The notes under the pieces: generated by a model
What the model was told of the DNA's origin: nothing
Database searches by the model: none
The model's input: only the letters and a program-made list of their open reading frames with translations
Made by a program: the position numbers and the translations under genes
Assembly: GCA_019358945.1 (NCBI GenBank)
Contig: JAHHIE010000001.1
Location: 62,001 to 126,000 of the forward strand
Origin: Stenomitos rutilans HA7619-LM2
GTDB taxonomy: Bacteria; Cyanobacteriota; Cyanobacteriia; Leptolyngbyales; Leptolyngbyaceae
Reading direction: 5' to 3'
Length of the DNA stretch: 64,000 nt
In this document: positions 1 to 64,000 of the stretch, one piece after another
Layout: each line of letters starts with the position of its first letter
How positions within the stretch are numbered: position 1 is the stretch's first letter

Positions 1-2
1 TG

Positions 3-2075
3 CCGGAAGTCTCACCTCTGGAGCAAGCACCGTACACCCTGGAAAGCGATAGTCTGATGAGCGATCGCTTCACCGAGCCGCCTTCGGCCCGCCACAGTTC
101 TCCTCGCATTAGTGAAGATGAAACTCTGTTCATGGGTAACACTGGCGTTTATGAGGGTGACCAAACGTTCGGAGCGGCCAATTTCACTCAAGAGCCAGTA
201 GACAGTGCGTATAGCGATCGGGCTTACAGCGAAACTGGAACCCCCGGGCAGGCCAGTGCCGATTTCCTGGATGAGTTTGATGAATTTGACGATCTGGGTA
301 ACCTGGCTGATTTTGATCTTTCCGAAAATTCGGCAGGCTTTACCAGTCCTGCGGTGGGCACGGGCTTTGACATGCCTGGTGGAGCCGCTGTGGTGGGAGG
401 TGCGGCCTTAGCTGGTGGAGCCGCTTTCGCCGGGAGGCCAACCACGCGTGACTTCGATTCGATGGATTTCAGCAATGGCGGTACTCATTCCACCATTTCG
501 GATGATGAAGTCTTCAGCATCTCCAGCACGTCAGATCAGGTGCCGACGTTTACTCAGGGGGATCAGCAGACGCTGGAACCCACTCCCAGCGTGGAGCAAG
601 GAGCGCTGGCGTTTCTAGAGAATGCTCCGATCGAGCGAAAGCAATTTTACACGGCGATTACAGCAGGCATCTTCTCAGCGGTCGCTGTCGCGGTCGTCAA
701 CCTTATCTCCACCAGCACCCTTCCGGGCACGTCTGCCAATGCGACCCCGCAAGAAAAAGAACTCTCCAGTGCTGTCATCTCGCGGCTACAAGGCACGGGT
801 TGGGCAATGGCGCTAGTTGGGGGCCTGTCTGGCGGTATGGCGGCCTTCGCGGTGGGGCAATTTACCGCTAAGAAAATTCGACAGTCTACGGATGACCTGC
901 AAGCTCAGTTCACGTCGGTTTCGCAAGGTAACCTGAACGCTCGTGCAACGGTCTACACCGAAGATGAATTTGGTCACTTGTCCACTGGCTTCAACCAGAT
1001 GGCGCGTGTCATTCTCACCACCACCAGCGAAGCACAGCGCAAGGCAGAAGAGCAAGAGCAGGCTAAGGAAGACCTCCAGCGTCAGGTGATCCGTCTGCTA
1101 GATGATGTGGAAGGTGCGGCTCGTGGTGACTTGACGGTGCAAGCGGAAGTGACTGCCGACGTGCTGGGCGCGGTTGCTGACTCGTTTAACCTGACCATTC
1201 AAAACCTGCGTGAAATTGTGCAGCAGGTAAAAGTCGCTGCACGGCAGGTCAGCAAAGGCTCCACTGACAACGAAATGTTTGCCCGCAGCTTGTCATCGGA
1301 TGCACTCCGTCAGGCAGAAGAGCTTGCCGTCACGCTGAACTCGGTGCAGGTGATGACCGACTCGATTCAACGGGTGGCAGAAAGTGCGCGTGAAGCAGAG
1401 GAAGTGGCACGATCGGCATCGGCAACTGCCCTTAAAGGGGGCGAAGCGGTAGAGCGCACCGTAGCAGGGATTCTCGAAATCCGCGAAACGGTGGCAGAAA
1501 CCACTCGCAAGGTGAAGCGTCTGGCAGAATCGTCGCAAGAGATTTCCAAGATTGTGGCATTGATTTCGCAGATCGCTTCCCGTACCAACTTGCTGGCACT
1601 CAACGCCAGTATTGAGGCGGCACGGGCAGGAGAAGCGGGTCGTGGGTTCGCGATCGTGGCAGACGAGGTGCGACAGTTGGCGGATCGTGCCGCAAAAGCA
1701 TCGAAGGAAATCGAGCAAATCGTACTGCAAATTCAGGGTGAAACGGGTTCTGTGATGACCGCAATGGAAGAAGGTACCCAGCAGGTCATTGAGGGGACAC
1801 GACTAGCGGAGCAAGCGAAGCGATCGCTGGAAGACATCATTCAGGTATCCAACCGGATTGATGTGCTGGTGCGATCGATTACGGCAGATACCGTCGAGCA
1901 AACCGAAACGTCACGTGCCGTCGCGCAGGTGATGCAATCGGTTGAGTTAACCGCTCAAGAAACCTCCCAGGAAGCGCAACGAGTGTCTGGCTCACTGCAA
2001 AATCTGGTGGGTGTTGCCCGTGATCTACTCACCTCTGTAGAACGGTTCCGGGTCGAAACGATCGAACGCAAATAG
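3..2075 (+). CDS. PilJ/HmpD-type methyl-accepting chemotaxis protein, 5' end cut by the window edge
   Basis: Membrane chemoreceptor-like signalling protein that would feed the CheA-type kinase encoded next. An ATG lies at 57, but the frame stays open to the window edge, so the true start is probably upstream. Counting from ATG 57, residues 1-190 are acidic and low in complexity. Two hydrophobic helices follow (about 197-217 and 249-270), then a HAMP domain (271-325), a second HAMP-like helix pair (345-400) and the MCP signalling coiled coil (420-650). Its hairpin tip is around 519-541, with the [18 protein letters not shown] motif. The periplasmic loop is only about 30 residues, so little ligand sensing is expected. 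In filamentous cyanobacteria the pair MCP then hybrid CheA corresponds to hmpD-hmpE (pilJ-pilL), which controls type IV pilus motility; assignment to that operon is by similarity and gene order. Confidence 0.9.
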
Positions 2076-2332
2076 CCGCGCACAGAGGATGCTGAGCCGT
2101 AGGTGTCAAATTTAAGTGTATCAGGTACAGTAGAGCAATCCACAATACTGGTATGCCATCAGGCGGAATCGACCCACGCTGCTTCGCCGCTGATACTTGA
2201 ATTGAGGGCTTGCAGCGTCCGGTACTGATGCTGCTACTGAAACGTTCTTCTCACCGCCTCTGAGCGATCGACTGGCTAACGCACGATGCGTCTCAGTAGC
2301 AATCATACTTTCCAAAGGAATGGGACACTGCC

Positions 2333-5300
2333 ATGCAGCCTGAACAGCAACAGCGAATCATGGGCTACTTCATTGAGGAGGCGAAAGACCACCTCAACAC
2401 GATCGAGCAAGGGTTGCTCAATCTGCAAAGTACCATTGAAGACCAGGAAATGGTCAACGAACTGTTTCGGGCAGCCCACTCCGTGAAAGGGGGCGCAGCC
2501 ATGCTGGGGTTAAACAGCATTCAACAAGTCTCGCATCGGCTAGAAGACTATTTTAAGATTCTTAAAGAGTCGCCTGTTAAAGTGGATCAAAAGCTGGAAA
2601 GTCTGTTTTTACAGGTTTTTGATGCGCTGCAAGAGCTGGTAGGTCAGCTACAAGGGCCATTTGGGCTGACGGATGAAACTGCAAACACGACGGTTGCTGG
2701 TGTAGAACCTGTCTTTGGAGAGCTAGAGAACCATTTGAATGTGCTGGCGAGTGGTGCGGCTCCAGCCTCGTCTCTCGCCGATCGCCCGATCGCGGCTACT
2801 CAACTGGCAGCCTCTGCTGCGCAGCAGGACAGTGCTTTTATTTCACTCTTTCAAAACGAGATTCCGCTGCGGCTGCGTGAGATGCTCCAACTGTTTAAGC
2901 AGTCTGAGTTGGATGCAGCCAATCGTCAACAGCTTCAAGACCTCTGCCGTCAGTTGATTGGGATTGGCGAGCAGTTCAATCTGTCAAACTGGTGTCAGTT
3001 GCTTGAGCAGGCACACGCGGCGATCGGTCATCCCGAAAATGCGTATCGAGCGCTGGCTCCGATTGTGATTCGAGATATTAAGCGTGCTCAAGAACAGGTG
3101 CTCTCTGGCCGCGCTGCCGACATTGAACCCTGTCCTCAACTGCAAGCCCTGCAACCACCCGCGCCACCGCTTGAAATGACCGAAGACGCGTTTGCTGATT
3201 TGCTGGCGACCGATGACGGCGGCTGGCTCATAGAACCGCAGGCTGCTACCTCTGACGAGGCTTTGTTCGCTGAGTTAGAAACTTCCGAACTCGCGATCGA
3301 CTTTGGCAGTAGTCTGGATGCCGCATCGGTCGAGGCTGCGATCGACTTTGGCGATGATTTAGAAGCTGCGCCAGTGGCGGCTGAGGCTGATGATCAGCAA
3401 GGTCCAGAGGTTGGGATGGCAGAACTCAACAGCCTCGCCGACTTATTTGAGGGCGAAGTGCCCGATTTAGGGTCTACCTGGCAAGAAGAAGAAATTCTGA
3501 CAGAGACCCCAATACATGCCGCTAGCTCCGTAGAGGCTGGTGGGCGAGACGAATCAGCCGATTTTTCGGATCTTCTCTTTGATGAAACTGAAATGGGGCA
3601 GGAGGAAGCATCAACCTCTTCTCAGGATGCACTAACCGATCTCTTCAGCGACGATGTGTTGGCGTCAGAGACCCTTGCCAGCGAAGATAGCTCTGATCTG
3701 GACGCTCTCTTTGCAGAGTCTGGCATGGCTGATTTAACTGCTACAACTGCCGCTGGAACAGAGCGCACCTTTTCCATCGAAACGTTTGATGAAGCTGCGT
3801 TTGATGACGTGTTTGGCGAGTCGGGTTTGGATACACCTTCCCAGGCTGGATCGACCGCATCGGATTTTGAACTTACCTCAACCTCTGATTCACCCTTAAA
3901 TAACTTGGGTGAACTCTTTGCAGGAATGGAAGGCGAGCATGATCTGGCCTTTTCATCGCTCCAAGACGGCGCTGAAAGTACGCCTGTTGAACTGAGGCTA
4001 GACGACCTGGATGCTTCTTTGCTAGATGATTCTTTGGCCAAGGGGCTAGAGGAGCAAAGCACGATGCCATTTACAGCCCCTGACGCGAGTGCTACACCGA
4101 TCGCCGATCCGTGGGAAGAGTTGAATCAGCCTTCTAGCGCGGAAACTCCGGTTTCTGCTGATCAGCCCTCTTCCTCCTGGATGGATAAGTCCCTTGCGCC
4201 AACGCCAGTCAGCCAGCCTGACTTTGAGGCTGGTGATTTCTTTGGCGATCACTCGTTGCCCGATGCCATTGAGGAGCTGTCTGATCAAGGTGATTTAGAC
4301 GACCTGGACTTTAGTAGCCTGCTTGACCCTACCTCTGAACAACCGCCGACGGATGCCTTTTCGGAGGCAGACCCGCTACTAGAAGAGCTTTCTGATGACG
4401 GTTTTGACCCGTCGATTGCGTCGCTGCTGGCAGATGACGCAATACCAAGCGAGGACGTTGACCTGACAGCGTTCGATCAGCTTGCTGAAGAGAATGAATT
4501 TCCTGACGTGTTAGCTACGACCATTCAAAGCGATGTCTCTGATCCCTGGGCAACCTCGGAACCCCCTCAAAGCCAGTCGCTCGATCTAGAGATGCCCAAT
4601 TTGGAGACACCTGATGCCTCACAGGGGCTAAACCTTGATTTCAATGACTTTGATTTTGGTCAGTCTGAGAACGCAAGCTCGTCAACAGCCGCTTTAGACG
4701 ATAGTCTAGACATTGAGTTTAACGGCCTGGATACAGACGATGCGCTGGACACCAATCTGTTAGATACCTCTGAAGATTGGTTGGCGTTAGACCCACTAGA
4801 GCGATCGCCCGATCTAGCGGCAGCGCTAGAAGAGCCATTGGTGAGTGAATCGGTGCTTAACGAAGCCACTCCGATCGCGGGTACTGACGACCTACTCAGT
4901 GAATCTTTGGAAACGTTACCCGACTTTGACGCCTTTGACTTTGATGCGGCTTCCGCGTCTTTGGATGATTTATCAGGGGCCGAGCCTTCCAGCATGACCG
5001 ATGCCCTGGGCGATTTCTTTGATGAACCCGCTCAATCCGTCGATAGCCTGGAATTACCCGACGACTTGCTGACGATCGGCGTTGAGCCAGACGCACATTT
5101 GGGCGACAGGCCTTCAGAAGCATTGAGCGATGATCGACTGGGACTCAGTGCCTTGGACAGCCTGGATGAGTCAGCGAATGCGCTCAATGAATCGTCGGAC
5201 TTGGAGTTTGGCGGCGACCTGGATCTCGGTGAGATGTTCTCTGCTGACATACCAGCGGCAGAAGCCGTGAGCGATGCGTCTTTAGAGTCTTGGGATCGAT

Positions 5301-8300
5301 CACCTGCTACAGAGAACGCAGCCACTCTATCCAATGTGACAGAAGCCAGCGCAGACGAAGAGAGCTTAAGCTTTGACGATGATCTGCTTGACTTTGGCGG
5401 CTTGGCTGAGGTCTCTCCTGCCCTAACCAGTGCTGACACCAACCTTGACTTTGGCAACGCTCTAGAGACTGACAGTAGCCTTGACTTTGATACTGCTTCA
5501 GATACGGGAGCCGCGTTAGACTTTGATGACGAACTCTTTGCGCTGCAAACGCCTGAGGGTAACGAATCGAATGCAGCGCTGACAGAGGAAGGCATAGAGT
5601 TTGACGACGCTCTCCTCGATTTTGACCCACTCAATGAGCGTAATGGTACGGCGACAGAGAATGTTGAAGGTGATGTCTTCTCATTAGAGTTCGATCGCTC
5701 TGCGTTTGATGCGGTAGGGTTCGATGCAATGGCGGAAGAACCATCAACGGCCTCTGCTGACCTGCTCTTTGATGACGCTGGTGGTGATGACGCTTCGTTT
5801 CTGTTGGATCAGGCTACACCGGATGCTAATGCTGCGATCGATGCACCGGAGAGCCGTTCGCTTTTAGATGCTGTTTCCGCAACTCCAGAAATGGCTGATT
5901 TTGATTGGGAAACAGCTATTGGTGAGCCTCCTTCAGATGAGCGAGTGTCCAGGGATGACCTGCCTGATCTAGATCAATTACTAGATGAATCGGCTACCCC
6001 ATCGGCTACCGACGCGCTTGGGGAGCTTGATGACTTTCTGGATGAAAGGAACACATCAGAAGACATTGACGACCTCGCGTTTAATGATCTTCTCGGTCAA
6101 GAGACGGATGAGCTTGCCGATTTGAATCGCTTGCTGGTCTCTGACAGCGTCACAGACAGCGATGAATTTTCTGGTTTAGAGGCGCTTCTTGATCAAGAGA
6201 CTCCGAGTGCAGATGCTCTGGCCGATTTGGATAATCTGCTTTCTGACACGCCCGATGCAGATGCCCCTATCTCAGACATCAATGCATTGGGAGGGATGGC
6301 TGGTGGCATGATGGCCTTTGGCGCAACCACCTCATCCCAGCTCGACGACTTTTCTGATCTGGAATCGCTCTTGCAGGGCGAATCACTTGAGCCTGCCGAC
6401 CCATCGGCATCGTCTTTTGATGTTGCCGCGCGCGCCTCTGAGTTTGACGAGCTGGATGATTTGCTGAAGGATGCTGAAGAGAAAATGGGCGGTTCACCAA
6501 CGGTGAAGATTGCCCGCAGCAGCGTTTCGGCACAAAATCGCCGCCCGACTCGTCCCGGTAGGGTTTTCAGCGAGCAGACGATGCGGGTGCCCGTCAAGCA
6601 TTTAGACAACCTCAGCAACCTGGTTGGGGAACTGGTGGTTAACCGCAACAGCCTGGAGGAAGACCAGGAGCGTCTCCGTCAGTCGCTCGATAATTTGCTC
6701 TACCAGGTGCAACAACTGAGCGATGTGGGTCAACGCATGCAGGACTTGTATGAGCGATCGCTCCTGGAAAGCTCCCTCCTTGCCAGCCGTCAGAGCCACC
6801 GCAGCGCCTTCAGTCTACCGAGTTCGTCCCGCGATAGTGGTACTGTTGTCCAGGCAGACACCGGGACAGGCATTGAGTACGATCCGCTGGAAATGGATCG
6901 CTTCACCGGGTTCCACAGCCTTTCGCAGGAAATGATTGAGTTGATTGTACGAGTGCGGGAATCTGCGTCTGACATCGAGTTCATCGTGGATGAAACCGAT
7001 CAGGTCACGCGCATGTTCCGTCAGGTGACGACGCAGTTGCAGGAAGGACTGACCCGATCGCGCATGGTGCCATTTGCCCAAACCGCCGATCGTTTGCCCC
7101 GCGCTGTACGCGACATTGCCATGAAAGTTGGCAAGCAGGCAGAACTGAATGTAGAAGGCCGTGAGACGCTCATCGACAAGATGATTCTGGAGCAGTTGTA
7201 TGACCCCATGACTCATTTGGTGAATAACGCCATCACTCACGGCATTGAGTCGCCGGAGGTCCGGCGTGCGGCAGGCAAATCTCCGGCTGGGCGTATCACG
7301 ATTCGAGCCTTTCACCAGGGGAACCAAACCATCATCTCGGTATCGGATGACGGTGCAGGTATTGATATCGATCGTGTAAAAACCAAGGCGATCGAGAAGG
7401 GATTGATTACGTCTGCCGAAGCCCAAAGTATGTCGCGGCTAGATGTGTATGATTTGCTGTTCCACGCTGGCTTTAGCACCAAAGATCAGGCAGATGACTT
7501 TTCCGGTCGAGGGGTTGGCATGGATGTGGTGCGTACCAGCCTGAGCGAAATTCGAGGTGCTATCAATACAGACTCGACCTACGGCAAGGGCACCACGTTC
7601 ACCATCCGTCTACCGTTAACGCTCAGTATCTCCAAAGCGCTGTGCTGCATCAGCGATCGCGCCCGCATTGCCTTTCCAATGGATGGGGTGGAGGACATGC
7701 TGGATGTGCCCAAAGAGCGGATTCAAGTCAACGCTGAAGGGCAAGCGTGCATTCCCTGGCGTGACTCACTCCTGCCGTTACGTCCGCTCAATGACTTGCT
7801 GTCTTACAGCCGCCATCTCAGCCGAGGCAACGTTTATGGTGGCAACCAGGAAGACGACATTGTGTCGATCGTCGTGCTGCGCAGTGCGGGTAATTTCCTG
7901 GCGCTCCAGGTGGATCAGGTGCTGGGCGAACAGGAGATTGTGATCAAACAGTTGGAAGGACCCATTCCCAAACCTGTTGGCGTTGCAGGCGCTACCGTGC
8001 TGGGGGATGGTCGCATCATGCCGATCGCGGATGTGCTGGAACTGATCGATCTCTCAATGGGTCGCATCCGCAAAGATGTGGGTGGTTCTCTGTGGGAGCA
8101 GGGCGGCATCAGCATCGTTCAGGAAGCGCCGATTGCCAAGACAGAGCCAACGGTACTCATTGTGGACGACTCCATCACGGTACGCGAACTGCTGTCGATG
8201 ACCTTCAACAAGGTCGGCTATCGGGTGGAGCAGGCAAGAGACGGGCAAGAAGCCTGGGAAAAACTCCGTGCTGGCTTGCCCTGCGACATTGTGTTCTGCG

Positions 8301-8539
8301 ACATCGAAATGCCCCGTATGGATGGTCTGGAATTGCTCTCCCGCATCCAGAAAGACCCCAACCTCAGCCACCTGCCGATCGCTATGCTGACCTCTCGCGG
8401 TGCCGATCGTCACCGTCAAATGGCTGTTTCCCTCGGTGCCAGTGGCTACTTCACCAAGCCCTACCTGGAAGAAGCGCTGTTGGATGCCGCTCAACGGATG
8501 CTCAAAGGCGAAGTCCTCATCTCCAACAGCAATGCCTAG
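2333..8539 (+). CDS. Giant CheA/HmpE (PilL)-type hybrid histidine kinase
   Basis: Chemotaxis-type histidine kinase of 2068 residues with its own receiver. It starts with an Hpt domain (1-115; phosphoacceptor His49 in AAHSVKGGA), then a second helical Hpt-like segment without a clear histidine (about 165-260). Residues about 280-1390 are a low-complexity acidic linker rich in Asp, Ser, Leu and Phe with recurring DFD, LDFG and DDL patterns. The P3 dimerisation helices (1414-1570), the HATPase domain with its N-box (HLVNNAITHG, about 1627), the CheW-like domain (1775-1910) and a CheY receiver (1940-2058; phosphoacceptor Asp1990) follow. It lies 257 bp after the PilJ-like gene on the same strand. 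Cyanobacterial relatives drive twitching motility or phototaxis. The linker is much longer than the rest of the protein needs. An AAGGA ribosome-binding sequence precedes the ATG. Confidence 0.93.
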   Translation: MQPEQQQRIMGYFIEEAKDHLNTIEQGLLNLQSTIEDQEMVNELFRAAHSVKGGAAMLGLNSIQQVSHRLEDYFKILKESPVKVDQKLESLFLQVFDALQELVGQLQGPFGLTDETANTTVAGVEPVFGELENHLNVLASGAAPASSLADRPIAATQLAASAAQQDSAFISLFQNEIPLRLREMLQLFKQSELDAANRQQLQDLCRQLIGIGEQFNLSNWCQLLEQAHAAIGHPENAYRALAPIVIRDIKRAQEQVLSGRAADIEPCPQLQALQPPAPPLEMTEDAFADLLATDDGGWLIEPQAATSDEALFAELETSELAIDFGSSLDAASVEAAIDFGDDLEAAPVAAEADDQQGPEVGMAELNSLADLFEGEVPDLGSTWQEEEILTETPIHAASSVEAGGRDESADFSDLLFDETEMGQEEASTSSQDALTDLFSDDVLASETLASEDSSDLDALFAESGMADLTATTAAGTERTFSIETFDEAAFDDVFGESGLDTPSQAGSTASDFELTSTSDSPLNNLGELFAGMEGEHDLAFSSLQDGAESTPVELRLDDLDASLLDDSLAKGLEEQSTMPFTAPDASATPIADPWEELNQPSSAETPVSADQPSSSWMDKSLAPTPVSQPDFEAGDFFGDHSLPDAIEELSDQGDLDDLDFSSLLDPTSEQPPTDAFSEADPLLEELSDDGFDPSIASLLADDAIPSEDVDLTAFDQLAEENEFPDVLATTIQSDVSDPWATSEPPQSQSLDLEMPNLETPDASQGLNLDFNDFDFGQSENASSSTAALDDSLDIEFNGLDTDDALDTNLLDTSEDWLALDPLERSPDLAAALEEPLVSESVLNEATPIAGTDDLLSESLETLPDFDAFDFDAASASLDDLSGAEPSSMTDALGDFFDEPAQSVDSLELPDDLLTIGVEPDAHLGDRPSEALSDDRLGLSALDSLDESANALNESSDLEFGGDLDLGEMFSADIPAAEAVSDASLESWDRSPATENAATLSNVTEASADEESLSFDDDLLDFGGLAEVSPALTSADTNLDFGNALETDSSLDFDTASDTGAALDFDDELFALQTPEGNESNAALTEEGIEFDDALLDFDPLNERNGTATENVEGDVFSLEFDRSAFDAVGFDAMAEEPSTASADLLFDDAGGDDASFLLDQATPDANAAIDAPESRSLLDAVSATPEMADFDWETAIGEPPSDERVSRDDLPDLDQLLDESATPSATDALGELDDFLDERNTSEDIDDLAFNDLLGQETDELADLNRLLVSDSVTDSDEFSGLEALLDQETPSADALADLDNLLSDTPDADAPISDINALGGMAGGMMAFGATTSSQLDDFSDLESLLQGESLEPADPSASSFDVAARASEFDELDDLLKDAEEKMGGSPTVKIARSSVSAQNRRPTRPGRVFSEQTMRVPVKHLDNLSNLVGELVVNRNSLEEDQERLRQSLDNLLYQVQQLSDVGQRMQDLYERSLLESSLLASRQSHRSAFSLPSSSRDSGTVVQADTGTGIEYDPLEMDRFTGFHSLSQEMIELIVRVRESASDIEFIVDETDQVTRMFRQVTTQLQEGLTRSRMVPFAQTADRLPRAVRDIAMKVGKQAELNVEGRETLIDKMILEQLYDPMTHLVNNAITHGIESPEVRRAAGKSPAGRITIRAFHQGNQTIISVSDDGAGIDIDRVKTKAIEKGLITSAEAQSMSRLDVYDLLFHAGFSTKDQADDFSGRGVGMDVVRTSLSEIRGAINTDSTYGKGTTFTIRLPLTLSISKALCCISDRARIAFPMDGVEDMLDVPKERIQVNAEGQACIPWRDSLLPLRPLNDLLSYSRHLSRGNVYGGNQEDDIVSIVVLRSAGNFLALQVDQVLGEQEIVIKQLEGPIPKPVGVAGATVLGDGRIMPIADVLELIDLSMGRIRKDVGGSLWEQGGISIVQEAPIAKTEPTVLIVDDSITVRELLSMTFNKVGYRVEQARDGQEAWEKLRAGLPCDIVFCDIEMPRMDGLELLSRIQKDPNLSHLPIAMLTSRGADRHRQMAVSLGASGYFTKPYLEEALLDAAQRMLKGEVLISNSNA

Positions 8540-8780
8540 CTTAAACAAGTAGAGAGAAATAAGGGGCTTACCTCAAGATTGTTTTGTACAACATTTTTTG
8601 GCGCTGGTCTCTTCGCACTCACACTTGTAACAGAATATTACCGGAGAAAATCTTGGCACCGCGCTTTGAAATTAGCTTTCGTCAATGCGTTTGCTGTTAT
8701 TAAGGTCGGATTTAGGATGGATTTTTGGTTAGCTTCTTAAGGGCTACGACGATTCATGCAGGAAACTTAACGGACGTACA

Positions 8781-8982
8781 ATGAGCAAGCATGACTTTGA
8801 AGCTATGAGGCAGAAAGAGCTACATACTTACGTGTTGACGCATCGAGATGATCCAAGTGGCACTCTACGCCTATGTGGATAAGCTACGCGCAGAAGCGAC
8901 TTGAATAGAGATGCCAGCGTTGGCATCGCCAGATGATTTAGAGCAGCATCCCGAATTTCTTGAGCACGTTCTTAGGCTGTAG
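8781..8982 (+). pseudogene. Decayed DUF6887-like small protein gene
   Basis: The opening ATG reads MSKHDFEAMRQKELHTYVL then THRDD, which resembles the N-terminus of short cyanobacterial DUF6887-type proteins. Near 8853 the homology moves to another frame (VALYAYVDKLRAEAT from 8857). There an in-frame TGA at 8902-8904 replaces what looks like a Trp codon (TGG). After it the frame continues (IEMPALASPDDLEQHPEFLE) to a natural TAG at 8980-8982. So one frameshift and one nonsense mutation separate this from an intact gene of about 67 codons. The family name comes from remembered sequence patterns; the two lesions are visible directly. Confidence 0.72.
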
Positions 8983-9034
8983 TTCTTAGAATGGAGTCAG
9001 AGGCAGCGGTCTCATGTCCACTACAAAGTAGCTC

Positions 9035-9256
9035 ATGCTAAATCACCTTCGTTGGATTACGATCGCCCCCCAACCCCTTTCCGAAGCGATTGTGACCTAT
9101 GCATTGACCCGCGATTTTTACCGTGAAGTGGAATATCGCGCTGAATTCGAGGCACACTGTGATTGGTATCATCGTACTGCTGCCGCCAATCGAGCAGAAC
9201 TACAGCGAATGCAGGGCGATCTTAATCTCTTGGGCTGGTTTAATCGACGACGCTAG
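9035..9256 (+). CDS. Small hypothetical protein
   Basis: A 73-residue ORF with an ATG start, rich in Arg, Glu and aromatic residues. It has no signal peptide or membrane segment and is predicted mostly helical (for example REVEYRAEFEAHCDWYHRTA). It was not assigned to a family. It stands alone between the decayed DUF6887-like gene and ftrV, on the opposite strand to ftrV. Amino acid composition looks protein-like and there are no overlapping better ORFs, so it is probably real. Confidence 0.5.
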   Translation: MLNHLRWITIAPQPLSEAIVTYALTRDFYREVEYRAEFEAHCDWYHRTAAANRAELQRMQGDLNLLGWFNRRR

Positions 9257-9309
9257 GGGCTTCGCTACTGTCAGCGTTTGAACAAGGCTCGGAGGCCGCT
9301 ACGCGATCG

Positions 9310-9549
9310 TTAAACCGACTCCAGCTCGTTTTGGTGAAAGTGCGCACGAAATTTTTTGTCAAACTTGACGAGATACGGCAAGTTGGCACTCACAGGTTTA
9401 CCGTGTAGTTCCCGAATCACCTGAATGACCTCCCCTTCTTGCCCCTTTAAATCAAAGGCTTGATTGCGGTGTTCTGGGTGATGATAAACAATGACGGATT
9501 CTGCCACACGGACACGACTTCCAACCGGGAACGTTTCACCAACTTGCAT
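9310..9549 (-). CDS. ftrV: Ferredoxin-thioredoxin reductase, variable (alpha) chain
   Basis: Non-catalytic subunit of the ferredoxin-thioredoxin reductase heterodimer, which passes electrons from photosystem I-reduced ferredoxin to thioredoxin and so links light to enzyme regulation. The 79 residues form the SH3-like beta barrel typical of the family: GSRVRVAESVIVYHHPEH, then FDLKGQEGEV and a C-terminal SANLPYLVKFDKKFRAHF. The length matches known FTR variable chains (about 70-80). The catalytic Fe-S chain (ftrC) is not in the window, as is common in cyanobacteria, where the two genes are separated. Confidence 0.93.
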   Translation of the reverse strand: MQVGETFPVGSRVRVAESVIVYHHPEHRNQAFDLKGQEGEVIQVIRELHGKPVSANLPYLVKFDKKFRAHFHQNELESV

Positions 9550-9606
9550 AACTAGGCTTCCTGGATAACAGCCGCTTCCTGAATAAGTAGATAGACAAAA
9601 TTATTT

Positions 9607-9641
9607 GTAGGATGAGTTAGGCATAGCCGTAACGCATCGAA
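9607..9641. repeat. Short interspersed palindromic repeat
   Basis: The stretch containing gtaggatgagttaggcatag and then gtaacgcatc is an imperfect palindrome (tgagtta against taacgca). It resembles a short repeat seen many times in cyanobacterial intergenic regions. It sits in the 241-bp gap between ftrV and the PP2C gene. The repeat-family assignment is from memory; the dyad is seen directly. Confidence 0.4.
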
Positions 9642-9790
9642 CCCTTGACCAGCATGGGTCACGCTGTCGTTAACCCATTCCACCAGTGGTTCCATACTTA
9701 ACTTGTTCTAGCTACTTAACAGCTATCGCCGCTGTCAGTACGACTCGATATTTGAACAATTCCTTATCTTTGCATAAGACTGTACCCTTC

Positions 9791-11698
9791 CTACGATCGT
9801 GGTAACACTCGCTCACGGAATTGGTGAAAACCCGTTGGGTTCAGTTGTGACCAGACCGCTAACCCAATGCCACTGCCAATGAGCAAGAAGGCAAGTAGCC
9901 CTCCCAGTAAGAGGAGTTGGCGCGATCGCGGACTTCTGGCTGAACCGCTTGATGGGGCGGCAACTGGTTCATCTTGTTGCAACGCTCTGGACGCTGCTGA
10001 CCACTCGGATTCGCCTCTCCGGTTAGTAGGTCTTGGTAGCGAAGGTTCGGGTAAGGCTGAGGAGACATTGCAGCGGAGCAAAACAACCGACGTATTGTCA
10101 TGACCGTTTTTCTGGTTTGCTAGATCAATCCAGTTTTTGGCGGCTAGTTCCAGAGAATGCTTGCCCTTGAGAATGGCATCTGTATGCTCTGCCCAGGATG
10201 CTTCGATCAGACCGCGATCGCTCAACCCATCCGAACACAGCAGCAGCACGCCATCTTCCTCTAAGATAAAGCGCTGAATCGTTGGGTGTAGAAATTCAGC
10301 ATCGCGAGTGCCGATCGCTTGCGTCAGCGCACCTGCATCGGGTCGTTGTAAGGCTTCTCGATAGAGCGATCGACCGAGCCGTACTTCTCGTGTTGTGACA
10401 TCATCATCAACGGTCAACAAATGGCAGTAACGGGCGGTCATCCAGTAAGCGCGGCTATCTCCCACGTTGACGAGGTAAAGTTCATGACCGTTTCCCGTCG
10501 CTTCGTCTATCGTTGAAAGGCGTTGAGGGACTTGAAGTGCCATGACTAATGTGGTGCCCATACGGCGACGATCTTCCCGTCCCTGGGTGTCATTTTGGCC
10601 CGCAATCAGGTTGTTGACCACACGCACCGAGGCTTCTAGCTGTTGCATCAACAGTTCGGGCGAGACTAGCTCGGTTTGTGCTTCTACTTCTGCTAAAAGC
10701 GCTTGAGCTTGTAGCGTCAGCGAGCGCACGGCGGTTTGGCTGGCAACTTCGCCCCCTTCATGCCCACCAATGCCATCACACACGATCGCCAACCGAGATG
10801 CCAGTGCTTCCGAGTGAGCCTTGTCAGTCGGCGTCACGGGAAAGCAAGCATCCTCGTTGTGTGATCGCTGGGGGCCTGTATCGGTTGCGCCCACAATCTG
10901 CACTCGCAGCGGTCGCTGGGCAGCTTGTTGCAAAAGCAATTGATTCAGTTGTGTGGCGATCGTACTCAGTTCGACGCTGGTATCGCGCATCTGATAGCAA
11001 AGGGCTTGTAGTGGCTCCGCCATGTCTGACTTGGCTGTGGCGATCCACTCTAACCAGCGATTAGCTAAATCTGCCAGCGTGGGAGCCAATACAGCAGCTT
11101 CTGAGGATACCGCGAGTACGTCATTATCGTTAAAGAGTTGGCAGAGCCGCACGCGCCACCCCTCTACTCGAATGTTTTCGGTTGCCAGTAAACTCGACGC
11201 AACGCCCTGCTCCAAGAGCGGTGTCCACAGTTGCAGCAGTTGCCACAGCCAGTAGACTTGACGCAGGATGGTTGCTTGCGTCCAAGCGTGGGCGATCGCA
11301 GGCAACAGATTTCCCTTGGCATCAAGCGGCACATTCTCCAGCAGAAAAAGCGTTCCTTCTTGAAGGGTGTCTGTCGGCGGACAAAAGCCATACACTTCTG
11401 GAAGATGCAGCCGCTGCGGGTAAAGATGTAGATAGGGCAACACGTCATCTGACCACTCAACAGGCACATCAGGCATCAAACCTGGTTGAGTATCCAGCCA
11501 AATCTGCGAGGCTGTTACGTAGTATCTGCCTGCAACCTGCGACCCTACAGACGGAAGCTCCAGGCGTTGCCCTACGGCCCACAGGTAGCGGTAGACCAGC
11601 GGTGTTTGACATGAGACGCAGGCAAGCGTTCCCAGCGGATTAAGAGGCGCGGCACAGCTTGGATTGGGGCAGCAAAGCTGCGGCTTAGAATCACTCAT
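9791..11698 (-). CDS. PP2C-type Ser/Thr phosphatase with zinc-ribbon and kinase-like N-terminal region
   Basis: Metal-dependent protein phosphatase (PPM/PP2C) of 635 residues. The N-terminus has a four-Cys zinc-ribbon (CPNPSC at about 10 and CVSCQ at about 27). Residues about 45-240 have no catalytic motifs but resemble the architecture of a degenerate protein kinase, with a hinge-like FLLENVPL and a later LLATENIRVEGWRVRL segment. The PP2C domain spans about 270-545 and keeps the metal-binding and core motifs: GPQRSHNED, CDGIGGHEGGE, VGDSRAYW, LLCSDGLSD and GHDNTSVVL. One transmembrane helix near 592-615 anchors the C-terminus. It would dephosphorylate Ser/Thr-phosphoproteins at the membrane, opposing Hanks-type kinases. 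The kinase-like reading of the middle region is inference. Confidence 0.88.
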   Translation of the reverse strand: MSDSKPQLCCPNPSCAAPLNPLGTLACVSCQTPLVYRYLWAVGQRLELPSVGSQVAGRYYVTASQIWLDTQPGLMPDVPVEWSDDVLPYLHLYPQRLHLPEVYGFCPPTDTLQEGTLFLLENVPLDAKGNLLPAIAHAWTQATILRQVYWLWQLLQLWTPLLEQGVASSLLATENIRVEGWRVRLCQLFNDNDVLAVSSEAAVLAPTLADLANRWLEWIATAKSDMAEPLQALCYQMRDTSVELSTIATQLNQLLLQQAAQRPLRVQIVGATDTGPQRSHNEDACFPVTPTDKAHSEALASRLAIVCDGIGGHEGGEVASQTAVRSLTLQAQALLAEVEAQTELVSPELLMQQLEASVRVVNNLIAGQNDTQGREDRRRMGTTLVMALQVPQRLSTIDEATGNGHELYLVNVGDSRAYWMTARYCHLLTVDDDVTTREVRLGRSLYREALQRPDAGALTQAIGTRDAEFLHPTIQRFILEEDGVLLLCSDGLSDRGLIEASWAEHTDAILKGKHSLELAAKNWIDLANQKNGHDNTSVVLLRCNVSSALPEPSLPRPTNRRGESEWSAASRALQQDEPVAAPSSGSARSPRSRQLLLLGGLLAFLLIGSGIGLAVWSQLNPTGFHQFRERVLPRS

Positions 11699-11738
11699 GC
11701 GTTTAAGGGTTTAAATAAAGGCTTTTAACTGACGACTT

Positions 11739-11954
11739 TCACGGCCCACCCGACGTTACGTTCGTTGTATCGATCGCCCAGACCATACGTGCGGAGATTA
11801 GACTGGTGACATCGGTTACAGTGCCAAGCGTTTGCTCGTGTGTGCGATCGTGGATGATCGAAAGAACACTCCAATCAAACGTCAAATGTCTTGAGTTTTC
11901 AGGGAACTCTAAGGCATAGCGTGTTTCTTGCTGATTGAGACTAATGCCTATCAA
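11739..11954 (-). CDS. Possible small hypothetical protein
   Basis: A 71-residue ORF that would begin at a TTG codon (no in-frame ATG nearby). It lies between the PP2C gene and the divergent nfeD-like gene. The composition is protein-like (beta-strand patterns such as TRYALEF and LGTVTDVTSLISAR) but no family was recognised. It may be a real small gene, an upstream remnant or chance. Confidence 0.25.
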   Translation of the reverse strand: MIGISLNQQETRYALEFPENSRHLTFDWSVLSIIHDRTHEQTLGTVTDVTSLISARMVWAIDTTNVTSGGP

Positions 11955-12099
11955 CTATAGGAGCGAAAGCTGCAATCAGGCTCAATCATTTTCTTAAGAA
12001 ATTTATCGCTGTGACTATCCGAAATGCAATTGGTACAGGCTGGATCTACCAGTAGCGATTACATCTGCTTTCATTCACACGTTCAGAGCATAGCTATAT

Positions 12100-12525
12100 A
12101 TGGCGCTGACCCCTACGATGATCTGGCTCATAGTCGGAACCGTTCTTTGTCTCGTCGAATTTATCGTACCGACGGCCTTTGTTGCCTGTGTTATGGGCAT
12201 TAGTGCGCTTGTTGTCGCAGCAGTCTCTTCGGTTATTCCCTTGGGCTTACAGGTCGTCTTGTGGATGGCACTGTCGCTGGGACTCGTCTTCTATTCCCGC
12301 CGCTTCATACGACAAACGGCAGCTCGCAAGTTTGACGCAACCGAAGCCGAAACCCTGACCGAAATTGCACCCGGAAAGCTTGGGCGTGTCCGGTATGAAG
12401 GTAACTCTTGGGCCGCTCGCTGTGAGGATCATGAGGTGACGATCGCCCCCAATCAAAAGGTTTATGTCATCGCGCGCAAAGGCACGACGCTCATCGTCAT
12501 GCCTTTGCATCTGCTGCATTCCTGA
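12100..12525 (+). CDS. NfeD-like membrane protein
   Basis: Short NfeD-family protein of 141 residues. Two or three hydrophobic helices (about 7-27, 29-48 and 52-66) are followed by a C-terminal OB-fold domain (about 85-138, containing GKLGRVRYEGNSWAARCED). Family members partner with SPFH/band 7 proteins and help organise membrane microdomains. The gene directly downstream (SPFH) fits that pairing. The start is ATG at 12100. Confidence 0.88.
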   Translation: MALTPTMIWLIVGTVLCLVEFIVPTAFVACVMGISALVVAAVSSVIPLGLQVVLWMALSLGLVFYSRRFIRQTAARKFDATEAETLTEIAPGKLGRVRYEGNSWAARCEDHEVTIAPNQKVYVIARKGTTLIVMPLHLLHS

Positions 12526-12606
12526 GCAGTTGCTGCGCTTATACGATCGCTATGCTTGCAAAGCAACAACTCACAAAGCAATTATTTACGAAGGGAGATA
12601 CCCGGC

Positions 12607-13557
12607 ATGTTTGGTTGGTTTTTAGCGCTATTAATTGGTGGTGGTGGTGTAGCTCTTTCGTCTGCCAAGGTGATTCAGCAGGGCAATGAAGCACTGGTAG
12701 AACGATTGGGTGTCTACGATCGCAAGTTGGAACCCGGTCTAAAATTTGTTGTACCCGTCTTAGAGCGGGTTGCGTTTCAGGGCACTATTCGGGAGCGCGT
12801 GCTGGATATTCCGCCCCAGCCGTCTATTACCCGTGACAACGTCTCGATCACGGTAGATGCGGTGGTGTATTGGCGCATCATAGATATGGCGAAAGCATAC
12901 TATAAAGTGCAGGATCTTCAGTCCGCTATGGTCAATCTAGTCCTTACTCAAATCCGGGCTGAAATGGGTAAATTGGAGCTGGATGAGACGTTTACCGCTC
13001 GATCGCAGATTAACGATCTCCTCTTGCAAGAACTCGACGAAGCCACCGATCCCTGGGGCGTTAAAGTGACGCGGGTGGAACTACGAGACATCATCCCATC
13101 GCAGGCTGTGCAAGAATCGATGGAACTGCAAATGTCCGCAGAGCGGCGTAAACGGGCTGCAATCCTCACCTCGGAAGGCGAACGCGAAGCCGCTGTAAAC
13201 TCGGCTAGAGGTAAAGCAGAGGCGCAAGTGTTGGATGCCGAAGCTCGCCAGAAGTCCGTCATCTTACAAGCTGAAGCCGAGCAAAAGGCGATCGTTCTCC
13301 GCGCTCAGGCAGAACGCCAAAACCAGGTCTTGAAAGCACAGGCAACGGCTGAAGCAATCCAGATTGTGAACCAATCCCTCAAAGCTGACCCCAAAGCGCC
13401 CGAAGCCGGAAAAATGCTGTTGGCTCTGAACTACCTCGACATGGGTGCCACGATCGGTAAGAGCGACAGCAGCAAAGTGATGTTTATGGACCCCCGTAGC
13501 ATTCCTGCTACTTTGCAAGGCATGCTGTCGATCGTCGAAAATGGCAAAGAGAGTTAA
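12607..13557 (+). CDS. SPFH/band 7 (stomatin-prohibitin-like) membrane protein
   Basis: Scaffold protein of the stomatin/prohibitin superfamily, expected to oligomerise at the membrane with the adjacent NfeD-like protein. An open frame begins at a TTG at 12556, but ATG 12607 is preferred: it is preceded by a strong ribosome-binding sequence (AAGGGAG at about 12590) and gives the usual start, [14 protein letters not shown], a membrane anchor. The SPFH domain covers about 25-190 ([28 protein letters not shown]). A long Ala/Glu/Gln-rich coiled coil follows (about 190-265), then a conserved C-terminal [20 protein letters not shown] segment. The product is 316 residues. The gap to the nfeD-like stop is 81 bp, so the two form an operon. 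Confidence 0.92.
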
Positions 13558-13649
13558 GGATTGCTGTCGGGGATGGGCGATTGCCAGGAGTGGCGTGCTT
13601 CTGGGGATGGTCATGCGCTGTACAACATGCTCTTGAGTCCGCTTTTGCA

Positions 13650-13677
13650 CTCACGCAAGGGTCATCTTTGTATAATG
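13650..13677 (+). promoter_or_regulatory. Probable trpB promoter
   Basis: A perfect TATAAT hexamer at 13671-13676, preceded by TG, forms an extended -10 element. It lies about 66 bp before the trpB ATG. TTGCAC at 13645-13650 is a possible -35, but its spacing of 20 bp is long. The position shows that the longer open frame starting at 13581 is not the real trpB start. Confidence 0.6.
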
Positions 13678-13742
13678 CTTCATCAACGCAAGCATCAAGC
13701 GATCGTTCTGAACACTGGAAGCCCAGCAACTTCAGACCTATA

Positions 13743-15029
13743 ATGAGGGATACCCTACATTCCTACAGGCTTGTGACCACTACGCCCATCCCCTCCAGCT
13801 TCCTGCAACCCACACGCACGTTGCCGCAGAACCGCCCCGATGCGCTCGGTCGTTTTGGCAAATTTGGCGGTAAGTACGTCCCCGAAACGTTGATGCCTGC
13901 CCTGGTTGAGTTAGAGGCCGCATTTCAACAGTATCGCGCTGATCCCGACTTTCAGCAGGAACTCCAGGGTCTTTTGCGGGATTACGTAGGACGGCCTAGT
14001 CCGCTATATTTCGCTGAGCGGCTAACTGCTCACTATGCACGGCCAGACGGCACAGGTCCGCAACTTTATTTGAAGCGCGAAGACCTCAATCATACGGGTG
14101 CGCACAAGATTAACAATGCTCTGGCGCAGGTATTGCTGGCAAAACGCATGGGCAAGCAGCGCGTCATCGCTGAAACGGGTGCAGGGCAGCATGGTGTAGC
14201 AACCGCAACCGTGTGCGCTCGCTTCGGTCTCAAGTGCGTCATCTACATGGGTGTGCATGATATGGAGCGGCAGGCACTGAACGTGTTTCGGATGCGGCTC
14301 ATGGGTGCTGAGGTTTCGCCCGTTGAAGCAGGCACAGGCACGCTTAAAGATGCGACGTCTGAGGCGATTCGTGACTGGGTGACGAATGTAGAAGATACGC
14401 ATTACATTCTAGGTTCGGTAGCAGGGCCGCACCCGTACCCCATGATCGTGCGTGATTTTCATACGGTGATTGGTCAAGAAACTCGCGTGCAATGTCAGGA
14501 GAAGTGGGGTGGATTGCCCGACATTCTGCTGGCGTGTGTGGGCGGCGGTTCCAACGCGATCGGGTTGTTTCATGAGTTCGTTGATGAAGCCAGCATTCGC
14601 TTGATTGGTATTGAGGCAGCAGGTGAAGGCGTTGATACCGAAAAACATGCGGCGACGCTCACCCAGGGACGAGTCGGCGTGCTACACGGTGCCATGAGCT
14701 ATCTGCTGCAAGACGACGATGGTCAGGTGACAGAAGCGCACTCCATCAGTGCTGGACTGGATTACCCCGGTGTAGGGCCTGAACACAGCTACCTTAAAGA
14801 CCTGGGTCGAGCAGAGTACTACAGCATCACAGATGCAGAAGCACTTGCCGCGTTCCAGCGCTTGTCACAGCTAGAAGGGATTATTCCAGCGTTGGAAACG
14901 GCTCACGCGATCGCTTACCTCGAAGCGCTCTGCCCTCAACTCACTGGTAGTCCTCGCATCGTCATCAACTGCTCTGGTCGAGGCGATAAAGACGTTCAAA
15001 CCGTTGCAAAGGTCTTAAATTTCACCTGA
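13743..15029 (+). CDS. trpB: Tryptophan synthase beta chain
   Basis: Catalyses condensation of indole with serine to give tryptophan, using PLP. The product is 428 residues from ATG 13743. A longer frame from TTG 13581 is rejected because a TATAAT promoter lies inside it and the family starts near the [20 protein letters not shown] segment. The PLP lysine is at about residue 122 in [12 protein letters not shown]. The phosphate-binding glycine loop (GGGSNAIG) and the C-terminal NCSGRGDKD are intact. It stands alone, without trpA next to it, as is usual in cyanobacteria. The 3' end faces the Rpn gene 41 bp away. Confidence 0.97.
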
Positions 15030-15070
15030 AGGCAAAGGCAAAGAACAGCAGTGGTTACGAGCGGATTTGT

Positions 15071-15940
15071 TCAAGACTGATGCGTTTGTAGCCAGTTCAT
15101 CAAATCGTTTGAATCAGAGAAATCCAGCAGGGCTTCTCCCAGATCTTCTAGAAGTGGTAACGGTAAGGTCGTGATCTGAGATTGAATGGTTTCGTCAACT
15201 GTGCCTAACCGTCGCTTGAGTAGCCGCAAAATGAGCGTTACTCCTTCTTCTTGTCGTCCTTCTTGCCGTCCTTCTTGCCGTCCTTCTTGTCGTCCTTCTT
15301 GTCGTCCTTCTTGGAGGATCTCTTGATAAATGACCGACTCTCGCATCATGCCCTCCTGAAACAATTGCTGCACTAATGCTTTCTTAAAGCGTAGTCCTGC
15401 TAATAGCTGTGCGTAAGCGGAAACTTGCTGTCGCTCCTGCGTTGATTCTATTCTATTTACCTGTTGAGCGACTCGATCGAGAAGTTGCTCAGGAGCGGTT
15501 GTCGCCGCTAGTGATGCCAGCGGCAATAAGGCCACGTCATCTAAAAAAATGGCTGGATCTTCTTCCCAAAGGCGAATGACTCTGTACTCATGGCGTGTTG
15601 ATTCAAGTACAAAGGCTGTTTCAATGATGGTGCTTTTTGATGGAGGGAGAAGCAGGACTAAAACCTGGGTAACAGGCAAGCGGTAAAGGCGGTGTAGTCG
15701 TATCCAATAGTCCAGCATCCGCAGCGGCAGTGGGGGATCGGACTCGATCTTTACCTGAAATTCCAGATGGAGGATGCGCTCTTGCGTTTGCAACAGCGTG
15801 ACAGAATCGGCTCGAATCGGTTCGATACTTAGTTCAGTTTTCAACACCATGATTGGGTTCGGTGTTGTCCCTAAAATCCAGGTCGCAAATCGATCGGGGT
15901 ACTTCTCTGAGAGAAGCTTGCAAAGATTATCAAACGCCAT
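15071..15940 (-). CDS. Rpn/PD-(D/E)XK nuclease-type protein with DUF4351 tail
   Basis: Member of the Rpn/YhgA-like group of putative recombination-promoting nucleases, very common in filamentous cyanobacteria. The N-terminal part carries the PD-(D/E)XK-like signature: Asp in RADSVTLL and Glu/Gln/Lys in LHLEFQVKIE (about residues 39-64). The region after about 200 has tandem EGRQ repeats from a 12-bp repeat. The C-terminus (about 238-289) matches the DUF4351 pattern, with LLKRRLG and LPLPLLEDLGEALLDF. Length (289) is normal and the frame is intact. Biological roles are poorly known. It is convergent with trpB. A broken relative lies near 44.6-45.0 kb. Confidence 0.85.
   Translation of the reverse strand: MAFDNLCKLLSEKYPDRFATWILGTTPNPIMVLKTELSIEPIRADSVTLLQTQERILHLEFQVKIESDPPLPLRMLDYWIRLHRLYRLPVTQVLVLLLPPSKSTIIETAFVLESTRHEYRVIRLWEEDPAIFLDDVALLPLASLAATTAPEQLLDRVAQQVNRIESTQERQQVSAYAQLLAGLRFKKALVQQLFQEGMMRESVIYQEILQEGRQEGRQEGRQEGRQEGRQEEGVTLILRLLKRRLGTVDETIQSQITTLPLPLLEDLGEALLDFSDSNDLMNWLQTHQS
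15247..15306. repeat. 12-bp tandem repeat inside the Rpn gene
   Basis: Five copies of a 12-bp unit (cttcttgtcgtc or cttcttgccgtc on the + strand) in perfect register, followed by a partial copy. On the coding strand they encode EGRQ repeated. Because 12 is a multiple of 3, changes in copy number keep the frame. Confidence 0.92.
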
Positions 15941-15981
15941 GACGGGGGCTACTGCAAACGATGTCGCTTGTCCTTACACGA

Positions 15982-16017
15982 CTAAAGGGCACCCCATAAC
16001 AAATGGATGCCCTTTAG
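15982..16017 (-). terminator. Terminator-like hairpin after rplY
   Basis: A perfect 10-bp inverted repeat (ctaaagggca and tgccctttag) with a 16-nt loop sits just downstream of the rplY stop. There is no long T run, so its strength as a rho-independent terminator is uncertain. Confidence 0.65.
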
Positions 16018-16039
16018 ACGATCATGCGCTTCGACAGAA

Positions 16040-16654
16040 TTAGGCTTCCGTTGTGAAGGCTGTTGCTTCATCGGCGGCTTCATCGGCGGCTACTGTACTC
16101 GCTGGGGAGAGCACCGTAACTACCACGCGATCGGGTTCACCCAACGCTGCCACCCCATCAGGCAGCACAATCTGATGAACGTGAAGTGCCTCACCGACAT
16201 CCAGCCCTGTAACGTTGATTTCAATGGTTTCTGGGATGCGATCGGGCGAACAACGCACATGGAGTTCGGTCAGTTCTTGATCGATCGAACCACCCCCATT
16301 CTTGACACCGACCGCGTCACCTACTAGATGGATCGGCACATCCACATCCAGTGATTCTTGAGCACCGACCGAGAAAAAGCTCAGGTGATAAAGAAACCCA
16401 CGCCAGGGATGCGAATGTACCTCGCGCAATAGTGCTTTCCCCTTCCAGGGCAGATCTGGCACATCAATCTGAATCAGCGTGTTGTTGACTGAGGCATCAC
16501 GCACCAGCAGTTCAGCGGTTTTGGCTTTGACCGTCAGAGAAACGGATTCTGCCCCCTTATGACCGTAGAGCACGGCGGGTATTAAGCCTTCGCGTCGGAG
16601 GGCGTTTGCCTTGCTGCCAGCAGGGCGTGTTTGACATTCAAGCGTGAGTTCCAT
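16040..16654 (-). CDS. rplY: 50S ribosomal protein L25/CTC family
   Basis: Binds 5S rRNA in the large ribosomal subunit. At 204 residues it is the long CTC (general stress) form. The N-terminal L25 domain (1-92) has RREGLIPAVLYGHKG and the C-terminal beta domain spans about 95-185 (LDVDVPIHLVGDAVGVKNGG). The tail is short and acidic. It lies downstream of purA on the same strand with a 96-bp repeat-containing gap, and a hairpin terminator follows it. Confidence 0.95.
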   Translation of the reverse strand: MELTLECQTRPAGSKANALRREGLIPAVLYGHKGAESVSLTVKAKTAELLVRDASVNNTLIQIDVPDLPWKGKALLREVHSHPWRGFLYHLSFFSVGAQESLDVDVPIHLVGDAVGVKNGGGSIDQELTELHVRCSPDRIPETIEINVTGLDVGEALHVHQIVLPDGVAALGEPDRVVVTVLSPASTVAADEAADEATAFTTEA

Positions 16655-16671
16655 AATGAGTTCGGGGAGTA

Positions 16672-16750
16672 AGGGAAAGGCTAAAGGCTAAAGGCTGAAG
16701 GCTAAGTGACATTTTTATCCTTTAGCCTTCAAACTTTAGCCCTTCAAACT

Positions 16751-16752
<2 letters not shown>
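16672..16752. repeat. Short tandem and inverted repeats between purA and rplY
   Basis: Several copies of a 7-bp motif related to ctaaagg/aaggcta face their reverse complement (ctttagcc, cttcaaactttag). They could form a hairpin between purA and rplY. This is the heptanucleotide-type repeat style typical of filamentous cyanobacteria. The repeat reaches the purA stop codon. Confidence 0.7.
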
Positions 16753-18112
<1,360 letters not shown>

Positions 18113-18396
18113 TCAGCGCTAGAGTTTGCACAAACATTCATTATCGACAGCGGATGACACTCATGTCAATGCTGCTGAATAAATAAAGTAATCCACAGCA
18201 CTCAGCAATGTAGCTGAATTTAAGGTGGGAGTGTTTTGAGCGTCCTACCAAGATTCGGGAGTTCGCTAGGATATCACAAATGATCTGAATCATCTTGCCA
18301 TTGAATTCCCATCGCCTTCTCTAAATGCTTGTTTTTGTCGTTCATCAAAGCAGCATTTTTTGAGACTGAATTCCTTATTACCCTGAAGAGGTGCTT

Positions 18397-19449
18397 GTGG
18401 CTTTATATGCTGAACTACACCGTCACCTTGGAGGATCTGTTGTCCCCCGAATTCTGTGGCGGTATTTGCAACGGAATGGCTCTGACTTAGCGCAGCAGTT
18501 TCCCGAATACGCGGTGTTTGAGGATTTTTACACGCGCCCTCGTAGCACCTTAGACGAGTACCTTGAACTGCATACGCTGGTGGAATCAGTACAAACGGCG
18601 GCAGCGCTACCGTACTTTATTTACCGCTTGATGCGTGGGGCTTATATCTTTGAGAATCTGGCGTATTTGGAGTTGCGCTATACGCCCTTTTTACGGACGC
18701 CTGAGCATTTGCCGCAGTCGCAGCGCATTGACCTGATGGCAGAGATTGTGTCGATCGTGGGTCAAGCGAGCCGTCTCAATGAATACCCGATCGTCACAAG
18801 CCAAATTTTGTGTATGCACTCGCGCTTACCCTACGGGGTTAATCGGGCGATCGTAGACTTGGCAGCACAATCGCGAGATTACGTCTGCGCGATCGATGTG
18901 GCAGGTGGAGACAATCACTACGGCGAGCGGCTCAATGAATTTGTTGAACTGTATGCCTACGCGCGATCGCTGGGGCTAAACACAACCGGACACCTCTACG
19001 AAACGAAAGAGGGCTGCCACCCTGATCTCCTACCTTATCTGATGCGAATTGGGCATGGGATTCAGATTCCTTTGCAGCATCCTCATTTGCTTAAAGCAGT
19101 GGCAGAGCGTGGTCAGTGTCTGGAAGTTTGCCCAACGACATACCTGCAAACCGGAACGTTAGAAGAGCTTTCTCAACTTAAGGTTGTCTTTGATCGCTGC
19201 TTTGACGCTGGGGTAGATATTGCCATCTGTACTGATAATGCCGGACTGCATAACGTGCGCTTACCTTTTGAGTATGAAAGCTTGTTGACGCATGACATCA
19301 TTGGATTTGAGCAGTTGCAGGCGTGTCAGGATGCGGCGTTTCGTCATGCTTTTGCATGGCCCTATCAGCAACGTCCAGCATCGTTGTTAACTGGCTTGCT
19401 TAAAGTTGAGCCCGATCGAGACAGCATTTACGAAACTGCTCAGCGTTAA
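18397..19449 (+). CDS. Adenosine deaminase family protein
   Basis: Metal-dependent amidohydrolase of the adenosine/AMP deaminase family. The start is GTG 18397 (MALYAELHRHLGGSVVP), with GAAGAGG about 5 nt upstream. A GTG at 18391 overlaps that ribosome-binding site and is less likely. Metal-binding HxH is in ELHRHLGG. Later motifs are GHLYETKEG, RIGHGIQIP, EVCPTTYLQTG and the CTDNAGLH acid motif. That last motif departs from the classical STDDP, so the true substrate may differ from adenosine. Length is 350 residues. It is divergent from purA. Confidence 0.8.
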   Translation: MALYAELHRHLGGSVVPRILWRYLQRNGSDLAQQFPEYAVFEDFYTRPRSTLDEYLELHTLVESVQTAAALPYFIYRLMRGAYIFENLAYLELRYTPFLRTPEHLPQSQRIDLMAEIVSIVGQASRLNEYPIVTSQILCMHSRLPYGVNRAIVDLAAQSRDYVCAIDVAGGDNHYGERLNEFVELYAYARSLGLNTTGHLYETKEGCHPDLLPYLMRIGHGIQIPLQHPHLLKAVAERGQCLEVCPTTYLQTGTLEELSQLKVVFDRCFDAGVDIAICTDNAGLHNVRLPFEYESLLTHDIIGFEQLQACQDAAFRHAFAWPYQQRPASLLTGLLKVEPDRDSIYETAQR

Positions 19450-19479
19450 GCCCCTCTTCTGCTCATCTTGAGCCTACAA

Positions 19480-19524
19480 AAAGCTGCCTGAGAGAAGTTG
19501 TATCAATTTCTCCCAGGCAGCTTT
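19480..19524. terminator. Bidirectional terminator between the deaminase gene and psb27
   Basis: An inverted repeat (aaagctgcctgagagaa and tttctcccaggcagcttt) with an A run on the left and a T run on the right sits between two convergent genes. It can serve as an intrinsic terminator in both directions. Confidence 0.8.
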
Positions 19525-19546
19525 AATCTAGAAAGCAAGGGTTTTA

Positions 19547-19960
19547 CTAGGAACCCCGGCTCAAGGAAAGCTCAATCTGCTTAAACTCTTGCTCCAGTCG
19601 ATCGCGCAACTTTTGAGGCACAGGACGATTAGGGTAAGAACTGTAGTGTCCTGCCAACGAATTCAACGCTGTCCGCATCGTCGTGTACGAACTCAGCTTG
19701 GCAACAGAGCCATCGCGTCGATAGCGCGCAGTAAAGTCATTAATAAGTTGCCGCGCTGCGGCTTGATCGGCACTACGATCAGGAGAATCATCTGGTAATT
19801 GGATTGATTCTCGCAGGCTGCTCACGACGGTTGCTGTATCTTGGCGATAGTCACCCGAAAGCGCTACGGTTGCCATTGCTGATGGTACAAAGCTGACCAA
19901 ACCTACAACGACAGCCAGAACAACTGAAAAAAAGCTAGCGAGATAGCGCTTCATAAGCAT
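19547..19960 (-). CDS. psb27: Photosystem II assembly protein Psb27, without lipobox
   Basis: Lumenal assembly factor that binds CP43 during photosystem II biogenesis and repair. The conserved helical-bundle domain starts at about residue 35 (LSGDYRQDTATVVSSLRE) and includes FTARYRRDGSV, TTMRTALNSLAGHYSSYPNRP and LEQEFKQIELSLSRG. Cyanobacterial Psb27 is normally a lipoprotein with a cysteine at the cleavage site. Here the hydrophobic segment (VVLAVVVGLVSFVPSAMA) ends in an Ala-x-Ala type site with no cysteine, so the protein should be soluble in the lumen. Starts are ATG 19960 or, two codons later, ATG 19954. Confidence 0.93.
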   Translation of the reverse strand: MLMKRYLASFFSVVLAVVVGLVSFVPSAMATVALSGDYRQDTATVVSSLRESIQLPDDSPDRSADQAAARQLINDFTARYRRDGSVAKLSSYTTMRTALNSLAGHYSSYPNRPVPQKLRDRLEQEFKQIELSLSRGS

Positions 19961-20018
19961 GCATGGAAAGGGTTAAGAGCGAGTCAGCCTTCTAGTCGGT
20001 TACGAATCGCCCTTTTAT

Positions 20019-20060
20019 CCTACCGCGATTAGGAGACGGGATCATGTGTCCTCCGGTAGG
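20019..20060. other. Two-stem hairpin between psb27 and pstB
   Basis: Outer arms cctaccg and cggtagg enclose inner arms aggagac and gtgtcct (one mismatch). It lies downstream of pstB and upstream of psb27, both on the minus strand. It lacks a T run, so it may be a stabilising 3' structure or part of the psb27 leader. Confidence 0.4.
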
Positions 20061-20090
20061 CATTCATTCCCTTTCCTCAATCAGTTCCGC

Positions 20091-20900
20091 TTAGCCGAAG
20101 CGACCGCTGACATACTCCTGCGTTGCTTGATGCTGAGGCGTTTGGAAGATGACTTCTGTGCGATCGTATTCCACGATGTAGCCCGTCCGCTGCCCCTTTG
20201 CATTGGCTTCTACATTGTAGAAAGCCGTAAAGTCAGATGCCCGCGATGCCTGCTGCATGTTGTGAGTCACGATGACGATCGTGTAACGCTCTTTCAACTC
20301 TTGCAGCAGATCTTCAACTTTCAGTGTCGAAATGGGGTCAAGTGCCGCACAGGGTTCATCCATCAAGATGACATCTGGCTGAACAGCGACTGCGCGTGCA
20401 ATGCACAACCGTTGCTGCTGGCCGCCGGACAGATCTGTTCCCATTGCATTCAGCTTGTCTTTCACATCATCCCAAAGCGCTGCTTGCTTGAGGGACCGCT
20501 CGACCAATTCATCCATATCGCCTTTGTACCCAACCAACCGAGGCCCAAAGGCGATATTTTCGTAAATCGACTTTGGAAACGGGTTGGGCTTCTGAAACAC
20601 CATCCCAATCTGTCGCCGCACTTCCACTGGATCAATTTCTGGAGCGTAAAGATCTTGATCACGGTAAAAGATTTTGCCATCAATATGAAAGGTTTTAATC
20701 AGATCATTCAGTCGGTTAAAACAGCGTAAGACGGTACTTTTGCCACAACCAGAGGGGCCAATAAACGCAGTAATACTGTTCTTTTTGATCTCGATCGAGA
20801 CATCCTTCACAGCCAGGAAATTGCCGTAATAAATGTTAAGGTCTTGAGTGCGAAAGATGGTTTCAGTCTGACGAGCTGTACTCTGGATGTTCGTTGTCAT
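20091..20900 (-). CDS. pstB: Phosphate ABC transporter ATPase
   Basis: ATP-binding subunit of the high-affinity phosphate transporter PstSCAB. The start chosen is ATG 20900 (269 residues); a GTG at 20948 is possible but makes an atypical extension. Motifs: Walker [11 protein letters not shown]-loop [17 protein letters not shown], signature [14 protein letters not shown] and Walker [16 protein letters not shown]. The usual serine after the Walker B proline is cysteine here. It is the last gene of the pst operon, 188 bp after pstA. Confidence 0.97.
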
Positions 20901-21088
20901 AGGTCTAAAGGGGTGAGTGATTGCCGTTTCAATAAGACTTAAAGTCACTAAAATTAAAGGCTTGCAGGATAGAAAAAATCAGTTGAGGTTGAGGACAGCT
21001 TAACAAGGCAATCATGTCTTCTTACCATGCTAACAACTGCTTAAAGACACCTGCAGAAAGCTGCCAGTGTCCCTTCTGATCCAAACTA

Positions 21089-22027
21089 TTACCTGCGTCG
21101 CCGCGTCAGCCATCGAGACAGAATACTTGTCACCAAAACCAGCGCCACCAAAACTAGCGAACCTGCCCAAGCTAACTCTTGCTGGTTTTTGTAAGGAGCT
21201 GTCGCAAAGTCAAAGACCAATCTTGACATTGTAGCGGTTGGTTCCCAGATGCCGTAGGTAAAGTAGGTGATAGGATTGACATTTGGCGGATTCAGGGCCA
21301 ACCCCGAATTCCAGTAGCGGCTGAAAGAGGCCGTAAAAAGCACAGGTGCCGTTTCACCCGCCGCACGCGCGATCGCCAGCATCACTCCGGTCAAAATGGC
21401 TGGAATCGCCGCAGGCAAAACAATCTTTAACGTCGTTTGAATGCGCGTAGCACCCAACCCAACAGCGGCCTGTCGGTAATCATTCGGTACAGCCTCCAGA
21501 GCTTCTGCTGCGGTGCGGACGATCGTTGGCAACATCAGCACCGATAGCGCAATCCCACCCGCTACGGCTGAAAAGCGACCTGTTGTGAGTACAACCAGCG
21601 AATACGCAAACGCCCCCACAACGATCGACGGAACACCACTCAAGACATTGGTGAAAAAATCAATCACATCTGCCAGTTTCGTTCCCTTGGCAAACTCTGA
21701 GAGGTAAATGGCTGCCATCACGCCAAATGGAATACTCAGAGCCGCCGAAATCCCTACCGTCGTCAACGTGCCCAGAAAGGCGTTGCCAAAACCACCACCC
21801 GCAAGGCCAGGAGCTGGCGGTAGCTGCACGAAGAGCGCTGGCCCTAAACGGGCAAACCCATTGATCAGCACATAAGATAACACCGCCACCAACGGAATGA
21901 GCGCAATAGCAGCACAAACATACGCAACGCCAGTCATGATGGACGAGAACAACGTCCGAGGTGACGTTGGGGCGCGCTTCATACTGCGCTCTACAAATGG
22001 CGCAGCCGCAAAGTCTTGATTCGTCAT
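21089..22027 (-). CDS. pstA: Phosphate ABC transporter permease PstA
   Basis: Inner-membrane permease subunit of the phosphate importer, 312 residues with about six membrane helices. The EAA loop (EALEAVPNDYRQAAVGLGATRIQT) contacts PstB. Assignment as PstA rather than PstC follows from its place between pstC and pstB and from family features. Start is ATG 22027; the gap to pstC is 109 bp. Confidence 0.95.
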   Translation of the reverse strand: MTNQDFAAAPFVERSMKRAPTSPRTLFSSIMTGVAYVCAAIALIPLVAVLSYVLINGFARLGPALFVQLPPAPGLAGGGFGNAFLGTLTTVGISAALSIPFGVMAAIYLSEFAKGTKLADVIDFFTNVLSGVPSIVVGAFAYSLVVLTTGRFSAVAGGIALSVLMLPTIVRTAAEALEAVPNDYRQAAVGLGATRIQTTLKIVLPAAIPAILTGVMLAIARAAGETAPVLFTASFSRYWNSGLALNPPNVNPITYFTYGIWEPTATMSRLVFDFATAPYKNQQELAWAGSLVLVALVLVTSILSRWLTRRRR

Positions 22028-22136
22028 CTTAACCCTTTCTTCATTCCAAAGTTCTAAATGGCTGCGGTCAGCCTGTGTGCCCTATGCCAACGCGAATCAT
22101 ACCAACACAGCTCTCAATTGCCTTTTCCAGTTAAAA

Positions 22137-23090
22137 CTAGAGCTTCAAGCTGAAGCGACGAACGATAACCTCAGCCAAAACGTTAACCACCAATGTCAAG
22201 GCAAATAGTACGAGTGCGGCATACATCAAGGAAGCGACCTGTAAGCCACCAGCCTCCGCAAACTGATTTGCCAGCAGTGAAGCAACCGTCGAACCTTGAG
22301 ATAAAATCGATGCTGATTTGATCGTGTCAGAATTACCAATCACCATTGTGACAGCCATTGTCTCACCCATAGCCCGCCCTAGCGCCAACATGATGCCGCC
22401 AACAATGCCTGAAAAAGCGGCAGGCAGCATAATTTGAAAAATGGTTTCCCAGCGAGTTGCCCCCAATCCATAGGCTGCCTGCCGAAGTTCCGCAGGCACG
22501 GCTGTCAACGCATCGCGTGAAATGGCCGCAATAATCGGCAAAATCATAATCGACAGGATGATACCAGCAACGTAAATGCCTGGGCCAGATGGTGCTGTGC
22601 TAAAGATGGGGAGCCATCCCAGAGTACTGTTCAAGAAATCGCCGATCGGCTTCAAAATAGGGATCAGCACAAAAATCGCCCATAGCCCGTAGACCACACT
22701 TGGAATCGCCGCCAGCAACTCAACCAAAAAGACGATCGGCTGCTGCACCCGGGGCGGTAAAAAGTCTTCGCTGAGGAAGAGGGCAACTCCAATGCCGATC
22801 GGTACCGCAAGCAGCAGCGCAATAAACGAGGTCACCAGCGTTCCATAAATCTGGGTTAGCGCACCGAAAACCTCGTCGTTAACACTCCAGCGGCTCGTCA
22901 CCAGAAAACCAGCGCCAAACTTCTGGATTGCAGGCAGCGCATCATGTGCAACCTGAACCGCGATGAAGAGAAGCACTGCCGCCACACCAAAGCCAAAGAC
23001 AGCAGTAAGCCAAACAAAACCTTGATCAACCCAGCGCGATGTTTGGGAACGCTGCCAGGACATGGGCGAAGGCTGATTTGTTGAAGCCAT
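22137..23090 (-). CDS. pstC: Phosphate ABC transporter permease PstC
   Basis: Second permease subunit, 317 residues with six predicted helices. The EAA-type loop is ALTAVPAELRQAAYGLGATRWET and the family segment GRAMGETMAVTMVIGN follows. It is separated from pstS by 473 bp that hold an interspersed palindromic element, an unusually long gap inside a pst operon. Confidence 0.95.
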   Translation of the reverse strand: MASTNQPSPMSWQRSQTSRWVDQGFVWLTAVFGFGVAAVLLFIAVQVAHDALPAIQKFGAGFLVTSRWSVNDEVFGALTQIYGTLVTSFIALLLAVPIGIGVALFLSEDFLPPRVQQPIVFLVELLAAIPSVVYGLWAIFVLIPILKPIGDFLNSTLGWLPIFSTAPSGPGIYVAGIILSIMILPIIAAISRDALTAVPAELRQAAYGLGATRWETIFQIMLPAAFSGIVGGIMLALGRAMGETMAVTMVIGNSDTIKSASILSQGSTVASLLANQFAEAGGLQVASLMYAALVLFALTLVVNVLAEVIVRRFSLKL

Positions 23091-23285
23091 AGGTACTCAA
23101 TTGCAAAGACGTTAAACTGCAAAAACGCTAAACGGATGTGTAAGAAGGAACCTTAAACCAGTGACTGCGGTATTAAGAGTGCTGATGTCTATGCCCCCAA
23201 GATCGCACAACCCAAACATCAGCACTTCTGATTTAGCCCAGTAGACCAGCAACCCGATCGCTATGGTTAACTTAAATCTTGCACC

Positions 23286-23530
23286 ATGCTCAAGAAGAGG
23301 TATTTGAGATCTTTCGAGACTTGCGCTACCCCGCCTTGCACTCAAGTGTTTCCTTCGGAAACGCGAGGCGAGCGGGCTGATGGCGGAAAGTCCACTGTAG
23401 GCTTTGCCTTCCCAAAGGGCAGTGGACTAGGAGCCAGGGAAGTGGCGCTTCAGTCCGTTAAAACGGACTTCCTTTGATTAGCCCGCAATTTATTGCAGGG
23501 CGGGCTGATGCGACTAGTGCAAGACTAAAT
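23286..23530. repeat. Interspersed palindromic element between pstS and pstC
   Basis: A run of strong hairpins: gtttcc-ttc-ggaaac; agtccact with agtggact; agtccgttaaaacggact; and agcccgcaa with ttgcagggcgggct. Flanking sequences gacttgcgcta and actagtgcaagac look like degenerate inverted ends. It has no ORF of note. It looks like a non-autonomous mobile element (MITE-like) or a multicopy palindromic repeat. The palindromes are seen directly; the mobile-element reading is inference. Confidence 0.65.
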
Positions 23531-23563
23531 TAACCCATCTTTGCTTAGTGCAAGATGCGTTGG

Positions 23564-24679
23564 CTACTTAGCAGAGCTAACTTTGATGGTGTCCACAGCC
23601 GTTGAAACCTTGGTAGAAAGATCCTCTGGTAAAGGAATATAGCCAAGCTCAGTAGCATACTGCTTGCCATCTTTCAGCGACCACTTCAAGAACTCATTAA
23701 AGGCTTTTGCCTTTGCCGGATCTTTGGGATTTTCATATAAGAGTACCCAGGTCAAGCTGACGATCGGATAGGCTTCTTTTTGCTCTGGATCGGGTACCTT
23801 CAGCGCAAAATCTTCAGGGATTTTTGCTCCTTCTAGGGCTTTAGCCGCTGCTTCTGGGGTGGGTGCCACGAACGTACCCGCCTTGTTTTGTACCGATGCC
23901 ATCGCCAATTTGTTTTCTTTAGCGTAGGAATACTCGGTATACCCAATCGCGCCTTTCGTTTGTTGAATCTGAGCGGTTACACCCTCATTTCCCTTAGCAC
24001 CTGTTCCTACAGGCCACTCAACCGTTTTGCCTGAACCAGCTTTCCACTCTGGACAAGCTTTTGCAATATGGCTGGTGAAAATAGACGTTGTGCCACTGCC
24101 ATCCGAACGATGGACAAACGTTACGGGAGTAGCAGGCAGTTGAGCGCCCGCATTGTCTTTCGCAATTTTGGGATCGTTCCAGGTCTTAATCGAACCATCG
24201 ACAATGCCGCAGAAGGTTGGGCGAGATAGCTTCAGGTTTTCAACCCCATCAAGGTTGTAAGCAAACACCACAAATAGACCTGTCGTTGGCACCTGAACTG
24301 GCTTGCCTCGATCGGCCGCAAGCTTGCTCTTCTCATCGGCTTTCAGCGCCGAATCCGTTGCACCAAAATCAACGGTTTGGTCAAGATAGCGCTTAACACC
24401 CGCACCACTACCTACGGAGTCGTAGCTGATCTGAACGTTAGGATTCGTCTTGTTGTATTCCTGGAACCAGCGCTGGTAGAGAGGGTTAGGGGCTGTTGCA
24501 CCAGCACCACTAATCGAAACAGTACCACCCGCAGCAGCAGTAGAAGCAGCAGGGCTAGCGCCGCCTCCGACAGGACTGCTGCTCGTTTGAGGAGGGGGTG
24601 CACAGGCTGACAAACCTGCTACCAAGGCAATTGCCGAAGCCGAGAATGCCCAACGGGTTGCTCTTAAGGTGGAAATCAT
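23564..24679 (-). CDS. pstS: Phosphate-binding lipoprotein PstS
   Basis: Periplasmic phosphate-binding protein that feeds PstCA. The lipobox GLSAC puts the acylated cysteine at residue 26, followed by a Pro/Ser/Ala-rich linker. The PstS fold begins with VSISGAGATAPNPLYQRW, and phosphate-binding segments include VDFGATDSAL and HRSDGSGTTSIFTSH. Length (371) fits. A Pho-box candidate lies 44-62 bp upstream of the ATG. Confidence 0.96.
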   Translation of the reverse strand: MISTLRATRWAFSASAIALVAGLSACAPPPQTSSSPVGGGASPAASTAAAGGTVSISGAGATAPNPLYQRWFQEYNKTNPNVQISYDSVGSGAGVKRYLDQTVDFGATDSALKADEKSKLAADRGKPVQVPTTGLFVVFAYNLDGVENLKLSRPTFCGIVDGSIKTWNDPKIAKDNAGAQLPATPVTFVHRSDGSGTTSIFTSHIAKACPEWKAGSGKTVEWPVGTGAKGNEGVTAQIQQTKGAIGYTEYSYAKENKLAMASVQNKAGTFVAPTPEAAAKALEGAKIPEDFALKVPDPEQKEAYPIVSLTWVLLYENPKDPAKAKAFNEFLKWSLKDGKQYATELGYIPLPEDLSTKVSTAVDTIKVSSAK

Positions 24680-24722
24680 AAATCCTGCAACTTAACACAT
24701 CTGCACTAACGCTACCGCGCGT

Positions 24723-24741
24723 CAGTAAAGAAAAGGTTAAG
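24723..24741 (-). promoter_or_regulatory. Pho-box candidate upstream of pstS
   Basis: Read on the minus strand this is CTTAACCT-TTT-CTTTACTG. Two 8-bp direct repeats spaced by 3 bp match the cyanobacterial SphR/PhoB box pattern, the first copy exactly. It lies 44 bp before the pstS start, where a response regulator would replace a weak -35 element. This suggests the whole pst operon is induced by phosphate limitation. Confidence 0.75.
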
Positions 24742-24845
24742 TAATTAAAATTACATTTTCCCCTTCTCGCTTGGAAACTGTGTGCTTCAGTAAACTTCAG
24801 GCGCACTGGTATTACGGGTACCGTTTTCATGCATCACTCGATCGC

Positions 24846-25454
24846 TTAGCAGGCACGACAAAGCACTTGACGCATGGTGCGCAGGTTGTCTGGTAGGTCC
24901 ATCTGAATTGCCTGCTGAATTAACACCGAAGGTACGGGAATTGTAGGTGTTGCCTGCACAGAATAGGTCAGAAGCGTGCCATCGCCATAGTCTTGCAGCG
25001 TCAGATCAGCGGCAAAATCATGGAAGCTTCCGGACTCCAACCGAAATTGGATTTGCTGATGAGTCGTTTCAATCACCTTTAAATAGATGTCAACCTGTGC
25101 GGTGAGAAACAAGAATGCTTTGCTTGCCACCTGATATAACCGCTTATAGCCGTCTACAGAGCTTCGATGGCTTAGCTCGGAATTGTTGCGGTGAAGGATT
25201 TCGCTTCGGGTCAGTGCTGGAAAGTATTGAACCCACCGTGAATAGTCGGTCAACTGCCTCCACGCAGTTGTACGTGAGATGGGCAGATACATCTGGGCCG
25301 TAACTGCACCACCCCAGGCGGAGTGAGGTCGAGTTTTCAACAAGATCTCACCGTCTAAAAGTGGCTTGGCATACAGGTCGCCGTGCTGCTGAGGGATAAG
25401 GTGAGGCAGGCTAGTTGTAGCGCGAGTAAGGGCGGGTGCAGTAGAGATGGTCAT
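24846..25454 (-). CDS. SRPBCC (START/Coq10-like) family protein
   Basis: A 202-residue protein of the SRPBCC/polyketide cyclase superfamily, with a helix-grip fold that binds hydrophobic ligands. Family-like segments are VTAQMYLPISRTTAWRQLTDYSRWVQYFPAL, covering the first strand and the START-like helix, and the C-terminal helix PSVLIQQAIQMDLPDNLRTMR. It has no signal peptide. It lies upstream of pstS on the same strand, but the Pho box between them suggests a separate transcript. The ligand is unknown. Confidence 0.75.
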   Translation of the reverse strand: MTISTAPALTRATTSLPHLIPQQHGDLYAKPLLDGEILLKTRPHSAWGGAVTAQMYLPISRTTAWRQLTDYSRWVQYFPALTRSEILHRNNSELSHRSSVDGYKRLYQVASKAFLFLTAQVDIYLKVIETTHQQIQFRLESGSFHDFAADLTLQDYGDGTLLTYSVQATPTIPVPSVLIQQAIQMDLPDNLRTMRQVLCRAC

Positions 25455-25650
25455 TCCAGTCCAGCAACTCCTAGTTGATAGAGTGTGTACGGAATGATGG
25501 CTCCTTCAGCACCGATCAAGCAGAGCGGAAGAAGGGATGTGCTCCGTACTACCCGTCAGCATAACGCCATAACTGCAAAGAAAGATTACGGAGATGCATA
25601 AAGATTCGGCTAAGCTGCGGCTAGATGCATTGGGTCAGTCGTTTGCATAA

Positions 25651-25694
25651 AAAAGCTGGCATTAAAGTCCTGTTTGACTCAATGTCCAGCTTTT
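25651..25694 (-). terminator. Intrinsic terminator after the universal stress protein gene
   Basis: Arms aaaagctgg and ccagctttt are extended by cattaaagtc and gactcaatg around a 6-nt loop. Read on the minus strand the stem ends in a T run, about 50 bp after the stop codon. The rest of the 292-bp gap (25455-25746) shows nothing else. Confidence 0.8.
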
Positions 25695-25746
25695 GGGGAT
25701 TAGGTTGGCTAGATGGGTAAGGCTTACATCTTTGTGCCCAAGCTTG

Positions 25747-26595
25747 CTAAATGGTACGTGCTAGCAAAACGGGACAGTTAGCGTGAACCCGCACGTAGTC
25801 AGAGAGCGAGGAGCCTAATAAGCGATCGAGGTCGGGCAAGCCTTTGGCAATGGAGGGACGGCGATCGGGTGACCCCAGCAGCAACAGACCTACATTCAAC
25901 TCATCAGCTAATCGACAGAGTTCTTCAGCAGGCTTACCTGCACACGACAAACATCGGTAGGCAATGCCTAGCTTTTTCGCTTCTGATACAGCCGTTGTAA
26001 AGACTGGGTCATGCTCAGACACTTCGCCACTGGCACAATAAGACTTACCAGTGAGGTCAGGGTCAATGTGTGTCAGGATGAGTTCTCCCCCTTTCAGGTC
26101 GCGGAGTAGAAACAGCGCCAGCTTGAGGCTTTGGCTGGCGGCTTCCGATCGATCTAACGCGACCATGATGCGGTTGATCCTTTTAATATAGATGTCGTCC
26201 CGCACCAATAGCATTGGGTGAGATGAGAGTTGAAACACGTACTGACTGACCGAATTCTCCAGAATGGAGACGAGACGCTTCAACCCTCTAGAACCCATGA
26301 TGATCAAGTCGGCATCCATCTCGTCCGCGACTTTGCACACCACATCCTTGGGATCGCCTTCGCGCAACATACCAGAAACGCGCTTGGGATCAAGATTTAG
26401 CGCTTGAATGGCGTTGGCTAAGATTTTGCCCCCTTTTTCACGCTGCTCGAACATTTCGGCGGCGGTAATCTGGGGGGGAATGACATGCAGAACTGTCACT
26501 AGAGCTCTTTGCATTGAAGGAATGTCTGCCAGAGCTTTGAACATTTCCTCAGACTGTCCAGTGCCAGAGTCAGCCAGAAGAATCTTTTCGATCAT
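25747..26595 (-). CDS. Tandem universal stress protein
   Basis: Two UspA domains in one chain of 282 residues (about 1-135 and 140-282). The first keeps an ATP-binding style loop (GSRGLKRLVSILENSVS). The second keeps LLLLGSPDRRPS and LLGSSLSDYV. Tandem Usp proteins act as small cytosolic stress regulators that bind ATP; this one has no fused transporter. A terminator follows, and the upstream region is 648 bp long. Confidence 0.9.
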   Translation of the reverse strand: MIEKILLADSGTGQSEEMFKALADIPSMQRALVTVLHVIPPQITAAEMFEQREKGGKILANAIQALNLDPKRVSGMLREGDPKDVVCKVADEMDADLIIMGSRGLKRLVSILENSVSQYVFQLSSHPMLLVRDDIYIKRINRIMVALDRSEAASQSLKLALFLLRDLKGGELILTHIDPDLTGKSYCASGEVSEHDPVFTTAVSEAKKLGIAYRCLSCAGKPAEELCRLADELNVGLLLLGSPDRRPSIAKGLPDLDRLLGSSLSDYVRVHANCPVLLARTI

Positions 26596-27243
26596 GGATT
26601 TGCCTCACGATTTCTGTTAAACATGATTTGCGATTAAGCCATTGCAGCGTTTCTAACCCTTAGATTTGGGGGGGACGCCTTCAAAGCCAGACATCATTCT
26701 CTTGTCGCTTGCTTTCTAAAAGACCTTTGGTTCTATTGCTATTCCGAGAGCTTTTGCTATCGGTTATGCCGCTTAGTATGACGAGCTAAGATGTCTCAAA
26801 CAATCTCCAAACATCTATACGGAGTGCAATACTACAGAGCGCAGTGCTGCCACCGATGCATAAAGGTTAGACGATCGAAGAACCTAATCAAAGTGCTGAT
26901 TAAGTGCTCCTTTATGCCAAAATTCTACCTTTAACATTCGATCAATTGCTGCGCTTCGTTACTCATTGTTGCGTTTACATGTATGAAGAGCGCTCACACA
27001 AAGTTGGAACATTTCGCAGCTTTTTATCGATCGCTTTGAGGACACATTTTGTAATACTCAACTAGGTGTGAGGGACAGGAGTTCTAGGAAGCAAATTTCA
27101 AAACTACGGGTCTTTTATCTCGTAAAACAGCTAGTGGAGAACGATTGCTAAGGCTTAAAGGTACAAAGAAAGACTGCGTTAACCAACGTAAACAGGTGAC
27201 AGAACGATTGAGATAAAATCATACAAAAGCCTCGATCGCTATA
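26596..27243. other. 648-bp intergenic region between divergent genes
   Basis: No convincing ORF. It must hold the promoters of the universal stress gene (minus strand) and the thioesterase (plus strand). A TAAAAT hexamer at about 27215 is a possible -10 for the thioesterase. One inverted repeat (26858-26917) stands out and is listed separately. Otherwise nothing was recognised. Confidence 0.6.
26858..26917. other. 60-nt inverted-repeat element
   Basis: A perfect 9-bp outer repeat (gcataaagg and cctttatgc) encloses an inner pair, aggtt with aacct. It could be a small RNA hairpin, a terminator of an unannotated transcript or a protein-binding dyad. Confidence 0.4.
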
Positions 27244-27744
27244 GTGCCTGACGTTATGACGCATGACCAACCAGATCAACGTAAATTGCCGCCTACTGAG
27301 GCGATTCAAAATTCACTGCAACCGCCTGGTAATTGGTTTGAGTATCTGGTCAAGGCTCAGCCTCACCACACTGACTATGCGGGTATTGTCTGGCATGGCT
27401 CTTACCTAACCTGGATGGAAGAAGCCAGGGTGGAGTGCTTACGTTCGATCGGCATTGAGTTTGCTGATCTAGTGGCAATGGGTTGCGATCTGCCTGTAGT
27501 GGAGTTGTCCATCCGCTACCATCAGCCCATCCAAATGGGAATGTCTGCCGTTGTGCGAACACGCATGGCAGATATGGAGGGGGTTCGGGTCAATTGGGAC
27601 TATCAAATTCAATCGACTGATGGGCAGGATCTTTTTGTGACGGCTCGTGTGGCGCTGGTAGCAGTCGATCGTGACAAGGGAAAAATCATGCGCCAACTAC
27701 CGCCTGCTGTGAAAGAAGCACTCGTGAAGCTGTCAGGCTTTTGA
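27244..27744 (+). CDS. Acyl-CoA thioesterase (4HBT hot-dog fold)
   Basis: Hot-dog thioesterase of the FadM/YbgC group, 166 residues. The active-site aspartate lies in HTDYAGIVWHGSYLTWMEEAR, and the central helix and strands (RSIGIEFADL, LPVVELSIRYHQP) fit the 4HBT family. Substrate is not evident; cyanobacterial relatives act on acyl-CoA or aromatic CoA esters. Starts are GTG 27244 or ATG 27256. It ends 9 bp from the convergent dxr stop. Confidence 0.85.
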   Translation: MPDVMTHDQPDQRKLPPTEAIQNSLQPPGNWFEYLVKAQPHHTDYAGIVWHGSYLTWMEEARVECLRSIGIEFADLVAMGCDLPVVELSIRYHQPIQMGMSAVVRTRMADMEGVRVNWDYQIQSTDGQDLFVTARVALVAVDRDKGKIMRQLPPAVKEALVKLSGF

Positions 27745-27753
27745 ACTGGGCCG

Positions 27754-28941
27754 CTAACGACTGGAAATCATAAGCGTTGGTGCTTGACTTGCTGCCAGCA
27801 CTTCTTGTCGTGCCCAATGGTCAGCGGCAATGATGTCGTCCAAGCTGGGATCGAGACGGTTATGGCTCTGGTAGCGATCACACACCCGTTCAATCAAGCG
27901 TGGCAGATCGAGAAAATGAATTTTTTCGTCTAGAAACAGTGCCACGGCCTGTTCGTTTGCGGCATTCAGCACCGCAGGCATACAGCCACCGACACGACCA
28001 GCCTCATACGCTAACTGCATGCAAGGGTATTTTTGATGATCAGGTTCCCGGAAGGTCAGCGTTCCGGCTTTCACCAAATCAAGCGGTTCCCAACTAGTTG
28101 CAATGCGCTCTGGATAGGACAGTGCGTAGAGCAATGGTAACCGCATGTCGGCCCAGCCCAGTTGTGCCAGTACTGAGGTATCTTGCAGTTCGATGAGTGA
28201 ATGGATAATGCTTTGGGGATGGATGACGATCTCAATCTGATCGTAATCGACTCCAAACAAGTAATGGGCTTCGATGACTTCCAGTCCTTTGTTCATCAAG
28301 GTGGCGGAGTCGATCGTGATCTTGCGGCCCATAGACCAGTTGGGGTGTTTTAACGCGTCGGCGATCGTGACATGGGCTAGTTGTTCGACCGGGAGATCGC
28401 GGAATGCACCACCAGAAGCCGTAAGCAGAATACGACGCAAGCCGCCGTCGGGTACACCTTGGAGACACTGAAAGATTGCCGAGTGCTCTGAATCCGCAGG
28501 CAGTAGTTTGACACCATGCTTTTGCACAAGCGGTAACACGACAGGCGCACCCGCAATCAGCGTTTCTTTGTTTGCCAGTGCAATATCTTTCCCTGCTTCG
28601 ATCGCTGCGATGGTGGGTAATAGCCCTGCACAGCCGACAATACCTGTTACAACGACATCGGCTGCATCCCAGCGGGCCACCTCAATGACTCCCGCTTCGC
28701 CTACCACCAAGGTCGGCTGCGGGTCAAGATCGGCGATCGCGGCTTTAAGTTCGGGCAGTAAATCTGCTTCACAGAGCGCGACGATCGCGGGACGAAACTG
28801 GCGAATTTGCTGTGCTAGAAGGGTAACGTTGCGTCCTGCTGCCAACCCAACAATGCGAAATTCGTCTGGCTGCTGGGCAACAATGTCGAGCGTTTGAGTG
28901 CCAATAGAACCAGTGGAGCCAAGAAGGGAAATTGCTTTCAC
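27754..28941 (-). CDS. dxr: 1-deoxy-D-xylulose 5-phosphate reductoisomerase
   Basis: Second enzyme of the MEP isoprenoid pathway, which supplies carotenoids, phytol and plastoquinone. The product is 395 residues. The NADPH-binding loop [11 protein letters not shown] is at about 8-18; the catalytic segment [15 protein letters not shown] holds the metal-binding Asp and Glu; [10 protein letters not shown] and [20 protein letters not shown] follow. The start is ATG 28941. Confidence 0.97.
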
Positions 28942-29065
28942 GATCGCCGAAGTCCAGTCACGCCTCCACTATTTTACGCTTGCCACGTGTCCAACTTTGA
29001 AGAAATTCTTAAGCAACAATTGTGAAGATGGGAGCAGGAGTTGAATTTTGATGCGACTTGAATAG

Positions 29066-29104
29066 AAAAAGCGATCGCCTTTATCAAGCACGATCGCCTT
29101 TTAA
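29066..29104 (-). terminator. Terminator-like hairpin after atpC
   Basis: Arms aaaaagcgatcgc and cgatcgcctttt (one bulge) flank a short loop, with A and T runs on the outside. It is built from two HIP1-type sites and lies about 40 bp after the atpC stop. Confidence 0.65.
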
Positions 29105-29144
29105 TGCTTTATGAAGCAATGCTATTCGTTGAAAACATACAGCA

Positions 29145-29555
29145 TCAGGCTGCACCACCTGCGGCTTGGAGTCTTGTACGGGCACGCTTGTATGCCTGAG
29201 TTGCCTGAATACGGGCAGAACGATCGTCGCTTTGCAGTGACTGATTGTATTTTATCTCTGCTTCACTGAAGGCCGTTTGAGCGGTTGCTTTGTCGATCGT
29301 GTCGCCACGTTCAGCGGCGTTTACCAGAACGATAACTTCGTTATTTTCGACTTCTGCGAACCCACCCAGCAGGGCGATTGGCACCCAGTTTTTGTCGGCG
29401 CGAACTCTCATTACACCAATATCCAATGCTGTGAGCAGAGGTGCATGCCCTGTCAAAATCCCCAGTTGCCCGGTGGTACTGGGAAGAATGACTTCTTCTG
29501 CCTCAGCATCCCAGATGGTTTTGTCTGGTGCCACTACCCGAACGGTCAATGCCAT
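29145..29555 (-). CDS. atpC: ATP synthase epsilon subunit
   Basis: Epsilon subunit of the thylakoid F1 ATP synthase, 136 residues. The N-terminal beta sandwich (1-85) contains [24 protein letters not shown], and the C-terminal helical hairpin (90-136) can inhibit ATP hydrolysis. It is co-oriented with atpB, with 92 bp between them that carry a long hairpin of heptanucleotide repeats. Separation of atpB-atpC from the main atp operon is usual in cyanobacteria. Confidence 0.97.
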
Positions 29556-29570
29556 AAAATGCTCCGTTAG

Positions 29571-29641
29571 TTTTGAGTTCTAAGTTTTGAGTTTTGAGTT
29601 TTGAGCGGTTCGTAACTTAAAACTCAAAACTCAAAACTCAT
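29571..29641. repeat. Long hairpin of gttttga repeats between atpB and atpC
   Basis: The left arm has three to four copies of gttttga and the right arm the matching tcaaaac copies, with about 19-20 bp of near-perfect pairing and a loop of about 13 nt. It fills most of the spacer between atpB and atpC. The same motif recurs inside recN and elsewhere in the window. Confidence 0.88.
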
Positions 29642-29647
29642 CACTCT

Positions 29648-31450
<1,803 letters not shown>

Positions 31451-31870
31451 ATGCAGGTATTTGTTTTACTCTTTAACGCGGGCACGGAAAACGAAGGCAT
31501 TCATACGATTCAAATTGGCGATCGCAACCTGGTGCTGCTTTTTGAGCAGGAAGACGATGCGACTCGCTACTCACTGTTATTGGAGGCGCAGGATTTTCCA
31601 GTGCCGACGGTGGAAGCGATGGACAAGGCTGAGGTTGAAGAGTTTTGTGAGAGTGCTGGCTATGAAGGACAGTTTGTGCCTGCTGGCTTTGTACCTAAGA
31701 CGGACACCGAGCGTCTCTTGTTAGCACCCCCTGAAGCGAATCTGGAAGAAACCGACTGGCGAATCGACTCTACATCTGAGGCGCAGACAGAAGCAGATTC
31801 AGAGGCTTCAAGCGTAAGGGCAGAGGAGGAATTGGAACGCATTCGTCGCAAGCTTGAAGGTCTCTTATAA
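31451..31870 (+). CDS. DUF3110 protein
   Basis: A 139-residue cyanobacterial protein. The N-terminal 85 residues match DUF3110 (VFVLLFNAGTENEGIHTIQ, then NLVLLFEQEDDATRY), a small alpha/beta domain shared by cyanobacteria and plastids with no known function. The C-terminus (100-139) is acidic and probably a disordered to helical tail. It stands alone between atpB and murQ. Confidence 0.85.
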   Translation: MQVFVLLFNAGTENEGIHTIQIGDRNLVLLFEQEDDATRYSLLLEAQDFPVPTVEAMDKAEVEEFCESAGYEGQFVPAGFVPKTDTERLLLAPPEANLEETDWRIDSTSEAQTEADSEASSVRAEEELERIRRKLEGLL

Positions 31871-31940
31871 AAGCATGAAGGATCAATCGGATGTTCTTTG
31901 ATCCTTATATTCTTGTATCTTACATAGTTTCTAAGTGCTC

Positions 31941-32861
31941 ATGCCCAACGTAGACGAGCGTGGACATCTGCTGACGGAGCAGGCTAATCCCAACAGTCAG
32001 AAGCTTGACCAGCTCACAACGCTGGAATTGGTTGATCTGTTTAACCAGGAAGATGCTCGAACGATCGCGGCAATCGCCCAGGCACGGCAGCCTTTAGCGA
32101 GGGCGATTGATCTTACGGCGACTGCCCTACAGCAGGGTGGTCGGTTGTTTTACATTGGGGCTGGGACGAGTGGACGATTGGGCGTGCTGGATGCAGCGGA
32201 ATGTCCGCCTACCTTTTGTTCTGATCCAGAGCAAGTGCAGGGCATTCTGGCTGGCGGTGCCGCAGCGCTAGTCCGCAGTTCGGAAGGGCTGGAGGATCGG
32301 TCGGGTGATGGGGCTGCGGCGATCGATGACCATCACATCACCAGTCTGGATGTTGTGGTTGGCATCACCGCAGGCGGTACCACCCCCTATGTGCACGGTG
32401 CTTTGGAGGCAGCGCGGCAACGAGGAGCTACTACCATTTTCATCGCGTGCGTCCCTGCCGAGCAGGTGGGTGCAGTGGTTGATGTTGATCTTCGCCTGTT
32501 AGTTGGCCCCGAAGTTTTGGCAGGCTCAACACGGCTCAAGGCAGGCACCGTAACGAAGCTTGCCCTCAACATTCTGTCTACCGGCGTCATGGTGCAGTTG
32601 GGTAAGGTGTACGGCAATCGCATGGTGGATGTGGCTGTAACCAACCAGAAGCTACACGATCGTGCCCTCCGCATTCTGCAAGACCTGACTGATTTGAGCC
32701 GGGAAGATGCAGGATATCTCCTGGAGCAAAGTGGACGCAACGTGAAGCTAGCGCTGTTCATGCACTGGACGGGGTTGGGGAAAGAGGAGGGGAGTCAGCT
32801 TTTAAGCCAGCATCAGGGGCAGTTGAGAAAGGCTGTGGGTGACTGGACGGGTGAGGGGTAA
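31941..32861 (+). CDS. murQ: N-acetylmuramic acid 6-phosphate etherase
   Basis: Cleaves the lactyl ether of MurNAc-6-P to GlcNAc-6-P in peptidoglycan recycling. The SIS domain shows GAGTSGRLGVLDAAECPPTF and GITAGGTTPYVHGAL, and the conserved C-terminal NILSTGVMVQLGKVYGNRMVDV is present. ATG 31941 is preferred; a GTG lies two codons upstream. The last residues (DWTGEG) are encoded by the start of a G-rich repeat, so the repeat probably set the stop codon position. Confidence 0.95.
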   Translation: MPNVDERGHLLTEQANPNSQKLDQLTTLELVDLFNQEDARTIAAIAQARQPLARAIDLTATALQQGGRLFYIGAGTSGRLGVLDAAECPPTFCSDPEQVQGILAGGAAALVRSSEGLEDRSGDGAAAIDDHHITSLDVVVGITAGGTTPYVHGALEAARQRGATTIFIACVPAEQVGAVVDVDLRLLVGPEVLAGSTRLKAGTVTKLALNILSTGVMVQLGKVYGNRMVDVAVTNQKLHDRALRILQDLTDLSREDAGYLLEQSGRNVKLALFMHWTGLGKEEGSQLLSQHQGQLRKAVGDWTGEG

Positions 32862-33060
32862 GGGGTGAAGGCAAAAGGTAGCAGGAGAAAGGGAACTGGG
32901 AGTTGAGAGTCGGGAGTCGGAGGGAGCAAGGGAAGCGGAGGAAGCAAGGGAGCAAGCTTCTGAACTCTCTAGCACAGCGGCGCAAAGCGCTACTCAAAAC
33001 TTCTTATCCTTCATCCTGATATACTCCTTCCAACTCAAAGCTCAAAACTTCTACACTGAC
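32840..33060. repeat. Low-complexity repeat patch after murQ
   Basis: Mixed G/A-rich short repeats (gaggggtaaggggtgaagg, gagagtcgggagtcgg, gcaagggaagcggagg) are followed by C/T- and tcaaaac-type repeats. It fills the gap between murQ and the convergent TIR-WD40 gene. Similar text occurs in the recN insertion. Confidence 0.75.
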
Positions 33061-33120
33061 GGCTGACCGCTGATAGCTGATGGTAAAAGGCAGAAGTGAA
33101 ATGATTGAGATGAGGTTCTG

Positions 33121-35871
33121 TCATCGGCACATGGCGCGATCGAGGTTGCTAACATTTGGATTGGTGGTGAGGTAGTTGTGTAGCCAGGTGCAGCCGCGTT
33201 TCATCAGGTCGTCAAGGTTGAGGTTCCACAGAATGATGGTACCGTCCTGGCTAGCGGAGGCAAGCGTTTTACCATCGGGGCTAAAGCTAACGCTTCTGAC
33301 CCAGTTAGTGTGATCAGTAAAGGCGTCTAGCTGCTGTCCGTTGAGGCTCCATAGCCGAACCGTTTTGTCGGCACTAGCGGTGGCGATCGTGGAACCTTCG
33401 GGGCTAAACGCCACGCTCATCACAAACCCGCCATGACCTCTGAGGGTAAACAGTCGATCGCCTCCGCGATTCCAGAGTTTCACGGTGCCATCATCGCTAC
33501 CTGTTGCCAGAATTTGACTATCGGGGCTAAAGGCTACAGTGCCAATAGGCCCACCCTGCCCTTGCAGGGTTCTGAGCAAGTCTCCATTGACCTGCCAGAG
33601 TTGGGCTGTAGCATCGTCGTTGCCCGTCAGCACAAAGCGACCATCTGGACTAAAAGTGACGCTCAGTATTGCTCCACTATGCCCTTGTAGCGTTTTAAGG
33701 AGTTGACCGTCCTGATTCCAAAATTTAATCGTGCCATCCTGGCTAGCAGAGGCCAGGGTTTGACCATTCGGACTAAAGGCAACGCTCCAGACGGTTCCTT
33801 GATGGCCTTGTAAGGTTCTCAGGAGTTGCCCTGTTTGGCTGCTCCAGAGTTTCACGGTGCGATCTTCGCTGGCAGAGGCGATGGTTTGGCTCGTAGGACT
33901 GAAGGCCACGCTCAAAATCCTTTGCTGATGACCCTTTAAGGTGAGGCGTTCGGTACCATTGCGGTTCCAAAGCTTGATGGTGTTATCACTGCCTCCAGTT
34001 GCCAGCGTTTTGCCATCGGGGCTGAATCGAACGCTGTTTACCATGTCCTGATGTGCGTTTAGCACAACGAGCGGCGGCGGTGCGATCGCCCAGAGCTTGA
34101 TGGTGCGATCGCCACTAGCAGAAATCAGCGTTTTGCCATCGGGGCTAAAGCTTACACTGTTGACCCAGTTGCTGTGTCCTCGAAAGGTATTGGTCGTGTC
34201 GCCGTTAAGGTGCCATAGATTAATGGTGCTATCTAGGCTGGCAGACGCAAGCAGTGTGCCATCGGGGCTAAAACTCAGGCTTTTAACCGCATCACTATGA
34301 CCTGTTAGCGTTCTGAGTTCCTGCCCAAGTCGCTGTGGTGCTGCACGATCAACTGACCACAACTTCACCGTCTCGTCCTCGCTGGCAGAGGCAAGGGTTT
34401 TACCATCGGGGCTAAAACGGACGCTGATCACTGGCGCATGATGTCCAGTTAGGGTTTTAAGCGGTTGTCCGTTGAGGCTCCAGAGGCGCACTGTGAAATC
34501 ACCATCGGCTGTGGCGATCGTTTGACCATCTGGACTGAATTGAACACTCACAACAGCAAACCCTTCCGTGCTGAAGGTTGTCTTAAGCTTGCCACTCATG
34601 TCCCACAATTTGATGATGCCGTCCTGGTCAGACGAGGCGATGAGCTTACCATTGGGGCTGAAGCTGGCACTTAGCACCCTGGCACTATGCCCTTTGAAGG
34701 TTTGCCATAACGTTCCATCCCGGTTCCATATTTTGACGGTTTGGTCATCGCTGGCAGAGACCAGGGTTTGACCATTGGGACTAAAGCTGACGCTATTGAC
34801 GGGATCACGGTGCCCCGTTAAGGTTTTCAGCAGCTTGCCGTCTTGACTCCATAGCTTGATCGTTTTGTCAGCACTGGCAGAGGCGATCGTTTGACCGTCA
34901 GGGCTGAACGTGGCACTCATGACGTACCCCTGGTGCCCCTGTAAGGTGTTTTGAGCCTTAATGCCGTAAACAACTTGCCGTAAAGCGGCAATGGCGCGTA
35001 GTTGAGTACTCGGTTCAAGAAACCAGCCCGTTTGCTTGAGTTGCCGTCCTGTCTGCAACCCTTCAACGAGTGCCTCTAGCTCCAGTCCTGAAGCCATGAG
35101 CTTTTGAGCACCGGAACTTTGGGCCACGACTTCTGCTTTGATCTTCTGCTTAAACGCAAAGCCAGCCATGCTCAGCGCCACGATCGAAAAGGCACTCACA
35201 GCGGCGGTCAAAAACTGCTGACGGTGTATCTCCGCTTTTTGCCGCATGGTTTCTGCTTTGCGGCTGGTGTTGATGAATGCCCCTTGCAGTTCAGATGGTT
35301 CAGGTTTTTTGCCTGTAACTTGCGCGAGCCACAGTTCGGCTTCTTCCAGGTCACTGCCCCGCAGCAAGAGGCTGTCGTCGCGGGTGCGTTGCTCCCATTC
35401 GATCGCCCGTGTCTGCAAACGAGCGTGGGCGCGAACATACTTCAAATCGGTATCGATCGCTGTGGTCAGAATTTTGAGCGCGCGATCGTGATCGTCTGTT
35501 TCACGAAAGAAGAGCCAATTGTGTGTTGCCAGCATGGGATGCACCACTGCAACGTCAAAGCCTTCCCGTCGTACAATTGGGACGAGCCGCTTATGGTTAG
35601 CAATAGCGTGTTCTAGCTCTTGCCCACATACTTTAGAGGCGATCGAATCAGGGCTGAGCACAAAGATGAAGTTGCTAGCGGCCTCGATCCCGGCCTGGAT
35701 AGCAGCCCACCAGTCTTCGGTTGGCTGAATATCTTCCCAGTCAACCCAGAGGTTATAACCAAGCTGTTTAAGCGAGCCGCTGAGCGTTTGGACAAATTCC
35801 TTGTCTTTACGGGAATAGGAAATAAAAATCTCGTTCTGGCGCTCGATCGCGTCGCTTTGTCCCGCATTCAT
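33121..35871 (-). CDS. TIR domain protein with transmembrane helix and 14 WD40 repeats
   Basis: A 916-residue multidomain protein from ATG 35871; a TTG at 35904 would add 11 residues. The TIR-like domain is about 13-150 (EIFISYSRKDKEF; SPDSIASKVCGQELEHAI, where the Glu lies at the position of the NADase catalytic residue). A helical linker (150-215) with ARLQTRAIEWEQRTRDDSLLLRG leads to a transmembrane helix at about 219-240. From about residue 305, fourteen WD40 repeats (TLxGH...FSPDGxTLASAS...VKLW) form probably two seven-bladed propellers. Related cyanobacterial proteins are thought to be signalling or immune receptors. Whether this one cleaves NAD is unknown. Confidence 0.93.
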   Translation of the reverse strand: MNAGQSDAIERQNEIFISYSRKDKEFVQTLSGSLKQLGYNLWVDWEDIQPTEDWWAAIQAGIEAASNFIFVLSPDSIASKVCGQELEHAIANHKRLVPIVRREGFDVAVVHPMLATHNWLFFRETDDHDRALKILTTAIDTDLKYVRAHARLQTRAIEWEQRTRDDSLLLRGSDLEEAELWLAQVTGKKPEPSELQGAFINTSRKAETMRQKAEIHRQQFLTAAVSAFSIVALSMAGFAFKQKIKAEVVAQSSGAQKLMASGLELEALVEGLQTGRQLKQTGWFLEPSTQLRAIAALRQVVYGIKAQNTLQGHQGYVMSATFSPDGQTIASASADKTIKLWSQDGKLLKTLTGHRDPVNSVSFSPNGQTLVSASDDQTVKIWNRDGTLWQTFKGHSARVLSASFSPNGKLIASSDQDGIIKLWDMSGKLKTTFSTEGFAVVSVQFSPDGQTIATADGDFTVRLWSLNGQPLKTLTGHHAPVISVRFSPDGKTLASASEDETVKLWSVDRAAPQRLGQELRTLTGHSDAVKSLSFSPDGTLLASASLDSTINLWHLNGDTTNTFRGHSNWVNSVSFSPDGKTLISASGDRTIKLWAIAPPPLVVLNAHQDMVNSVRFSPDGKTLATGGSDNTIKLWNRNGTERLTLKGHQQRILSVAFSPTSQTIASASEDRTVKLWSSQTGQLLRTLQGHQGTVWSVAFSPNGQTLASASQDGTIKFWNQDGQLLKTLQGHSGAILSVTFSPDGRFVLTGNDDATAQLWQVNGDLLRTLQGQGGPIGTVAFSPDSQILATGSDDGTVKLWNRGGDRLFTLRGHGGFVMSVAFSPEGSTIATASADKTVRLWSLNGQQLDAFTDHTNWVRSVSFSPDGKTLASASQDGTIILWNLNLDDLMKRGCTWLHNYLTTNPNVSNLDRAMCR

Positions 35872-35968
35872 ACCTGTAAAAGCATCTGTGTGCTTGCATG
35901 GCAATCTTCCACCACAGTATCAAATTTAGGTGGCTTCCCAGTGAGAGACGGCTGGGCAAAGAAACACT

Positions 35969-36928
35969 TTACTCGTCGTGGCCCTCTGGTTTAAGCCCCT
36001 TGCTAAACACACCTTGAAAGGCTGTTTCTTCAGCAACGCTTTTGCCCTCATTGAGCAGGTAATCATGAAAGGTGCGGGCAATGACCGAGAGCTGTTTGCC
36101 AGAGGGATAGATCACATACCAGTAGCGCTGAATGGGAAAGCCTACGACATCCAGAATGGTCAATTGGCTGCTAGACCCTTCGAGCGCTAGCGTATGCAGC
36201 GATAGCACCGAGATGCCAAGTCCGCCCGCGATCGCCTGCTTAATAGCCTCGTTGCTGCCCAAGTCAAGCTTTACTTTGAGCTCCAGCGCGTGCTCATCAA
36301 ACAGTGTTTGTACCGCCTTTCGCGTGCCTGATCCCGGTTCCCTCATGATGAAGGGTTCTTCTGCCAGTCGCTTCAGTGGAATATCGCGCTCATGAGCTAA
36401 CGGATGATTGCGTTGCGCTAAGACCACAAGCGGATTTTCTAAGAAGGGATGCACTTTAACATCCAGGTCTTCGGGTAACTGGCTCAGGATGTAGAGGTCA
36501 TCGCGGTTATCGGCTAAGCTACCCAACACCCACTCGTGGTTATTCACCGTAAGCGATACATCTACACCGGGGTACCGCTGGCAGAATGGCCCTAATAAGC
36601 GCGGCACGACATATTTTGCAGTGGTGACAACGGCTAACCGGAGCGCACCTTGCTTGAGACCTTTCAGGTCGGAGATCGCAATATCAAACTGTGACAAGCG
36701 AGAGAAAATGTCCCGACAGGTGATGTAAAGTTCTTTCCCAGCGGCGGTCAGGTAGAGCCGCTTGCCAACTTGCTCAAACAGCGGCAAGCCAACCGCTTTC
36801 GACAGTTGTTTCACCTGCATCGAAACGGTTGGCTGGGTCAGGAAAAGCTCCTCAGCCGCACGCGTAAAGCTGCTGTGGCGCGCAACGGCCTCGAATACCT
36901 TCAACTGATGGAGTGTTGCATTTTTCAA
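35969..36928 (-). CDS. cmpR: LysR-family regulator, CmpR-like
   Basis: LysR-type transcription factor of 319 residues. The N-terminal winged helix-turn-helix (TLHQLKVFEAVARHSSFTRA, LTQPTVSMQVKQL) is closest in memory to the CmpR/NdhR group, which controls bicarbonate uptake and the carbon-concentrating response. The effector-binding domain (about 92-300) includes FIMREPGSGTRKAVQ and SNEAIKQAIAGGLGISVLS. The initiator seems to be TTG 36928: an in-frame stop lies upstream and no ATG is available. No cmp or ndh target genes are in the window, so the CmpR label rests on sequence resemblance only. Confidence 0.82.
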   Translation of the reverse strand: MKNATLHQLKVFEAVARHSSFTRAAEELFLTQPTVSMQVKQLSKAVGLPLFEQVGKRLYLTAAGKELYITCRDIFSRLSQFDIAISDLKGLKQGALRLAVVTTAKYVVPRLLGPFCQRYPGVDVSLTVNNHEWVLGSLADNRDDLYILSQLPEDLDVKVHPFLENPLVVLAQRNHPLAHERDIPLKRLAEEPFIMREPGSGTRKAVQTLFDEHALELKVKLDLGSNEAIKQAIAGGLGISVLSLHTLALEGSSSQLTILDVVGFPIQRYWYVIYPSGKQLSVIARTFHDYLLNEGKSVAEETAFQGVFSKGLKPEGHDE

Positions 36929-37130
36929 GCCGGGTGCCTCGCAAACTAGCTCATAGATCTAAGTCTATCACCTGAAGAGGAAACCATGATTTTCACCTAT
37001 GGACTTCAATAGTATCATCATTTGTATGAGTCTAAACTCCCTTCCAACAGCGTTGCATATAGGCGTCACGGCTAGCCCGACTCAGGTTGCTGCTGTCATG
37101 GTCGGCAAGCCGCAATTGGCTAAGTTCGAT

Positions 37131-37152
37131 CGCACAGTCATATGACTGTGCG
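37131..37152. promoter_or_regulatory. Perfect 22-bp palindrome
   Basis: The sequence cgcacagtca-tatgactgtgcg is a perfect dyad with no loop. It lies between the LysR gene start and the stop of the hydrolase gene. It has the look of a protein-binding operator, possibly for the adjacent regulator; the owner is not known. Confidence 0.5.
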
Positions 37153-37207
37153 CTACCCGCCTGTATGCACGCCTTTCTCGCTTGCCTACTAAACCACTAC
37201 AATGCGG

Positions 37208-37957
37208 CTAAAGATTGGTGGAGAGAGGGCATTGGCGTATGGTCATCTGTTGTGCCTCTAGACAGCGCCAAAATCGCAGTAGTTGCTCTGCAACCAACTG
37301 AGGCTGAAAGTAATGGAAAAAGTGATGACCATCCGGGCATTGCCAAAGCGTGTCGTCTGCCTTGAAATACGACAACCATTCTTGGAGCATGGGTGGATGA
37401 ACCACCGGATCATTCTTACTACCGCAAACTAGCAGTGGCATGGGCACGCCACCCTTGGGCAGAGTCGCCAGCTTAAACAAGGAGTGGGGCGAAGGAGCCT
37501 CTTCTAAATCGCGGCGCAACGATGCCACTAATGGCTTGATGGCGTAGGGGAGCTGACGACCAAAAAGGCTGCGGGCGGTACACGCAAGCAATTGTTGACG
37601 GCTGCATGCAATGAGTTGGCGCTGGACATAGTAATGCGTTTGCCATGTAATGGCGGGTTGAGCTGCAACGGCTAAGAGTGTGAGTGATCGTACCCGGTTA
37701 GGGTAGCGTCGTGCGTACATTAACCCCAGTACTCCACTGATCCCATGACCTGCTAGATGAATGGGATGTGGCAGGTGTTTCAAATAATCGTGCAGCAACA
37801 CAACGGCTTGATCGAGAGAACTGGCTTCATCGAGAGATTGCTTATATTCCCACTGCGCCACCGTCAGATGAGGTGTTAGAGCCTGGAGCAATGGTTGGTC
37901 AAAATGTTTCAGGCTAGGGCTGGCATTTAGCCACAGGACATCAAAGGAGGGTGACAT
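37208..37957 (-). CDS. Alpha/beta hydrolase
   Basis: Alpha/beta hydrolase fold protein of 249 residues. ATG 37957 is chosen because MSPSFDVLWLNASPSLKHFDQPLL looks like the usual family start; the frame is open to 38056. The nucleophile elbow reads LAGHGISGVLG, followed by a typical helix (YARRYPNRVRSLTLL). The acid and histidine are probably in VCGSKNDPVVHP and DGHHFFHYF. Substrate is unknown. It is co-oriented with the LysR gene downstream, 279 bp away. Confidence 0.75.
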   Translation of the reverse strand: MSPSFDVLWLNASPSLKHFDQPLLQALTPHLTVAQWEYKQSLDEASSLDQAVVLLHDYLKHLPHPIHLAGHGISGVLGLMYARRYPNRVRSLTLLAVAAQPAITWQTHYYVQRQLIACSRQQLLACTARSLFGRQLPYAIKPLVASLRRDLEEAPSPHSLFKLATLPKGGVPMPLLVCGSKNDPVVHPPMLQEWLSYFKADDTLWQCPDGHHFFHYFQPQLVAEQLLRFWRCLEAQQMTIRQCPLSTNL

Positions 37958-38056
37958 GAGGATCTGAATCTCTTCTTCAGTGAAAACTGGGCTTATCCTA
38001 TCACAGCTATTGACATAGTTTATCAATAAACTTTGAAGGCTGTACGATCGCTGCAA

Positions 38057-38239
38057 CGACAGTTTTTAAGACAGTCTAGTGTGAGATGGAGTGGCTAGAG
38101 CCTTCTTAGCAGAGTAGGGACGTTTTATGATCTAGGCTGCTCCAGAAAAGCACAGATTGCTTTGAGAAGCTTGCTCTACTTAAGCCGTGCGTGAATCCTA
38201 CCGCTGCTTGTGAAACTGGGTTGTTAGTTTTAGCGCTGC
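38057..38239. other. Intergenic sequence before the structured segment
   Basis: About 180 bp upstream of the hydrolase gene (minus strand). No ORF or clear motif beyond the likely promoter of that gene was seen. Confidence 0.4.
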
Positions 38240-38457
38240 CTCGGTGGTAAAATTGCTAAAGCTATTGCTACTTAATTTCAATAGCTAACCACGGAGCTGA
38301 GACCGTTAAGCTGATTGATTGAGCGGTCTGATCCTGTAAGGTGCTGCCAAGGAGGCGATGGTGAAACCTCTGAATTAGCAAATGCTATGAAAACGTCTTC
38401 AGCGGGAATCTTGGCAGTGGTAGCAAAATAGGCTAGGGTTGCCTGAGCAGTTCAGGC
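38240..38457 (+). ncRNA. Candidate structured RNA (family not recognised)
   Basis: A chain of strong helices with no ORF. gtggt 38244-38248 pairs accac 38288-38292 around an inner 8-bp hairpin (agctattg 38260, caatagct 38279). agaccg 38300 pairs cggtct 38324. ctgccaag 38344-38351 pairs cttggcag 38410-38417 around two hairpins, gagg/cctc (38352, 38367) and tagca/tgcta (38376, 38383). gcctga 38441 pairs tcaggc 38452. The three-way junction at 38344-38417 is the most striking part. It lies about 100 bp before the DUF3352 gene and could be its leader or an independent RNA. Strand is inferred from that gene. Confidence 0.45.
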
Positions 38458-38555
38458 TGCGATCGCGCTGTTGGGGGTTGGAACCTTCTTTAGACTCTTG
38501 GGCATGGGTGTATCGAGCGGGGCTTGTCAATGGAGTTGGGTCTTCACTCTGTTAG

Positions 38556-40517
38556 ATGATCCTCACTTTCAGTGAACTATTAATCAAAGAATGGTTGGAG
38601 GAGAAAGCGTTGTTGCGTTGTGCTTCTGTTTCATTTTCAGTTGCTGTGGCGATCCTGTCGGGTAGTGTCATTGCCCGTGCAGTACCTCTGCCTCAACCAT
38701 CTCCACCTGCTGTGACGACGGTGTTGCCAGCCAATACTCCCGGTGTAGTGCTGGTGAATGTTACGCCTACTGCCTGGGCAGAGGTCGATCGCTTTAACCC
38801 GTTGCCAGATTCCCTGCGAGTACCATTTAAGGTGCCATTCCTGCCAGACGAAATCGAGTTTGCGCAAGATATTCAGCCGTGGCTTGGCGATCAGGTGGCG
38901 ATCGCCCTGGTGCCTACAGCGGGATCGATCGCCAGTTCAGTCCTGCAAACATTTGACAGCAGCGCGATTTTGCTCGTACCCATCACAAAGCCCGATCGGT
39001 TCGATGCTTTCTTGCACAAGCTGAAAGCCACACGCGGGAAGCCTAACATTGAGCGTGAATACAAAGGCGTGATGCTCCTGGAATGGTCTGCACCGCCTGA
39101 GTCAACCCCTCCAGTGGTCAAACCGGATGCAACGACGCAACGCACGTTACCGCCTTCTACCGTCTTCGGTCAGCGTCAGTCTCCGTGGAGCGCCATCAGC
39201 CGTTTTGCAGATGGGACGGCGAACAAGGCCGTGACGCCTAACGTGCCGCCAGTGCCCCCTCTTGCGCCGGATGAGTCCCCTACACCTACGCCATCTCCCA
39301 GTCCAACAGAGGCAAAAGGATTGGCGATCGCGCTTTTACCTGGCAATGTGGCTGTTGCCGCACAGGTGCAAACGCTGGAAGACTTGATTGATGCCCGTTC
39401 TGAACGAGAGCCACTGGCGCAAAGTCGGTTGTTTCAGCGGACGTTGCAGCATCCTCAAACTGGACGATCGCTCGTGACTAGCTACGGTGAGGTGAGCGCG
39501 ATCGCCAAGTTCTTGTGGACGATCGCCAAAAATTCGCCTTCGACAGCCGATTTTGGCCTACCATCCCTGAGCGAAAGCCAACTAACTGCACTGACCAAAC
39601 TCTATAGCACGGTAGATAGTCACATCTGGCTTCAACCTGAAGGTATCCACAGTCAGGTCAATTTCTACTACACAACGCCTCAGCCCAAGATGGCGACTCG
39701 TGCGGTGCCTGATGCAAACCAGATCTTAAGCCGCTTACCATCGGCAACCTACCTCTCTGCCAACAGCCGGAACTTTAAGCAGCAGTGGCAAGACTCACTC
39801 GACTCTGCCCAGGATGACCTGGCTAGCCAGATTGCGATCGCCAGTCTGCGTAACGGCTTTCGCACGGCAACGGGTCTCGATCCAGAAAAGGATGTCATTC
39901 CCTGGATGGACGGTGAATATGCCTTCTTTTTCTTTCCAACGACCGGAGGGTTCTTTAACTATCTCTACCCCAAACTTAATCTTGGGTTGGGTTTGATTGT
40001 GCAAACCAGCGATCGCCAAGCCGCAGAAGCCGCCCTGAAAAAACTGGATCAATTTATCAAAAAAGAGGCAAAGGGTGAAGTGGCGATCGTGCCACAACAG
40101 TTTAAGGGACAGCCGATCGTTAGTTGGGAAACCAAAGAAAAGGGTAAGACGATCAGCTTTCTATCTTACGGTTGGGTTGATGCAAAAACATTGGTGATTA
40201 CAACCGGGTCGAAACCAATGGCAGATCTAGCTCCCAAGCCTTATTTGCCGCTGCACCTTAACCATACGTTTCAAACGGCGACAGCCAGCTTTCCCCTGCC
40301 GAACGATGGCTACTTCTATGTCAACATGGGCGCAACGCTTTCCTTTTTCTACAGCCTGATTTTGCCGTCTGCTCCTACAGAAGACTCAGTGTTTGTGCAG
40401 GAATTTCAACGAATTGCTGGCTCTGTCCGCAGTGTCAGCACCTCCAATTCCGCTACGGCTGAGGTGCAGCGAGTCGATTCTCTATGGGTGCTGGCTCCAG
40501 TGAAGCAGTCGAAGTAG
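38556..40517 (+). CDS. DUF3352 protein
   Basis: A 653-residue cyanobacterial protein of the DUF3352 family, function unknown. It starts at ATG 38556, although a later start near the hydrophobic signal-like segment (LLRCASVSFSVAVAILSG, about 19-37) is possible. The mature part begins with LPANTPGVVLVNVTPTAWAEV, typical of the family. A Pro/Thr/Ser-rich linker lies near 225-250. The second half repeats the pattern (LPSATYLSANSRNFKQQW; GLDPEKDVIPWMDGEYAF). It is probably exported to the periplasm or lumen. It is convergent with the zinc-ribbon membrane protein gene. Confidence 0.85.
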   Translation: MILTFSELLIKEWLEEKALLRCASVSFSVAVAILSGSVIARAVPLPQPSPPAVTTVLPANTPGVVLVNVTPTAWAEVDRFNPLPDSLRVPFKVPFLPDEIEFAQDIQPWLGDQVAIALVPTAGSIASSVLQTFDSSAILLVPITKPDRFDAFLHKLKATRGKPNIEREYKGVMLLEWSAPPESTPPVVKPDATTQRTLPPSTVFGQRQSPWSAISRFADGTANKAVTPNVPPVPPLAPDESPTPTPSPSPTEAKGLAIALLPGNVAVAAQVQTLEDLIDARSEREPLAQSRLFQRTLQHPQTGRSLVTSYGEVSAIAKFLWTIAKNSPSTADFGLPSLSESQLTALTKLYSTVDSHIWLQPEGIHSQVNFYYTTPQPKMATRAVPDANQILSRLPSATYLSANSRNFKQQWQDSLDSAQDDLASQIAIASLRNGFRTATGLDPEKDVIPWMDGEYAFFFFPTTGGFFNYLYPKLNLGLGLIVQTSDRQAAEAALKKLDQFIKKEAKGEVAIVPQQFKGQPIVSWETKEKGKTISFLSYGWVDAKTLVITTGSKPMADLAPKPYLPLHLNHTFQTATASFPLPNDGYFYVNMGATLSFFYSLILPSAPTEDSVFVQEFQRIAGSVRSVSTSNSATAEVQRVDSLWVLAPVKQSK

Positions 40518-40569
40518 AGATGGGTGTAAGCTACGATTGCCCACCTGTAAGGGTGCGGCATCGTAAGGT

Positions 40570-41124
40570 CTACTGTCTGCCAAAAGCGTTGCGGAGCCTG
40601 ATCTTACAGGTAACGTAGACGGGTACTTGGTAATGTTCGGCGAGCAACCAGGCCACAAAAGCAAAGTGCGTCAAAAACGTCAGACTGATCCAAACGGTGG
40701 GGAACCACGCCCAGGTGCTACCCCTCATCGGTGGAAAGGTGTGGGAAGACAGCCAGATCAGCGCTGGCGGCAGCAACACCAGGGCTAAACCTACCAGCCA
40801 GACGACAATGGTGAGATCCATATCTAGTTGGTTGGCGGCTTTCCAGTTAACCCCGTTCCAGCGCCACGTCATAGGTTGGGAGCTATCTTCTACATGAATA
40901 GACTGTTCCGGTAAGTTGGCCGTAAAAATATGCCGACAGAAATCGCAGGCAAAGGCATCCATCAGCGTCAGGGCTGCAATCTGACCATGACGGCACACGG
41001 GACAAATGTACGTTTCTTGATACGTGAGGCTGCGTCGATCGCCACCCCGTTGCGGGTCTCGCTGAGAAGGGGTCGCTAGTTTACGATCGCCTTCAAAATC
41101 ACGTTGACGGCTTAATCCTGTCAT
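40570..41124 (-). CDS. Membrane protein with zinc-ribbon
   Basis: A 184-residue protein not assigned to a named family. The N-terminus (about 41-65) has a four-Cys zinc-ribbon (CPVC and CDFC), followed by WRWNGVNWKAAN. Two hydrophobic helices follow (about 103-123 and 140-162), and a basic C-terminus (KIRLRNAFGRQ). It is likely a conserved cyanobacterial membrane protein. It lies 101 bp downstream of the PilP-like lipoprotein gene on the same strand and may be cotranscribed with it. Confidence 0.7.
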   Translation of the reverse strand: MTGLSRQRDFEGDRKLATPSQRDPQRGGDRRSLTYQETYICPVCRHGQIAALTLMDAFACDFCRHIFTANLPEQSIHVEDSSQPMTWRWNGVNWKAANQLDMDLTIVVWLVGLALVLLPPALIWLSSHTFPPMRGSTWAWFPTVWISLTFLTHFAFVAWLLAEHYQVPVYVTCKIRLRNAFGRQ

Positions 41125-41225
41125 CGGACTGCTCCACGAAAGGACGATGAGATAACCGTGAGACCCGAACGCGTTAGCGGTGATGACTGCGGTGAAACCG
41201 TTCTGTTGCGTTAACCAAAACCGAA

Positions 41226-41921
41226 CTACTTGCTGGCAAGACGGGCGCTACCGCCGATCGTTCGCGTAATCTCTACTCCATTCTGCTGCAAAATCACAAT
41301 CGGGTCAGAACCAGCGCTTGCCACGATGCGCTTGACCAGCACCTGCCCATTCGACAAATAAGCCCCAGCATGCACGTAGCGGCTGGTTTGAGCTTCTGGC
41401 TCTTTCACAATCACGCTCCACCGACCACCTACTTTGATGACACCGCTAATTTCGATCGCATCTGCGAGGGCCGTGCGAGAAACGGGCAACTGGGGCAACG
41501 CTGGCGGCAAAGGGGGAAGATTCGCCGGAGCGGGTGTCACGGGCAGCGGGTTGAAAGCTGGCAACTGCCCCTGCCTCGGCGCTGGTAGAGGGCTGGGCAG
41601 GGTGACTGCTGGCTTGTTCGTTGCGGCTGCTAGTCTAATGGGTGCCGTTGAAACTGCCGCAAAGGGATCGGTTCGTCCCGTCACGATCGTGGGGATTCGC
41701 ATGCGGGCATTGGTTGGCGTAATCAACCCCGGTACCGTAGGCACTGGCAGGACTGCTGCCGGACTCACAACGGGCTTCGGAAAGTTTTGGGCGACTGCTA
41801 CAGGTGCCGCTGCTCCACCGTTAGAGGGGGATGGCACAGCCGTCTGCTCATTCTGCGGGGCTTGAGAGCAAGCCGTTAACACGAGTAGGCTTCCGAGACT
41901 GATGAGCGATCGTGGGTACAT
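41226..41921 (-). CDS. Proline-rich lipoprotein with PilP-like C-terminal domain
   Basis: A 231-residue lipoprotein: lipobox VLTAC gives the acylated cysteine at 18. Residues 25-145 are Pro/Ala/Val-rich and likely disordered. Within them, TGRTDPFAAV resembles the conserved start of PilP domains. The C-terminal domain (about 155-231) has beta strands typical of PilP or GspC-type proteins (EISGVIKVGGRWSVIVKEP; VLVKRIVASAGSDPIVILQQNG). PilP links the type IV pilus inner-membrane complex to the secretin. No pilMNOQ genes are near, so a pilus role is inference. Confidence 0.7.
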   Translation of the reverse strand: MYPRSLISLGSLLVLTACSQAPQNEQTAVPSPSNGGAAAPVAVAQNFPKPVVSPAAVLPVPTVPGLITPTNARMRIPTIVTGRTDPFAAVSTAPIRLAAATNKPAVTLPSPLPAPRQGQLPAFNPLPVTPAPANLPPLPPALPQLPVSRTALADAIEISGVIKVGGRWSVIVKEPEAQTSRYVHAGAYLSNGQVLVKRIVASAGSDPIVILQQNGVEITRTIGGSARLASK

Positions 41922-42006
41922 GCCTGATTCTTCCTGTCGCCGAGACTAGCCTCAGGATAACGCCAGTCAGCGAGAATGACTCACCTTGCCGGAAAATTAA
42001 TTCATC

Positions 42007-42115
42007 TCATACCGATTAAAAGAATGACGGCTACAGATCAATCGCTGGGTAGGGGCAAGGCATTGCCTTGCCCCTACAGGATGTGTCGCATTTTCAATTC
42101 AAATTGGTATCACTT
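42007..42115. repeat. MITE-like repeat with perfect inner hairpin
   Basis: A perfect 13-bp stem with a 3-nt loop (gtaggggcaaggc-att-gccttgcccctac, 42049-42077) is flanked by imperfect inverted ends (ataccgattaaaag and ttcaaattggtat). A decayed second copy of gggtaggggca appears near 42160. The element resembles small multicopy repeats of filamentous cyanobacteria. The rest of the 299-bp gap between the lipoprotein and desA genes shows nothing else. Confidence 0.7.
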
Positions 42116-42220
42116 CAGACTATCTCTCGTTTAGCGGTCAGAATTGATTAATCGCAGCTTGGGTAGGGGCACAGCCATGCACTCCTACTCTCTATCCTCG
42201 CTGGCTCTTGCTCACGTTGG

Positions 42221-43264
42221 CTACGGTTGCCGATGGTAATCCTTAAATGACATGTAGCAGTCTTCAGAATGATAAAGGTGACACTGATCGGTGATTTCTT
42301 TCATCAGTGACCAGGAAAAACGGCATTCATAGAGGTAATCCCCCCAATGCTCTCGTAAGCTTTCGTGTGCCATCCGCAGGTTGTACGACGGAATGGCAGT
42401 AGAAAGATGATGGGGGACATGGACATTAATGTGATGACACAACTGCTCGACCCACATGGGGTAGTCGCAGTGAACGGTACCAGCCAGTTGTGCTTTTGCA
42501 GCGTGCCATTGGTCGGGTTCCTGAAAATCAATATCTGGAGCGGTGTGATGTACCAACGTAAAGGTACTCATCCAGAAGTGATAGACCAGCCAGGGCAACA
42601 ACCAGAATTTAACAAAGCCGCCTATACCTAGCGTGGCAATCAACAGAGGAAAGGCGATCGCGGCGAAGCCAATGACTACTGCAACCGACAGTCTGACTTT
42701 GTGCCGATCTTTCGTCTCTACTCGTGATGGGTCAAAGTGCATAATTGCCCAGTGAATAATTGAAGCGAACCACCAAAGCCGTCCCCGCATTCCTTGATAG
42801 GCACCCTGAATGAATTTGGGCATTCCAGCATAAAGTTCGGGGCGGAAGGGCTGCCAGGCGTTATCCACATCCATCTTGTTGGTATGGTTATGGTGTTTGT
42901 CATGCAGAAGCCGCCAGCTATGAAAGGGATAGACCAACGGCAACATAAACAGATGCCCCACCAGATCATTCACCCAACGCCGCTTTGCAAACGATCGATG
43001 TCCACAGTCATGGCTAATGACAAAAAAGCCTGTCAGCGCTGTGCCAGTGAAAATCCAGGCGAATGGCAGCAGAAACCAGGGGGCGATCGCAATGCTAGCG
43101 TACCCTAAGCCAACCATTAAAACGTTGATGAAAACAGCTGTCCAGGCTTTTTTCATATCCTTCTGAAAGCATTCTTTCGGCAGAGTTCTCAGAATGTCTT
43201 TTAAGCGCAGATTGGCATTCAAGGGTGTGAATGTCAGGTTAGTGGGGCGTACTGTCGCAGTCAT
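42221..43264 (-). CDS. desA: Acyl-lipid delta-12 fatty acid desaturase
   Basis: Di-iron membrane desaturase that introduces the delta-12 double bond into lipid-bound oleate, important for cold tolerance. The product is 347 residues. The three histidine boxes are HDCGH (85-89), HDKHH (121-125) and [10 protein letters not shown] (about 276-285). DesA hallmarks include LPKECF near residue 30 and [14 protein letters not shown] after the first box, and hydrophobic helices lie between the boxes. It starts at ATG 43264. No delta-9 or delta-15 desaturase gene is nearby. Confidence 0.95.
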
Positions 43265-43335
43265 GAATTAATTGTTCTCTCTCGATATAGATTCAGTTGA
43301 GTTTGCTGAGTTGCTTAACCCCAGCAAATGCCCAT

Positions 43336-43369
43336 GAAAAAACCTGCTACTGAAGAGCAGTAAGCAGGT
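43336..43369 (-). terminator. Intrinsic terminator after fmt
   Basis: Arms acctgctactg and cagtaagcaggt (one bulge) with a 5-nt loop. Read on the minus strand the stem is followed by a T run. It lies about 150 bp after the fmt stop and separates fmt from desA. Confidence 0.8.
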
Positions 43370-43517
43370 GCTAGTTCCTCATCAAAGGAATCATGAGCAG
43401 TCAGGTTGAGCAAACAAAGGGGCGCTCTCAGAGTGCATCTATCTAAATGATGATTTAGCAACAAGCTAAACATTTATATCACACCCGCTGATTCAGTATG
43501 CCCACTCGTCTAAAGAA

Positions 43518-44522
43518 CTAAACGTCAGTGATCCCCAGCACTTCACCATTGGCTAACCGTGTACCATTGGCAAAATCCCAGCCAGATTGGGGCCGTTTGC
43601 CAGGGAGTTGAACGCTGCGCAACAGTAACACCCCTTCGCCCGTTTGTACAATCGCGCCTTCCCCTTTCGCTATACCAAGCACTTCACCAGGCTGTGCGGT
43701 TAAGGCTGTGGTTGACCAGTGTGGCACAAGTACACTTAACGTTGACGGCAACTGCGATTGATAGGCTGGCATGAGCGGTACCGTTGCCATAATTTTGAGA
43801 GCATCGCCCCGAAAAGTGGTGCTACAGGTTGGGAAAAAGCCACGCACCTGATTGTGAAGGGCGATCGCGCTACGTGACCAATCAAGCCGATAGTCTTCTT
43901 TTTTAATCAATGGAGCATAAGTCGCTTGGGTCTCATCCTGCGGTGCTGGCTGCAAGGTTTGCTGGTTAAGCTGTAGCAGGGTCTCAATGAGTAAGTCGGC
44001 TCCGATGGGGGCTAAACGTGCTGCCAGGTCGTCAAAATTGTTCAGCAGCGCGATCGGCATACGTGCTGTGAGCAGCATTGGTCCTGTATCCATCCCTGCA
44101 TCCATGAGCATAGTAGTGATGCCCGTTTCCACCTCTCCGTGATACAGACTCCACTGAATTGGGGCAGCACCGCGATATTTTGGCAAAAGCGAACCATGCG
44201 CATTGACGCAGCCCAACCGAGGCATATCGAGCATTGCCTGCGAGAGAATTTGCCCATAGGCAACAACCACAAACGCATCTGCTTGAGCGGTATGGAGGAA
44301 CGCCAGGGTTTCCTCATCCTTTTTGACGCTTCTGGGCTGATACAGCGGCAGTTGGTGTGCCTGGGCGATCGCTTTAACGGGTGACGGTATGAGTTCATTG
44401 CCTCGTCCGCGCCGCTTATCTGGTTGTGTGACGACTGCCAGTACGTTGAAATTTGGGTGAGCTAGCAAACGCTTTAGACTGGGCACAGCAAAATCAGGCG
44501 TGCCGAAGAAGATGATGTTCAT
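43518..44522 (-). CDS. fmt: Methionyl-tRNA formyltransferase
   Basis: Formylates initiator Met-tRNA with 10-formyl-THF. The product is 334 residues from ATG 44522 ([16 protein letters not shown]); the frame extends 9 codons further but the family starts here. The catalytic Asn and His lie in [20 protein letters not shown] and the Asp in [10 protein letters not shown]. The C-terminal OB-like domain covers about 210-334. It overlaps the start of a divergent pseudogene region by no bases. Confidence 0.96.
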
Positions 44523-44559
44523 GTCAATGAGCGTACATGCAAAAGACAACCAGATCGAG

Positions 44560-45032
44560 CCGCATTCGATCGCGGGAACCTACTGCAATAGTCGAGCCGA
44601 TTGGCGACCGAACCGCTACGAGTTTAGCTACCTCAGCACACCGTTGTCATTTCAATTCGACAGTTTGACTATGAAGGGCAGTGGCCGACGCTAGAAGCCA
44701 GTCCTAACCCCTTTGCCACGACTGTGATGGCTCATCTTAAGGCTCAGGAAACGCAACGCCATCCGAACCGCCGCAAGGAGTGGAAGCTGAGCTTAATTCG
44801 GCGTTTGTATGAATCTGGCTACAGTCGCCGAGACGTGCTGCATCTGTTTAAGTTCATCGATTGGGCTATGATCTTGCCAGAGGGCTTGAAGCAAGCATTT
44901 TGGCTGGATTTGAAGGCTTACGAGGATTGGAAAACCACTAAACGCGAGGTTCGCTCGGCGATCGCCCTGGGTCAGCGATCAGACAAACCACACGCAAGAG
45001 GTTCCTACCAAAGAAACCTCTGTACTTGCTAA
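44560..45032 (+). pseudogene. Rpn-family nuclease gene remnant
   Basis: Two frames carry consecutive parts of the Rpn/DUF4351-type family. Frame 1 reads ADWRPNRYEFSYLSTPLSFQF, then near 44660 homology moves to another frame: FDYEGQWPTLEASPNPFATT, then MAHLKAQETQRHPNRRKEWK, LIRRLYESGYSRRDVLHLF and FIDWAMILPEG. The N-terminal catalytic part is missing or eroded upstream of about 44560, and the tail ends early at a stop at 45030-45032. So it is a 5'-truncated, frameshifted relic, distinct from the intact gene at 15.1-15.9 kb. Family assignment is from remembered patterns. Confidence 0.72.
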
Positions 45033-46477
45033 TTTTTCTGACCACGCCAGGGACTAATTTCAAGCTTACCGTCTGGTTTGAAGACCGCTTTGAACAGAGC
45101 GAGGGGTTCTGACATCGCTTCCGTATCGCCATCGGCTGCAAGTTTGCCAAGCTTAGCCAAGGGAACTTCTTTCTCGTAATTAGCGGCGCTTTGGTCATCT
45201 GGCTTGTAGTCCACGATCGTGCCGTCTTGCTTCACCCGGACTCGAAACACCAGGTCTTTCTTAAAGGTCGGCTTGTCTTTCCAGGCTTTGTCAATCTGGT
45301 CATACAGCGTGGGCTGAAGCACTTTAATCTGCGCCGGATCGGTAATTTCTGCAATACCTGTGATGGGGCTTGCCACTGCCTCGCTCCAGGGGGTTACATC
45401 CACTACCCCAGTGGGAGTAAAGACGACTTTGTACTGAGCGATTGGCTCCGTTGTAGGCTGCGATCCATTGGTTGGAATGTACAGCAAGCTCGGTAAGGGC
45501 GTTTGATTGACATTAGTGAGTGCAGCCGGGTTGATTGGCTTGTAGCCCACTAGCGCACCATCTTTCACCACACCCACGCGGTAAACCAGATCTTGCTTGA
45601 CGGTTGTGCGGTTTTTCCACGCCTGATCAAGCTGGCTTGAAAGCTGCTTTTGCAGGGTTTGAATCTGGGTAGGATCCGTAATGTCAGGAGCCGCCGTCAA
45701 CGTTGATTCTAACTTTGTCAAATCGGGCTGCGCTGCTGATGGTGATGAGCTGGGAGCTGTTGCTGCGCTAGCGCTAGGGCTGGGTGGCGTACCACTAGCG
45801 ATCGGTGTGGGAGGGCTGGCAGAGGGTGAGGGCGAACCTGTAGTACTGGAGGTTGAGCTAGCTTTGGGCACCAAATCGCTAGGTTGGCGCACTTGGGGCG
45901 TCGGTATGAAGAAGAAGGCGATCGCAGCCAGTGCCAAACCAGAGGCTCCAATAGCTGCAGGCACCGCTTGCTTGGTAACAGGCTCGCTACTGCGAACATA
46001 GCGCTTAGCGAGGGGAGTAACCTTGAGGGCTAAATCTGGCAAGGTTTGAGTGTCTGCAAAGAACTGATCCACAGCCTCTACAAGGTCAAATAACTGGACA
46101 GTGGTTAGATCAATCTGGCGGGTCAAATGAGTGGCAATGCCCGAACCAGGATCGGCATCAGGGGGGAGTACGCTCAAGCGATGATGGGTCTCATCGAGCC
46201 GTTCTAGCTGCACAAGCTTTAATGAGGCATGAGGCGCTTTGAAGGCACGAATGCCGCTTAACAATTCTTGAGCATAAAGGCTTACAGCAGCCGTCAAGCT
46301 TTCCAGGAACTCGCGACCACCTGTTAACGGTTTTTCCTCACCCACAAGATGACATTCAGCACTCATGAGCTGCGACATGAGGGGTCGCGCTTCAGATTGA
46401 CTGGTCACGATCGAATCGCCCCAGCCTTCCAGAACAATGGTGCAGTTCGGTAAATTATATTGACGTTGAATACTCAT
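45029..46477 (-). CDS. DUF4335 protein
   Basis: A 482-residue cyanobacterial protein. The N-terminal DUF4335 domain (about 1-165) begins IQRQYNLPNCTIVLEGWGD. A single hydrophobic helix follows at about 175-195, then a Ser/Thr/Pro-rich linker (about 205-250). Two repeated domains follow, each with an ITDPTQIQTLQKQL or ITDPAQIKVLQPTL segment and a hydrophobic VFRVRVKQDGTIVDYKP core. Function is unknown. Its ATG overlaps the stop of the upstream DUF3038 gene by 4 bp (ATGA), so the pair is translationally coupled. Confidence 0.85.
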   Translation of the reverse strand: MSIQRQYNLPNCTIVLEGWGDSIVTSQSEARPLMSQLMSAECHLVGEEKPLTGGREFLESLTAAVSLYAQELLSGIRAFKAPHASLKLVQLERLDETHHRLSVLPPDADPGSGIATHLTRQIDLTTVQLFDLVEAVDQFFADTQTLPDLALKVTPLAKRYVRSSEPVTKQAVPAAIGASGLALAAIAFFFIPTPQVRQPSDLVPKASSTSSTTGSPSPSASPPTPIASGTPPSPSASAATAPSSSPSAAQPDLTKLESTLTAAPDITDPTQIQTLQKQLSSQLDQAWKNRTTVKQDLVYRVGVVKDGALVGYKPINPAALTNVNQTPLPSLLYIPTNGSQPTTEPIAQYKVVFTPTGVVDVTPWSEAVASPITGIAEITDPAQIKVLQPTLYDQIDKAWKDKPTFKKDLVFRVRVKQDGTIVDYKPDDQSAANYEKEVPLAKLGKLAADGDTEAMSEPLALFKAVFKPDGKLEISPWRGQKN

Positions 46478-47136
46478 GCGACCTCTCCGTCAAACAGGCT
46501 TGCCCAAAACCGCTGCATCCCATAGGTACCTGTACAGAACAGCAGTTGAGTCAGCAGCTTTAAGGCCAGTTCATCCAACTTTTCATCTGAATTGTAAGCA
46601 GCCACGATCGCCCGCTTCGGGTTCATCCGCGATCGAAAATGGGCACGAAACCGCTCCAGATAATCACTCAACCGAAAGTGATGTTCCATTGATAACTGCT
46701 TATCGTTCAACTGCTGGTAGGCCAACAACAACTGCCGGATGAGTACTGTCAGCCGACGCGCCAGATAGCACCCAACCAGCACCAATGCCTTTGCTTCTGT
46801 CACGGTTAAAGGACGACGCTGACTGTAGCGCCGCAGTGGGTTGGTGCTACGTAACCGCCAGAGCGAAACCCGATTTTTGATCATGCTCTGAAGCTCTAAC
46901 TCATTCGCCATGACCAGAATGGCTTCTGACCCGCTTAAGTCCAGCGCCTCGATCGCCAGCAGCATCAAATCGATTTCGAGTCGGGCACGGCGAGGGCAAA
47001 CCTCATCGGGCAACGACGGATTCGGCAGACTATCAAGAATCAAGGGTGTGGACTGAACGGGTGGACTATTTAACTGCATTACACTCACGGGAACATCCAT
47101 TCCAACTGGCTTAGGTCTTGGACTGAGCTTCGTCAT
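46474..47136 (-). CDS. DUF3038 protein
   Basis: A 220-residue, mostly helical cyanobacterial protein of DUF3038. Conserved parts are RARLEIDLMLLAIEALDLSG, LWRLRSTNPLRR and HFRSRMNPKRAIVAAY. It has no signal peptide or membrane helix. It is always a neighbour of DUF4335 in memory of cyanobacterial genomes, and here the two overlap by 4 bp. Function is unknown. Confidence 0.85.
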   Translation of the reverse strand: MTKLSPRPKPVGMDVPVSVMQLNSPPVQSTPLILDSLPNPSLPDEVCPRRARLEIDLMLLAIEALDLSGSEAILVMANELELQSMIKNRVSLWRLRSTNPLRRYSQRRPLTVTEAKALVLVGCYLARRLTVLIRQLLLAYQQLNDKQLSMEHHFRLSDYLERFRAHFRSRMNPKRAIVAAYNSDEKLDELALKLLTQLLFCTGTYGMQRFWASLFDGEVA

Positions 47137-47552
47137 TTAAGCGTCATTGCCAGGGTTAGCAATACTCATTGCAACAACTCTGGCTCCTACTCTTCGGTGC
47201 TGGCTGATCGGCGCTTTCGACGACGCGCTTCCGTAGCTAGGCTACTGGCTTAGTATCCAGCCGCATTCTAGCGAAATCAGGATCGTCAAAGCCAATCGTT
47301 CAGCGCAGACAAGGTTTTGTCTTACGGAGATCGAAGGTGAAAGATCGCGATCGCGCCAAAACCGTGCAGCCTTATAGTGTACGCTTTTGGGTTGTTTTAT
47401 GACACAACGCGCAAAATTGGTCGAAAGTTCCCTACAGGTAGAGGGGGAGAATGTCGTGTAACAAAGCGTCATAGGAATGAGAGAATGAGGCAGGATCGGC
47501 ACAGGACGATCGCAAGGTGCTGCTTGCAAAGATGGCTAGGAAAATTGGATCA
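47137..47552. other. Divergent intergenic region, DUF3038 and psbP-like genes
   Basis: About 416 bp with no convincing gene. A TATAGT hexamer near 47374 on the plus strand is a possible -10 for the psbP-like gene. Nothing else was recognised. Confidence 0.4.
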
Positions 47553-48092
47553 ATGCTTAAACGATTACTGGCAGTAGTTTTAGTGGTAATAAGCCTGAGC
47601 CTGCAAGGATGCGTCACCCCCACGGGCGGCTTAAAGCCTTATATCGACAGCTTCGACGGTTATAAGTTTCTTTACCCCAATGGTTGGTTGCCTGTCAGCG
47701 TGACGGATGGCCCGGATGTTGTCTTTCACGACATTATTGAACAAACCGAAAATGTCAGTGTTGTTATTAACCCCGTGACAGGCAACAAGACACTGGCTGA
47801 TTTGGGCAGCCCTGGTGAAGTGGGTTATCAGCTAGGCAAGAGCGCGATCGCGCCTCCCGATTCTGGACGCAAAGCCGAGTTGGTGAATGCAGAAGCTCGT
47901 ACCGTCGGCGATAAGCTGTATTATCTGCTGGAATATGCGGTTAAAGTGGGCGATCGCGAACGCCACAACCTTGCTAGCGTTGCCGTAAGCCGTGGCAAAC
48001 TCTACACCTTTAATGCCTCTACTCCAGAAGACCGTTGGGCAAAAGTGCAGCCCTTGCTAGAAAAGAGCGTTAAGTCGTTCTTGGTTGATTAA
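47553..48092 (+). CDS. CyanoP (PsbP-like) photosystem II lipoprotein
   Basis: Lumenal lipoprotein of the PsbP family that supports photosystem II assembly. ATG 47553 gives MLKRLLAVVLVVISLSLQGC, with the acylated cysteine at 20; ATG 47532 would add 7 residues. The PsbP fold starts at DSFDGYKFLYPNGWLPVSV, includes VVFHDIIEQTENVSVVINPV, and ends in EDRWAKVQPLLEKSVKSF. Length (179) is normal. Unlike Psb27 in this window, it keeps its lipobox. Confidence 0.92.
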   Translation: MLKRLLAVVLVVISLSLQGCVTPTGGLKPYIDSFDGYKFLYPNGWLPVSVTDGPDVVFHDIIEQTENVSVVINPVTGNKTLADLGSPGEVGYQLGKSAIAPPDSGRKAELVNAEARTVGDKLYYLLEYAVKVGDRERHNLASVAVSRGKLYTFNASTPEDRWAKVQPLLEKSVKSFLVD

Positions 48093-48118
48093 TTAGGAGC
48101 ACGGGAGCCGAGCGTTGT

Positions 48119-48277
48119 ATGAACATTAGAGCAATGATTCATCCAGCAGAAGAAGGCGGCTACTGGGCAGAGATTCCTGCTCTCCCTGGTTGTATTACGG
48201 AGGGAGATACAATGGATGAAGTCATAGCGAATTTGAAAGATGCCATTGAAGGTTGGCTCAGTGTTGCTAATGATTAA
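48119..48277 (+). CDS. Orphan HicB-like ORF
   Basis: A 52-residue ORF from ATG 48119 that matches the start of HicB-family antitoxins: [37 protein letters not shown] and EGWL. HicB partners normally neutralise HicA mRNA-cleaving toxins. No HicA ORF was found on either side. It is shorter than typical HicB (about 65-75) because it ends just after EGWLSVAND. It may be a functional DUF1902/HicB-like orphan or a remnant. It starts 26 bp after the psbP-like stop. Confidence 0.65.
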
Positions 48278-48375
48278 GCAAGGTACAACGTCTCTGGCAA
48301 ACAAGAGCACGAAATGACGCTCCGAGAGTTCGTTCACCCTGGTTCTCGTTGCTTTCTCTCTTTTTCTACTCCCTT

Positions 48376-49044
48376 ATGGGCTTCCCACAGTTCATCCTTG
48401 CATCTGCGTCACCTGCGCGGTTACGGTTGCTGCGAAGCGTTGGTCTTGAACCGATCGTCCATCCGAGTGATTTTGACGAATCCCAAGTGCAACTGGATGA
48501 TCCAGCCGCACTGGTACAAACGTTGGCCCTCAGTAAAGCAACCACTGTCGCAGCCCAACTCGAACACAACGCCTCTGGTGTAAGGCTTATTTTGGGATGC
48601 GATTCCGTTTTAGCGGTGAATGGAGAAATTCACGGCAAACCAGCTAGCCCAGAGGACGCGATCGCACGCTGGCAAACCATGCGTGGTCAAGTCGGGCACC
48701 TCTACACCGGACATGCACTACTCGTCATTCGCCCCACACCCTACTCCCCATACCCCACACCCTACTCCCCACACCCTGCCCCGCCGCCGCTCGTCCGTTG
48801 CCAAGTGACTCATGTCCACTTTGCCGCTGTGAGCGATCGCCAGATTGCGGCTTATGTTGCGACGGGTGAACCTATGTCCTGTGCTGGCAGCTTTGCGTTA
48901 GAAGGGAAGGGCGGCTCGTTTATTGACAAGCTAGAAGGTTGTCACAGCAACGTGATTGGTCTGAGCCTTCCCCTGCTCCGCCAAATGCTGAGCGATCGCG
49001 GCTTTGACATCACCGATTTTTGGGCAACGGCTAGGATGCAGTAA
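48376..49044 (+). CDS. maf: Maf-family nucleotide pyrophosphatase
   Basis: Maf/YhdE-type NTP pyrophosphatase, thought to clean modified or non-canonical nucleotides. ATG 48376 ([21 protein letters not shown]) is preferred over the longer frame from 48349. Motifs: SASPARR-like start, [15 protein letters not shown] with the catalytic Asp, and [13 protein letters not shown]. Residues about 119-138 ([20 protein letters not shown]) are an in-frame insertion made by a CCCCACACCCTA-type repeat, placed in a surface loop after GHALLVI. Length (222) is above the usual 190-200 because of it. Confidence 0.9.
48732..48780. repeat. ccctac-type minisatellite inside maf
   Basis: Repeats of the form cccacaccctactccccat run through the Maf coding sequence without breaking frame. 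The same repeat family occurs just upstream of the TPR gene (55635-55680). Confidence 0.85.
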
Positions 49045-49399
49045 TGGAGGATAAGACGGGTGAATATCCTCTTATCGCTCTAGCCAGTTTTGTGATAGTC
49101 GCTATGATCTTTCCAAGACAGCGGCTCAGCTACAAAGGGACGGTTCACCGCTACGATCGTGCTGATTCAGCAACCCTTAATGGTTGGATTTAAAGATTTC
49201 ACCGATCCGGTCTGGTTTGTTCTTACACTAAAAGCAGATGGTGTTGAACCTCAGTACTGGTATCATCGATCGGCTAGATTGATTACCCAAACGCTAGGGT
49301 AGCTTGAGGTTTCGTCTAGCTGGTACTGCATCTATCGTTGTCGGCTCAAAGGTAAGTTCCTCGCTTCGATCGCACTCTTCGCAATTACCTGGCTCTTTG
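49045..49399. other. Intergenic region between maf and the kinase gene
   Basis: About 355 bp. The open frame from 49304 is an unsupported extension of the kinase. An imperfect aggata/tatcct hairpin just after maf may be a weak terminator. Promoter elements were not resolved. Confidence 0.4.
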
Positions 49400-50506
49400 A
49401 TGAATCGTTCGGTGACTGATCTCTCCAATTTTCGTGCTGATGTGCGCGATCAGACCTATTTGGGGCAGCTCTGCGGGTCTGGGCAACGCTTTCGCGATCG
49501 CTACGAAATTCTCAAAATCCTTGGGCGGGGTGGCTTTGGCATTACCTTTTTAGCACGGGACGCCTCTCTTCCCGGTCAACCGCTCTGCGTGATTAAGCAG
49601 CTTTGTCCCAAAGTCAACGATGCTGCGGCGTTACAGCAAGCGCGTAAGCGTTTTGAACAGGAAGCTGCAACCTTAAGCAAGCTGGGTAGCCATGCTCAAA
49701 TTCCCCAACTGCTGAACTACTTTGAGTCAGCGGGCGAGTTTTATCTGGTGCAAGAATATGTCCGAGGCCATACCCTGACTAAGGTGATTAAACGGTGTGG
49801 CCCTTTTGCTGAGTCTGGGGTGAAGCAGTTTCTGAAAGAGTTTCTGCCCCTGCTTCAGTATGTGCATCGTCATCGCGTGATTCATCGTGATATCAAACCC
49901 CCAAACTTGATTCGTTGCCGTGATGATGGCCGACTCGTGCTCATTGACTTTGGTGCTGTGAAGGAGCAGATCACTCAAGTGAGCGATTCGAGCGGTAAAG
50001 CCACTTCTACTCAATTTGTCGGCACCGTTGGCTTTGCGCCACCGGAACAACTGGCTTCTCGCCCCATTTATGCCAGCGACATTTATGCGTTGGGGATTAC
50101 CTGCCTGTATCTTTTGTCGGGTAAACCACCGTTAGAGTTTGACTACGAGTTTCTGACTGGGGATGTGCGTTGGAGTGAGTATGTATCGGTGAGCGAGCAT
50201 TTTGGCACGGTCTTAAGCAAGATGCTGAAAGTGTCGCCGCAGGATCGGTTTCAGTCGGTCGATGAGGTGATACGGGCACTGGAGCTAGAACCATACTTTG
50301 ACAATCTTGTGCATTGTATGAATATCAAGCCCAAGCCCTTTCCTGCTGCTGCGTCAGACGAGAAGGATACGGACAGCTACGTGCCGCCAATGGTGCGATC
50401 GGCGATGGCAATCCGCGATTGGCAAGCCAAACTCAAGGCTAGACGAGCGCGAGATCGGGTGTATCAGCCCAGAATTACCCATAGTGGTTCCAGCTATTTT
50501 CGTTAG
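49400..50506 (+). CDS. Hanks-type Ser/Thr protein kinase
   Basis: Eukaryotic-type Ser/Thr kinase of 368 residues from ATG 49400. The P-loop is GRGGFG at about 42, the ATP lysine is in VIKQL, the catalytic loop is HRDIKPPN (162-169; Asp164), and the activation segment starts at DFGAVK. The GTVGFAPPEQL segment is typical of cyanobacterial kinases. The domain spans about 36-305. The C-terminal 60 residues are charged, with no membrane anchor or sensor, so it is likely cytosolic. It is upstream of an ECF sigma/anti-sigma pair and could phosphorylate the latter; this is inference. Confidence 0.93.
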   Translation: MNRSVTDLSNFRADVRDQTYLGQLCGSGQRFRDRYEILKILGRGGFGITFLARDASLPGQPLCVIKQLCPKVNDAAALQQARKRFEQEAATLSKLGSHAQIPQLLNYFESAGEFYLVQEYVRGHTLTKVIKRCGPFAESGVKQFLKEFLPLLQYVHRHRVIHRDIKPPNLIRCRDDGRLVLIDFGAVKEQITQVSDSSGKATSTQFVGTVGFAPPEQLASRPIYASDIYALGITCLYLLSGKPPLEFDYEFLTGDVRWSEYVSVSEHFGTVLSKMLKVSPQDRFQSVDEVIRALELEPYFDNLVHCMNIKPKPFPAAASDEKDTDSYVPPMVRSAMAIRDWQAKLKARRARDRVYQPRITHSGSSYFR

Positions 50507-50617
50507 GCAAGTCTGACGTGTATTTTGCTGACTGTGGTTAAATGGCATCATGCTTGCCTGACGTAAAGCGGAAGCCCCGGCTGAATCTGCAAGCGCTGTA
50601 TGCTGTCATACCTCTGA

Positions 50618-51193
50618 ATGGCGACCGAATCCCCCTCCCATGAAGCCGCTCTCCTGTCGCGTGTTGCCCAGCACGATCAGGCAGCGCTAGCAGAACTGTA
50701 CGATCGCTATGCGCGAGTGCTTTACTCCGTCGCGTTCAAAAGTCTGCGATCAGCTGAAGAAAGCGAAGAAGTTGTGTTAGATGTCTTCGCTCAAGTATGG
50801 CGCACGGCAGGTCGTTATGACGGTGCAAAAGGACGGGTCGACAGCTGGCTGTTTATGATGACCCGTAGCCGTGTTCTCGATCGATTGCGAAGCTTACAGC
50901 GAACGACTAAGGTTACCCTTGCGTCAGAGAATTTAGCAGAGATCCAAACCACGACTACGGGCGTAGATCCAATTGAAAACGTCCTGATCTCAGAGCGCCG
51001 CGATCGAGTGTTAGCCGCCCTCAGCCAACTGCCCGAAGAGCAACGCCAGGTTATCGAGTTGGCATACTACAAAGGACTTACCCAATCAGAAATTGCTGCG
51101 CAGGCTAACCTCTCGTTAGGCACCGTTAAAACGCGCATTCGGCTGGGCTTGAGTAAGCTGCGAGTTGCCCTTGGTAACTGGGAGCAAAGCTAG
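50618..51193 (+). CDS. ECF (group 3) RNA polymerase sigma factor
   Basis: Extracytoplasmic-function sigma factor of 191 residues, with only regions 2 (about 20-90, LYDRYARVLYSVAFKSL and VFAQVWRTAGRYD) and 4 (about 130-185, LPEEQRQVIELAYYKGLTQ and SLGTVKTRIRLGLSKL). It starts at ATG 50618. A linked anti-sigma gene lies 27 bp downstream, the usual arrangement. It would direct transcription in a stress response once released. Confidence 0.93.
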   Translation: MATESPSHEAALLSRVAQHDQAALAELYDRYARVLYSVAFKSLRSAEESEEVVLDVFAQVWRTAGRYDGAKGRVDSWLFMMTRSRVLDRLRSLQRTTKVTLASENLAEIQTTTTGVDPIENVLISERRDRVLAALSQLPEEQRQVIELAYYKGLTQSEIAAQANLSLGTVKTRIRLGLSKLRVALGNWEQS

Positions 51194-51220
51194 GATAGGA
51201 ATCTAGACCCTTAGAATGTG

Positions 51221-52027
51221 ATGAACGCTGAAGACCGCTGTTTTTGTGAACTTGCTCCGCTCTATGCACTCAACCTGCTCGACGATGAGGACCGTCGCTG
51301 GGTTGAGGCGCAAGTGCTTGAAAATCCAGAACTAGCGGCTGAATTGGCAGAATATCAGGTGACCGTAAATACGCTTCCTTATGGAACGCCTGTGGTGCCG
51401 ATGGCAGAGAGCTTGAAAGGGCGTCTGTTCCAACGGTTAGCAGCCGAGCCAGCCGAGGTACCCCTGCTGACAACTGAACCAGCACAGGAAGCAACTCCTC
51501 CTGCTCTTTCACAGACATACAGCCGCTCGGAAGCCTCTGCGCGATCGCGGGTTGTACCATTTCACCGCAGTCGGTGGCCACAGGCAGCGGGAGCCATTGC
51601 CGCCCTAACCGCGATCGTCCTCCTGGTAGACAACTACCGTCTTCGTGAGCGCGTTCAGGCAGATCAGGCGATCGTGGCGACGCTCCAGCAACCCGACAGC
51701 ATCGTTTACCTGCTAAGAGGCACGGACAAAGCCGCAAACGCCTCTGGTAGTCTGGTTGTGAACTCTAGCCACAAAACTGCTGTTGTCCTGGTGCAAAACT
51801 TGCCTGCTTTGCCTGACGGTCAAGCCTATCGTCTGTGGGCCGTTCCTAAAGGAGCCACCAAACCCGTCTACTGCGGTCAGTTCAATCACGATCGAACTGG
51901 CACCGTTCACTGGTCGTTACCAGAAGCTGCTTGTAGTGCCAGCGTACCGCAAATGCTAGTGACCGCTGAATCAACATCCGATCCGCCGATTCCGACAGGG
52001 CCGCTGGTGATGAAGAGTACGCTGTAG
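51221..52027 (+). CDS. Anti-sigma factor (RskA/anti-sigma-K type)
   Basis: A 268-residue membrane protein from ATG 51221, just after the sigma gene. The N-terminal anti-sigma domain (about 1-65) has ELAPLYALNLLDDEDRRWVE. A disordered linker leads to a transmembrane helix at about 120-140 (WPQAAGAIAALTAIVLLVD). The periplasmic domain (about 160-268) matches anti-sigma-K C-terminal domains: VLVQNLPALPDGQAYRLWAV, ending in PTGPLVMKSTL. It should hold the ECF sigma factor at the membrane. Confidence 0.9.
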   Translation: MNAEDRCFCELAPLYALNLLDDEDRRWVEAQVLENPELAAELAEYQVTVNTLPYGTPVVPMAESLKGRLFQRLAAEPAEVPLLTTEPAQEATPPALSQTYSRSEASARSRVVPFHRSRWPQAAGAIAALTAIVLLVDNYRLRERVQADQAIVATLQQPDSIVYLLRGTDKAANASGSLVVNSSHKTAVVLVQNLPALPDGQAYRLWAVPKGATKPVYCGQFNHDRTGTVHWSLPEAACSASVPQMLVTAESTSDPPIPTGPLVMKSTL

Positions 52028-52029
52028 GC

Positions 52030-52145
52030 GTGGGGCATGGGAAGCAGGGGAAGCAGGGGCGGCAGGGAGAAGTTCTGAGTTTTGAGCTAGGACAGCAATC
52101 AGTGGTCATTCCTCTAACAACTAACAACCAACAACTAACAACGCC
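52030..52145. repeat. Low-complexity repeats between convergent genes
   Basis: G/A-rich units (ggggaagcaggggaagcagg) are followed by a gagttttgag copy and by aacaactaacaacc repeats. They fill the gap between the anti-sigma gene and the esterase gene. Confidence 0.75.
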
Positions 52146-52159
52146 TTCTCAGTGGCTCT

Positions 52160-53428
52160 CTACTGCAACGCCCACGCCAGAAAGCGTTCTGTGTAGTAAA
52201 GGGCTAGCTGGTTGCTGACTCCGTTAAACACTTTGTCGAAGACGTGTTCTGCCCAGGGGATTTCAATCCAGACGGCGCGGTTGTCTGTTGCCTGAAGTTG
52301 ATCGTAGAGCGATCGACCAAACTTTGCCTGCACGAGATGGTCGCGTCCACCATAAATGAGTAGGGAAGGCGGTAGTGCTGGCCGAACGTAGCTGTAAGGA
52401 GAAGCCTGTCTGTACAGCGCCGGAAATTCTTCTGGCGTGCCGCCTAGCAGTGCTTTGAGTACAGCGCGACTGTTGATTGGGTCTGGATGAGGCAAATCAT
52501 AGTAGCCCTTTGTCAAGTCAACAGGGCCATAGTAGTTCACCACTGCCCGGATCGGGATGTTGCCAGGCTGATAGGCTGCCAGCATGGCTAGATGGGCACC
52601 CGCCGATCGCCCCATCAACGCCACCCGATTCAAATCCACTTCTAACTCCACCGCGTGCTGTTGAATATACGCCAGCGCCGTTTTCACATCGTCAAACTGT
52701 GCCGGAAAGCGATATTGGGGGGCATGACGGTAATCGATCGCCACCACGGTATAGCCGCGTGCTGCCATGTAACGACTGAAGGGTGCATCGTCGTTCGGGC
52801 TACCGTTTTGCCACGCGCCACCGTAGATAACCACGATCGTTGGGTGTTGCCCCTTCAGCGGAGGATGATAGACCGTCAGCGTTAAGGGCACACCATCAGG
52901 TGTCGCAAACGGTATGCCTGCTGTTGTGCGCACAGGTTGCTCTGGAATGCCCCGAAAAACATCGATTAGAACGAACGGTTGAGACCGCGTGGGTGGTTCA
53001 GCCACATTAACGACATCGACACCGACAGTGCTTCCTGTTGCCTCCACCATTGCTCTTTGCAGCCGCATCAGTGCAGTTGACCGAGAGACGGATGCATAAT
53101 CTGCTCCTAACGCTGTCTCCATTGATTTGGCTGCTTCCTGATTGGCAGTGGGAAACTGCCGCAGCGGTAGCGTACTGATGGTCAGGCTCACGAGACTACA
53201 GATAAGCACGAGGCGAAAGAGCCAGCTTTTACGCACGTACCACAACGTGAGTAACGCCGCGATCGTATTTGCTCCGATCAACCAGGGGCTAATTTCTGGT
53301 GCACCCACCCCTAAGGGCAGCAGGGCAAACGTTGGTGCAGGGATAACAATCCAGACGGTGAGAAAGAACGCCACTCCAAAGATAAATAGCGATAGCCCTC
53401 GCAGCAACGCCTTTAGTAAATTCTGCAT
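52160..53428 (-). CDS. Membrane-anchored alpha/beta hydrolase (esterase/lipase family)
   Basis: A 422-residue protein. The first 100 residues hold three hydrophobic segments (about 10-30, 40-62 and 67-85), so the enzyme is membrane-bound. The hydrolase domain (about 160-420) has an oxyanion-type VIYGGAWQNGSP, the nucleophile elbow GRSAGAHLAML, and LLIYGGRDHLVQAKF plus WAEHVFDKV for the acid and histidine. It resembles cyanobacterial BD-FAE/acetyl-esterase-like enzymes. The substrate is unknown. It lies 27 bp downstream of recN on the same strand. Confidence 0.85.
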   Translation of the reverse strand: MQNLLKALLRGLSLFIFGVAFFLTVWIVIPAPTFALLPLGVGAPEISPWLIGANTIAALLTLWYVRKSWLFRLVLICSLVSLTISTLPLRQFPTANQEAAKSMETALGADYASVSRSTALMRLQRAMVEATGSTVGVDVVNVAEPPTRSQPFVLIDVFRGIPEQPVRTTAGIPFATPDGVPLTLTVYHPPLKGQHPTIVVIYGGAWQNGSPNDDAPFSRYMAARGYTVVAIDYRHAPQYRFPAQFDDVKTALAYIQQHAVELEVDLNRVALMGRSAGAHLAMLAAYQPGNIPIRAVVNYYGPVDLTKGYYDLPHPDPINSRAVLKALLGGTPEEFPALYRQASPYSYVRPALPPSLLIYGGRDHLVQAKFGRSLYDQLQATDNRAVWIEIPWAEHVFDKVFNGVSNQLALYYTERFLAWALQ

Positions 53429-53455
53429 TCAAAGAAAACTGTAAACGGTGTGCGA

Positions 53456-55435
53456 TCAGCTTTTGCGAGAAGCTTTGCTTTTAGTGGTTTTGGCTTTTGG
53501 TTCAGGTGCAATAGCTAGTGTGTCAACCGATCGTGCCTCCCGTAAATTGGCAGCTTGGGTCAGCAGAGAATCGGCAAACGCATAGGCAACGGCATCGATC
53601 GTGTCACTGGCTTCAGAAGTAGATTGTCCGCCAGCCAGTTGAGCCAATTCTTCGCGCCGTTGTTGACTGTCAAGCGGCGTCACGCGGACAACTGTGCGAA
53701 CATCGGAGTCAAGGGAGTGGGGAGTCGGGAGTGGAGAGTCGGAAAGGGAGGACGCGAAAGTTTTAAGTTTTGAGTTTTGAGTTTTGAGTTTGCCATTCTT
53801 TGTCTCCCCTGCTTCCCCCTCTCCCCTTGCTTCTTCTGTACCTCCTACCTTCTGCCTTTTGCCTTCTGCCTCCTGCCTCTCCAACTCAATCACTTGTTTA
53901 CTCACCCGCCAGTGATGGTCTGCCATCGCCGCGACGATCGGCTGGTGGGTTACGCATAGCACTTGATGATGCTGGCTAAGCTGGTGGAGCTTTTCTGCGA
54001 TCGCTTGCGTCACGCGCCCCGAAACGCCCACGTCAATTTCGTCAAAAACCAGGGTACCAACCGGGTCAATTTGAGAGAAGCTGGCTTGCAATGCCAATAG
54101 AAAGCGGCTCATTTCGCCACCAGAGGCAATTTCGGTCAACGGTTGCAGCGGCTCACCTGGATTGGGACTGAAAAGGAACGTCACGCGATCGGCTCCCAGT
54201 GCTGATGGCGCAGCGGGGGAAATCCCAACCTGAAACTTTACCTTCTCCATTGCCAGCGGCTTGAGTTCGGCCACTAACCGCTCCTCTAAATCTTTTGCCG
54301 CTGTTTGTCGTCGTTGGGTTAAGACCGCGCAAGCGGCTGTTAAAGCCTCCTGACGTTCCTGGTAAGCGTGTTCTAAATCTTCCAGAGATTGTCCACCACC
54401 CGTGAGTTCGTCCATATCAGCTTGCAGGCGCTGATAAAGGGCGATCGCATCCCCCAGAGTCGGACCATACTTGCGACAAACCTGCTTCAGTTCAACAATC
54501 CGCTCCTGTACTTCCTGAAGCCGTTGTGGGTCAGCCTCCAGCGTTTCTCCATACATATTGATTTCCCGTCCGGCTTGCTCTACTTGGGCCAGAGCATTGC
54601 TGACGAGTTCCAGAATGGGCTGGATCTGTGCGTCATATTCCACCATTTCTTGGAGGGTGATTTCGGCTTTGCCTAGCAAATCAGCACAGGCTTCTGCGCC
54701 TTCATCGTTTTGATAAAGCGCCTGGTACACCTGATAGCTCTGATGCTGAAGCTCAACGCTGTGGCTGAGGCGTTTGCGTTCTTGCTCCAACTGCTCTAGC
54801 TCATCCGGCTCGGTGAGATTGGCAGCACTCAGCTCCTTCAGTTGGTACTCAAACAGGTCAAGCTGCTGAAGGCGCTCTTGTTCCGATTTGCGGCGCTTTT
54901 CTAAGGCTTGGAGCGCTTGTTGATACGCCGCAAAGGCTGTCGTCACGATCGCCCGCTTCTGAAGCAAAGCATCGCCACCATAACTGTCTAGCCATTCGCG
55001 CTGGAGAGGAGGCTGACCGATTTGCACCGTTTGTCCTTGTGCCGTTAGTTCAACCAGCCGATCGCGCAAGTACTCTATTTGCTGCTTGTTGACCAGCACA
55101 CCGTTGATGCGCGATCGACTCCGCTGACTGCTTTGACTGGCGACAATTTCGCGGCTACAGATCAGTTGCTTCTCGTCCGTCAGTGAAATCTCTTGCTGCT
55201 CTAGCCAGGTAGCCAGGTCAGGTTCCAACCGAAAGATGGCTTCTACGACGGCGCGATCGGCTCCTGTCCGAATGGCACGACTGGTTACTTTGCCACCCAA
55301 CACGGCGTCGATCGCATCCAGGATGATTGACTTCCCTGCACCCGTTTCGCCAGTGAGTACAGTCAGCCCTGCGCTCAGCCCTAGCTCTAGGCGGTCTACC
55401 AGGGCGAAATTTTCGATTCGCAGGGAAAGCAGCAT
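53456..55435 (-). CDS. recN: DNA repair protein RecN with in-frame repeat insertion
   Basis: SMC-like ATPase that acts in double-strand break repair. Walker A is GETGAGKS (29-36), a long coiled coil follows (about 150-370), the signature is ASGGEMSRF at about 437, and Walker B is LVFDEIDVGVSG at about 460. After the D-loop/H-loop segment (CVTHQPIVAAMADHHWRVSKQ), residues about 515-580 are a low-complexity insertion (EGKRQK, ETKNGKLKTQNSKLKT, SDSPLPTPHS) encoded by short repeats. The conserved C-terminus resumes at TVVRVTPLDSQQRREEL. At 659 residues it is about 70 longer than usual. It starts at ATG 55435. Confidence 0.95.
   Translation of the reverse strand: MLLSLRIENFALVDRLELGLSAGLTVLTGETGAGKSIILDAIDAVLGGKVTSRAIRTGADRAVVEAIFRLEPDLATWLEQQEISLTDEKQLICSREIVASQSSQRSRSRINGVLVNKQQIEYLRDRLVELTAQGQTVQIGQPPLQREWLDSYGGDALLQKRAIVTTAFAAYQQALQALEKRRKSEQERLQQLDLFEYQLKELSAANLTEPDELEQLEQERKRLSHSVELQHQSYQVYQALYQNDEGAEACADLLGKAEITLQEMVEYDAQIQPILELVSNALAQVEQAGREINMYGETLEADPQRLQEVQERIVELKQVCRKYGPTLGDAIALYQRLQADMDELTGGGQSLEDLEHAYQERQEALTAACAVLTQRRQTAAKDLEERLVAELKPLAMEKVKFQVGISPAAPSALGADRVTFLFSPNPGEPLQPLTEIASGGEMSRFLLALQASFSQIDPVGTLVFDEIDVGVSGRVTQAIAEKLHQLSQHHQVLCVTHQPIVAAMADHHWRVSKQVIELERQEAEGKRQKVGGTEEARGEGEAGETKNGKLKTQNSKLKTFASSLSDSPLPTPHSLDSDVRTVVRVTPLDSQQRREELAQLAGGQSTSEASDTIDAVAYAFADSLLTQAANLREARSVDTLAIAPEPKAKTTKSKASRKS
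53695..53895. repeat. Composite short-repeat insertion inside recN
   Basis: A patch of gagtggggagtcgggag, then three gttttga units and C/T-rich units, sits within recN while the frame stays open. It matches in style the intergenic repeat patches after murQ and between atpB and atpC. Confidence 0.85.
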
Positions 55436-55521
55436 GGGCGGGGAAAGAGTAAGGGGTGTAGGGAGTGGGGGATAAGGGGGAAGGATGAGGAAGTGTAATG
55501 GATGAGCAATGAGAGCGTTTA

Positions 55522-55555
55522 GACTAGAATTTTGGGATGACTAGAATTTTGGGAT
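55522..55555. repeat. 17-bp tandem duplication upstream of recN
   Basis: Two perfect adjacent copies of gactagaattttgggat. They lie about 90 bp upstream of the recN start, between the divergent recN and TPR genes. Confidence 0.85.
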
Positions 55556-55634
55556 GTAGTTGTAGTGTACTACCAGGGTCTGACTGTGCTGACTGGTTGA
55601 CAGATTGACTCGCTGATAGAGTGTTTCCATTTCT

Positions 55635-55682
55635 CACACCCTACACCCTACACCCTACACCCTACACCCCATTCCCCACGCC
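55635..55682. repeat. ccctaca tandem repeat before the TPR gene
   Basis: Four to five 7-bp copies of accctac immediately precede the TPR gene start. The same family appears inside maf. Confidence 0.88.
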
Positions 55683-55689
55683 CCTCTAA

Positions 55690-57621
55690 ATGGTAGCGAT
55701 CTCTGAAGTAATGGCAACGGCTTTGCAAGCGTACCGAGTGGGAAATTTGGTGCAGGCAGAATGGTTGTGCAATCAGGTGCTGGAACAACAGCAAACCTAT
55801 GTGCCTGCGCTACACCTGTTGGGCGCGATCGCGCAGCAAACGGGCAGGCTAGAATCGGCGATCGCTCACTATGAAAGGGCGATCACGCTTGACCCCCGAC
55901 ATGCCGAAGCGCATGGCAATCTGGCAGTAGCATTCCAGGAGCGTGGGGAGTGGGAGAACGCAGCAACACACTTCCAGCGATCGCTGGCACTCAACCCAAA
56001 TCATGCTCCAACCCATTTCAATGCTGGAAATCTGGCATTAACGCAAAAGCGATTGGATGAGGCGATCTTGCACTATCAACATGCTATTGCGCTTAACCCT
56101 AACTACGCCAGAGCTTATACCAATTTAGGGAATGCATTCAGAGCACAAGGTCAGCTTGAGGCGGCGATTGTGCAGTACCAACAGGTGCTCACGCTGGTTC
56201 CAACCGATGCGCAAGCCTACACCAATTTTGGAAATGCCCTACAGGCGCAGGGACAGCCAGAAGCCGCGATCGCCTACTATCAGAGCGCTCTGGCGCTTCA
56301 ACCCACAAACGCTGAAGTGTACTTCAATTTGGGCAATGCGTTCAGGCTGATGATGCAGGCAGAGAACGCGATCGCCCACTACCAGCAGGCGCTGACTCTA
56401 AAACCCTACTGGGCAGCCGTACACAGCAACCTGGCACTGTGCTTGCAGGAAGAACAACACTATGAAGCTGCGATCGCCCATTTTCAGCAGGCTGTAGACC
56501 TGGAACCGACTGATGCTGAGGCACACAACAATTTGGGCGTGATGCTGTATGAGATGAACGAGTTAGCGCGCGCAATCGCACATTGTCAGCAGGCGATCGA
56601 CCTCCAACCTGAGTTTGCCGAAGCTCACCTAAACCTGAGCATGGCGCTCTTAGCGAATGGGGATTATCACCAGGGCTTTCGTGAATATGAGTGGCGCTGG
56701 CAGGCTCAAGATGCGAAACAACCGTCTTTGCCAGGAAGCAGATGGGATGGCTCGGCTTTAGAAGGACGCACGTTATTGCTTTACACAGAACAGGGCCTGG
56801 GCGATGCGATCCAATTCATTCGCTACGTGCCACTGTTGGCAAGGCAGCATCGTGTCCTTGTCGAGTGCCCCAACCCCTTACTCCGCCTGTTTGGGATGAT
56901 TCCAAACGTAGAACTGATTCCTCAAGGTTCTTCCTTGCCTGCGTTTGACGTTCATCTCCCGCTGATGAGCTTGCCGTACATTCTCGGCACCACTCTGGAA
57001 ACAATCCCTCATCAGGTTCCTTATCTCTCAGTGCCAGCAGACTGCAAATGGTCGATCGCTGATCGCACACATTCTCTCGAAACCAGCACCGAATCTAGCT
57101 CTGAACGCGCAACCGGAAAACGGGTCGATCCCCCTCTCAGACTCGGCATTGTTTGGGCGAGTGGTTTACCCAAAGACCCTAGGCAGCGCAGATTCTCTCG
57201 CAATCGCACCGCGCCTCTTACAGCCTTTATGAACAGGTTGCGCCCGCTTAAGGTGGAGTTGTACAGCCTCCAGGTTGGTGTTCATGCGGCTGATATTGCT
57301 CGGTACGGGTTTCAAACCTGCCTGCATGACTTGAGTTCCCAGCTTCGGGATTTTGGAGACACCGCAGCCGCGATCGACCAGCTCGATCTCATCATCTCAG
57401 TAGATACGGCGGTGGCTCATCTAGCAGGCGCACTGGCGAAACCTGTATGGATTGTGCTGCCGTTTGCGGGTGACTGGCGCTGGCTACTGCATCGGAAAGA
57501 TAGCCCCTGGTATCCCACTATGCGCTTGTTTCGCCAACCGTCTCCCGGTGATTGGGAAGGCGTGATGGCTGAAGTCGTACAGGCATTAGAAGAAAGGCTT
57601 GACCATGAACATTCGTCCTGA
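55690..57621 (+). CDS. TPR protein with glycosyltransferase-like C-terminal domain
   Basis: A 643-residue protein. The first 330 residues are about nine TPR units (for example AIAHYERAITLDPRHAEAHG and LEAAIVQYQQVLTLVPTDAQ). The C-terminal half (about 350-640) resembles the glycosyltransferase 9/OGT-like domain fused to bacterial TPR proteins: LLLYTEQGLGDAIQFIRYVP, LRLGIVWASG and SVDTAVAHLAGALAKPVWIV. It may glycosylate proteins or polysaccharide. The start is ATG 55690, directly after a ccctaca repeat with no clear ribosome-binding site. It overlaps the next gene by 17 bp. Confidence 0.85.
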   Translation: MVAISEVMATALQAYRVGNLVQAEWLCNQVLEQQQTYVPALHLLGAIAQQTGRLESAIAHYERAITLDPRHAEAHGNLAVAFQERGEWENAATHFQRSLALNPNHAPTHFNAGNLALTQKRLDEAILHYQHAIALNPNYARAYTNLGNAFRAQGQLEAAIVQYQQVLTLVPTDAQAYTNFGNALQAQGQPEAAIAYYQSALALQPTNAEVYFNLGNAFRLMMQAENAIAHYQQALTLKPYWAAVHSNLALCLQEEQHYEAAIAHFQQAVDLEPTDAEAHNNLGVMLYEMNELARAIAHCQQAIDLQPEFAEAHLNLSMALLANGDYHQGFREYEWRWQAQDAKQPSLPGSRWDGSALEGRTLLLYTEQGLGDAIQFIRYVPLLARQHRVLVECPNPLLRLFGMIPNVELIPQGSSLPAFDVHLPLMSLPYILGTTLETIPHQVPYLSVPADCKWSIADRTHSLETSTESSSERATGKRVDPPLRLGIVWASGLPKDPRQRRFSRNRTAPLTAFMNRLRPLKVELYSLQVGVHAADIARYGFQTCLHDLSSQLRDFGDTAAAIDQLDLIISVDTAVAHLAGALAKPVWIVLPFAGDWRWLLHRKDSPWYPTMRLFRQPSPGDWEGVMAEVVQALEERLDHEHSS

Positions 57622-58111
57622 GACCCCTACTGATCATGCGGTGCTCGCAGCGGTGCTCACTCAAGCTTTTGGTCAAGCAAATGAGGCGCAACTTGTGGAT
57701 CGCATTCGGTAGAGCGATCGCTGTATTCCTTCGCTGTCGCTTGTTGCAGAGCGTGATAAGGCAGTGGTTGGTCACATTTTATTCAGCTACGTTGATCTGG
57801 TTAGCGATGAGACACGACGCATCTTGGCACTGACTCCGGTTGCCGTACTACCCACATATCAAAATCACGGCATTGGGAGTGCATTGGTGAACGCAGGGTT
57901 AACGATCGCAGATTCAATGGGAGAAGCGTTAGTCGTTGTCCTGGGACATCCACTGTTCTACCCTAAGTTTGGGTTTGCACCTTCCATACAGTACGCGATT
58001 GCAGCCCCTTTTCCAGTGCCAGAAGATGTTTTCATGGTCAAACCGCTGAAACACTTCCAGCCCATGTATCGAGGCAACGTTGTTTACCCACCTGCCTTTA
58101 ATGATGCTTAG
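57605..58111 (+). pseudogene. GNAT N-acetyltransferase gene with internal amber codon
   Basis: One frame from ATG 57605 encodes a complete YhbS-type GNAT acetyltransferase, except for a TAG at 57710-57712 (codon 36). Upstream it reads MNIRPETPTDHAVLAAVLTQ, then AFGQANEAQLVDRIR; downstream SDRCIPSLSLVAERDKAVVG and HILFSYVDLV, with the acetyl-CoA loop PTYQNHGIGSALVN and the typical HPLFYPKFGFAPS. A single C to T change from CAG would explain it. The rest is intact to a natural stop at 58109-58111. A shorter product from GTG 57764 would lack the first strand and helix. Alternatives are a sequencing error or readthrough. Confidence 0.8.
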
Positions 58112-58299
58112 TTCGGGAAGTTCGCCTTGCATTTGTCCCGCTGGGCAGAGCACAGTAGAGAGGCGTGATGGTTAACTTAAAGAAGGCGTGCCTTTTGCAA
58201 ACTTTCGGCGTAGTAACCGATGTCTGACCAGTGCTCATCAACGGTAGACATGAAGGCTGAGACGCTGACGGTCACAGAGGTCAGTTAACGCAAAGATAT

Positions 58300-58316
58300 T
58301 GTTACAATGTGTTACA
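58300..58316 (+). promoter_or_regulatory. TGTTACA direct repeat before the AarF/UbiB gene
   Basis: Two TGTTACA copies spaced by 3 bp (tgttacaatgtgttaca) lie 29 bp before the ATG. The first contains TACAAT, a -10-like hexamer. It may be the promoter or a regulator site; no good -35 was found. Confidence 0.45.
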
Positions 58317-58344
58317 TCACTAGCTCTTATCCGGCTGCACCCTC

Positions 58345-60408
58345 ATGAATGTTAAGACCGCACCGCATAAATCAGATTCATTTGCGCCAGAGCATACTGC
58401 TTTAAATTCTACAGAGCAGCGACATCATGAGGCGGAAGGAACCCTCGTCACGCCCACGCTGGTGTTGGATAGTGAGATTTCGATCGAAGAAGAGGAGCGC
58501 CTACTGCTGGCAAACATTCTTCCGGCTGACGAAGAAGATGGTTCGTTGCGCTACGACCCAGTGGCGATCGCGGCTCATTATCGCCAGCATCCCTTTCAGG
58601 TGTGGGGACGGGTTTTTAATATCTTCTTTCCCTTCCTGACATTTGGGCTGAAATGGTGGTTGAATTCTCGGCTTGGCTTTACTGTGCAGAAGCATCGCCA
58701 ACAGGCTGTTCGTCTGCGTGAAATGTTGACGCGTATGGGGCCTGCTTTTATTAAAGTGGGTCAGGCGTTGTCCACTCGCCCCGATCTGGTGCCGTCAGAT
58801 TATTTGGAAGAACTCACCCATCTGCAAGACCAGTTGCCACCGTTTGATAATGCGGTTGCCTATCGGTTTATTGAAGAGGAACTGGGCGATTCGCCTGACA
58901 TGATTTATGCGGAGTTGACTGCAAGCCCGATCGCGGCGGCTTCTTTGGGGCAAGTGTATCGCGGTCGGCTTAAAACGGGTGAGGAGGTTGCTGTGAAAGT
59001 GCAGCGTCCTGGCCTTGCTCAAAGTATTGCGCTGGACACCTATATTTTGCGTGGTTTGGCGGCCCTCACCATGCGACTGGTCAAGCGAGTGCGCAGTGAC
59101 CTGGTCGGCATTATGGACGAGTTCGCTGCTCGCATCTTTGAGGAGATGGACTACAACCAGGAAGGGCGAAATGCTGAACGCTTTGCTCAACTGTATGGGC
59201 ACATGCAAGACATCTATGTGCCTAAGATCTACTGGCAGTACACGGGACGGCGAGTCCTGACAATGGAGTGGATTACGGGCACTAAGCTGACTCAGCCAGA
59301 AGCGATTCGAGCGCAAGGTGTTGATGCCAGCTACCTGATTGAGGTGGGTGTGCAGTGTTCTTTGCGCCAGTTGCTCGAAAATGGTTTTTTCCACGCTGAC
59401 CCCCATCCTGGCAATCTCTTGGCAACGCCCGACGGCAAACTGGCGTATCTGGACTTTGGCATGATGAGCGAAGTCAAACCCGCCCAGCGGTATGGCTTAA
59501 TTGAGGCGATCGTCCATCTGGTCAACCGTGATTTTGAAGGCTTGGCTAAGGATTACGTCAAACTGGAATTCTTGACGCCCGATACAGATCTGACACCCAT
59601 TATTCCTGCCTTTGCCACCGTTTTTAGCGATGCACTGGGAACCACCGTTGCTGAAATCAACATTAAAAGCATCACCGATCAACTTTCCGCGCTGATGTAC
59701 GAGTTTCCGTTTCGGGTGCCTGCCTACTATGCGCTCATTATTCGATCGCTCGTGACGCTAGAAGGCATTGCCATCAATGTTGATCCCGAATTTAAGGTGC
59801 TTAGCAAGGCATACCCCTATGTCGCCAAGCGCTTGCTCACTGACCCGGCACCCGAACTGCGAGCCTCTTTGAAAGACTTGCTGTTCAAAGACGACAGTTT
59901 TCGCTGGAATCGTCTAGAAAACTTGCTGCGAAATGCTCGTAGCAGCACAGATTACGACTTAAGCAAAGTTGTGGATCAAACGCTGGACTATCTGTTCTCA
60001 GAGCGCGGCGGCCTGATTCGCCATCAGATTGTGGAAGAGGTTGTAAAAGGCGTTGACTCGATCGGCAGCAATGCGCTCAACAACCTTCGATATAGCTTTG
60101 CCGAACGGTTTGGTTTGACTGTTAATCGCGCCGATGCCGTGCCAACCGAAAGTCAGCAAACGTTAGAGCATCTCAAGCGCATCTGGGACATCTTGCAAGA
60201 AACGCGCGGGTTTGACCCCACTAGGCTGTTGCCAGTGCTTCCAAAGCTGTTGTTTAAGCCAGAAGCACACCAGATGGGTCAGCAAATTGCTGAGGGATTG
60301 GCTCAGCGTGCGATCGCTCGCTTCATCCGCGAATTTCTTCTTGCTGATGAACCAACCCGTGCGACTCCCCCTACAGCCCAACCCCGACTACCCGCATCTC
60401 GTGCCTGA
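58345..60408 (+). CDS. ABC1/AarF (UbiB-family) atypical kinase
   Basis: Atypical protein kinase-like protein of 687 residues, the family linked to quinone and prenyl-lipid metabolism in bacteria and plastids. The KxGQ motif (FIKVGQALSTRPDLVP, about 135-150), the Ala-rich loop AAASLGQVYRG, the ATP lysine in VAVKVQRPGL, the catalytic segment HADPHPGNLL and the metal-binding LDFGMM are all present. The N-terminal 60 residues are poorly conserved, and no C-terminal membrane helix is obvious. Cyanobacteria have several such paralogues; the exact substrate is not known. Confidence 0.93.
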   Translation: MNVKTAPHKSDSFAPEHTALNSTEQRHHEAEGTLVTPTLVLDSEISIEEEERLLLANILPADEEDGSLRYDPVAIAAHYRQHPFQVWGRVFNIFFPFLTFGLKWWLNSRLGFTVQKHRQQAVRLREMLTRMGPAFIKVGQALSTRPDLVPSDYLEELTHLQDQLPPFDNAVAYRFIEEELGDSPDMIYAELTASPIAAASLGQVYRGRLKTGEEVAVKVQRPGLAQSIALDTYILRGLAALTMRLVKRVRSDLVGIMDEFAARIFEEMDYNQEGRNAERFAQLYGHMQDIYVPKIYWQYTGRRVLTMEWITGTKLTQPEAIRAQGVDASYLIEVGVQCSLRQLLENGFFHADPHPGNLLATPDGKLAYLDFGMMSEVKPAQRYGLIEAIVHLVNRDFEGLAKDYVKLEFLTPDTDLTPIIPAFATVFSDALGTTVAEINIKSITDQLSALMYEFPFRVPAYYALIIRSLVTLEGIAINVDPEFKVLSKAYPYVAKRLLTDPAPELRASLKDLLFKDDSFRWNRLENLLRNARSSTDYDLSKVVDQTLDYLFSERGGLIRHQIVEEVVKGVDSIGSNALNNLRYSFAERFGLTVNRADAVPTESQQTLEHLKRIWDILQETRGFDPTRLLPVLPKLLFKPEAHQMGQQIAEGLAQRAIARFIREFLLADEPTRATPPTAQPRLPASRA

Positions 60409-60570
60409 CCGTATGGAAGGCTGATGCAAAGCCTGGTTATACCAGTTCTCAGTTTTGAGTTGAAGAGCGGTCAGCGGTCAGTGGAGAAGTGTTGAGTGTT
60501 GAGTGCCCGAACCTTGGTAGTATCGCTGTTTGAAGCACATCACCTGTAGCTCAATGAAAGGGAAATGGTA

Positions 60571-61206
60571 TTAGACCAGTCCTCTCAGTAGACCGACATA
60601 AATGCCTTGAATCTCTAGCTCTTCAACGTTCATATCAACTACTGTTGGCTCGTAGGCTGTGTTGGCAGGCTGAAGTGTAATCTGCTGTCCATGCCGATAG
60701 AGATATTTGAGTGTAGTCGTCCCGTTCTTTCTCGCTGCGACGATCGTGCCGTTACGAATGGCACGCGGGTTCGTTTCTCGCCGCATGATGACGACATCGC
60801 CATGATCAATCAATGCGCCTGTCATGCTGTCGCCCCGCACCTGAAGTGCAAAATGCTGGGAACGCTCGTGCTGAGAAAGATGTACCAGTTTCGGTAAACA
60901 GGAAAGCTCCAAGTGCTGTTGCTCCTGATCAGAAAAGGTTTCTACCAGGCTATGCGCCGCGATCGCCCCAATCAGCGGAATGCCATTACTGGGGCGCAGG
61001 ATTTTGAGCGATCGAGATTTGCGGGGGGCATGGCTGATGAGTCGCTTGGTTGTCAACGCATCAATGTGAAGTTGCACCGACGCGAGCGATCGGTACCCCA
61101 ATCCTTTCTGGATTTCACGGTAGGTGGGGGCCATCCCATACTGCGCCATGAAATCCTCAATCCAGGTAAGCACCCGTTGCTGCGAGGCGGTAAGTAGCGG
61201 CTGCAT
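60571..61206 (-). CDS. lexA: LexA-like repressor with altered cleavage site
   Basis: LexA family repressor of 211 residues. The winged helix domain (1-68) has APTYREIQKGLGYRSLASVQ. The S24 latent protease domain follows, with Ser127 (VRGDSMTG) and Lys167 (TTTLKYL) in place. The autocleavage site, Ala84-Gly85 in E. coli, is Ala84-His85 here (PLIGAIAAHSLVE), and the change lies next to a HIP1 site. Cleavage may be slow or absent, so the SOS role is uncertain; several cyanobacterial LexA proteins regulate other pathways. A half-site like GTAC lies upstream at about 61222. Confidence 0.93.
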   Translation of the reverse strand: MQPLLTASQQRVLTWIEDFMAQYGMAPTYREIQKGLGYRSLASVQLHIDALTTKRLISHAPRKSRSLKILRPSNGIPLIGAIAAHSLVETFSDQEQQHLELSCLPKLVHLSQHERSQHFALQVRGDSMTGALIDHGDVVIMRRETNPRAIRNGTIVAARKNGTTTLKYLYRHGQQITLQPANTAYEPTVVDMNVEELEIQGIYVGLLRGLV

Positions 61207-61288
61207 AAAGCGACAAAAGAGCGTTTGTACTACTTTACACTATTTTTCTACTAATGGCGGTCATCTTGCCAAATCTAGCGCCCTTTAG

Positions 61289-62518
61289 TCAGGCTCTGGT
61301 GCTGCGCTGATCGGCGCTGGAGACGAGATCACTGGATTGGTAGCGGATGCCTGCTTGCTTGAAGCGGTGTAGGGCTTCACCGAGGCGATCGCACTCGGCA
61401 ATCAAACTAATCCGCACGTAGCCTTCACCACCCGTCCCAAAAGCATTGCCAGGAGTCACCACGACCCCGGTTTCTTGCAAGACAGAGAGCGCGAAATCAG
61501 TGGAGCCAATGCCAGGAGGACAGGCAACCCAGAGATACATTGTGGCGTTAGGTTTAGGCACCGTCCAACCCAGGTCTGCCAACCCTTGAATAAGAAAATC
61601 GCGACGGGTGCGGTAGCGTGCCTGCACCTCATGCAGATACACATCTGGAAGCTGTAGTGCGGTTTCGGCGGCGGTTTGTAGGGCTGCAAAAATTCCGTAG
61701 TCCAGGTTGGTTTTCAGCGTGCGTAACCCTTGCACAATGTGGCGATTACCGACGACGAAGCCTACGCGCCAACCTGCCATGTTGTAGGTTTTAGAGAGGG
61801 TGTGAAACTCGACCCCAATGTCTTTCGCACCGGGAATTTCGAGCAGGCTGGTGGGCTGGTAGCCATCAAAGGCTAGTTCGGCATAGCAAAGGTCATGCAC
61901 CAACAGAATGTCGTAGTGGCGTGCGAAGGCAACGATCTCTTCAAAAAACTCGCGGGGTGCCGTAGCAGCCGTCGGATTGCTGGGGTAGTTGAAATAAAGG
62001 ATTTTAGCTTCTCTGGCGATCGCCTCAGGAATGGCTGACACATCAATGAGCCAGTCATTTTCAGGCTTGAGGATCAGGCTATGAATGGTTGCCCCTGCAA
62101 TCAGCGGGCCTCGAAAGTGCGCCGGATAAGCAGGGCTAGGCACCAAGACTAGATCACCCGGATTCACGTAAGCCAGCGCCAGATGCGTTAAGCCTTCTTT
62201 AGACCCCAACAGTGGTAGCGCTTCGCCTTCTGGGTCAAGTTTGACGTTGTAGCGGCGGTAATACCAATCGGTGATGGTGCGTCGAAAGCTAGCGGTGCCC
62301 TCAAAGGGAGGATAGCCGTGATTCGCTGGATTTTGTAAGGCCGCGATCGCCGCCTCTACAACAGGCTGCGGCGTTGGCCCATCGGGATTGCCCATCCCCA
62401 AGTCAATCAGGTCTAGCCCCTGTTCTCTGGCGCGTACCTTGAGTTCGTCTAACCGCGCGAAGACATAAGGCGGCAAGGAACCCAGGCGATCGGCGGGTTT
62501 GATCCAGTCTGGTTTCAT
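61289..62518 (-). CDS. Class I/II aminotransferase (LL-diaminopimelate or alanine-type)
   Basis: PLP-dependent fold type I aminotransferase of 409 residues. The PLP lysine is at about 241 in HTLSKTYNMAGWRVGF. Family motifs are DLGMGNPDGPTP, GSKEGLTHLALAYVNPGD, FNYPSNPTAATAP and the C-terminal arginine segment EGYVRISLI. Cyanobacterial relatives are annotated as LL-diaminopimelate or alanine/aspartate aminotransferases; the exact substrate cannot be read from sequence. Its ATG overlaps the stop of the alcohol dehydrogenase gene by 4 bp, so the two are translationally coupled. Confidence 0.88.
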   Translation of the reverse strand: MKPDWIKPADRLGSLPPYVFARLDELKVRAREQGLDLIDLGMGNPDGPTPQPVVEAAIAALQNPANHGYPPFEGTASFRRTITDWYYRRYNVKLDPEGEALPLLGSKEGLTHLALAYVNPGDLVLVPSPAYPAHFRGPLIAGATIHSLILKPENDWLIDVSAIPEAIAREAKILYFNYPSNPTAATAPREFFEEIVAFARHYDILLVHDLCYAELAFDGYQPTSLLEIPGAKDIGVEFHTLSKTYNMAGWRVGFVVGNRHIVQGLRTLKTNLDYGIFAALQTAAETALQLPDVYLHEVQARYRTRRDFLIQGLADLGWTVPKPNATMYLWVACPPGIGSTDFALSVLQETGVVVTPGNAFGTGGEGYVRISLIAECDRLGEALHRFKQAGIRYQSSDLVSSADQRSTRA

Positions 62519-63726
62519 GCCATTACCTCATCGTTAAGGGAGTGGGGAGTGAATGCTGATCCCTGGCTTCTGCTAAAGTCATTCACACCAGCTTCTTCTC
62601 GCCGTGTGCTTGCAGCCGTAGTGCTTGCAGCCGTAGTGGAAACCATTGCAGCCATCAGTTGCGCAGGTTCGACTGCAAAGGGCAGACGGTGGATATCGGA
62701 CTGTTCGGCACAGGCAATGACTGCCGCTCGTTGTAAATCGGTTAGGGCTATATCTGCTAAACCCAAGTCGTTGAGACTTTTGGGTAGCCCAATATCACCA
62801 TAAAACTTTAGCAACTGCTGACGGGCCGTCGCAGCCAGTTGGTTCCCCTGGACAATTTCTTCCAGACGCAATTGTACCAGAATGCCATACGCGACTTTCT
62901 CACCGTGCAGTGTGCCGTGACTGTCAAGGAGATGGGTCAAACCGTTGTGCACGGCATGGGCGGCTACTGTGCGACATTGGGCACCGCCTAAACCACCAAT
63001 GACACCTGCCATCAGCACCGTAGCATCCACAACCTCTTGCCACGCTTCCCCCCCCGGTTCTTGAAGGGCGATCGCAGAGGTTTGAAACAACAGATCGCGC
63101 AACACTCGCGCTTGCTGCACGGCGGCGATGATAAGCGTTTGCTGCACATGCCCGCTGCTGACAGAGGCTTCGTACCATTTGGCAATCGCATCCCCAATGC
63201 CTGCTATCAACGTGCGGCGGGGTGCCGTTTGCACCACATCATAGTCCAGCACCAGCAAATCTGGGCAGCGTGTCAGCGCCACGTCGTACTGAAAGGCACC
63301 CTGATCTGTATACACGTTAGAAAGGGCAGTCCAAGCGGCACAGGTAGCGGCTGATGTGGGCACCGTCACAATCGGCAAATGGTGCTGATGCGCCACCAGC
63401 TTGGCAGTATCGATCGCTTTGCCACCGCCAATGCCAATGACTACATCGGCTCGGTGCAGGTCGATCGCTTGATGCAGTGTCGCTAATGTAGTCTCGCTAC
63501 AGTCCGCACCGTATGTCATCCAGGCAATCTGAAGCGGTTCATGCTCCAATACTGTCTGCAACTGCGGTCTAATTGCTGCAAGAGTCTGGTTGCCGCCAAT
63601 GACCAGCGGATGTTGCCCTAGGTGCGCGATCGCGTTCCCTACCTGATTCACTACCCCTCGACCACGCAGCACCTGTGCTGGGGCAATTGTAAGCGGTGGT
63701 TGACAAGCAATACAAGCGGTAGACAT
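62515..63726 (-). CDS. Iron-type alcohol dehydrogenase (glycerol dehydrogenase-like)
   Basis: Group III (iron-containing) alcohol dehydrogenase of 403 residues from ATG 63726 (MSTACIACQPPLTIAP); the frame extends 13 codons further. The NAD-binding loop is VIGIGGGKAIDTAKLVAH. Metal ligands are expected in GIGDAIAKWYEAS (Asp), AAHAVHNGLTH (His) and GTLHGEKVAYG (His), as in GldA. The last 40 residues (TTAASTTAAS, DFSRSQGSAF) are low in complexity because of a 15-bp tandem repeat, and they are probably not part of the fold. Substrate is unknown. It is translationally coupled to the aminotransferase. Confidence 0.87.
   Translation of the reverse strand: MSTACIACQPPLTIAPAQVLRGRGVVNQVGNAIAHLGQHPLVIGGNQTLAAIRPQLQTVLEHEPLQIAWMTYGADCSETTLATLHQAIDLHRADVVIGIGGGKAIDTAKLVAHQHHLPIVTVPTSAATCAAWTALSNVYTDQGAFQYDVALTRCPDLLVLDYDVVQTAPRRTLIAGIGDAIAKWYEASVSSGHVQQTLIIAAVQQARVLRDLLFQTSAIALQEPGGEAWQEVVDATVLMAGVIGGLGGAQCRTVAAHAVHNGLTHLLDSHGTLHGEKVAYGILVQLRLEEIVQGNQLAATARQQLLKFYGDIGLPKSLNDLGLADIALTDLQRAAVIACAEQSDIHRLPFAVEPAQLMAAMVSTTAASTTAASTRREEAGVNDFSRSQGSAFTPHSLNDEVMA
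62606..62635. repeat. 15-bp tandem duplication in the dehydrogenase gene
   Basis: Two perfect copies of gtgcttgcagccgta. On the coding strand they give a repeated STTAA-type peptide in the tail. The unit length keeps the frame. Confidence 0.9.
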
Positions 63727-63825
63727 GGCGGAATCGAGTGTAAACGCTAGACAAAAAACGGGCAAGAATGCGTTTTACCAATCTAAAGCATCGTCACACA
63801 TCAGGTTGTGAGCCAATTTCTAGAC

Positions 63826-64000
63826 TCAAACCGACGGTTTGGGCAAACGCGCAAATTGTTCGCGATCGATTTCAATGATCGCTTGCTGATCGGTAGGAGA
63901 AGACAGGGAGGGCTTGATTTGTCCCAGATACACGGGTTGAGACACGCCTAGTTTGGGATGGAGCAGAGAACGAGCGCGAATGGTCATCGTCGCTTCGTCC
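63826..64000 (-). CDS. C-terminal part of an unidentified protein, cut by the window edge
   Basis: The minus-strand frame from the window edge to a TGA at 63826-63828 reads (after a partial codon) DEATMTIRARSLLHPKLGVS, then PVYLGQIKPSLSSP and a tail ending IEIDREQFARLPKPSV. It is a plausible protein tail of 58 residues and stays open to the edge. No family was recognised. It lies about 100 bp upstream of the dehydrogenase gene, on the same strand. Confidence 0.55.
   Translation of the reverse strand, partial: DEATMTIRARSLLHPKLGVSQPVYLGQIKPSLSSPTDQQAIIEIDREQFARLPKPSV

Follow-up and report, generated by a model that had tools for sequence, protein, structure and literature searches.

Results

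The lexA2 locus

The window, i.e., the whole stretch of 64,000 nucleotides analysed here, contains an accessory lexA gene that we have called lexA2 (Table 1). Its product scores 144.8 bits against the TIGR00498 lexA model, above the curated cut-off of 110.95, and also exceeds the cut-offs for PF01726 (N-terminal LexA DNA-binding domain) and PF00717 (C-terminal S24 domain). The alignment with E. coli LexA runs from residue 4 to 208, and in it Ala84-His85 falls on Ala84-Gly85 (chains 7b5g and 7ocj; chain 1jhf is the G85D mutant), while both members of the Ser-Lys catalytic dyad are present. The preliminary description had read the bond, Ser127 and Lys167 correctly. Where a canonical SOS LexA has an Ala-Gly (or Cys-Gly) bond lexA2 has Ala-His, and it does not belong to the Synechocystis type either, in which the catalytic Ser and the P1 Ala are lost, since it keeps Ser127 and Ala84.

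Table 1. Features of lexA2 in the window.
Feature	Position	Strand	Basis
lexA2, accessory LexA paralogue, 211 aa	60571..61206	-	ORF with ATG start; TIGR00498, PF01726, PF00717
Predicted scissile bond Ala84-His85 (GCG CAT)	60952..60957	-	Sequence and alignments
His85 codon CAT	60952-60954	-	Sequence
Catalytic Ser127 codon	60826..60828	-	Sequence and alignments
Catalytic Lys167 codon	60706..60708	-	Sequence and alignments
LexA DNA-binding domain, residues 5-65	61012..61194	-	PF01726 match
Putative autoregulatory box TAGTACAAACGCTC, -26 to -13 of the ATG	61219..61232	-	Motif common to orthologues in seven genomes

The AlphaFold model of the protein has the LexA fold, with a mean pLDDT of 88.1 and values of 60-64 over residues 81-100. 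Its best structure matches are all LexA and nearly tied: 3jso_B (Z 17.3, rmsd 8.5, 187 residues), 1jhe_A (Z 16.9, rmsd 2.3, 122 residues), a mutant said to take up the self-cleavage state (PMC3834820), and the RecA-bound 8gms (Z 16.5); the G85D structure 1jhf matched with a Z of 14.8 over fewer residues. Concerning the surroundings, an ABC1-kinase gene adjoins lexA2 in G034, G035, G036, G038 and ES-bin-22, and was not found beside it in the examined stretches of G037, FACHB-321, G015, G002, G003 and FACHB-502. G037 and FACHB-321 have a lexA2 with a duplicated segment at its 5' end; none was seen in the window.

A second LexA in the same genome

The assembly to which the window belongs (7.28 Mb, 99.9% complete) holds two LexA homologues, lexA2 and a gene on another contig (C19, L002:1489-2109), whose products are 43% identical. 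The C19 protein has the cleavage region IAAGGLVETF (Ala-Gly), with Ser and Lys present, scores higher against TIGR00498 (188.9 bits vs 144.8) and has its own upstream box, GGTACAAGTGTTCT. In the preliminary description the window protein was seen as a LexA that may no longer be under SOS control, an idea that a second canonical LexA in the genome was said to refute. Such a LexA is present, and the window protein is an accessory paralogue, not the LexA of the cell. LexA2 may still have a regulon of its own, given its distinct upstream motif and the lack of a LexA box before recA (see below).

Distribution of the P1' His

We surveyed 42 genomes of the order, 41 of which had a LexA at E <= 1e-10, and read the proteins at the listed places. 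Each of the nine best matches, which share 58-100% identity with the window protein, carries His at P1', and four more His places, with 43-47% identity, were found in genus g12. A His LexA is present in 13 of the 42 genomes (six of the seven of the window's genus, G015, G002, G003 and G017-G020), always together with one or more further LexA homologues and without internal stops in all 13. P1 is Ala in every one of them; the preceding residue is not Ala in G002, G003 and G018. In the alignment of 13 such proteins (A1, with 41-91% identity to the first row) there is no variation at A84, S127 or K167; the rows were chosen for having His, so the alignment is no proof that His itself is invariant. 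Among other relatives of the window gene are those of Leptolyngbya sp. ES-bin-22 (91%) and FACHB-321 (83%). Two further His proteins, L074 (FACHB-502) and L152 (G052, from another family), are likewise accompanied by another LexA (L078 and L200).

The g12 copy of G019 corresponds in length and place to plasmid AP017309.1 of Leptolyngbya sp. NIES-3755, ca. 4 kb from a relaxase gene, and the best plasmid match to lexA2 (NIES-3755) is also Ala-His. There was no match of at least 60% identity to lexA2 in 11 phage and 49 plasmid records, and no Ala-His among 80 loci from viral contigs, of which the pattern could read at most 18.

We rejected a one-base sequencing error as the source of His85, because going from GGN to CAY requires two base changes, because the His is also present in orthologues from other genomes and because both of its codons are found among the seven orthologues (CAT in five genomes, CAC in two). 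The dN/dS of lexA2 against five congeners was 0.030-0.058 (no value was computable for G015), with dS of 0.7-2.6, so that the divergence is partly saturated. Judged from this low dN/dS and the synonymous drift of a codon that is nevertheless kept, His85 is neither an error nor a sign of decay. Regarding its origin, the tree built on all columns (127 rows, SH-aLRT 85) gave a single change to His. With P1' masked two changes were obtained (in a 125-row and an 81-row tree), although for the 81-row masked set the best tree in which the His proteins form one clade had a higher score and was not rejected (AU p = 0.56). Thr at P1' arose by two changes in each of the three trees.

P1 and P1' residues across a broader LexA sample

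The wider comparison included 245 aligned LexA proteins, 240 of them distinct (177 cyanobacterial records and 63 others). They come from the places read in the order, 80 loci of a pattern search and, beyond the order, 85 of the 213 genomes that gave a match (386 searched), represented by the better-scoring places listed plus a choice of the rest. The set is non-random, as the 80 loci were obtained with peptide patterns that included GDSM or the AH site. The cyanobacterial proteins were Ala-Gly in 132 cases (two without the Lys column), Ala-Thr in 22, Ala-His in 15, Ala-Ser and Ala-Asp in one each, and in six P1 was not Ala. Outside the cyanobacteria P1' was Gly in 61 of 63, as Ala-Gly. A LexA cleavage specificity paper (Biochemistry, 2014) is said to report that Gly is preferred at P1'.

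None of the 39 distinct cyanobacterial proteins whose P1' is other than Gly has lost P1 Ala, Ser or Lys (retained in 15/15 for His and 22/22 for Thr), and a loss of the protease as in Synechocystis was rejected for the His LexAs on these grounds. The five cyanobacterial LexAs without Ser, on the other hand, all have Gly at P1', and three of them have lost the P1 Ala. A changed P1' is thus not the mark of lost cleavage. Loss of P1 tracks the loss of Ser (3/6 vs 2/171, Fisher p = 0.0002, uncorrected for kinship), and a change of P1' does not significantly do so (0/39 vs 5/138, Fisher p = 0.59, also uncorrected), a test too weak to speak of any special retention of Ser where P1' has changed. At six RecA-contact positions, named in PMC13416735 and mapped here, the His proteins are similar to those with Ala-Gly.

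In the order, 22 of the 42 genomes have Ala-Thr in their main LexA (L021, L022, L025, L026, L029, L030, L035, L041, L045, L046, L048-L053, L056, L058-L060, L062 and L063). This was the only LexA found (E <= 1e-10) in six of them (G006, G007, G009, G028, G030 and G033), the G009 copy having a damaged 3' end, broken after the Lys. Another accessory group (L011-L018 and L020) is Ala-Gly, but Ala-Ser in L018, and a GTACACNTGTTC site stands ca. 20 bp before the start in the three upstream regions examined for it (L011, L012 and L018).

Upstream motifs and candidate regulon

The LexA-box-like motif TAGTACAAAYGCTC is found upstream of the His lexA in seven genomes, starting ca. 26 bp before the gene in six (G000, G034-G036, G038 and G015); in the seventh, G037, a duplication of the 5' end puts it 112 bp ahead of the start chosen by the script. 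In the same genomes the main lexA is preceded by GGTACANNTGTTCT, ca. 41 bp upstream of the start (11 sites in all). This motif, conserved before the gene in the seven genomes, departs in the window from the RGTACNNNDGTWC consensus. The motif is not tied to the His, because in G002 and G003 the 14 bases TAGTACAAATGCTC precede an Ala-Gly accessory LexA (L032 and L033), as they do the His LexA of G015; no such motif was found upstream of the His lexA of these two genomes.

The exact pattern TAGTACAAANGCTC occurs 11 times in the seven genomes, seven before the His lexA and four elsewhere, these four against an estimate of ca. 1.4 expected by uniform chance. With one mismatch allowed there were 45 motif sites vs 44 for the reversed control pattern in these genomes, and therefore no sign of a larger regulon. 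The shorter GTACAAAYGCTC gave 29 exact sites vs nine for the control, about half not shortly upstream of a recognisable gene start. The four other exact copies, found in two contexts, hint at a small regulon. One pair (G000:C31 and G038:C34) lies ca. 182 bp before a gene whose 437-aa product matches N6_N4_Mtase. In both genomes a second, similar sequence is conserved 20 bp further on, and a conjugation coupling protein is encoded in the vicinity. The methyltransferase copy of G015, which has a His LexA, is 88% identical and without the box, and among the relatives of this gene the exact box was present in two of the 20 loci read. The other pair comprises a site ca. 30 bp before a tyrosine integrase gene that lies near a tRNA-Arg and is interrupted by an in-frame stop (G000:C66, L312:5319-6518), and the same upstream block before a 128-aa ORF without Pfam match (G037:C61), with a sub-threshold integrase match close by. 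For the integrase relatives, the exact box was found in one of nine loci with an ORF (of 20 loci, 11 were without ORF by the script), and weaker sites in G002 and G015.

As to recA, before which the preliminary description had proposed to look for LexA boxes, the 400 bp upstream of the main copy contained no consensus LexA site with up to one mismatch in any of the seven genomes, and sites with three mismatches to the two lexA motifs in two of them; the scan covered the main recA, and G000 and G035 each have a second copy. The second recA of G000 (L311, contig C31, 1344-2153) has an in-frame stop, and it is located on the same contig as the coupling protein and the motif-bearing methyltransferase.

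Discussion

A probable second repressor beside the main LexA

The product of lexA2 is a real and conserved LexA variant, an accessory paralogue of Leptolyngbya-like cyanobacteria. The conserved His, the kept cutting residues and the extra copy indicate that it is probably a second switch and not a broken SOS regulator. The explanation that we prefer, with a probability of roughly 55%, is a second repressor capable of self-cleavage. LexA2, kept beside the main LexA, would bind the variant LexA box, which may overlap its own promoter, and repress its own gene, possibly along with a small number of others, until Ser127 and Lys167 released it by cutting at Ala84-His85, a reaction whose rate may be altered. 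The conservation makes such cleavage competence likely. The inducing signal might be a RecA filament, or else cleavage could proceed as in the LexA of Anabaena, for which the part of PMC13416735 available to us describes a RecA-independent, pH-dependent reaction.

The preliminary description had predicted poor or no self-cleavage. Two facts point that way, namely that most LexAs have Gly at P1' and that the G85D change (lexA3) makes E. coli LexA non-cleavable, according to PMC6363387. By analogy with this mutant, the structure of which is 1jhf, His85 could block self-cleavage and leave a constitutive repressor, one regulated through its level or through modification, in which Ser and Lys are retained for structural reasons. 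Synechocystis would offer a precedent, as PMC13416735 describes its LexA as lacking auto-cleavage and working through post-translational modification. We nevertheless consider this rather unlikely. The five LexAs that have lost Ser show the opposite pattern at the bond (P1' Gly kept in 5/5, P1 Ala lost in 3/5), all 15 His proteins have P1 Ala, Ser and Lys intact, and six genomes, one with a 3'-damaged copy, have Ala-Thr in the only LexA found; the comparison of P1' with Ser loss, however, is not significant by itself (p = 0.59). That lexA2 could be the cell's own LexA, departed from the SOS response, would agree with the recA upstream regions, free of LexA boxes within 400 bp in 7/7 genomes, but is contradicted by the Ala-Gly LexA with its own box and higher TIGR00498 score, and we hold it to be very improbable. 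Even less can be said for a decaying gene with His85 as a chance change: the duplicated 5' segment of the G037 and FACHB-321 orthologues would fit, although it was not seen in the window, and the dN/dS values, the synonymous changes of the His codon and the reading frames free of stops (13/13) contradict it.

A far more speculative version of the self-cleaving repressor, to which we give very little credence, is that His85 acts as a gate, its protonation or a bound metal timing the cut at Ala84-His85. LexA2 would then be a RecA-independent switch responsive to pH or redox and able to control mobile DNA, with its own operator keeping it separate from the main LexA. Whatever the mechanism, two natural series keep the Ser-Lys dyad, one with P1' His (accessory LexA) and one with P1' Thr (main LexA), and provide a natural test of the tolerance at P1' in S24 self-cleavage. 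In addition, the upstream boxes of the two LexA copies in one cell are not the same.

Comparison with known LexA systems

An Ala-Gly (or Cys-Gly) bond together with Ser-Lys is given as the signature of these proteases in the portion of PMC8565304 consulted, and the survey of Li et al. (2010), as far as covered by our excerpt of PMC3091678, found Ala-Gly in all its cyanobacterial LexAs but that of Synechocystis. Two lexA genes are mentioned for Cyanothece ATCC51142 in the text seen of PMC5101192. The titles and abstract beginnings of the open-licence matches listed contained no report of a LexA with P1' His or Thr.

E. coli LexA is like lexA2 in its domains (TIGR00498, PF01726 and PF00717), the Ser-Lys dyad, the P1 Ala and the presence of an upstream LexA-box-like motif; lexA2 differs in having His instead of Gly at P1', another operator sequence and the status of second copy. 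The main LexA of the order (Ala-Gly or Ala-Thr) shares with lexA2 the domains, Ser, Lys and similar RecA-contact residues, but in this genome the two are only 43% identical, their recognition-helix residues are partly different, and the box is GGTACANNTGTTCT at ca. 41 bp from the start for one and TAGTACAAAYGCTC at ca. 26 bp for the other. The plasmid LexA of NIES-3755 (AP017309.1, LEP3755_64890) is also an extra copy with Ala-His, Ser and Lys, although with 38.6% identity, a longer linker and a location on a plasmid near a relaxase gene. The LexA of Synechocystis sp. PCC 6803 is, like lexA2, cyanobacterial and altered at the cleavage site; however, it has Gly-Gly and Ser changed to Asp (PMC3091678, same excerpt), whereas lexA2 keeps the P1 Ala and the Ser. 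As described in the part of PMC3789691 at hand, LexA2 of Leptospira interrogans is likewise a second copy in which the scissile bond is unusual, with an operator of its own, but there the bond is Cys-Gly (i.e., P1 is changed and not P1'), the gene lies in a prophage-like region and depletion of the protein after UV was established by experiment.
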